Below are positions 1 through 33,961 of a stretch of DNA of 33,961 nucleotides, piece by piece. The stretch spans positions 1 to 33,961 of the forward strand of contig JAAYUA010000020.1 in assembly GCA_012517935.1 (NCBI GenBank), read 5' to 3'. Numbering within the stretch: the first letter of the stretch is position 1; each line of letters starts with the position of its first letter. Both the position numbers and the translations under genes were made by a program. The notes beneath the pieces are model-generated. The model saw only the letters and a list, made by a program, of their open reading frames with translations, did not search any database and was not told the DNA's origin. The DNA comes from Acetobacter sp. Its GTDB lineage: Bacteria; Pseudomonadota; Alphaproteobacteria; Acetobacterales; Acetobacteraceae.

Positions 1-40
1 AATATATTGATTTTCATCTGTCGTTTTGAGGAGTGCAACT

Positions 41-175
41 GTGAAGCGCACGTATCAACCGTCAAAGCTGGTCCGCAAGCGCCGTCACGGATTCCGTGCT
101 CGCATGGCGACTGTTGGTGGCCGTAAAGTTATTACTAACCGCCGTGCAAAGGGACGTAAGCGTCTCAGCGCCTGA
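41..175 (+). CDS. rpmH: 50S ribosomal protein L34
   Basis: A 44-residue, highly basic protein beginning MKRTYQPS and ending KGRKRLSA, which is the invariant L34 pattern ([32 protein letters not shown]). It is a structural protein of the large ribosomal subunit. The start is a GTG at 41, preceded by a strong GAGGAG Shine-Dalgarno at 28-33 with 7 nt spacing. It lies directly upstream of rnpA, the classic bacterial pairing. Only 40 bases upstream are present, so its promoter (and any neighbouring dnaA box or origin) cannot be judged. Identification is certain. Confidence 0.98.
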
Positions 176-217
176 GGTTTCTTTTTTATCCGGCGTATTT
201 CTCAATGCGTCGGATTT

Positions 218-265
218 CTGCGTGCTGATCGATTTTTCCTTATATTCGATAAAAAGCACGCTCAG
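218..265 (+). other. Structured intercistronic element between rpmH and rnpA
   Basis: A nested inverted repeat lies in the 107-nt rpmH-rnpA spacer: outer arms GCGTGCT (220-226) and AGCACGC (255-261), inner arms ATCGA (228-232) and TCGAT (246-250), with an AT-rich loop. A second weaker repeat, ATCCGGCG/CGTCGGAT with one mismatch, lies at 188-214. These could be mRNA processing, stability or partial-termination elements that set the ratio of the abundant L34 to the scarce RNase P protein. The fold is seen; the role is inferred. Confidence 0.4.
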
Positions 266-282
266 AAACACGGTGACGGACA

Positions 283-615
283 GTGCAGAAGCTTAAGAAG
301 CGTGCCCAGTTCCTGGAAATTGCTTCCAAAGGTCAGAAAGCACCGGTTCCGGGCCTTGTTTTGCAGGTTCTCCCTCGTGGTGACGGCAACGAGGGAAAAG
401 CCGGTTTCACTGTTACAAAAAAAGTTGGCAATGCTGTTGTGCGTAATCGCACACGTCGTCGCCTGAGAGCGGCTTTACGCGTTGTCGATGCTTCTGCGGA
501 TCTTTCCGGCCTTGAGCTGGTTCTGATCGGGCGGGACAAAACCAGATATCGTCCATTTTCCAGTCTGGTTGATGATCTGCGCAAAGCGTTGCGGAAGACC
601 GGACATCTTTCATGA
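283..615 (+). CDS. rnpA: Ribonuclease P protein component
   Basis: A 110-residue basic protein, the usual RnpA length. It begins with the family's F/L-x-K-R-A-x-F element ([12 protein letters not shown]) and carries the RNR signature region [17 protein letters not shown] at about residues 49-65, which contacts the RNase P RNA. It is the protein cofactor of RNase P, which matures the 5' ends of tRNAs. The start is GTG at 283. Its stop overlaps the ATG of yidD by 4 bp (ATGA at 612-615), implying translational coupling. The context rpmH-rnpA-yidD-yidC is the standard one. Confidence 0.96.
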
Positions 616-911
616 ATGATTCGTGTGGTTGCGGGCAAAAGAAGCGGGCAGCTTCTCCCGGAGTCGCTGCGCTGTTGCTCATGCAGGTGATTCGGGTCTG
701 GCAATCATGTTTCAGCCCTTTTCTGGGCCATAACTGTCGTTTTCATCCATCATGTAGCGTGTATGGCCAGGAAGCGATCCGTGAGCATGGCGCATTACGT
801 GGATCAGGGCTTGCGTTGTGGCGCATATTGCGGTGCAACCCGTGGCACTCTGGGGGATATGATCCTGTGCCGGTCTGCCGTAAGGTGTCCGCCGCCGTTG
901 ATGATTCCTGA
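612..911 (+). CDS. yidD: Membrane protein insertion efficiency factor YidD
   Basis: A 99-residue protein with the YidD core: [28 protein letters not shown] and a late [12 protein letters not shown] motif, including the conserved cysteines of the family (C-x-FxPSCS-Y). YidD is a small, peripheral inner-membrane protein that helps insertion by YidC. It has an N-terminal Cys/Lys-rich extension (CGCGQKKR) before the amphipathic helix. It overlaps rnpA by 4 bp and precedes yidC by about 30 bp, so the four genes look like one transcript. Confidence 0.95.
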
Positions 912-941
912 TAAAAATTGAAAGGCCATCTGGTCCCGGGC

Positions 942-2696
942 ATGGATACGAAGCGTTTGATTCTGGCGACCGTGGTTTCGGCGCTTGTTCTGGTCGGTTT
1001 TGACTACTTCATGCCGCAAAAGTCGCCGGATTCCCCTGCGCCGGTTGCGGCTGTTGCTGACAGTAGTCACCAAAATTCCGGTTCTGTTGCAACGACTGCC
1101 ACGGAGAGTGGTCAGGACGCTGTATCCCAGCCCGATGTCAGGCTGCCTGTAGATGCGAAGGACGTGCAGGGCTCCATCAATCTTCATGGCGCTTTGCTGG
1201 ATGATCTGGTCCTGAAGCAGTACCATGAGACTGTGGCGAAGGGCAGCCCGCTTGTGCGCGTCCTTGCGCCTGCAGGGCAGCCACAGTCGACCCGTGTGGA
1301 GCTGGGCTGGCTGAGTTCTGATTCTTCTGTCCGGGTTCCTGATAGTCACACATTGTGGACGGCCGATGGGGAGCGTTTGCTCTCCGGCCATCCGGTTACG
1401 CTCTCATGGAATAACGGGAACGGTCTGACGTTCCGTATCCGCATTTCGATCGATGATGATTATATGTTCACGGTTGCCCGGAGTGTCGTGAACGAGACGG
1501 GCTCCGCTGTGCAATTGACGCCATATTCCCGCGTTCTTCGTGGTTACACACCGGAAGAAACGGGTGGGATGTTGGTTCATGAGGGGCCGATCTCCGTCAT
1601 TGACGGCCGCATGACCGAAGATTCCTACAAATCCTTGCGCAAAGGATCCTTGCCACCAACGGATGTGTCATGGAGCCGCCCGGGTGTTGGCGGATGGAAT
1701 GGCATCACGGATAAATATTGGCTGACTGCGGTGATTCCGGACCAGAAAGAGCCGATTATTGGCACTTATGGTTATGACGCCGCAGACGGAACCTATCGTG
1801 CTGGCTTCATTGGTCAGTCTCCGGTCACGGTTGCCGCCGGTGGCACGACCGAAGTGGTTTCGCACGTCTTTTCCGGCGCAAAGGAAGTGAAGCTTCTGGA
1901 ATATTACCAGAAAGAGCTCAACATTCCGGATTTCTGGAAGGCTGTTGATTTCGGTTGGTTTGCTTTTCTGACACGCCCGGTTTTCTATGTTCTTGACTGG
2001 CTGAATACTCATCTGGGTAATTTTGGTCTGGCACTTCTGACATTCACTCTGATCGTCAAGATCGCGTTTTTCCCGCTGGCGACAAAAAGCTTCAAGTCTG
2101 CGGCGGCAATGCGTGATCTTCAGCCGAAGATTCAGGCGATCAAGGAGCGTCACAAGGATGATCCGATGGCGACGAACGCTGCCGTTATGCAGCTTTATCG
2201 TGAATCCGGTGTTAGCCCAGCCAGCGGATGTCTGCCACTGCTGATACAGGCGCCTGTTTTCTTTTGTCTTTACAAAGTTCTGTATGTCACCATCGAAATG
2301 CGTCAGGCGCCATTCTTTGGATGGATTCATGATCTTTCCGTTCCGGATCCGCTGAATATTTTCAATCTGTTCGGATTGCTTCCGTTCGATCCGACTGCAA
2401 TTTCTCCGATGCTTCTGCTTGGTGTGTGGCCGATCCTTTATGGTCTGACCATGTATCTGATGCAGAAGGTGAATCCTGCGACGCTGGATCCGGCTCAGAA
2501 ACGTATCTTCGGGATGATGCCATTCCTGTTTACGTTCTTCATGGCACGTCAGCCTGTTGGTCTGGTGATCTATTACTGCTGGAACAATCTTCTGACGATT
2601 GGGCAGCAGATGATGATCAAGCGCAAGCATGACGCCACTTCAACCCCGGGAATGACGATCATTCCGCCAAAGGCAAAGCCTGGAAAAGGCAAGTAA
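942..2696 (+). CDS. yidC: Membrane protein insertase YidC
   Basis: A 584-residue inner-membrane insertase/chaperone acting alone or with SecYEG. The start is placed at ATG 942 because MDTKRLIL matches the family's MDxKRxIL N-terminal anchor; an in-frame TTG at 918 would add eight unlikely residues. Order: N-terminal membrane anchor (about residues 5-24), linker rich in A/S/P, large periplasmic beta domain (about 45-330), then the conserved five-helix core with the amphipathic EH1 region, FPLATKSFKSAAAM, and the cytoplasmic hairpin ending in SGVSPASGCLPLLIQAPVFF. The tail is basic. engB follows after only 4 nt. Confidence 0.97.
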   Translation: MDTKRLILATVVSALVLVGFDYFMPQKSPDSPAPVAAVADSSHQNSGSVATTATESGQDAVSQPDVRLPVDAKDVQGSINLHGALLDDLVLKQYHETVAKGSPLVRVLAPAGQPQSTRVELGWLSSDSSVRVPDSHTLWTADGERLLSGHPVTLSWNNGNGLTFRIRISIDDDYMFTVARSVVNETGSAVQLTPYSRVLRGYTPEETGGMLVHEGPISVIDGRMTEDSYKSLRKGSLPPTDVSWSRPGVGGWNGITDKYWLTAVIPDQKEPIIGTYGYDAADGTYRAGFIGQSPVTVAAGGTTEVVSHVFSGAKEVKLLEYYQKELNIPDFWKAVDFGWFAFLTRPVFYVLDWLNTHLGNFGLALLTFTLIVKIAFFPLATKSFKSAAAMRDLQPKIQAIKERHKDDPMATNAAVMQLYRESGVSPASGCLPLLIQAPVFFCLYKVLYVTIEMRQAPFFGWIHDLSVPDPLNIFNLFGLLPFDPTAISPMLLLGVWPILYGLTMYLMQKVNPATLDPAQKRIFGMMPFLFTFFMARQPVGLVIYYCWNNLLTIGQQMMIKRKHDATSTPGMTIIPPKAKPGKGK

Positions 2697-2700
2697 GTTT

Positions 2701-3375
2701 ATGACCGACTCAGAGCAGCAGAATATTGGTGGGGCCCCGGAGTTTTCCGAAGCTCAGTATGAGCGTGGGCGCCTCCTGTTTGCTGGAGAATGTGATTTTA
2801 TTTTCGGCGCACAGCAGACCGGGCAGTTGCCGCCTCCGGAATTTCCTGAAGTGGCCTTTGCCGGTCGTTCTAATGTTGGGAAATCCAGTCTGGTGAATGC
2901 ACTCACCGGACGGAAGACGCTTGCGCGCGCATCGTCGGAGCCGGGACGCACGAAGCAGTTGAATTTCTTCAATCTGCGTAATGAACTTCTGCTGGTCGAT
3001 ATGCCGGGTTATGGCTTTGCCAAGGCATCGAAATCAGTCAAGGAAGACTGGCAGGAGATGATGTTCGATTATCTCCGGGGACGTCCTGTTCTGCAGCGCG
3101 TGATGCTGCTGCTCGATGCGCGTATCGAGATGAAGGCCACTGACCGGGAAGTCATGGATCTTCTTGATCGTGCAGCGGTTGGATTCCAGATCATTCTGAC
3201 CAAATGCGATTCAATCGGGCCACAGCGTCTGGCTGAGAAAATCCGTGTGACAGATATTGAGGCCCGTCGCCATCCGGCAGCTCATCCGTATATTATCGCA
3301 ACGAGCAGCGAGAGCGGATTGGGCATTCCGGAGCTTCGTGCTGAGCTTGCGTCACTGAAAGATCGTCGTAGCTGA
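2701..3375 (+). CDS. engB: Ribosome biogenesis GTP-binding protein EngB/YihA
   Basis: A 224-residue TRAFAC-class GTPase. Visible motifs are G1 GRSNVGKSS (about residues 57-65), switch-I threonine in GRTKQLNFF, G3 DMPGYGFA and G4 TKCD, matching the EngB/YihA family. EngB is needed for late large-subunit ribosome assembly. It has a 25-30 residue N-terminal extension compared with the shortest family members. It starts 4 nt after the yidC stop, so it is probably co-transcribed and translationally coupled. A 51-nt spacer separates it from argB. Confidence 0.95.
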   Translation: MTDSEQQNIGGAPEFSEAQYERGRLLFAGECDFIFGAQQTGQLPPPEFPEVAFAGRSNVGKSSLVNALTGRKTLARASSEPGRTKQLNFFNLRNELLLVDMPGYGFAKASKSVKEDWQEMMFDYLRGRPVLQRVMLLLDARIEMKATDREVMDLLDRAAVGFQIILTKCDSIGPQRLAEKIRVTDIEARRHPAAHPYIIATSSESGLGIPELRAELASLKDRRS

Positions 3376-3426
3376 TACGTCAGTTGGTTTTTTAGACCAT
3401 CATGCGGTTAGGGAAGTGTTTTTCAC

Positions 3427-4359
3427 ATGTCGGACCATCTCCTTTCGAATGAAGATGCTGTGAAGCAGGCAGCGACGCTTGCAAGTGCATTACCTTATCT
3501 GCGTCGTTATGCAGGTGACACGATTGTCGTGAAATATGGCGGACACGCCATGGGCGATATAGCCTTGTCAGAGGGGTTTGGACGCGACATTGGTTTGCTC
3601 AAGCTCGTCGGCATTAACCCGATCGTGGTTCATGGTGGCGGCCCACAGATTAACCGCATGCTTGATCGTCTCCAGATCAAATCGACCTTTATTGATGGTT
3701 TGCGCGTGACCGATGCGTCAGCGATCAATGTGATCGAGATGGTGCTGTGCGGCAGTGTGAACAAGGAAGTCGCCAGTCTGATCAACCGCGCTGGAAGTTT
3801 GGCTGTCGGCATATCCGGTAAGGATGGCGGTCTTCTGGTCGCGAAAAAAGTTCGTCGTGTCGTGCGGAATCAGGAAACCCGACAGGACGAGGTTATTGAT
3901 CTGGGATTTGTTGGTGAGCCTTCGCGGGTTGATCCGCAGGTACTGTATGCTTTGTCTGGCTCGGGGTTGATCCCGGTGATTGCTCCGATTGGCGCGGACG
4001 AAGATGGACAGACATATAATATCAACGCGGATACTGCCGCTGGTGCTATTGCAGGGGCGGTGCAGGCGACACGTCTTCTGATGCTCACCGATGTTCGGGG
4101 TGTTCTGGATCGTGATGGTAATCTGATTCCGGAACTGACGGCAGCAGATGCGCGTCGGATGATCGAGGATGGAACGATTTCCGGCGGAATGATTCCAAAG
4201 GTTGAGACATGCCTCGCCGCCGTGAAGGCAGGGGCGCGCGCGGCTGTGATTGTCGATGGTAGAGTGCCGCACGCATGTTTGCTTGAATTATTTACCACGC
4301 GAGGATCTGGAACGATTATCCGTGGTGAAAATCAGGATATTTACGCTGCGGAGATGTGA
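3427..4359 (+). CDS. argB: Acetylglutamate kinase
   Basis: A 310-residue amino-acid kinase that phosphorylates N-acetyl-L-glutamate with ATP in arginine synthesis. Motifs: VKYGGHAM (ATP-binding Lys, about residue 35), HGGGPQINRML (substrate loop) and the DxRGVLD and GGMIPKVE segments near the C terminus. The N-terminal helix before the kinase core is of the type found in arginine-inhibited hexameric enzymes, so feedback inhibition by arginine is plausible (inference). A purine-rich AGGGA lies about 12 nt before the ATG. Its last 19 bases overlap the 3' end of the convergent gene at 4341-5288. Confidence 0.96.
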   Translation: MSDHLLSNEDAVKQAATLASALPYLRRYAGDTIVVKYGGHAMGDIALSEGFGRDIGLLKLVGINPIVVHGGGPQINRMLDRLQIKSTFIDGLRVTDASAINVIEMVLCGSVNKEVASLINRAGSLAVGISGKDGGLLVAKKVRRVVRNQETRQDEVIDLGFVGEPSRVDPQVLYALSGSGLIPVIAPIGADEDGQTYNINADTAAGAIAGAVQATRLLMLTDVRGVLDRDGNLIPELTAADARRMIEDGTISGGMIPKVETCLAAVKAGARAAVIVDGRVPHACLLELFTTRGSGTIIRGENQDIYAAEM

Positions 4360-5288
4360 TCGGGGTGTTTGAGATACTCAATCTGCCAGTTCATTTCTGT
4401 CGGATTGAGTGTGTAGCTGTTGTCATCGCGAGGGTAGATGACCTGAGCGGGAGGAACAAGCGCGACATGTAACTGGAGCGCTGTTGCTACACTGGCTGAG
4501 AAGCCGGCTTTCCAGGCAAGGCTGATCAGTCCGCGAGTATTTTTTTCCAGGAAGACATCTTCAATGATTTTTTTATTGAAGCCGGTTGCCTGAGATAATT
4601 GCCTGACGATTTCATCGAAATTTCCATCGTGTAAAGCCTGGCGAAACATTCTTTCTCCGTCCTGTTCCTTGTCCGGATGAGAAAGTTGTTTGTTTTTCCT
4701 GGATGCATTCAACGATAAAGGGCGTCTGATCTCGAAAACCGTCTTTATTGTATTGTTTTTGAAAGATGGAGTGAGAATTCTCGATATAGTCTCGTAAACA
4801 ACTGCGTCGCATATGCTGGAAAATTGGGTAGATGGGGCGGGCTGCGAAACAGAGCCGGTTTCTTTAATGTCTGCATGAAACTCTGTTTCACCATTAGCAG
4901 TAACGAAAACAGAGACAGAAACGTTTCTTGTGGCTTTTTCTATGAGATCAATAAAAGTGATGTCATCAATTTTCTGGAGTGTCCGAAGGGTCATTTTTGG
5001 TAACTCCGAAGAGAAAACCACAGCAGACAGCTTTTCCGAATGATGAGTGATGCTTTTTTTTTCTACAGCTGCACTCCATGATTGCTTGAGATTTTCCTGG
5101 ATAGATTTTTGTATGGAATTTTGAATATCCCTGATATTCCCTGTTGTTGTAAATTTTTCAATTCGCAGTTCCAGGAGAAGGTCAGCGTCCGGAGGGGATG
5201 CATTTCCCGATATTGTCCCAGGAGTGTTTCCTGAGAGCGAGTGCGTAGGCAAGATCTGGAAATGTCTTGGATCATCTAAAGGTTTCAT
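4341..5288 (-). CDS. Hypothetical protein, DUF2336-like C terminus
   Basis: A 315-residue soluble protein with no signal peptide or membrane segment. The N-terminal two thirds is Ser/Thr/Ile-rich and not recognised. The segment at about residues 215-280 (FRQALHDGNFDEIVRQLSQ, then LISLAWKAGFSASVATALQ) resembles the helical C-terminal part of alphaproteobacterial DUF2336 proteins; this is recognition by eye and uncertain. Its ATG overlaps the stop of the upstream GGDEF-like gene by 4 bp (ATGA at 5285-5288), so the two are translationally coupled and probably act together. Its 3' end overlaps argB, transcribed from the other strand, by 19 bp. Lower GC and A/T-rich codons set it slightly apart from the housekeeping neighbours. 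Confidence 0.75.
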   Translation of the reverse strand: MKPLDDPRHFQILPTHSLSGNTPGTISGNASPPDADLLLELRIEKFTTTGNIRDIQNSIQKSIQENLKQSWSAAVEKKSITHHSEKLSAVVFSSELPKMTLRTLQKIDDITFIDLIEKATRNVSVSVFVTANGETEFHADIKETGSVSQPAPSTQFSSICDAVVYETISRILTPSFKNNTIKTVFEIRRPLSLNASRKNKQLSHPDKEQDGERMFRQALHDGNFDEIVRQLSQATGFNKKIIEDVFLEKNTRGLISLAWKAGFSASVATALQLHVALVPPAQVIYPRDDNSYTLNPTEMNWQIEYLKHPDHISAA

Positions 5289-6727
5289 GTGTCAGACTCA
5301 TCCTGTGATGTGTGCCAGCGTTCTCCCCCTGCAAGTTTGACTTTTCGCAAGGCGATGCTGGCGCGTTCAACAAGTGTTTCCGCGGTTTCCGTGGAATTTC
5401 GATGGCGACTGGCGATACCGACGGACAAACTGATTCTGCAGGGCTCACCCGGATGTAGGGTGATGCCATTTTTGCAGAAATCTTCGGCCCTCTCAGCGGC
5501 GACGAACTGATCTCCTCCGTCCATCCAAAGAGCAAAAATGTCTCCACCCAACCTCCCGGCGAGGTCGGTCGGACGTATTGAGTCACGAAGTTTGTCGCTG
5601 ATCTGCCGGAGAAGTTCATCTCCGGTTTCCAGTCCATAGCGCGTGTTGATTTCTGAAAAATTATTGATACCGATGAGAAGGATCGTGCTTGGAAGACCTT
5701 CATGATCCAGTCGTGGAAGACGTCTCTGAATTTCGGAGAGAAAGCTCTCCCGATTGAGCAGACCTGTCAGGAGATCACAGCGAGAACTACGAATAATGGC
5801 CTCCCGCAGATGTTCTGTTTCAATCGCGGCAGCGAATACGCAGAGACACATATCCACTAGGAATGAGTCGTTTCTGTTCCAGACATTTCCAGGGTCCCTC
5901 CAGAGAGCGATCATGACCGGCGGAGCATAACGAACGCTGCTACTGCACAGAATCATGTCCTGCGCGCTATCGCGTGACAGAATTGCTTCCTGAAGCGTCT
6001 GCGTATTTTGCAATTTCAGAAGTTCGTATCGTGCCTTGTCGCAATCTTCCTTGGATGAGCCAGGAAGAGTATGTGCCAGCGAAGCGACATCGGAAGTTTC
6101 ATCGCGGCTTTCAGGAGGCGGACAGGAGAGCAGTAATCCTCCTGTTGCCCCTATGGAGGCTGCCAGTTCCTCCAAAGCTTCTGATATGGCGGACGAGGTG
6201 TGTGAACGTTTCCGCAGAATGGTTGTGATGCGATGGATGATGTCCGTTTGAAACCCGCGAACAGCCCTATTGTTGGAGGATAGTGTTTCCTCGGTAATAT
6301 CGATGGCCAGACCTCGCGTTCCTTTCGGAACCCCGGAAGGGGAGTAGAGGACGGTGCCATAGAACTGGAAACAATAATCGGAATACCCGGGGAACCGCAG
6401 CCAGCACCGTAGGCCGCGCGAGGTATCATTCAGATGAAAAGGATTGGTGCCCGGCGTGTCGTTGCAGTGCAGCAATATGCTGCTGTGCTGTCCGAGGAGG
6501 CTGTTCTGCTCCTGTTTCGGCAGAAAACGACTTTCAAAAAAAGTGAAATATCCGGAGGAATCCGTTTCGAACAGAATGTCGCCCGTGAGTTCAGCCAGGC
6601 TCTTCCAGCGTCGACGGCTGGCGAACAGCGATGCCGTCAACTCTGACGTCTGATCGCCAGAGAGGGCTGAGGGGTGTGGAGAGACATCATTGTGTCCGGG
6701 AGCGTGTACCTTCATGACAGGAGACAC
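5285..6727 (-). CDS. PAS and degenerate GGDEF domain protein
   Basis: A 480-residue cytoplasmic signalling protein. The order is a PAS-like domain (about 40-145, WKSLAELTGDILFETDSSG), a GAF-like region (about 165-300) and a GGDEF domain (about 310-475). The GGDEF domain keeps the DLLTGLLNR entry motif and a perfectly placed I-site RPTD (385-388). The active site is altered: the metal-binding D-x-D of the beta strand reads G353-I-N355 and the signature reads GGDIF (394-398). By comparison with PleD, these changes should remove diguanylate cyclase activity while leaving the c-di-GMP inhibitory site, so a receptor role is likely (inference). The GTG at 6727 is used; ATG at 6715 is an alternative, and neither has a clear ribosome site. 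It is divergent from dapD. Confidence 0.85.
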   Translation of the reverse strand: MSPVMKVHAPGHNDVSPHPSALSGDQTSELTASLFASRRRWKSLAELTGDILFETDSSGYFTFFESRFLPKQEQNSLLGQHSSILLHCNDTPGTNPFHLNDTSRGLRCWLRFPGYSDYCFQFYGTVLYSPSGVPKGTRGLAIDITEETLSSNNRAVRGFQTDIIHRITTILRKRSHTSSAISEALEELAASIGATGGLLLSCPPPESRDETSDVASLAHTLPGSSKEDCDKARYELLKLQNTQTLQEAILSRDSAQDMILCSSSVRYAPPVMIALWRDPGNVWNRNDSFLVDMCLCVFAAAIETEHLREAIIRSSRCDLLTGLLNRESFLSEIQRRLPRLDHEGLPSTILLIGINNFSEINTRYGLETGDELLRQISDKLRDSIRPTDLAGRLGGDIFALWMDGGDQFVAAERAEDFCKNGITLHPGEPCRISLSVGIASRHRNSTETAETLVERASIALRKVKLAGGERWHTSQDESDT

Positions 6728-6763
6728 TCTGCGGAGATAATATTTGCGAAATTATTAACGGCC

Positions 6764-6788
6764 GCCGATATCGGCCTTTGCGTTGACA
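6764..6788 (+). promoter_or_regulatory. Palindrome beside a -35-like box upstream of dapD
   Basis: A 12-bp perfect palindrome GCCGATATCGGC (6764-6775) is followed 7 bp later by TTGACA (6783-6788), a consensus -35. A 17-nt spacer leads to CATGGT (6806-6811), a poor -10. The block lies in the 131-bp divergent spacer between the GGDEF-like gene and dapD, so a factor bound there could act on either gene. The sequence elements are seen; the function is inferred. Confidence 0.4.
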
Positions 6789-6858
6789 TAATTTGGTCGT
6801 GCCCGCATGGTCCGGCATCAATTTGTAGCCACCAGAACTGTGTGATCCGGGAAAAAAA

Positions 6859-7704
6859 ATGACTGATCTTTCGCTCCAACATCGAATCGACGAACTCTGG
6901 GAAAATCGGTCTCAGATTTCAGCCGAAACGACGGGAGAAGCTCGCGCGGCTGTGCTTGAGGCATTGGATGCTCTCGATTGCGGTCGTGTCCGCGTGGCGG
7001 AAGTTCTCGATGGGCAGAAGGTAGTCAATGAATGGCTGAAGAAAGCCGTTCTCCTGTCATTCCGGATGTTCGAGAATCAGGTGATCGAAGGTGGCTGCGC
7101 CGGAGTTCCGGCTTATGACAAGGTTCCGCTTAAATTCGATGGTTGGGACAAGGCACGCTTTGCCGAAGCTGGTTTCCGAGCAGTTCCCGGAGCCGTTGTC
7201 CGACGTTCAGCCTATATTGCGCCGGGCGTGGTGCTGATGCCGTCCTTCGTGAATGTCGGGGCTTATGTCGACAGCGGCACCATGATTGACACATGGGCAA
7301 CCGTCGGCAGCTGCGCTCAGATCGGCAAAAACTGCCATATCAGCGGCGGTGCCGGGATCGGAGGGGTTCTGGAGCCACTGCAAGCTTCTCCTGTCATTAT
7401 CGGCGACGGCTGCTTTATCGGTGCGCGTTCCGAAGTGGCTGAAGGTGTCGTGGTTGAACGCGGGTCCGTGCTTTCAATGGGCGTTTATCTTGGCGCATCC
7501 ACCAAGATCGTGGACCGTGCGACAGGCGAGATATTCATGGGGCGTGTTCCCGAATATTCCGTCGTGGTCCCCGGAACGCTGCCGGGTTCCCGTCCTGCCC
7601 CGGCAGGGCAGCCCGACCCCGCCCTTTATTGTGCGGTTATCGTGAAGCGTGTTGACGAACGCACGCGCTCCAAGACTTCCATCAACGAATTGCTGAGAGA
7701 CTGA
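6859..7704 (+). CDS. dapD: 2,3,4,5-tetrahydropyridine-2,6-dicarboxylate N-succinyltransferase
   Basis: A 281-residue left-handed beta-helix acyltransferase that transfers succinyl from succinyl-CoA to tetrahydrodipicolinate in the lysine/meso-diaminopimelate pathway. It shows the DapD N-terminal helical domain (about 1-100, including ESxVIEGG-like FENQVIEGG and the KVPLKFDGW segment), then hexapeptide repeats ([50 protein letters not shown]). Length is that of the family. dapE follows after 10 nt, so two sequential pathway steps are co-transcribed. The region before the ATG is a short A-run without a good Shine-Dalgarno. Confidence 0.97.
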
Positions 7705-7714
7705 GCTGGCCGAT

Positions 7715-8860
7715 ATGGCGGAGACAATTGATGGAGCGCTTCTTGCTGCCCGGCTTATTCAGGCACCTTCCGTAACGCCAGATCCGGGAGGCGCCCAGGA
7801 GCTTCTGATTGATCTTCTGGAAACGCACGGTTTCAAAATAACGCGTCTGCCATTTGGTGAAGGCGCTGACCTGACGCCGAATTTCTTCGCGCGTTGGGGA
7901 AGTGGCTCACCGCATCTCTGTTTCGCCGGGCACACGGATGTTGTGCCGCCGGGAGCTGCCGCTGACTGGACGCACGATCCGTTCAGCGGATCGGTTGTTG
8001 ACGGAATAATTTATGGCCGAGGGGCCTGTGACATGAAGGGGGGCATTGCCGCCTTCGTCGCGGGTGCCCTGTCTTTCCTGAAAAAAAATCCGGGATTTGG
8101 TGGTTCCATCAGCCTTCTGATCACGGGTGATGAGGAAGGGCATGCGCTCTTCGGCACTGCGCGTGTTCTTGAATGGATGGCAGCGCACAATCAGATTCCT
8201 GATTTCTGCGTTGTTGGCGAACCCACCTGCCCACAGACGATGGGTGAGGTGATCAAGATCGGCCGCCGGGGAAGCTTGAATGCACGGATCAAGGTGCGTG
8301 GACGGCAGGGGCATGTTGCCTATCCCCATCGTGCTGACAATCCGGTGCATCGTCTGATTCGTCTTCTGAATGAACTGACGGCAGAACCTCTGGATGCAGG
8401 AACACGCTGGTTTGAACCTTCCGGATTGCAGGTGACTAGTGTTGATGTCGGAAATCCGGCATCCAATGTGATCCCCGCAGAAGCTTCTGCGGCCCTGAAC
8501 ATCCGTTTTAACGATCTTCACTCCGGCGCGTCGCTGGAGGGATGGATCAGAACCATCTCCAGTCGTCATGCACCGGATGCAGAGATCGAGATTTCTGTTA
8601 GCGGAGAATCTTTTCTGACGCAGCCCGGGCCAGCTGTCATGGCTCTGGCGGATGCGGTTCGGGAAATGAGCGGTGTCGAGCCGAAGCTGGATACGGGTGG
8701 CGGGACGTCAGATGCCCGCTTTATAGCGCTTTATTGTCCGGTTGCGGAATTTGGTCTGGTTGGCACCAGCATGCATCAGGTGGATGAGCATGTGCGTGTC
8801 GAGGATGTGCATATGCTGACGCGTATTTATGAGCGGATGCTGGAGAGGATGGCTGCGTGA
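7715..8860 (+). CDS. dapE: Succinyl-diaminopimelate desuccinylase
   Basis: A 381-residue M20-family dinuclear zinc hydrolase that removes succinate from N-succinyl-L,L-diaminopimelate. Metal and catalytic motifs are in order: CFAGHTDVVPPG (His ligand and catalytic Asp, about residue 70), GRGACDMKGG (bridging Asp), TGDEEG (catalytic base and metal Glu), and a late GTSMHQVDEHV (His ligand). The lid/dimerisation domain sits between about 180 and 290. It follows dapD by 10 nt and overlaps the next gene by 4 bp (GTGA), giving one operon. Confidence 0.97.
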   Translation: MAETIDGALLAARLIQAPSVTPDPGGAQELLIDLLETHGFKITRLPFGEGADLTPNFFARWGSGSPHLCFAGHTDVVPPGAAADWTHDPFSGSVVDGIIYGRGACDMKGGIAAFVAGALSFLKKNPGFGGSISLLITGDEEGHALFGTARVLEWMAAHNQIPDFCVVGEPTCPQTMGEVIKIGRRGSLNARIKVRGRQGHVAYPHRADNPVHRLIRLLNELTAEPLDAGTRWFEPSGLQVTSVDVGNPASNVIPAEASAALNIRFNDLHSGASLEGWIRTISSRHAPDAEIEISVSGESFLTQPGPAVMALADAVREMSGVEPKLDTGGGTSDARFIALYCPVAEFGLVGTSMHQVDEHVRVEDVHMLTRIYERMLERMAA

Positions 8861-9480
8861 GCGGAGAGTTCAGAGGGGCTGGAACCGGACCGAAAACTGT
8901 ATTGCGCGGCATGATGCTTCTTGCTCTTGGGCGGCGGGAGGGCATTGAGTGTTTCAGGGCAACTCCGGATGCGTTCCTGGCAGCTTTGGCCCCGGGCATT
9001 GCCCTGAATCTGGTAAGCCTTGTCATTTCCCTGATGCAGCCCGGCCGGGGTGTTGCTCTCACCCGTGTGGCGTTGTCTTTCTGTGCTCTTCTCGGCCCCC
9101 CGGTCGTCTCACATATTATGGCCCGGTTCTGGAAGCGCGAGGTGCAGTGGTTGCGTTACGCGACGGCAGCGGCCTGGTGTGAATGGGTCACGGTCCTTGT
9201 GACTGTCATAGCTCTTTTGGTGGCTGCACTGATCATGCCGTCGCTTGCGCATCAACCTGCTTTCGGCAAGGCGTTGATGGTCACGACCGAATTATATGGC
9301 GTGTGGCTGGGGTGGTTTGTCGCACGTGTCGGGTTGGGTATCGGTGCAGGTAAAGCCCTGCTTCTCTATGCGCTGACGGTTCTGTTCGTCGTTGGCTGCT
9401 ATGCTCTCGCATCTGTCGTGCCGCCGCATCATGCTTATATCATGGATCTGTTCAAACCGGTGATGTTCGGGAAATCCTGA
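8857..9480 (+). CDS. Integral membrane protein of unknown function
   Basis: A 207-residue hydrophobic protein with about five predicted membrane segments (roughly residues 40-60, 67-90, 107-130, 145-165 and 170-190) and short polar loops. The arrangement vaguely recalls Yip1-type membrane proteins, but I do not recognise it firmly. The GTG start overlaps the dapE stop by 4 bp, so it is translationally coupled to dapE, and the cysteine desulfurase gene follows after 26 nt. The operon position suggests conserved co-expression rather than a clear function. Confidence 0.8.
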   Translation: MSGEFRGAGTGPKTVLRGMMLLALGRREGIECFRATPDAFLAALAPGIALNLVSLVISLMQPGRGVALTRVALSFCALLGPPVVSHIMARFWKREVQWLRYATAAAWCEWVTVLVTVIALLVAALIMPSLAHQPAFGKALMVTTELYGVWLGWFVARVGLGIGAGKALLLYALTVLFVVGCYALASVVPPHHAYIMDLFKPVMFGKS

Positions 9481-9506
9481 ACATCCATCTGCCTTGCAGG
9501 GAAGGG

Positions 9507-10691
9507 ATGGAAGAACTTTATCTCGATCATGCCGCTACGACGCCCTGTGCGCCGGAAGTGGTGACGGCCATGATGCCGTTCTTTGCGGAGTATTACGCCA
9601 ATCCGCATAGCAGCAGCCATGTTTCCGGAGCATTGGCTGCTCAGTCAGTGGAGGACGCGCGTGCGCGGGTCGCCGGGCTGATCAAGGCTGATCCGAAAGA
9701 GATTATCTTCACGTCTGGCGCTACGGAGGCCAATAACCTCGCTATTAAAGGCGCTGCCCGTTTCAGTGCCCGGCATGGTGGAAATCGCAAGCGTGTGATC
9801 ACTCTGGCGACCGAGCATAAATGTGTTCTCGAAAGCGTTCGTGACCTTGCTGCGGAAGGATTTGAGCCGGTTATCCTGCCGGTTGATGCCAATGGATGCG
9901 TCGATCCGGAGCGTTTGAAAGCGGCTTTGGCTGAGCCCACATTGCTTGTCAGCATCATGGCGGCAAACAATGAAACCGGGGTTTTGCAGGATATCGAAGC
10001 TCTGTCAGCCTTGGTGCGTGGCGCAGGTGCGCTGATGCATTCGGACCTGGCGCAGGCTGCGGGGAAAATTCCATTCGACAGTGCGTGGATCGACCTTGGG
10101 TCCATCTCGGCTCATAAAATCTATGGACCGAAAGGTGTTGGTGCCCTTTATGTCAGGCATCGACCGCGTGCCCGGCTTGAGCCTCTCTTTTCTGGTGGAG
10201 GGCAGGAGCGGACGCTGCGTTCCGGAACGCTCGCCCCACCACTGATCGCAGGATTTGGGGTTGCGGCTGAACTGGCGCGGCAACGGCTGGCGCAAGATGA
10301 TGCATATTTGCGGTCTCTGCGTCAGGTTTTTCTGGAAACACTTGCTTCGGAAGGGGCTGACTTCAAGGTTGCGGCTCAGGGCGTTCCGTCTTTGCCGGGA
10401 CTTTTCAACCTGCGTCTGCCGGGTGCGTCAGCAGTGGAGCTTCTTTCCTGCGTTCCGGAACTGGCACTCTCGGTTGGATCTGCCTGTTCATCTTCTGATA
10501 TTGCGCCTTCCTATGTGCTGACTGCAATGGGAATGACTCGTGATGCAGCGCAGGAAAGCTTGCGTCTCTCTCCCGGACGCTATACCACCGCCGCCGATAT
10601 GGTGCGGGCAGCCCGGTTGCTGGCCCGTGCGGCCCGAAATGTGCGGGGGTCCGCTTCGGGGCATGCAACAGACACAGCAGGGGATGCCTGA
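9507..10691 (+). CDS. iscS: Cysteine desulfurase, IscS/NifS family
   Basis: A 394-residue PLP-dependent class V aminotransferase that converts cysteine to alanine and passes a persulfide to Fe-S assembly and tRNA thiolation. Landmarks: YLDHAATTP at the N terminus, [11 protein letters not shown], catalytic His104 in ATEHK, PLP lysine K204 in [10 protein letters not shown], and persulfide Cys327 in SVGSACSSS. The positions match IscS closely. The C-terminal tail differs from E. coli IscS and no iscU, iscA or hscAB is adjacent, so the scaffold must lie elsewhere. The stop shares one base with the ferredoxin start (TGATG), and mnmA follows, consistent with sulfur delivery to MnmA. Confidence 0.93.
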
Positions 10692-11002
10692 TGCCGCAGA
10701 TGACGTTTATTGAGTCCGATGGAAACGAGCGCACGGTGGATGCGCCGGTTGGTCTTTCGGTTCTTGAAATTGCCCATAAGCACGGCATTGATATCGAAGG
10801 TGCTTGTGAAGGTTCTCTGGCTTGCGCCACCTGTCATGTGATCGTCGATCCCACCTGGGCTGTGGAACTGCCAGATGCGACCGAGGACGAAGAAGACATG
10901 CTCGATCTCGCTTTCGGTCTTGAGAAGACGTCCCGTCTGGGCTGTCAGATCGTGATGACGGAAGCTCTGAACGGTCTTGTTGTCCGTCTTCCGCGTCGCT
11001 GA
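10691..11002 (+). CDS. fdx: [2Fe-2S] ferredoxin, adrenodoxin type
   Basis: A 103-residue electron carrier of the Isc/adrenodoxin class. The cluster ligands are visible as C-x5-C-x2-C ([10 protein letters not shown], about residues 37-46) and a distant fourth Cys in RLGCQI. The acidic partner-binding helix ([10 protein letters not shown]) lies between them. It likely supplies electrons for Fe-S cluster assembly driven by the cysteine desulfurase with which it is translationally coupled (one-base overlap). Length and spacing are typical of the family. Confidence 0.94.
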
Positions 11003-11047
11003 GAAATCTCCGCAGGGAACGGTTTACGAGCGTTTTTCCTGTTGAAG

Positions 11048-11100
11048 ACAGGCGGCATGGATTGATCGTTACTGATCTGTCCTGCCGCCTGTGTTATTTT
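11048..11100 (+). terminator. Long-loop inverted repeat after the ferredoxin gene
   Basis: Perfect 10-bp arms ACAGGCGGCA (11048-11057) and TGCCGCCTGT (11083-11092), separated by 25 nt, are followed by GTTATTTT. They lie in the 167-bp spacer between fdx and mnmA and could be an intrinsic terminator or a leader structure for mnmA. The long loop and interrupted T-run make termination less certain. Confidence 0.5.
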
Positions 11101-11169
11101 CCGGCACAGGGCCGGATAACGGTTTTTCCAGAATAGAGGCTGCTTCCATCGCGGAGCAGAAGGGTCATA

Positions 11170-12246
11170 GTGCGTATTCTCGTTGCCATGTCGGGCGGGG
11201 TGGACAGTTCGGTTGTCGCCGCGCGCCTCGTTGAACAGGGGCATGAGGTCCTTGGAGCCACCCTTCAGCTTTATGATACGCGCGGTGAGGCGAAAAAAGG
11301 CGCTTGCTGTGCCGGTAAGGATATCCGGGATGCTTCGGATGTGGCCGAGCGTCTGGCATTTCCTCATTACGTGATTGATGCGGAAACCCGTTTCCGGGAA
11401 AGCGTGATCGACAGTTTTGCGGATTCCTGGGCACGTGGAGAAACACCTGTTCCTTGCGTCGCCTGTAATCAGGGCGTGAAGTTCACGGATCTGCTTGGAC
11501 TGGCAAAGGATGTCGGGGCGGAGGCAATGGCGACCGGCCATTATGTCCGGCGCATCGAAGGGGCCGAAGGGGTCGAACTTCATCGCCCCGTCGATCTTTC
11601 GCGTGACCAGAGCTGGTTTCTGTTCGCAACGACACTGGAGCAGCTTGAATTTCTGCGTTTCCCACTGGGAGATGCCGAGAGCAAGGACGATGTGCGGATT
11701 GACGCGGAACGCTTTGGTCTTGCAGTCGCCGACAAGCCCGACAGTCAGGATATCTGTTTCATTCCGTCGGGCTCTTATGCGGAACTGGTGGAGAAACTTC
11801 GTCCTGAAATGCAGGGCGGAGGCGAGATTGTGGACACGGCTGGCAACGTCGTGGGGCTACATGAAGGCGTTACGCGCTTCACTGTCGGACAAAGCAAGCG
11901 CCTTGGTAATGCGGCGCAAATTGATGGTGAGCGACAGATGGTCGTAGGCGTTGAGCCTGCGGCACGGCGCATTGTGATTGGTCCTCGTAGCAGTTCGGCT
12001 GTGACAAAATGTCGTCTACGCGATGTGAACTGGCTGGTGCCGGCCCCCGGGCAGGAGGGAGAGCCTCTTTCCTGTCATGTGCAGTTACGGGCGAGAGAAG
12101 AGCCGCGTGCGGCAAAGATATGGTCCACTCCGGATGGTGGCGCAGTGGTTGAGCTTGAAGAGGCAGCTTTGCCCGCCCCGGGACAGGCTTGCGTTTTCTA
12201 TCGCGGCAGCCGGGTTCTCGGGGGTGGTTTCATCACGCGGGACTGA
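11170..12246 (+). CDS. mnmA: tRNA-specific 2-thiouridylase MnmA
   Basis: A 358-residue PP-loop ATPase that makes 2-thiouridine at U34 of Lys, Glu and Gln tRNAs. The PP-loop AMSGGVDSSV is at residues 6-15; the catalytic cysteines are in PCVACNQ (about 97-103) and SQDICFIPSG (about 197). The C-terminal part is the usual beta-barrel (VQLRAREEP). The start is GTG at 11170. The upstream cysteine desulfurase is the expected sulfur donor, so the neighbourhood makes biochemical sense. A 167-bp spacer with an inverted repeat suggests it may have its own promoter. Confidence 0.96.
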   Translation: MRILVAMSGGVDSSVVAARLVEQGHEVLGATLQLYDTRGEAKKGACCAGKDIRDASDVAERLAFPHYVIDAETRFRESVIDSFADSWARGETPVPCVACNQGVKFTDLLGLAKDVGAEAMATGHYVRRIEGAEGVELHRPVDLSRDQSWFLFATTLEQLEFLRFPLGDAESKDDVRIDAERFGLAVADKPDSQDICFIPSGSYAELVEKLRPEMQGGGEIVDTAGNVVGLHEGVTRFTVGQSKRLGNAAQIDGERQMVVGVEPAARRIVIGPRSSSAVTKCRLRDVNWLVPAPGQEGEPLSCHVQLRAREEPRAAKIWSTPDGGAVVELEEAALPAPGQACVFYRGSRVLGGGFITRD

Positions 12247-12314
12247 GCATTTTCAGTCTGGTTTCCGGGGTGAGGTAGCGGCAGAATAAGCCACTCGAAC
12301 CCGGAGGCTGCCCC

Positions 12315-13472
12315 GTGAATGATTTACAGGATGAAACGCCTGAGGCCGTGATGGATGCCGCAATTGCGCGGCATGATCTTGTCGGCGCTGTTGTCTGTGT
12401 GGCGCAGGATGGACAGCAGGTCTGGCAGCGCTCAGTCGGGCTGGCTGATCGGGACAATGTGTGTCCGATGCAGGAAGATACGATTTTTCTGCTGGCATCG
12501 GTGACAAAACCAGTTGTCGCAGCCGCTGCAATGAAACTGGTCGAGCAGAATGTCCTGCATCTGGAAGACCCGGTTTCGCGCTGGCTTCCGTCATTTCGTC
12601 CGGAGTTGAGGGATGGAAGTGCCCCGGAAATAACAGTGCGGCATTTACTGACGCATATGTCCGGTCTGAGTTATCGTTTTTCAGAATCAATGCACAGCCC
12701 ATATCACGCGTTGAATGTTTCGGACGGGTTGGATCAACCGGGCTTGCCTCTTGAAGAAAATCTGTCGCGTCTGGTGCAGGTCCCCTTGCGTTTCGTGCCC
12801 GGCACACGCTGGAGATATTCACTGGCGATGGATGTTCTTGGTGGCGTGATGTCTGCAGCGACCGGGGAAAAATTGCCGAAACTTGTGGAAGACATCATTC
12901 TGTCTCCGCTGAATATGATTGATACTGGTTTTTCCGTTGTGGATCACAAGCGTCTTGCTGTGCCTTATGCCTGTGATGGCAAGGGTATTGTGAAAATTTC
13001 CGATGGAATGACGGTCGCCATGGGAGCAGAGAAAGTCATTTTTGCTCCGTCGCGTCTGGATAATTCTGCTTCATATCCCTCTGGAGGGGCCGGGATGGCA
13101 GGAACAGCAGGAGATATTCTGAGGTTTCTTGAAGCGATCCGGATGTTCGGTCGAGGCATTCTGAGCAAGGATACTGTTGCAGCCATGGTTGCTGAACAGG
13201 TGCCAGCCGGAACGCGAGGTTTATCCGCAGGGAAAGCCTTCGGCTATGGCTGGGGAATTATTTCTGATCCGGAGGCGGCCATTTCTCCTCTGTCACCAGG
13301 ATCGTTGCAGTGGGGCGGTGTCTATGGACACAACTGGTTTATTGATCCGCTTCGGAAGTTGTCCTGTGTCATTCTGACCAATACGACGCCTGAAGGCATG
13401 TCGGGACGTTTTGTGCAGGACATGCAGAAGGCAATCTGTCGATCATTTGAAGTGCGTCAGGATGAATTCTGA
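12315..13472 (+). CDS. Serine hydrolase of the beta-lactamase (class C/esterase) family
   Basis: A 385-residue protein with the penicillin-binding-protein/beta-lactamase fold. The nucleophile motif S-x-x-K is S62-V-T-K65 (in LLASVTKP). The second motif is Y-S-L in WRYSLAMD, and the usual K-T-G is replaced by a His-containing YGHNWF near residue 340, as in esterase EstB-type and other non-lactamase members. It has no signal peptide, so a cytoplasmic esterase or peptidase is more likely than drug resistance. The start is GTG at 12315 with GGAGG at 12303-12307. The natural substrate is unknown. Confidence 0.88.
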   Translation: MNDLQDETPEAVMDAAIARHDLVGAVVCVAQDGQQVWQRSVGLADRDNVCPMQEDTIFLLASVTKPVVAAAAMKLVEQNVLHLEDPVSRWLPSFRPELRDGSAPEITVRHLLTHMSGLSYRFSESMHSPYHALNVSDGLDQPGLPLEENLSRLVQVPLRFVPGTRWRYSLAMDVLGGVMSAATGEKLPKLVEDIILSPLNMIDTGFSVVDHKRLAVPYACDGKGIVKISDGMTVAMGAEKVIFAPSRLDNSASYPSGGAGMAGTAGDILRFLEAIRMFGRGILSKDTVAAMVAEQVPAGTRGLSAGKAFGYGWGIISDPEAAISPLSPGSLQWGGVYGHNWFIDPLRKLSCVILTNTTPEGMSGRFVQDMQKAICRSFEVRQDEF

Positions 13473-13523
13473 GAATATGCTTGCTCTTTCCTAAGAAAAA
13501 TAAAAACAACAGGAGAGGCTGAC

Positions 13524-14504
13524 ATGTTTGATGCGGTTGTGATCGAGAAAGAAGGTTCGGGCCAGCAGAGCGTTGCAGTGCGGGCAATGACGGATGATAT
13601 GTTGCCGGAAGGCGATGTCACTGTTCGGGTTGAGTGGTCCACACTGAATTACAAGGATGCTCTGGCATTAACAGGACGGGGAGCGATTGTCCGTCAGTTT
13701 CCCATGGTTCCCGGTGTTGATTTTGCAGGGTGTGTTGAACAGTCCAGTTGCGCCTCTTTTGCAGTGGGTGACCGGGTCCTTCTGAATGGTTGGGGGGTAG
13801 GGGAACGCCATTGGGGAGGTCTGGCCGAGAAAGCACGCGTGAAATCAGAATGGCTGACACCCGTGCCTGCTGGAATGACGACGCGTCAGACGATGGAGTT
13901 GGGAACGGCGGGTTACACGGCAATGCTGTGTGTGGAAGCCTTGCGTGAGCGGGGCGTGACTCCTGAAAGTGGTCCTGTCGTCGTGACGGGGGCAACGGGA
14001 GGTGTTGGCAGTCTTGCCGTGATGCTTCTTGCCGGGCGTGGGTATCATGTTGTGGCTGTGACGGGACGAGCTGAGGAAAGTGACTGGCTGAAAACGTTGG
14101 GGGCGGCTGAAATACTGCCGCGTGCTTCCTTGTCCCAGCCGGGGCGGCCTCTTGAAAAAGCGCGCTGGGCGGGTGCTGTTGATGTAGCCGGCGGGCAGGT
14201 TCTGGCGAATATATGCGCTTCCATGGTGTATGGCGGTGTGGTGACGGCGTGCGGACTCGCATCTTCCATGGAATTTCCGGCAACAGTCGCCCCCTTCATT
14301 CTGCGGGGTGTTTCCTTGATCGGGATCGACAGTGTGATGTGTCCGCAGGAGCGTCGGGAGAAAATGTGGACTCTTCTGGCGCAGGAAATTTCCTTCGAGA
14401 AAATAATGGTGACAGAAATTTCCCTTGATGAAGCGGTGTCCGCGGCCGCAGATCTTCTCGATGGAAAAATTTCGGGGCGGGTGCTGGTCAGGTTGCAGCG
14501 TTAG
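13524..14504 (+). CDS. acuI: NADPH-dependent acrylyl-CoA reductase-like quinone oxidoreductase (AcuI/YhdH)
   Basis: A 326-residue zinc-free medium-chain dehydrogenase/reductase. YhdH/AcuI features are WSTLNYKDALALTG (about 34-47), the FPMVPGVDFAG segment, NGWGVGERHWGG, and the Rossmann loop VTGATGGVGSLAV (about 155-167) with TGR suited to NADPH. AcuI members reduce acrylyl-CoA to propionyl-CoA and protect against electrophilic acrylyl thioesters. Exact substrate is inferred from family resemblance. ATG follows AGGAG at 13511-13515 with 8 nt spacing. Downstream is a 156-bp spacer before grxC in which I see no gene. Confidence 0.9.
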   Translation: MFDAVVIEKEGSGQQSVAVRAMTDDMLPEGDVTVRVEWSTLNYKDALALTGRGAIVRQFPMVPGVDFAGCVEQSSCASFAVGDRVLLNGWGVGERHWGGLAEKARVKSEWLTPVPAGMTTRQTMELGTAGYTAMLCVEALRERGVTPESGPVVVTGATGGVGSLAVMLLAGRGYHVVAVTGRAEESDWLKTLGAAEILPRASLSQPGRPLEKARWAGAVDVAGGQVLANICASMVYGGVVTACGLASSMEFPATVAPFILRGVSLIGIDSVMCPQERREKMWTLLAQEISFEKIMVTEISLDEAVSAAADLLDGKISGRVLVRLQR

Positions 14505-14660
14505 ACACAATGAGCCGGACGCCTTTGTCGGTTGACTGAGGCATCGAAGGATTTGTGACATATTGAATGAGAGCAAGCTGGCAGGAGACGTATGTTCTGC
14601 TAGTTTCAGTCCTGAATTCAGTAAGAGAATAGCTCTGAGTGAGGGCTGACAGGAGTATTT

Positions 14661-14927
14661 ATGGCCGGAATTGAGATTTACACCCAGCCTGGTTGCCCAT
14701 TCTGCATTCGTGCGGTGTCTTTGCTGAAACAGAAGGGCGTTTCATTCAAGGAGATCAACGCCCCTCATGGAACGCCGGAGCGTGTTGAGGCACGCACGAG
14801 GTCAGGGGGACGGACGACTGTTCCGCAGATCTTTATCGACGATAAGGCGATCGGTGGATGTGACGATCTTTTTGCGCTGGAACAGAGTGGCAAGCTCGAT
14901 TCGCTTCTTGCTACGGTGAGTGGCTGA
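14661..14927 (+). CDS. grxC: Glutaredoxin 3
   Basis: An 88-residue thioredoxin-fold protein with the dithiol active site C-P-F-C (residues 12-15), the cis-proline loop TTVPQIFID and the GGCDDLFAL glutathione-binding segment. It reduces protein and low-molecular disulfides using glutathione. The ATG at 14661 has an AGGAG about 7 nt upstream. The DUF1178 gene follows after 81 nt. In many alphaproteobacteria a nitrilase-like gene lies between these two; none is present here. Confidence 0.96.
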   Translation: MAGIEIYTQPGCPFCIRAVSLLKQKGVSFKEINAPHGTPERVEARTRSGGRTTVPQIFIDDKAIGGCDDLFALEQSGKLDSLLATVSG

Positions 14928-15008
14928 TTATCTTCACAAAACTGCGGTGACGATTCTTCCGATGTTTTTCCGGATTGTTGCAGCCTCTGTCCGGCAAGAG
15001 GGCAGAGC

Positions 15009-15482
15009 ATGATTCGATATCAGTTGAGATGTTGTTCGGATCATGAGTTCGAAGGCTGGTTCCGCGATTCCACGGCTTATGAGCAGCAGCTTTCAGCCGG
15101 TTTCCTGACGTGCCCTTATTGCGGCACCTCTCAGGTTGATCGTGCCTTGATGGCGCCAGCAGTGCATACTGTCCGGCATGACAGGAAAAAACCGGTTGAG
15201 GATAAGGTGAAGCCTCCCGGAGAGACGCCGCAGCCGTCACCGGAGGCGCTGCCGCCCGTTCCGGACGCAGCCCTGGCCCTGCTTCAGCGCCTTCGCCGCG
15301 AGGTGGAAGCGAATTGTGAGAATATGAAGGACCGCTTTGCCGATGAAGCGTTACGCATTCATCGTGGCGAGGTGCAGGAACGAGGTATTTATGGCACGGT
15401 GACGGAAGAAGATCGTGAGATGCTTGAAGAAGAAGGTGTCGAGACGATGGTGCTGCCGTGGACTCCCCTGGCGGATGGCTGA
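15009..15482 (+). CDS. DUF1178 family protein
   Basis: A 157-residue protein beginning MIRYQLRC with the DUF1178 hallmarks: HEFEGWFRDSTAYEQQ, then TCPYCGT and a conserved C-terminal DRFADEALRIHRGEV segment. The C-x-H and CPYC spacing suggests a small zinc-binding ribbon at the N terminus (inference). The middle is a Pro/Glu-rich linker. The family is uncharacterised and usually sits beside glutaredoxin 3, as here. Confidence 0.9.
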   Translation: MIRYQLRCCSDHEFEGWFRDSTAYEQQLSAGFLTCPYCGTSQVDRALMAPAVHTVRHDRKKPVEDKVKPPGETPQPSPEALPPVPDAALALLQRLRREVEANCENMKDRFADEALRIHRGEVQERGIYGTVTEEDREMLEEEGVETMVLPWTPLADG

Positions 15483-15523
15483 GTCTCTGCTGCATTGACA
15501 TTGGAATAAGAGGAGAGGCCTGA

Positions 15524-16045
15524 ATGGTATGTAGAGATATGCAGGCCAGCAGGTCATTACAGTCCTTGTTCCCTCGTTTCAAAATGGCTCCACTGATGAA
15601 ATATCTTCCTTTGTTTCTTTTTCTGGTCACGGGCCTTTTTTATACCTTGCCCGCTGAAGCAGAGGCGCCACCCGAGATCGGTTTGTGGCTGAGCGAGAAG
15701 CATGATGGCGTTTTCAGAGTGGAATATTGTGGTGACGGCGTCTTGTGCGGAACCCTGATCGGTATGCGCTATGATGAAGCTGAACCCGCCAGAGATGTGC
15801 ATGGAAGGTCAGAGTGTGGTTTGACCATGCTGACCGGATTCCGGAAAAAATCAGGAGATGAGAGATGGAACGGAAAGATCCTCGATCCTGATAGTGGAGA
15901 GGTTTACCACGCACAGATTTGGTCCCCGCGCGATGGGGAGATGAAGTTGCGAGGATATGTCGGGATCCCCCTGTTTGGAGAGACCCAGACTTGGACGCGC
16001 TATACCGGCACAATCGGAGCGCAATGTCGTCTTCCGCCTGAATAA
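15524..16045 (+). CDS. DUF2147 family secreted protein
   Basis: A 173-residue protein with a cleavable signal peptide (MKYLPLFLFLVTGLFYTLPAEAEA) followed by a DUF2147 domain: GLWLSEKHDGVFRVEYC, LCGTLIGM, WNGKILDPDSGEVY and a C-terminal LRGYVGIPLFGETQTW segment. It is probably periplasmic; the function of the family is not known. The start is ambiguous. ATG 15524 has a strong AGGAG (15511-15515) and gives a 24-residue basic extension before the signal peptide. ATG 15596 gives a normal signal peptide but has no clear ribosome site. Confidence 0.88.
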   Translation: MVCRDMQASRSLQSLFPRFKMAPLMKYLPLFLFLVTGLFYTLPAEAEAPPEIGLWLSEKHDGVFRVEYCGDGVLCGTLIGMRYDEAEPARDVHGRSECGLTMLTGFRKKSGDERWNGKILDPDSGEVYHAQIWSPRDGEMKLRGYVGIPLFGETQTWTRYTGTIGAQCRLPPE

Positions 16046-16063
16046 GTCTTTCTGCCGATGGTG

Positions 16064-16600
16064 TCAGTTTTCAGGATCAGGCATTGATTCTGTCCGTGCC
16101 ATCGCCGCAAATCTCTCGAATTCAGCAGGCAGGCGATCATAGATTGGTTTTTTGAAGCCAACCTTGCATTCGGAGAGTGCTTCGATCGGAACCCAGCGCC
16201 ATGCATCGAATTCCGCGGGTTTTTGTAGGTCCAGACGGATGGAATCGTCTTTTCCTTCAAACAGAACAGCAAACCATTTCTGTGTCTGGCCACGCCAGCG
16301 TCCACCAAGCGCTTTTCCGATAAGCTCTGGTGGAAGATCATATTTCAGCCACTCATCGCAGCTTCCCAGAATGCGAATCTGTTCCATTCCGGTCTCTTCC
16401 CGGACTTCGCGCAGAACGGCTGTTTCCGGCGTTTCGCCTTCATCCATTCCCCCCTGAGGACACTGCCAGACGCCTTCGCTCAGCGGTCCTCCGGCTCCAG
16501 GCATGTCTGTTCTGCGAGCGATGAAGACCAACCCCTGTCGATTGAAAATGACGGCTCCAACGTTGGGGCGCCAAGGCAGATCGGCAGCGGAGAGGGACAT
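16064..16600 (-). CDS. rppH: RNA pyrophosphohydrolase (Nudix)
   Basis: A 178-residue Nudix hydrolase that removes pyrophosphate from 5'-triphosphate mRNA ends and so triggers decay by RNase E. The Nudix box G-x5-E-x7-R-E-V-x-E-E-x-G is complete at residues 50-71. RppH-specific features are the RPNVGAVIFN start, WQCPQGG and the C-terminal KKPIYDRLPAEF. Neighbours envC and ctpA are the usual alphaproteobacterial context. A strong terminator lies between ctpA and this gene, so it should have its own promoter, near the 16-bp palindrome at 16629-16644. Confidence 0.95.
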   Translation of the reverse strand: MSLSAADLPWRPNVGAVIFNRQGLVFIARRTDMPGAGGPLSEGVWQCPQGGMDEGETPETAVLREVREETGMEQIRILGSCDEWLKYDLPPELIGKALGGRWRGQTQKWFAVLFEGKDDSIRLDLQKPAEFDAWRWVPIEALSECKVGFKKPIYDRLPAEFERFAAMARTESMPDPEN

Positions 16601-16628
16601 CAGGCGGATTTCCTTGGTGCGAAAGCGA

Positions 16629-16644
16629 AAACGGTTAACCGTTT
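16629..16644. promoter_or_regulatory. 16-bp perfect palindrome upstream of rppH
   Basis: AAACGGTTAACCGTTT is a perfect 16-bp palindrome lying 28 bp upstream of the rppH start and just beyond the ctpA terminator. As RNA it has no loop, so it looks like a binding site for a dimeric regulator rather than a terminator. The binding protein is not known. Confidence 0.45.
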
Positions 16645-16669
16645 CTATTGTCTATGCGGATGCATGAGG

Positions 16670-16700
16670 AAAACCTGTTCAGAATTTCTGAACAGGTTTT
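16670..16700 (-). terminator. Intrinsic terminator after the gpmI-envC-ctpA operon
   Basis: A 13-bp perfect stem, AAAACCTGTTCAG and CTGAACAGGTTTT, around a 5-nt loop AATTT, lies 6 bp beyond the ctpA stop. On the minus strand it is followed by TTCC-rich sequence after a run of four T in the stem, and it has a T-run on the plus strand too, so it may work in both directions. Confidence 0.85.
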
Positions 16701-16705
16701 GTGGA

Positions 16706-18166
16706 TCAATGTACAGCAGCCGGAGTCTTTTTTTCCGCAGGTGCAGCCTTGACCGGCGGAAGCTCAGCGACAGGGTCCGGAGCAGCAACTCCGGCCATGC
16801 TACGAACCAGACGTAGGGCTTCCTGAAGCTGGAAGTCGGTCTTGGGTTTGTCATAAGAAAATTCAGGCCAGTTTTCGGGAGGCTGATCCGGAATGTTCTT
16901 GGCTAGTGGAGGGAGGTCCGTTCTGGCAGCGGCGTTGGTTTTGTTGCCACCCTTGTTGCTGATGTAGTGGGCAAGATCAGCTTCGCGGATGCTGAACCCT
17001 GGATCTTCCCGACTTTCCCTGACTTCGACATCAGGGGTGATACCCAGTCCCTGAATCGAACGGCCTGACGGGGTGTAATAGCGGGCTGTGGTCAGTCTGA
17101 CGGCGCCGTTGCCCGGAATCGGCATAACGGTCTGAACGGAGCCCTTGCCGAATGATTTCGTGCCGAGAATCACCGCGCGCTGATGATCCTGCAGGGCGCC
17201 GGAAACGATTTCAGCTGCGGAAGCTGTGCCACCATTGATCAGGACAACGATCGGCATGTTGCCTGTCATGTCATCCCCTTGCGCATCCCAGCGACGGCTG
17301 TCTTTGGGGTGTCGCGCGCGGGTGGAGACGATTTCTCCGCTTTTGATGAAGGCAGATGAAACATCCACAGCCTGATCCAGAAGACCGCCCGGATTGTTTC
17401 TCAGATCAAGAACCAGTCCGTCCAGCTTGCCGCCAGCTTCCTTGACCAGTTGAGCATAAGCCTTGCGGAGTTGCGCCGACGTTTCCTCGTCGAACTGCGA
17501 GATGCGGATATAGCCTGTCTTGCCGTAAAGCGCGGATTTCACCACTTCGATGTGGATGATTTCCCGCTTCATTTTCTTAATTAGGGGCTTGGGTTCTTTC
17601 TCTCTGATGATTGTCAGAGTGATTTCCGAACCGGGTTTGCCACGCATTTTTTCCACGGCATCATTCAGGGGAGAGCCGTCGATATTATGACCGTCGATGG
17701 CGACGATATAATCGCCCGGCTTGATGCCGGCTTTCCATGCCGGCGTTCCGTCAATTGGCGAAACGACGCGGATATGTCCCTGAAGTCCCTGAACTTCCAG
17801 ACCAAGCCCACCGAACTTGCCGGTCGTCTGGACCCGCATGTCGGCATATTGTTTTTCGGTCATGTAGGAACTGTGCGGATCAAGGCCGCTCAACATTCCG
17901 TTTAGGGCATTTGTGATCAGGTCGCGATCGGAAACAGGTTCGACATAATTGGCTCGGACGAGATCGAAGATGCTGCCAAAAAGTGTCAGTAATCTGTATG
18001 TTTCGGCGTGGCTGTCCTGAGGTGCTTCTGGAGTGGTGCTGCTGTCAGCGAAGGCTGGCGAAGCCAGAAATGCGGGAACCGCTTCATTCAGGTGCAGGAT
18101 TGCCGGACCTGTTGCGACGCCGATGAGCAGAATAGCGCCAGGCAGAAGGCCTTTGCGAAACTTCAT
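16706..18166 (-). CDS. ctpA: Carboxy-terminal processing protease (S41)
   Basis: A periplasmic serine protease of 486 residues from ATG 18166, which follows AGGAGA with 9 nt spacing; an in-frame start at 18214 would add 16 residues before the signal sequence and is disfavoured. Order: signal peptide/anchor (about 1-40), N-terminal region with DPHSSYMTEKQY, PDZ domain (GLGLEVQGLQG... GIKPGDYIVAIDG), then the S41 core. The catalytic pair is Ser in GTASAAEIVSGALQD and Lys in TKSFGKGSVQT. The C-terminal extension is Pro/Ala/Lys-rich. It usually works with the upstream EnvC-like activator in envelope remodelling. Confidence 0.95.
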   Translation of the reverse strand: MKFRKGLLPGAILLIGVATGPAILHLNEAVPAFLASPAFADSSTTPEAPQDSHAETYRLLTLFGSIFDLVRANYVEPVSDRDLITNALNGMLSGLDPHSSYMTEKQYADMRVQTTGKFGGLGLEVQGLQGHIRVVSPIDGTPAWKAGIKPGDYIVAIDGHNIDGSPLNDAVEKMRGKPGSEITLTIIREKEPKPLIKKMKREIIHIEVVKSALYGKTGYIRISQFDEETSAQLRKAYAQLVKEAGGKLDGLVLDLRNNPGGLLDQAVDVSSAFIKSGEIVSTRARHPKDSRRWDAQGDDMTGNMPIVVLINGGTASAAEIVSGALQDHQRAVILGTKSFGKGSVQTVMPIPGNGAVRLTTARYYTPSGRSIQGLGITPDVEVRESREDPGFSIREADLAHYISNKGGNKTNAAARTDLPPLAKNIPDQPPENWPEFSYDKPKTDFQLQEALRLVRSMAGVAAPDPVAELPPVKAAPAEKKTPAAVH

Positions 18167-18236
18167 GCGATACTGTCTCCTGAAACATCCATGCTGATGG
18201 ACGTCTTGTCCCATTTGTGTTCAACGCAAAACATTC

Positions 18237-18264
18237 CCGTTTCATTGGGCTCCAGATGAAACGG
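18237..18264 (-). terminator. Hairpin between envC and ctpA
   Basis: Nine-bp perfect arms CCGTTTCAT (18237-18245) and ATGAAACGG (18256-18264) around a 10-nt loop lie in the 185-bp envC-ctpA spacer. On the minus strand the stem is followed by GAATGTTTTGCG, so it is at best a weak terminator, or an mRNA processing/stability element within the operon. Apart from this and the ctpA ribosome site I see nothing else in the spacer. Confidence 0.4.
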
Positions 18265-18351
18265 AAGGGCCTTGCCCTGACTGAAAACGTTCTCCGACAT
18301 TCTCACAACATGCTCCCAAAGGCTATGGTGTCTCATGGCAACATGGCGGAA

Positions 18352-19689
18352 TTACAGTCGGGACGCCGGATTTATGGCGCGGGTACCATGACGCAACTGG
18401 ACCAGAAGCGTTCCGGGCTTTCCGGATGAAGGCATTGCGCCAACGCCCTCTCCTTTATGTATGTTTTGACCATCCTCGACTTCCAGATGCTCCAGTCCGG
18501 CCAGTACAAAACGATCATTCTCTCCACAATTCAGAATCAGCATGTGACCGAAGCTGCGGAAGGGACCCGCAAAATCGATATGACCACTACAGGGAGCACG
18601 GACCAAAGCACCGGATGGTGTTGAAAACGTCATGCCGGTTGCTGGGCCTGTTTCCGTCGGGCTGCCCCACGCGGTGATGATAGTTCCAGCGACCAGGCCT
18701 CCTGCTCCTTTTTTGCTTCCAGTGGAGGAGGCAATTGTGCTGCCGCTGGGGCTGCTGTCGTGATCGTGCTTCTGGTGGGCTTTACGGGCCGCGAGAAGAG
18801 CCTGCTGTTTTCTGAGTGCCGCTTTTTCGGCTTCCTTCTGAAGTGCAGCTAATGCCGCGGCTTCCTCTGCCATCAGCAGGGAAACCTCCTTGTCGACAGC
18901 CTCGGCTTTTGCTTGCGTTTGGAGAGATTGCTGGTCCCGGGTCCGGGCGAGGGCTTTGGAGTGTTGCCAGGCATCCCGGGCTGCTTTCATTTTCCGTGAA
19001 AGCTCGATTTTCTGGTCAGCCTGCTCGCTCTCCAGCTGTCTGGCTTCTTTCAGACGGTTGCCAAGGTCCTGATCAACAACGTCCAGTTCTGCCCGCCGTG
19101 CCTTCAGGCCTTCAGCATCATGTTCCAGAGTGCGAGCCAATCCACGAATAACCAGTAACGCGGTGATGGAGTCTTCGGAGGAAGACGGGCTGGCGATCAG
19201 GGATTCCGTTGGATGCATATCCAGCCGTCTGGCGACTGTGATCATTGGTGCGATGGCGGCGGCATCAAGCGCAAGATCCTGCCGGATTTCGGTCTGACGA
19301 TCACGCAGATCGTCAATGTCATCTCCTAGGCTGTCGAGTTTATTCTGGGTGTCTTCAAGCTGTTGGGCAGCATCGACTGAGGCAGAGGTGAGTGAAGCTG
19401 CCTGCACGGCATCGGCTTTCGCCTTCTGCTGTGCGGTTTCGGCGGCTTTCCGTGCTTCCGTCAGACGTTGATGGATCTGATCCTGTCGCTGCTTCAGCTC
19501 GTCTTCCCTCTTGCGGATGTTCATGAGTTTTGAACGGGCTGTATCGACGTGCGTGCTGACAGATTTATGTGTTGATGCCAGAGCCGGCCCCGGGGGCAAT
19601 GTTAGCAGGGACAAAGTGACCACAACGGCTCTGACGCAGGTCAGAGCCGGATCATTTGGGAAGCGTTTGATATCCCGCAGTTCCTTCAT
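18352..19689 (-). CDS. envC: Murein hydrolase activator EnvC-like protein
   Basis: A 445-residue exported protein. It has a signal peptide (about 1-40, ending near PALAS), a long coiled coil (about 50-285) rich in K/E/Q/A (KREDELKQRQDQIHQRL), a Ser/Gly linker, and a C-terminal LytM/M23 domain (about 325-445). The catalytic histidines and aspartate of active M23 peptidases are absent (TGMTFSTPSG replaces the H-x3-D motif), as in E. coli EnvC, so it should activate amidases rather than cut peptidoglycan. The start abuts the gpmI stop (no gap), so the two are coupled. Confidence 0.9.
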   Translation of the reverse strand: MKELRDIKRFPNDPALTCVRAVVVTLSLLTLPPGPALASTHKSVSTHVDTARSKLMNIRKREDELKQRQDQIHQRLTEARKAAETAQQKAKADAVQAASLTSASVDAAQQLEDTQNKLDSLGDDIDDLRDRQTEIRQDLALDAAAIAPMITVARRLDMHPTESLIASPSSSEDSITALLVIRGLARTLEHDAEGLKARRAELDVVDQDLGNRLKEARQLESEQADQKIELSRKMKAARDAWQHSKALARTRDQQSLQTQAKAEAVDKEVSLLMAEEAAALAALQKEAEKAALRKQQALLAARKAHQKHDHDSSPSGSTIASSTGSKKGAGGLVAGTIITAWGSPTETGPATGMTFSTPSGALVRAPCSGHIDFAGPFRSFGHMLILNCGENDRFVLAGLEHLEVEDGQNIHKGEGVGAMPSSGKPGTLLVQLRHGTRAINPASRL

Positions 19690-21273
19690 TCAGTCCGCGT
19701 GATTGATCAGGGAGCGTCCAGTCATTGCGGTGGGCTGCGGGATGGACAGAAGATCGAGCATGGTCGGTGCCAGATCGGCAAGACGCCCTTCATGGACGCT
19801 GACTTCCGGCACGCCTGCGAGGATGAACGGCACACGGTTCAGGGTATGCGCTGTGTGAGGACCACCTGTGGTGTCATCGCGCATGGTCTCGCAATTTCCG
19901 TGATCAGCCGTGACCAGCAAGGCTCCCCCCTGACGGCGGATAGCCGCGACGATATGCCCCAGCCCGGTATCAACCGCCTCGACCGCCTTGATGGCAGCTT
20001 CCAGAACACCGGTGTGACCGACCATGTCCGGGTTGGCAAAATTGAGAACGATCATGTCGTATTTCCCGCTGTCGATGGCGTTGACGGCCTTTTCAGTCAG
20101 TTCGGGGGCGGACATTTCCGGCTGAAGATCATAAGTGGCAACTTTGGGAGAAGGAACGAGAATCCGGTCCTCACCTTCGAACTGCTCCTCCCGGCCACCA
20201 TTCAAGAAATAGGTGACGTGTGGATATTTTTCCGTCTCTGCCATGCGAAGCTGACGACGTCCGGCCGCAGCGACGACTTCTCCCAGCAGCAGGCTCAGAT
20301 CCTGAGGTGCAAACAGGACCGTCATGAAACCGGCAAGATGATTACTGTAACGGGTCATGGCGACGGCACCGGCGAATTCGACGGTTTTCTTGCGCGCAAA
20401 ACCATTGAAAGCGGGGTCCAGCAGCGCATCAAGCAATTGACGGATTCGATCAGCGCGGAAGTTGAAGGACAGGATGCCGTCCCCATCCTTCATGCCCGCA
20501 TAAGCGCCGATAACGGTTGGTTCGACGAATTCGTCTGACTTTCCTGAAGCATATGTGGCGCGCAGGACGTCGGCGGGATTGGTGGTGGAGGGGCCTTCGG
20601 CATTGGTCAGAAGGTCATAGACGCGCGAAACCCGCTCCCAGCGATTGTCCCGATCCATTGCGAAATAACGTCCGGATATCGTTGCCGGGATGACACCTGC
20701 GGGCAGCTTGGTCATGAGTTCGGCCAGATAATCAATGCCGGATTCAGGGGGGGTGTCACGACCATCGGTGAAGATGTGGAGTGCCACGGGAATGCCAGCA
20801 TCTGACACGATACGGGCCAGAGCGATGGCATGATCCTGATGGGAATGTACGCCGCCGGGAGAGATCAGCCCCATGAGATGACAGGTGCCGCCGGATGCTT
20901 TCAGCGTCTTGATGAAATTCTGGAGGTGCAGGTTTTCAGCCAGGCTGCCGTCCCTGATGGCCGTGCCAATTCTCTGGAGTTCCTGCATGACGACACGGCC
21001 TGCACCGATATTGAGGTGTCCGACTTCGGAATTGCCCATCTGGCCTTCCGGAAGGCCGACATCGGGGCCGCTGGTGTCGAGGAAACTGTGAGGTTCAGTG
21101 TTCCACAGAGAATCGAATGTTGGTGTGCGCGCCAGATGAACGGCGTTATCGGCACTTTCCTCCCGCCATCCGAATCCATCGAGAATGACCAGCATAACGG
21201 GACGATGATTGCTGGGGGCGGGTGAGGGCATGGGCTGAAAATCCGTCGGTTTCTGTTGTTCTTGTCGCTGCAA
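19690..21273 (-). CDS. gpmI: 2,3-bisphosphoglycerate-independent phosphoglycerate mutase
   Basis: A 527-residue dimetal enzyme of the alkaline phosphatase superfamily that interconverts 3- and 2-phosphoglycerate. Motifs: MLVILDGFGWREE (metal Asp), GQMGNSEVGHLNIGAGR with the phosphoserine nucleophile, FTDGRDTPP, YFAMDRDNRWERV, NFANPDMVGHTG and VTADHGNCE (metal ligands). The start is either TTG 21273, which follows AGGA with 8 nt spacing, or ATG 21231 without a ribosome site; the former is given. It is the first gene of gpmI-envC-ctpA and is divergent from msrB. Confidence 0.95.
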   Translation of the reverse strand: MQRQEQQKPTDFQPMPSPAPSNHRPVMLVILDGFGWREESADNAVHLARTPTFDSLWNTEPHSFLDTSGPDVGLPEGQMGNSEVGHLNIGAGRVVMQELQRIGTAIRDGSLAENLHLQNFIKTLKASGGTCHLMGLISPGGVHSHQDHAIALARIVSDAGIPVALHIFTDGRDTPPESGIDYLAELMTKLPAGVIPATISGRYFAMDRDNRWERVSRVYDLLTNAEGPSTTNPADVLRATYASGKSDEFVEPTVIGAYAGMKDGDGILSFNFRADRIRQLLDALLDPAFNGFARKKTVEFAGAVAMTRYSNHLAGFMTVLFAPQDLSLLLGEVVAAAGRRQLRMAETEKYPHVTYFLNGGREEQFEGEDRILVPSPKVATYDLQPEMSAPELTEKAVNAIDSGKYDMIVLNFANPDMVGHTGVLEAAIKAVEAVDTGLGHIVAAIRRQGGALLVTADHGNCETMRDDTTGGPHTAHTLNRVPFILAGVPEVSVHEGRLADLAPTMLDLLSIPQPTAMTGRSLINHAD

Positions 21274-21483
21274 TCATGCCGTCCTGACGTCATTGCCTCA
21301 AGTCGCTTTTCCGATATGGGAAAGACTTGCTTGATGATGCTTCGTTCTGGCGTGCTGTATGATCGAACATGCGGTATTTCGCGTGCGATCCGTATATACT
21401 CGCCAGTGCGACATGACCTGAACAGTTTTTGAGTTTCTGTCTCTCGGGTCTTGCATGGACATACATCCCGAAGGATTTTCCTC

Positions 21484-21879
21484 GTGAAGCATGAATCGTC
21501 ATCTGTCTGTGGTGTGCTGACACCTGAACAAATCCGAGTGTTGAGAGAGCGGGGAACAGAGCGGCCTGGCTCAAGCGATCTGAATTATGAAAAAAGATCT
21601 GGCATTTATCGGTGTGCCGGCTGTGGACATCCGCTTTTTTCTTCAGACAGCAAATATGATAGCGGGAGTGGATGGCCATCTTTTCATGCTGCCTTGCAAA
21701 ATGCGGTAGAGACGCATGTTGATCAAAGCCACGGGATGCTTCGCACGGAAGTGTGCTGTGCCAGTTGTCATGGTCATTTGGGGCATCTCTTTCCTGATGG
21801 CCCTCCTCCATCCGGCCTTCGCTACTGCATGAACGGAATTGTTCTCGATTTTCGTGCCGGAGAAAGCATTTCGGATTGA
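21484..21879 (+). CDS. msrB: Peptide methionine-(R)-S-oxide reductase
   Basis: A 131-residue MsrB that reduces the R-sulfoxide of methionine in proteins. Zinc is held by CAGCG and CCASC pairs; the catalytic Cys is in LRYCMNGIVLDF, equivalent to the RYCxNS motif, but with Gly in place of the usual Ser after Asn. GSGWPSF is present. The GTG at 21484 is chosen because AAGGA lies 8 nt upstream; a TTG at 21451 would add 11 residues. No msrA is adjacent. Confidence 0.94.
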   Translation: MKHESSSVCGVLTPEQIRVLRERGTERPGSSDLNYEKRSGIYRCAGCGHPLFSSDSKYDSGSGWPSFHAALQNAVETHVDQSHGMLRTEVCCASCHGHLGHLFPDGPPPSGLRYCMNGIVLDFRAGESISD

Positions 21880-21930
21880 AGCGGCGTTGTCAGTGGCACT
21901 CTACACAGGCAAAATAGGGGGATGTCCGAT

Positions 21931-22569
21931 ATGACCAACTTAGACAACGTGATTGTCGTTAATCATCCGCTGGTGCGTCACAAACTGACGCGAATGCGGG
22001 AAGCCTCCGTTTCCACTGCCGGCTTTCGTCGCCTGGCCAGAGAGTTAAGCTTGTTGCTGGCTTATGAAGCCACCCGTGATCTGAAGCTGGAAGACGTCGA
22101 GATCGAGACGCCGCTTGAGAAAACAACGGGGCAGCGGCTGTCAGGCAAGAAGCTCTGCTTTGTTTCCATCCTGCGCGCAGGAAATGGTATTCTTGACGGC
22201 ATGCTGGATCTCGTGCCGTCCGCCAGGGTCGGGCATATTGGCCTCTTCCGTGATCCAGAGACGCTGCGTCCTGTCGAATATTATATGAAACTGCCGGACG
22301 ATATTGGAAGCCGTGACTGCATTGTCGTGGATCCGATGCTGGCAACCGGTCATAGTGCTGCGGCTGCGATTCAAAGCCTGAAAAATGCCGGCGCTGCGAA
22401 TATTGTGTTCGTTTGTCTTCTTGCCGCTCCAGAAGGCGTGGCTTGTCTGACGCAGGCACATCCGGATGTGAAGATCATCACGGGATCAATCGATCGGGAA
22501 CTTGACGATCATGGCTATATCCGTCCCGGCTTAGGGGATGCGGGCGACAGGCTGTTTGGCACCAAATAG
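21931..22569 (+). CDS. upp: Uracil phosphoribosyltransferase
   Basis: A pyrimidine salvage enzyme (212 residues) making UMP from uracil and PRPP. The PRPP loop is [14 protein letters not shown] (about 130-145), with [13 protein letters not shown] and the C-terminal uracil hood [19 protein letters not shown]. The start ATG 21931 sits about 9 nt after a GGGGG run; the ATG at 21922 abuts that run and seems less usable, though it would only add MSD. It converges on flaF, with 19 bp between the stops. Confidence 0.95.
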
Positions 22570-22588
22570 TGCATTTCCATTTCAGGAA

Positions 22589-22981
22589 TCAGGCTGCGGA
22601 AACCTTGTTTCCCGCCTGTTCCTGAGTGGCGCAAGAGGTTGGCGATGTTCGCAGGCCATCCAGAATATTCTGGTTAACTTCGACCAGCGGTTTGAGGCTG
22701 ATATTTTTCAGCATGGCGCGGATACTGTATCGCGATGACCAATCAGCAAGCCGAAACAGATTTTCTCGGAAACTGACCGGTAAATCATTATTTTCAATGC
22801 TTATTTCACGTAAAACGGCTGACCAGAGCTTCTGGTTCATGTTGAGTGCGTGAAGACGTGATTTGTGATCTTTTGCAGCTTTCAGCAGCATAATGACTTG
22901 GCCGAAAGCCATTGTTTCCACCTGACGTGGGGGGATACTTCTTGCTGTACTCTGATTGTAAGCGTTGATGCCGTAACTCAT
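22589..22981 (-). CDS. flaF: Flagellar biosynthesis regulator FlaF
   Basis: A 130-residue FlaF, recognised from YGINAYNQSTARSIPPRQVE at the start and the helical KLWSAVLREISIENNDLP and FRENLFRLADWS segments. In Caulobacter FlaF is required for flagellin secretion/translation and counteracts FlbT; the same role is likely. The ATG at 22981 has AGGAG 6 nt upstream. It is the last gene of flbT-flagellin-flaF, separated from flagellin by a 50-bp spacer containing a strong hairpin. Confidence 0.92.
   Translation of the reverse strand: MSYGINAYNQSTARSIPPRQVETMAFGQVIMLLKAAKDHKSRLHALNMNQKLWSAVLREISIENNDLPVSFRENLFRLADWSSRYSIRAMLKNISLKPLVEVNQNILDGLRTSPTSCATQEQAGNKVSAA
22590..22618 (+). terminator. Possible upp terminator hairpin overlapping the flaF 3' end
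   Basis: CAGGC (22590-22594) and GGAAA (22598-22602) pair with TTTCC (22608-22612) and GCCTG (22614-22618) around a 5-nt loop, with a small internal bulge. It lies 20 bp after the upp stop and covers the last flaF codons. There is no T-run on the plus strand, so the call is weak. Confidence 0.35.
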
Positions 22982-23000
22982 TGAGGCTCCTGAAGATGAA

Positions 23001-23023
23001 GAGGGCGGTTATTCACCGCCCTC
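23001..23023 (-). other. Hairpin between flagellin and flaF
   Basis: Perfect 8-bp arms GAGGGCGG and CCGCCCTC around a 7-nt loop lie 8 bp after the flagellin stop. The same nonamer CTTCAGGAG (minus strand) occurs immediately before the stem and again as the flaF ribosome site. There is no T-run, so this is more likely a 3' stabiliser or a partial terminator that makes flagellin mRNA exceed flaF mRNA (inference). Confidence 0.5.
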
Positions 23024-23031
23024 CTGAAGTC

Positions 23032-24267
23032 TTATCGGAACAGGGACAGAATGTTCTGAGAAGACGATTTCGCAACAGTCAGTGCTGAAATTGCCAACTG
23101 CTGCTTCGTCTGAAGAGAGGTCAGCTTCGCGCTTTCAGCTGCCATGTCGGCATCCGTCAGGGCGCCAACGCCAGACGTCAGGGCATCGCTCAGGTTGGAG
23201 CTGTATGTCTGAAGACCGGAAATCTGGTTGGTATAGCTGCCCAGATTCTGAGCAATGGAAGACATCTTGTCGATCGCGCTCTGAATGCTCGAGACGTAAT
23301 CTTTTGATGTCGATGCGCTGGCTGTGGCGTTCCAGTCAGTTGTATCTGACGCCGTAAATGCTGTCAGGCTTTGTCCGGTGATTTTCAGTGCGCCTGTGCT
23401 CGTATCAATGGATGCTGAGTAACCATTGTCGTTCAGTGCCTTGGCAAGAGCACCGATACCGGAAGCTGTTGAAGAAGAGGCAGTATTGACGATGACCGAA
23501 ACAACCTTGTTGGTTGCTGTTGGTATGCTTGTCGCTGCTGTCGTGCCATCAGTGATTTCAAAAGTTGTGGTCGTTCCATCACCGTTGGTGAGAGTGAATT
23601 TATTGCCTGCGCTGAACGCAGCAGCAGCGGTAACGTCACCGGTGAGGGCAAGGCTGGCTGTCTGGCCATCGGAGATCACTGTCTGATCTGTGGAGGTTGC
23701 TGTCTCGGCGCTGAATCCGGTTCCGGTCAGATTCAGGAAGCTCGAAAGCGTTGAATCCCCGCTGGAACCAAGAGCATTGGCAATCGAGATGACGCCGCCA
23801 TTGAGGCTCTGCACAATGTTTGCCGAAGTTGTGCTCGCACCGACGGCATCGGTCAGGCTGGTCAGAAGATTGACACCGTTGAATGTGGCATTACGGGCAT
23901 AGGAATTGACGGCATTGATGGCGTTCGCCACTTCCGTTTTCATTGTGGCCGTGTCGATGCCGGTCTGTCCCGCAGTGGTCACGGTGTTCTGCAGTGTCTG
24001 CAGCGTGGAAATGATGCTGGAAACTGCTGCCGTGGATGTCGAGACAATCTGGGCTCCCATGGAGAGGGAATCCTGCACCGCGGACAGACCTTGAATGTTG
24101 CCATTCATGGCGGCGGTGATGGAATAGATTGCCGGGCTGTCTGAAGCGTTGGAAACCTTCAGGCCGGTTGAAATCTCGTTCTGGGTGCGGTCGAGTTCAG
24201 CAGAGGTTGCGTTCAGGCTCTGAAGTGCAACCATCGCGCCATTATTGGTATTGATTGAAAGTGTCAT
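23032..24267 (-). CDS. Flagellin
   Basis: A 411-residue flagellin. The N-terminal D0/D1 helices (about 1-140: SINTNNGAMVALQSLNATSAEL, QNEISTGLKVSNASDSPA) and C-terminal helices (about 330-411, ending QNILSLFR) are conserved. The middle (about 165-320) is Ser/Thr/Ala-rich, with a beta-type surface domain that varies between species. There is no signal peptide, as expected for export by the flagellar type III system. GGAGA lies 8 nt before the ATG. flbT is upstream and flaF downstream, the alphaproteobacterial flagellin control set. Confidence 0.95.
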   Translation of the reverse strand: MTLSINTNNGAMVALQSLNATSAELDRTQNEISTGLKVSNASDSPAIYSITAAMNGNIQGLSAVQDSLSMGAQIVSTSTAAVSSIISTLQTLQNTVTTAGQTGIDTATMKTEVANAINAVNSYARNATFNGVNLLTSLTDAVGASTTSANIVQSLNGGVISIANALGSSGDSTLSSFLNLTGTGFSAETATSTDQTVISDGQTASLALTGDVTAAAAFSAGNKFTLTNGDGTTTTFEITDGTTAATSIPTATNKVVSVIVNTASSSTASGIGALAKALNDNGYSASIDTSTGALKITGQSLTAFTASDTTDWNATASASTSKDYVSSIQSAIDKMSSIAQNLGSYTNQISGLQTYSSNLSDALTSGVGALTDADMAAESAKLTSLQTKQQLAISALTVAKSSSQNILSLFR

Positions 24268-24329
24268 TGGCTTTTCTCCGAATCACAGGCCCGGATTTTT
24301 TCCGGTCATCGAAGAAAACACGAGATTGT

Positions 24330-24344
24330 TTAAGCGCACGTTAA
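24330..24344 (-). promoter_or_regulatory. CtrA-like site upstream of flagellin
   Basis: TTAA-N7-TTAA (TTAACGTGCGCTTAA on the minus strand) overlaps the flbT stop codon about 63 bp before the flagellin start. It matches the CtrA consensus TTAA-N7-TTAAC except the final base (A instead of C). CtrA control of motility is established in related bacteria; occupancy here is inferred. Confidence 0.4.
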
Positions 24345-24743
24345 GCCGGATGCTGAACTTATGACGGCGTCCTCATGTCTTATGACGCGCAAGGCATAGC
24401 GAAGAGCTGTATAATAATCTTTTTCACAGGCGGCGTCATAGGCTGACTTCAAAAGAGCTTTTGCAGCTTCCGATGTTGTTTCCCTTGAAAACGCATTTAT
24501 GAAATATATGGCTTCTTCCATCGCTTTTTCTCTTTCTTCTTCGGTTCCGACATAGGCTGTCTGGAGCGCGTAATAGATATGCCGGGCGGGGGTTGTTGCC
24601 GCTTCTGGTGGCATGATCTGTTTGCCGAAGAGAAATTGCGTCCTGTTGAGAAGACGGATCTGCGCGGATGTCAGAAAATGAATCGCGGCGCCATTGATGA
24701 TCATTCGGTCATTCTGGTCGAGACGGATATCGAGGCCAGCCAT
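24330..24743 (-). CDS. flbT: Flagellin mRNA regulator FlbT
   Basis: A 137-residue FlbT, recognised from LDQNDRMIINGAAI near the start, LLNRTQFLFGKQIMPPEAATTPARHIYYALQ in the middle and CEKDYYTALRYALRVIRHE near the end. In Caulobacter FlbT binds the flagellin mRNA leader and promotes its decay until the hook is complete. The ATG has AAGG 6 nt upstream. It sits directly upstream of its presumed target, flagellin, and is the first gene of the cluster. Confidence 0.93.
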   Translation of the reverse strand: MAGLDIRLDQNDRMIINGAAIHFLTSAQIRLLNRTQFLFGKQIMPPEAATTPARHIYYALQTAYVGTEEEREKAMEEAIYFINAFSRETTSEAAKALLKSAYDAACEKDYYTALRYALRVIRHEDAVISSASGLTCA

Positions 24744-24853
24744 TTTCTGCCTTTCAGTCTGCGTTTTCGCTGAAAGGATGTATCGTCCGACTTGGTAAAC
24801 TGGCAGTTAATATTTGACTTAAAAGATTTTAAATACATAAATTGTTTGAAAAT

Positions 24854-24886
24854 ATTCGCACAGAAAAAGATCTTTCCTGTGCGAAT
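24854..24886 (-). terminator. Intrinsic terminator after ilvA
   Basis: Ten-bp perfect arms ATTCGCACAG (24854-24863) and CTGTGCGAAT (24877-24886) lie 6 bp beyond the ilvA stop, with an inner AAAGATCTTT palindrome in the loop and ATTTTC following on the minus strand. The 149-bp spacer up to flbT holds this terminator and an AT-rich stretch that probably contains the flbT promoter. Confidence 0.8.
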
Positions 24887-24892
24887 TTTCTG

Positions 24893-26089
24893 TCAGATTC
24901 TGCGCACGATATAAGTTTTCCGCAAAGCCGATGTGATTTCTTCAGCATGCGAAGGATTGCGCGCTTCAATCATTACTTCAAGTTCCGCGGCCTGAACGGA
25001 AGGAGCGGCGAACAGCCTCTGATGTGAGACTTCCAGTATATTCCCGCCAGCATCACCAATGGTTTTGGAAATATCCGCAAGAATTCCCGGACGATCCGGA
25101 ATTTCCATTACAAGACGTAGCAGGCGTCCGTCACGGAGCATGGCGCGTAACAGGGTATTTGCGAGGATGCGTGTATCGATATTTGCCCCGGTAATGGGCA
25201 AGGCAACTTTCTTGCCGCGGAATCTCTCCGGGTGCATCATGATTGCTGCCAGAGCGGCAGCACCAGCGCCTTCGCTGATCTGTTTTGCACCCTCGGCCAG
25301 CAATGTGATGGCGTCTTCCACGGCACGTTCTGTGACGACAATGACGTCTGACACCATTTCCTGAATGACGGCGTGTGGCTGTCGGCCAATTTTCATCACA
25401 GCGATACCCTCGGCGATTGTGGAACCGCCGGAAGGGGTGATTTCTGCTCCCGGAAATGACGAAAGGGAATTGTGGCTTTCGATCTGCACGCCGATCAGTT
25501 CAAGATCTGGCCGCAAGGCCTTTGCTACGACCGCACATCCAGAAAGCAGACCACCACCGCCAATAGGCATGACCAGCGAATCCAGTTCTCCGGCATCTTC
25601 CAGAAGCTCGAGAGCGAATGTGCCCTGACCAGCCATGATGCCTGGATCATCATAGGGATGGATCAGAATACGTCCTTCACGCTGTTGCAGATCGTGTGCG
25701 AACAGGGAGGCTTCGGTAAAGTCATTGCCTTCAAGCACGACATGCGCGCCCCAGCTCTTGGTGCGCATCACCTTCGCTGAGGGCGTGAAGCGGGGCATGA
25801 CGATGACGGCGTCAATCCCGAGCAGGCTGGCATGGCGGGCCACACCTTGCGCATGATTCCCGGCGGACACGGCAATAACACCGCGTCGACGTTCATCTTC
25901 CGTCAGCAGGGCCAGCCGGTTGGCGGCTCCGCGTTCCTTGAAGGAGCCGACAGCCTGAAGGTTGTCGAGTTTGAGTATAATCTCTGCGCCGGTCGCCTTT
26001 GACAAAGCGTGAGAGGGGATCGTCGGGGTGCGGAGAACGCGCCCCTCTATCCGCCGCGCAGCGGCGGTCACGTCATCGAAGGTGATCAT
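24893..26089 (-). CDS. ilvA: Threonine ammonia-lyase (threonine dehydratase)
   Basis: A 398-residue fold-type II PLP enzyme that deaminates threonine to 2-oxobutanoate, the first step to isoleucine. The PLP lysine is in GSFKERGA (about residue 51); the phosphate-binding loop is PIGGGGLLSG (about 175). The C terminus carries one ACT domain (about 325-398, MEIPDRPGILADISKTI), as in the short IlvA/TdcB-like class rather than the two-ACT 514-residue E. coli IlvA, so allosteric control may differ. It starts 18 bp after greA on the same strand. Confidence 0.93.
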   Translation of the reverse strand: MITFDDVTAAARRIEGRVLRTPTIPSHALSKATGAEIILKLDNLQAVGSFKERGAANRLALLTEDERRRGVIAVSAGNHAQGVARHASLLGIDAVIVMPRFTPSAKVMRTKSWGAHVVLEGNDFTEASLFAHDLQQREGRILIHPYDDPGIMAGQGTFALELLEDAGELDSLVMPIGGGGLLSGCAVVAKALRPDLELIGVQIESHNSLSSFPGAEITPSGGSTIAEGIAVMKIGRQPHAVIQEMVSDVIVVTERAVEDAITLLAEGAKQISEGAGAAALAAIMMHPERFRGKKVALPITGANIDTRILANTLLRAMLRDGRLLRLVMEIPDRPGILADISKTIGDAGGNILEVSHQRLFAAPSVQAAELEVMIEARNPSHAEEITSALRKTYIVRRI

Positions 26090-26107
26090 TTTTTTTCTAT
26101 CTGGTTT

Positions 26108-26581
26108 TCAGGCGTAAACGACAGAGAGGATCTCGTAGGTCCGATCGCCACCGGGAGCAGGAACGGAAACCGTATCGCCCAGATGTTTGCCGATCAGGGA
26201 TTTCGCGAGAGGCGAAGAAATCGAAAGCAGCCCTTGCCGAATGTCGGCTTCGTGCATTCCGACGATCTGGTATGTCGATTCTTTTTCGGTGTCTTCATCC
26301 AGAAGTGTGACGCGGGCGCCGAATTTGACCTGATCTCCTGAAAGAGTTGAGGGATCGATCACTTCTGCTGTCGCGATGATTTCTTCCAGCTCCAGAACAC
26401 GGCCTTCGATAAAGGACTGGCGTTCACGAGCCGCATGATATTCAGCGTTTTCTGACAGGTCGCCATGAGCCCGGGCTTCAGCAATAGCGCGAATAACTGC
26501 CGGGCGCTCCTCGGATTTGAGACGACGCAGTTCCTCCTCAAGGCGCTGAAGGCCGGGAGCTGTCATCGGAATCTTCTGCAA
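26108..26581 (-). CDS. greA: Transcription elongation factor GreA
   Basis: A 157-residue GreA that rescues backtracked RNA polymerase by stimulating transcript cleavage. It has the N-terminal coiled coil with the acidic tip ([15 protein letters not shown], about 40-55) and the C-terminal FKBP-like domain ([16 protein letters not shown]). The start is TTG 26581: GAGGA precedes it by 8 nt and the resulting MQKIPMT is the family N terminus. Starting at ATG 26566 would delete five of these conserved residues. Confidence 0.95.
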
Positions 26582-26647
26582 AACGCGTATCCTCAGAATC
26601 GAAAAGGCCGGCGTTGACCGGCATCAGGAAATACAGAGTTTAAGTAA

Positions 26648-26672
26648 CTGGTCCGCTCGAAGAACGGACCAG
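26648..26672 (-). terminator. Hairpin after carB
   Basis: Eight-bp perfect arms CTGGTCCG (26648-26655) and CGGACCAG (26665-26672) with a 9-nt loop lie about 35 bp beyond the carB stop, in the carB-greA spacer. On the minus strand the stem is followed by TTACTTAAAC, a poor T-run. It probably ends the car transcript or separates it from greA. Confidence 0.55.
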
Positions 26673-26705
26673 GCTTATATCCGGTCGCGCAGAACGCGCC
26701 CGGTC

Positions 26706-29963
<3,258 letters not shown>

Positions 29964-29972
29964 GGCGCTCTC

Positions 29973-31199
29973 TCACTCTACGGTCTGAAGCTGAAGGGCT
30001 GGGAGGGGATTGATGCGGCGTGAATCGTTGTCACGCATGCGCAGCAGATAGGTTTCGAACAGGGGCACGGTAAAATCTGTTGTGCCGAAAGCAGGGCTCC
30101 AGATCATGCCCTTGCGGATCAATGCGGCTCTGATCGGGGCGACATTTTGCACGCGGACGCCAATTCTGTCGGCGATTTCGCCTGAACGATGGGGGCCGGA
30201 GCCCAGTTCAGCCATGGCGATGCAATAGGCACGTTCGCGTGGCGTCAGGCGTTCGTAGCGCATTCTGAAGAACCCGCTGTCGAGTGCCGTGATGGAAACT
30301 TCCGTGGCGACCCGGACATCGCCGGGCAGAATTTCCGGCCCGTGAGCAACGTTCCATGCGTGGTAGGCCCATTCCTGAATGAAGTAGGGGTAACCTCCGG
30401 TGACGGAGAATACTTCTTCGATGGCTGCCTCGGTGAACGTTACGCCCTCTTTTGCTGCCGGCGTGCGGAGGGCATCGGCGACATCATCGCGTTTCAACGG
30501 GCCAAGCTGCGGGAAATCAAAGAGCCGTTCGGCATAAGAACGGGATTGGCCGGTTTGTGCCACGATGTGAGGCAGGCCAGCACCGGCGAACATGACAGGC
30601 AGGTTTTCCCGTGCCGTTCGATGCAGTGCCATGATCAGAGCGCCCATATCGCGTTCCGAAAGAAACTGGATCTCATCAATACAGAACAGGATGCCCGTTC
30701 CGCGTGCGCGTGCAGCTTCGCCGACTGCGGCAAACAGATCGGAAAGGTCTGCATCCAGATTGCCACTATCGGCGATGCCGGTTTCCGCTTCGAAATCGAG
30801 TTCGATTCGGAAATCCTGATGTTGCAGGCGGATGGTATGAATGAAGCTTTTCAGCACGCGTAGGGCACGCTTCACGTGTGTGCTGAATCTGTCTGCCCTG
30901 TCGAGGGTCAGCATCATCCGGCGCAGGTGAGGGGCCAGAAGCTGTGGCAGTGATGTATATTCGTGGGCTTCGATGAAGCAGGTCTGAAAGCCTGCTTCCG
31001 TCGCCATTTCACGTATCCGCCCCAGGACAACGGTCTTCCCAACTCCCCGCAAGCCCGTCGCGATGAAGCTTCGTGCGCTGCGTCCTTCCAGAAGGCGGCG
31101 AAGCGCGATTTCCGCTGGAGCAAGAAGGTACTGACGTCCTGCAAGCTCCGGAGGTGGAGCGCCCGCTCCGGGGACATAAGGGTTGAGGATGGGGTCCAT
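29973..31199 (-). CDS. AAA/STAND-type ATPase with C-terminal winged helix, within the car operon
   Basis: A 408-residue P-loop ATPase. Walker A is GLRGVGKT (49-56), Walker B is ILFCIDE (170-176), and a sensor-like MFAGAG lies at about 203-208. The C-terminal part (about 315-395: LTPRERAYCIAMAELG, then SGEIADRIGVRVQNVAPIRAALIRKGMI) looks like a winged-helix DNA-binding domain, so the layout resembles archaeal-type ATPases or ORC1/Cdc6. There are no membrane segments. The gene lies 24 nt after carA and 9 nt before carB, so all three should be on one transcript. No clear ribosome site precedes the ATG, so its translation may depend on carA. The function is unknown; a regulatory or mobile-element-derived role is inference. 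Confidence 0.85.
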   Translation of the reverse strand: MDPILNPYVPGAGAPPPELAGRQYLLAPAEIALRRLLEGRSARSFIATGLRGVGKTVVLGRIREMATEAGFQTCFIEAHEYTSLPQLLAPHLRRMMLTLDRADRFSTHVKRALRVLKSFIHTIRLQHQDFRIELDFEAETGIADSGNLDADLSDLFAAVGEAARARGTGILFCIDEIQFLSERDMGALIMALHRTARENLPVMFAGAGLPHIVAQTGQSRSYAERLFDFPQLGPLKRDDVADALRTPAAKEGVTFTEAAIEEVFSVTGGYPYFIQEWAYHAWNVAHGPEILPGDVRVATEVSITALDSGFFRMRYERLTPRERAYCIAMAELGSGPHRSGEIADRIGVRVQNVAPIRAALIRKGMIWSPAFGTTDFTVPLFETYLLRMRDNDSRRINPLPALQLQTVE

Positions 31200-31209
31200 G
31201 GAGGGGTGT

Positions 31210-31222
31210 GTTCAGCCTGAAC
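31210..31222. other. 13-bp palindrome in the carA-ATPase gap
   Basis: GTTCAG-C-CTGAAC, a perfect 6+1+6 palindrome, occupies half of the 24-bp gap between the carA stop and the ATPase start. It could be a protein site or part of an RNA structure that hides the ATPase start, which lacks a Shine-Dalgarno. Confidence 0.3.
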
Positions 31223-31223
31223 T

Positions 31224-32618
31224 TTAGACTTTGCCGTTATGCTGATCGATCAGTTCGACGAAACGTCTGAAAAGATAGAAGCTATCGGACGGGCCTGGGC
31301 TGGCTTCCGGATGATACTGCACGGAGAAAGCTGGCAGTGTATCGGAGGCGATGCCTTCGTTGGAGCCATCGAACAGGCTTTTATGAGTGACACGGACACC
31401 TTCCGGCAGGGAGGATTCGTCGACTGCAAAGCCATGATTCTGGCTGGTGATTTCCACGCGTCCGGTGGAGAGGTCTTTTACGGGCTGGTTCGCGCCGCGA
31501 TGTCCCTGTTGCAGTTTGTAGGTTTTTGCGCCGAGGGCGAGTGCCAGAAGCTGGTGCCCGAGGCAGATACCGAAGACGGGCTTGCCTGCGTCGAGAACAC
31601 CACGAATGGCTGGGACGGCATATTCGGCTGTTGCAGCCGGATCACCCGGACCGTTGGAAAGGAAGACGCCTTCGGGCTGAAGGGCGAGAATTTCTTCGGC
31701 TGTTGCTGTTGCCGGGACAACGGTCACGTCACATCCGGCTGTGGTGAGGCAGCGAAGGATGTTGAGTTTCGCTCCGTAATCAATGGCAACGACCTTGCGA
31801 CTATGCTCGGGCAATGCCTGTGTCGTATCCGGCCATTCCCAAACGGTTTCTGCAAAAGTCCATGGAGCGGCGCAGGTGACTTCCTTTGCCAGATCCATGC
31901 CTTCGAGCCCCGGCCATGCGGAGGCCTGTTCCTTGAGGGCTTCAATGTCGAAACTGCCTGATTCCGGGTAATACAGGACAGCGGTCTGGGGGCCGCCATT
32001 CCTGATCCGCAGGGTCAGCGCCCGTGTATCGATCCCGCAGATACCCGGGACGTTTCTTTCAAGAAGCCATGTGTTGAGGCTTTCCTGGGCGCGCCAGTTG
32101 GCAGGTTCCGTAATGTCATGACGAATGACGAGGCCACGTGCGCTGACGCGCGGGGCTTCATTGTCAGTGCTGTTTGTGCCGACATTGCCGATATGCGGGA
32201 ATGTGAAGGTGATGATCTGACCGGCAAAGGATGGATCGGTCAGTGTTTCCTGATATCCGGTCATGCCTGTTGAGAAGCAGATTTCACCGATAGCGGCACC
32301 GTTTGTATGGGCTCCGAATCCACGTCCCCACAACACTGTGCCATCAGCAAGCACGAGTGCGGCTGTTGCCTTCTCAGGAGCGGATGAGGTTGGGGAACCT
32401 TGGGGCATCTGTGTATCCTGATGAGTGTGTGAAGGGGCGTCCGGCTGCAATTCATCCATCGACAGGCCCGTCGCGCGGGAGACTGCGGGCCAGTGTTTTG
32501 CGGGAATTGCGCGCGCCTGACGCCATTTGCGCACGGCTTCTGTGCCAACGCCCGTAACTTGGGCTGCGCCTTCGGGGCCGCCAAGGCGTTCGATGAGTGC
32601 TTCGATTGATATGGGCAT
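31224..32618 (-). CDS. carA: Carbamoyl-phosphate synthase small subunit with N-terminal helix-turn-helix
   Basis: A 464-residue protein. Residues from about 86 onward are a standard CarA: N-terminal domain (LVLADGTVLWGRG) and a class I glutamine amidotransferase with nucleophile Cys in FGICLGHQLLAL and the HPEASPGPSD motif near 440. Residues 1-60 form an added helix-turn-helix of the Cro/YdaS type (GGPEGAAQVTGVGTEAVRKWRQ, then IPAKHWPAVSRATGLSM), followed by a Pro/Ser/His linker. The full start (32618) has only a weak GAG, whereas the in-frame ATG at 32408 (residue 71) follows AGGA by 7 nt and would give a 394-residue, normal-length CarA. So two forms are possible. It is divergent from yqeY. 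Confidence 0.93.
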   Translation of the reverse strand: MPISIEALIERLGGPEGAAQVTGVGTEAVRKWRQARAIPAKHWPAVSRATGLSMDELQPDAPSHTHQDTQMPQGSPTSSAPEKATAALVLADGTVLWGRGFGAHTNGAAIGEICFSTGMTGYQETLTDPSFAGQIITFTFPHIGNVGTNSTDNEAPRVSARGLVIRHDITEPANWRAQESLNTWLLERNVPGICGIDTRALTLRIRNGGPQTAVLYYPESGSFDIEALKEQASAWPGLEGMDLAKEVTCAAPWTFAETVWEWPDTTQALPEHSRKVVAIDYGAKLNILRCLTTAGCDVTVVPATATAEEILALQPEGVFLSNGPGDPAATAEYAVPAIRGVLDAGKPVFGICLGHQLLALALGAKTYKLQQGHRGANQPVKDLSTGRVEITSQNHGFAVDESSLPEGVRVTHKSLFDGSNEGIASDTLPAFSVQYHPEASPGPSDSFYLFRRFVELIDQHNGKV

Positions 32619-32670
32619 CTACATCATCTCGCTGTGAAATCGTCTCTCTGCTAGCAGTCTTTGTGGGGAT

Positions 32671-32868
32671 TGGGAAGAAAATTCCCATGCTGAATTTTGC
32701 AAAATCGAAACGGAATTTTTTTCCAGGTTCGTTGTCCAGCAAATATCCCTGGCTAGCAGTTCTGAAAAAGAGTGGGCAGGATTTCAGCGGATCTGGCACT
32801 GGTCCGGATGAAGGTGTCGACGCTATATAGTCGGCGACTTTATAAAATCCGGCTTGGAAAATTTTTCC
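32671..32868. promoter_or_regulatory. Three GGAA-N5-TTCC palindromes in the carA/yqeY spacer
   Basis: The 277-bp divergent spacer holds three copies of GGAA-N5-TTCC: 32673-32685 (with longer arms TGGGAA/TTCCCA), 32712-32724 and 32856-32868. A TATAAA at 32841-32846 with TCGACG 18 bp upstream is a plausible yqeY promoter, which would place the third palindrome at the start of transcription. A direct repeat GCTAGCAGT occurs at 32650-32658 and 32752-32760. The pattern suggests a regulator site; the helix-turn-helix CarA is a candidate ligand (inference). Confidence 0.5.
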
Positions 32869-32895
32869 GGGTCCGGTTGCAGGAGGCTTCAGTCC

Positions 32896-33363
32896 ATGTC
32901 CGATACCACGCTACGCGCGCGTTTCTCAGCTGATCTTAAAACCGCGATGAAAGGCGGCGACAAGGAGCGTGTTGCGCTACTGCGCATGATTGGTGCGAAA
33001 CTCAAGGAAACCGACATTGCAGCGCGCCCGAAGGGCATTGAGCAGGTTGGTGAGGACGAAGTGGTGTCGATGCTGCGCGGTATGGCGAAGTCGCGTGCAG
33101 AATCCGCGACTATCTATCGTGAGGGTGGTCGTCCGGAGTTGGCGGAGAAAGAAGAGGCGGAAATTGCGATCATTCGCGACTATCTTCCGCCCGAGATGGA
33201 TGATGCTGCATTGAAGGCCGCGATTGAAGGATTGATTGCCGAAACCGGGGCATCCTCGATGAAGGATATGGGCAAGGTCATGGCAGCATTGAAGGAGAAA
33301 TTCGGCGCATCACTGGATCTTGGACGTGCGAACGGTCAGGTCAAGGCGCTGCTTTCCGCCTGA
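32896..33363 (+). CDS. GatB/YqeY domain-containing protein
   Basis: A 155-residue helical YqeY protein, related to the C-terminal tRNA-binding tail of GatB. Landmarks are LRARFSADLKTAMKGGDKERVALLRMI at the start, EVVSMLRGMAKSRAESATIYREGGR in the middle and the family end ASSMKDMGKVMAALKEKFGASLDLGRANGQVKALL. The role in translation is not settled. The start is ATG 32896 because AGGAGG lies at 32881-32886 with 9 nt spacing. The common follower dnaG is absent here. Confidence 0.93.
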   Translation: MSDTTLRARFSADLKTAMKGGDKERVALLRMIGAKLKETDIAARPKGIEQVGEDEVVSMLRGMAKSRAESATIYREGGRPELAEKEEAEIAIIRDYLPPEMDDAALKAAIEGLIAETGASSMKDMGKVMAALKEKFGASLDLGRANGQVKALLSA

Positions 33364-33382
33364 TTTTCTTACAAAACCTGAA

Positions 33383-33397
33383 TGTGAATTTTTCACA
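33383..33397. promoter_or_regulatory. CRP/FNR-like palindrome or hairpin after yqeY
   Basis: TGTGAATTTTTCACA is a perfect 6+3+6 palindrome, equal to TGTGA-N5-TCACA, one base shorter in spacing than a CRP site. A wider repeat TGTGTGA (33400-33406) and TCACACA (33425-33431) follows. It could be the yqeY terminator or a control site for the small gene at 33509. The spacer 33364-33508 shows nothing else but an AAAGGAGGG at 33471-33479. Confidence 0.35.
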
Positions 33398-33508
33398 GAT
33401 GTGTGATTGTTCGCCACAGAATGGTCACACACAGCAGGCTTAGGAACGGATAAGCAGTGGATGCTTTCCGAAAGGAGGGCGAATTGAAGTTTGTTCCGGA
33501 GCTTTCCG

Positions 33509-33718
33509 ATGACGCCTACCGAAAAAATTCGTTCCAACCCTTATTCGCCATGGTGCCAGCATCAATCGATGATTCAGGAGCGTAAGGCTCGTCGTCTGGC
33601 ATCCATTGCGGATCATAAATGCATGGAAGTGTTTTGTCGGCACGACGATTGTGACCGGAAGTTGTCGCGTTCAGGCGTTTTCTGGGGTCATGACGGCAGC
33701 GGGCCGGTTTCTCACTGA
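33509..33718 (+). CDS. Small Cys/His-rich protein of unknown function
   Basis: A 69-residue basic protein with a regular set of potential metal ligands: C16-x-H18, H36-x-C38, C43-x-H45 and C48. The pattern suggests a small zinc-binding domain, but I do not recognise a family. The ATG at 33509 has GGAG 7 nt upstream; an in-frame TTG at 33491 would add six residues. It lies alone between yqeY and fabD on the same strand. Coding is likely but not certain because the gene is short. Confidence 0.6.
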   Translation: MTPTEKIRSNPYSPWCQHQSMIQERKARRLASIADHKCMEVFCRHDDCDRKLSRSGVFWGHDGSGPVSH

Positions 33719-33902
33719 GAAATAGATTGGTCGACTGCATGTTTTCCACGCTGATGGATTGACTTGCGGGTTCTTAGGCTTTTCATCCTCCTTCCGATTT
33801 TGAAACTGGGCGCAGGGCCGGCTGGCCGGCGTGTCCAATGATGGGATGTCCTCTGGCGCCGCATGTTTGCAGTTCCGGAGACGTTTCGGGAAGGAGACCT
33901 TT

Positions 33903-33961
33903 ATGTCGGCCACGGCATTTATATTCCCCGGTCAGGGAAGTCAGTCTGTGGGGATGGGAGC
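33903..33961 (+). CDS. fabD: Malonyl-CoA-ACP transacylase, 5' end only
   Basis: Nineteen codons are present before the window ends. They read MSATAFIFPGQGSQSVGMG, matching the FabD N terminus (F-x-FPGQGSQ-x-VGM), which includes the oxyanion-hole Gln. FabD loads malonate onto acyl carrier protein for fatty acid synthesis. AAGGAGA lies about 6 nt before the ATG. The 184-bp upstream spacer shows no gene; it holds a GCCGGC-TG-GCCGGC element and a possible TTGACT -35. Confidence 0.9.
   Translation, partial: MSATAFIFPGQGSQSVGMG

What the first reader, a model, noticed from the sequence alone, without database searches (positions are those of the whole stretch)
31224..32618. CarA fused to an N-terminal helix-turn-helix domain, with a built-in start for normal CarA
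Residues 1-60 look like a Cro/YdaS-type DNA-binding domain joined in frame to a complete CarA. The internal ATG at 32408 has a better ribosome site (AGGA, 7 nt) than the full-length start and gives a 394-residue protein, close to ordinary CarA length. One gene could therefore produce an enzyme subunit and a DNA-binding version, a direct link from carbamoyl-phosphate synthesis to transcription, as in PutA or NadR. The domain and starts are seen; the regulatory role is inferred.
Basis: partly seen in the sequence, partly recalled or inferred. Interest (0 to 1): 0.72.

Follow-up and report, generated by a model that had tools for sequence, protein, structure and literature searches.

The report
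Enzyme subunit carrying its own repressor
In acetic acid bacteria and their relatives the small subunit of the enzyme that makes carbamoyl phosphate carries a phage-Cro-like DNA-binding domain, and comparative evidence suggests that it binds matching sites in its own promoter and limits its own production.

Summary
The 464-residue ORF at 31224-32618(-) joins a Cro-like helix-turn-helix (residues 5-57) in frame to a complete CarA; an internal ATG (32408) follows AGGA. The fusion is ancient: the domain is in 278 of 299 family genomes (97 of 102 genera) and 248 of 250 order genomes; the 80 loci kept from a named collection are all CarA fusions.

New here: the carA promoter carries paired 17-bp palindromes, TGGGAA-N5-TTCCCA, in 66-72 of 76 genera by threshold, against 0.03-3.5 expected. 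The proximal one fills the -35/-10 spacer or overlaps the presumed -35. In the window's genus 52 of 57 perfect sites lie at carA. Three genomes with whole carA but no HTH lack the pair. Changes of Gln34 tend to accompany an operator change, with exceptions.

Best reading: HTH-CarA is an autogenous repressor of carAB, like PutA in logic. The internal start looks selected in many lineages (34 of 76 genera; shuffle mean 6.2). Binding, repression, two products and the signal are untested. NCBIfam already lists the domain (NF046037).

The parts
31224..32618 (-). HTH-CarA, 464 aa fused gene
32448..32606 (-). Cro-like helix-turn-helix domain, residues 5-57; recognition helix residues 26-35 with RKWRQ, Gln34
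   Evidence: NF046037 63 bits; helices; Cro folds
32364..32447 (-). linker, residues 58-85, variable in sequence; residues 61-75 disordered in the model
32406..32419 (-). internal start: AGGA (32419-32416), 7 nt, ATG (32408-32406), giving 394 aa
   Evidence: read; conservation test
31245..32363 (-). CarA proper, residues 86-458; C352, H436, E438 invariant in 36 aligned fusions
   Evidence: TIGR01368 456 bits; alignment
32671..32687 (-). proximal palindrome TGGGAATTTTCTTCCCA, predicted operator
   Evidence: conserved pair test
32710..32726 (-). distal palindrome CTGGAAAAAAATTCCGT, weak (8 of 12 consensus bases), 39 bp from the proximal one
32648..32656 (-). predicted extended -10 TGC TAGCAG; the palindrome's TTCCCA arm (32676-32671) would be the -35, 17 bp away
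   Evidence: prediction only
32854..32870 (-). third, weaker palindrome-like site CCGGAAAAATTTTCCAA; membership uncertain
29973..31199 (-). AAA ATPase ORF between carA and carB, present in a minority of relatives; probably co-transcribed (inference)
26706..29963 (-). carB, large subunit, 1085 aa (named from its sequence, no family search run)

Best explanation
HTH-CarA is an autogenous repressor built into an enzyme subunit. Its Cro-like N-terminal domain, acting as a dimer like Cro, binds two palindromes TGGGAA-N5-TTCCCA, most often 38-39 bp apart, in the carA promoter. The proximal site lies in the -35/-10 spacer or on the -35 element, so bound protein would block RNA polymerase and lower carAB expression when the subunit is in excess. 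A second start in the linker, present in many lineages, would supply plain CarA for the enzyme. Shown from sequence: the fusion and its conservation, the operator pair, its position, its concentration at carA, its absence with the HTH, partial specificity covariation, the internal-start signal. Inferred: DNA binding, dimerisation, repression rather than activation, two products, and the signal (free versus CarB-bound subunit, or a ligand).
For: Domain in 278/299 family and 248/250 order genomes. Palindrome pair in 72, 70 or 66 of 76 genera at three thresholds; shuffled means 3.5, 0.2, 0.03. Near-type promoters: TTG exactly 6 bp before the palindrome in 58 of 65 loci and TA directly after it in 39, matching the ttGnnn/Tatnnn promoter of Gluconobacter oxydans (PMC5756330, passages). 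In the window's genus 52 of 57 perfect sites are at carA, in 35 of 35 genomes with the HTH; 5 elsewhere against 5 for the reversed control. In a family sample 46 of 53 listed sites in genomes of known HTH position are at carA. No pair in G012, G089, G176, which have carA without HTH. Gln34 changes go with G-to-C at operator position 2: 62 of 64 Gln genera mostly G, 3 of 4 others not, ties left out, Fisher p 0.0008. Cro fold, including a Cro-DNA complex, among the best fold matches.
Against: No binding, expression or protein data. The window's own distal site is weak (8 of 12). Allowing 2 mismatches the window's genome has 129 matches against 55 for the reversed control, so weaker sites elsewhere are not excluded. 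Covariation was picked after looking: g89 (Ser34) keeps TGGGAA..TTCCCA, g107 (Thr34) is mixed in three genomes, two Gln genera have mostly other bases, and g48 and g92 may be one event. A lambda-Cro-like docking (recalled) would not put residue 34 on the outer bases. The joint absence rests on two lineages with small genomes. The extended -10 of the window type is seen in 47 of 73 loci but from only 6 of 23 genera.
Confidence: 0.78

Rival explanations
1. The palindromes belong to a separate regulator of carAB; the HTH on CarA is a conserved relic or has a non-DNA role.
For: Only comparative data tie the HTH to the sites; covariation has exceptions.
Against: The sites concentrate at carA, which a multi-gene regulator would not explain; sites and HTH are absent together in two lineages; the recognition helix RKWR is almost invariant; a relic would not stay conserved over about 100 genera.
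Confidence: 0.12
2. The domain activates carA or bridges two sites as an architectural factor instead of repressing.
For: Paired sites with distances clustering at 33, 38-39, 44 and 48-50 bp suggest cooperation between bound dimers.
Against: The proximal site fills the promoter spacer in most near-type loci, a position typical of repression (established knowledge).
Confidence: 0.1
3. The internal ATG is a leftover of the pre-fusion CarA start and makes no protein; only HTH-CarA exists.
For: In HTH-less relatives the homologous Met is the apparent start (L129, L130). 42 of 76 genera lack the ATG-plus-SD signal.
Against: In a variable linker a relic should decay, yet 34 of 76 genera keep ATG with SD against 6.2 by codon shuffle, maximum 14 in 2000.
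Confidence: 0.3
4. The palindromes act as RNA hairpins in the carA leader.
For: A 6-bp stem with a 5-nt loop is possible in RNA.
Against: In near-type loci the palindrome lies between the predicted -35 and -10, upstream of any transcript; one arm often changes alone (for example CCGGAA..TTCCCA, GCGGAA..TTCCCA), which would break the stem.
Confidence: 0.03

Closest known systems
Trifunctional PutA (PMC5293562, abstract and outline seen)
   Same: Enzyme with an N-terminal DNA-binding domain acting as autogenous repressor of its own genes.
   Different: PutA uses a ribbon-helix-helix, is catabolic, and its switch (proline, membrane) is proven; here a Cro-type HTH, a biosynthetic amidotransferase subunit, one target operon, no known switch, and a second start.
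NCBIfam NF046037 carph-isopro domain
   Same: The window domain is a member (63 bits, cut-off 38). The name suggests that curators met it on a carbamoyl-phosphate protein (inference from the name).
   Different: No paper in the library names it. In a class sample it is mostly fused to other proteins.
Cro proteins of phages N15, P22 and prophage Xfaso 1
   Same: Sequence and predicted fold; palindromic operators in a promoter.
   Different: Stand-alone phage switches; here fused to a metabolic enzyme.
carAB control in Escherichia coli (PMC6245113, passages seen)
   Same: Same operon; a metabolic enzyme (PepA, called a trigger enzyme) represses it.
   Different: There control is by separate proteins ArgR, PurR, RutR, IHF and PepA; here the CarA subunit itself carries the HTH.

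Membership tests
CarA, CPSase small subunit (TIGR01368) | full-length match above cut-off | tested here: met
   456 bits against 307.35, residues 86-458
CarA, CPSase small subunit (TIGR01368) | class I amidotransferase catalytic residues Cys, His, Glu (recalled) | tested here: met
   C352 in GICLGHQ and H436, E438 in HPE, invariant in 36 fusions
carph-isopro / Cro-type HTH | profile match above cut-off | tested here: met
   NF046037 63 bits, cut-off 38; PF15943 31.1 for residues 1-70 alone but 26.3 in the whole protein, cut-off 30
carph-isopro / Cro-type HTH | Cro-like fold | tested here: met
   five-helix model; Cro structures best fold matches, E 0.02-0.05
Autogenous repressor enzyme (PutA-like) | DNA-binding domain in one chain with an intact enzyme | tested here: met
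Autogenous repressor enzyme (PutA-like) | operator in the promoter of its own gene | tested here: inconclusive
   conserved palindrome pair, promoter position; not shown to be bound
Autogenous repressor enzyme (PutA-like) | repression of its own transcription | not testable with these tools
   needs reporter assays
Autogenous repressor enzyme (PutA-like) | DNA binding switched by a metabolite or partner | not testable with these tools
   needs biochemistry

The most novel reading that the evidence does not exclude
Across a bacterial order, carbamoyl phosphate supply is set by a self-contained homeostat: one gene makes, from two starts, a repressor-enzyme and a plain enzyme subunit; HTH-CarA not engaged with CarB reports excess subunit and shuts the operon by sitting in the promoter spacer. 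In most genera the promoter geometry implies a leaderless or nearly leaderless long form; where a Shine-Dalgarno-driven short form is also present, the repressor-to-enzyme ratio would depend on which kind of initiation the cell favours.
Probability: 0.3. Interest if true: 0.85.

Novelty: new variant of a known kind. Interest (0 to 1): 0.68.

Why it matters
If true, an enzyme at the fork of arginine and pyrimidine synthesis regulates its own operon without a separate transcription factor throughout an order that includes vinegar and cellulose producers (Acetobacter, Komagataeibacter, Gluconacetobacter). It adds CarA to the few enzymes known to carry their own repressor domain, with a precise operator that can be tested at once, a natural series of changed recognition residues, and a likely case of two functional proteins from two starts in one gene.

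Tried and rejected
Wider regulon: perfect palindromes away from carA are at control level in the window's genus (5 against 5). The other perfect site of the window's genome lies inside an ORF that looks like a HAD-type phosphatase (L062; name recalled) and was taken as chance. G132, with 11 sites, holds 9 copies of one 17-mer and 2 of another: taken as a repeat, not a regulon. With 2 mismatches the window's genome has 129 matches against 55 for the control; these were not followed up.

Fusions outside the family: 17 of 190 class genomes matched the HTH profile, 3 of them of the family; 9 of the other 14 (L266-L274) were read and showed no CarA ORF in the fetched stretch; 5 were not read.

RNA hairpin: rejected, see rivals. 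Literature: ten searches were answered, all in open-licence PMC text; none of their listings or the passages that I opened describes this fusion, operator or second start. PMC5756330 (passages) has no 'carA' or 'carbamoyl' in its main text; supplements were not open to me. PMC5343134 (passages) names no Acetobacter or Gluconobacter.

Weak points: the 76 genera of the operator tests come from loci that the tools listed (best matches first, plus 30 of the 32 genomes that were returned as loci), not from all 97 genera with hits; L082 gave no readable fusion by my pattern and was dropped. In one search three genera without an exact core and five ties were left out of the Fisher table. In one search, 15 of 144 linkers were not parsed. 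In the tree row L133 was mislabelled 'T' (it is HTH-less), L177 was absent, and the bootstrap had not settled. The L130 stretch keeps one 9-of-12 site, a remnant or chance.

Full report
WHAT IS THERE. The ORF at 31224-32618 on the minus strand reads through for 464 residues. Residues 86-458 are a complete CarA (TIGR01368, 456 bits). Residues 5-57 are a Cro-like helix-turn-helix: NCBIfam NF046037, the 'carph-isopro' domain, at 63 bits against a cut-off of 38, and Pfam YdaS at 31.1 bits for residues 1-70 alone (26.3 in the whole protein, cut-off 30). A profile of 38 family members finds Cro proteins first in the PDB. The predicted fold of residues 1-70 has five helices and best matches Xfaso 1 Cro and N15 Cro on its operator, with E values of only 0.02-0.05. 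In the full-length model residues 61-75 between the domains are disordered. The internal ATG at 32408 with AGGA 7 nt before it is as described.

IT IS CONSERVED. The 70-residue N-terminus was found in 278 of 299 family genomes, 97 of 102 genera, and a profile in 248 of 250 order genomes. I re-examined 22 genomes: the 20 listed misses of the 21, plus G016 and the weak hit G315. Three (G012, G089, G176) have a whole carA without the HTH; G016 starts 18 bases from its contig end, so its upstream side cannot be judged; the others have no carA match, only paralogue-level matches, or a fragment. In the named collection of 84,980 species the peptide pattern matched 433 stretches, 395 of them relatives; the best 80, the only ones kept, are CarA fusions, from Acetobacter, Komagataeibacter, Gluconacetobacter, Novacetimonas, Roseomonas-type and Rhodopila-type records and metagenome bins. 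Outside the family, nine weak profile hits that I read of 14 were not fused to CarA. dN/dS of the HTH against six relatives is 0.10-0.22; a seventh pair was saturated.

A CONSERVED OPERATOR PAIR. Upstream of the fused gene stand two copies of TGGGAA-N5-TTCCCA. With one locus per genus, a pair 30-55 bp apart is present in 72, 70 or 66 of 76 genera at three thresholds, against means of 3.5, 0.2 and 0.03 in Markov-shuffled sequences; a site with at least 11 of 12 matches is present in 66 of 76, against 0.03. Start-to-start spacing clusters at 38-39 bp (69 of 137 loci with a pair; 144 examined) and 44 bp (22), with small groups at 32-33 and 48-50. In the window the sites are 32671-32687 (perfect) and 32710-32726 (only 8 of 12), 39 bp apart.

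THE OPERATOR SITS IN THE PROMOTER. Among 65 loci whose proximal site is close to the gene, TTG stands exactly 6 bp before the palindrome in 58, TA directly after it in 39, both in 38; by genus the TTG is there in 46 of 52. The 17-bp palindrome is thus the spacer between a TTGnnn -35 and a TAnnnn -10, the form reported for Gluconobacter oxydans (PMC5756330, passages). The first in-frame start follows the first base of the -10 by 12-13 nt in 49 of 65, which implies a leaderless or nearly leaderless mRNA. Of 73 loci with a longer distance, including the window, 47 have TG at +31 with TA at +34, but these come from only 6 of 23 genera; there the right arm of the palindrome would be the -35. These promoters are predictions.

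IT MARKS CARA. In the 37 genomes of the window's genus, 57 perfect sites: 52 at carA and 5 elsewhere, with 5 for the reversed control; each of the 35 genomes with the HTH has at least one at carA, and G012 and G016 have none anywhere. In a family sample of 120 genomes 115 sites occur in 76 genomes, control 10; of the 75 sites listed, 53 are in genomes whose HTH place I knew, and 46 of these are at carA. Eleven of the 115 are repeat copies in one genome. Forty-four of 120 genomes have no perfect site, because imperfect sites are common. Against strict uniqueness: with 2 mismatches the window's genome has 129 matches against 55 for the control.

HTH AND OPERATOR GO TOGETHER. G012, G089 and G176 have no palindrome pair within 350 nt of carA. 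They belong to two lineages in a CarA tree (one row mislabelled, bootstrap not settled); for the G089/G176 lineage loss was not told apart from original absence.

PROTEIN AND SITE CHANGE TOGETHER, WITH EXCEPTIONS. Gln34 in RKWRQ is replaced in five sampled genera. With Ser in g92 (six genomes) and g48 core sites read CCGGAA-N5-TTCCGG or close to it; with His (g115) TCGGAA-N5-TTCCGC; Thr (g107) is mixed in three genomes; Ser in g89 keeps TGGGAA-N5-TTCCCA. By genus, position 2 is mostly G in 62 of 64 Gln genera and mostly not G in 3 of 4 others, ties left out, Fisher p 0.0008. Among the variable HTH columns residue 34 has the lowest permutation p, 0.001; residue 22 follows at 0.0015. The residue was picked after looking, relatedness is only partly controlled, and g48 and g92 lie close in the tree. 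I count this as moderate support.

THE INTERNAL START. With one linker per genus, 49 of 76 have an in-frame ATG and 34 of 76 an ATG with a Shine-Dalgarno-like 4-mer; shuffling the codons of each linker gives 6.2 on average and at most 14 in 2000 rounds. In the HTH-less relatives L129 and L130 the corresponding Met, behind AGGA, is the apparent start. So the second start is a selected sequence feature in many lineages and absent in others; there are no protein data.

MECHANISM. The simplest account is an enzyme subunit that represses its own operon through a Cro-type domain on paired promoter sites, with plain CarA from the inner start where present. The signal (free versus CarB-bound CarA, glutamine, UMP or another ligand) is open. 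PutA (PMC5293562, abstract and outline) is the nearest proven case of this logic; E. coli carAB is controlled by ArgR, PurR, RutR, IHF and the trigger enzyme PepA (PMC6245113, passages).

NOVELTY. NCBI catalogues the domain, and its name hints that the link with a carbamoyl-phosphate protein was noticed. Ten paper searches in open-licence PMC showed no description of the fusion, the operator or the second start; subscription papers are not covered. I file it as a new variant of a known kind: an enzyme-borne autogenous repressor, new for CPSase as far as I could search, and order-wide.

Noticed in passing
window 29973-31199 (-): A 408-aa AAA ATPase ORF lies between carA and carB. Of 80 named relatives 15 have such an ATPase motif after carA, 62 have carB directly and 3 were not resolved.
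   Followed up: partly
L294, ORF from about 1305 as oriented by its match: The same domain is fused to what looks like an NAD(P)HX epimerase (recalled from sequence), and a perfect 6-N5-6 palindrome GTACGTATTTTACGTAC lies about 44 nt upstream: perhaps a second enzyme with its own repressor.
   Followed up: no
L277-L301 except L290 and L297: In other Alphaproteobacteria the domain (over cut-off in 44 of 240 class genomes) is mostly joined to a protein with one membrane segment and coiled coil, once to a crotonyl-CoA-reductase-like enzyme (L300; names recalled). Of 19 such loci tested, 2 have a perfect 6-N5-6 palindrome upstream, one of them low-complexity.
   Followed up: partly
window 32854-32870: A third palindrome-like site lies next to the divergent ORF 32854-33363(+), YqeY-like by recall; shared control was not tested.
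   Followed up: no
window 32619-32627: Directly before the full-length ATG stands ATG ATG TAG, a minimal upstream reading frame.
   Followed up: no
G132, for example L302-L306: Nine copies of the identical palindrome TGGGAAGGTGTTTCCCA in one genome, probably a mobile repeat.
   Followed up: partly
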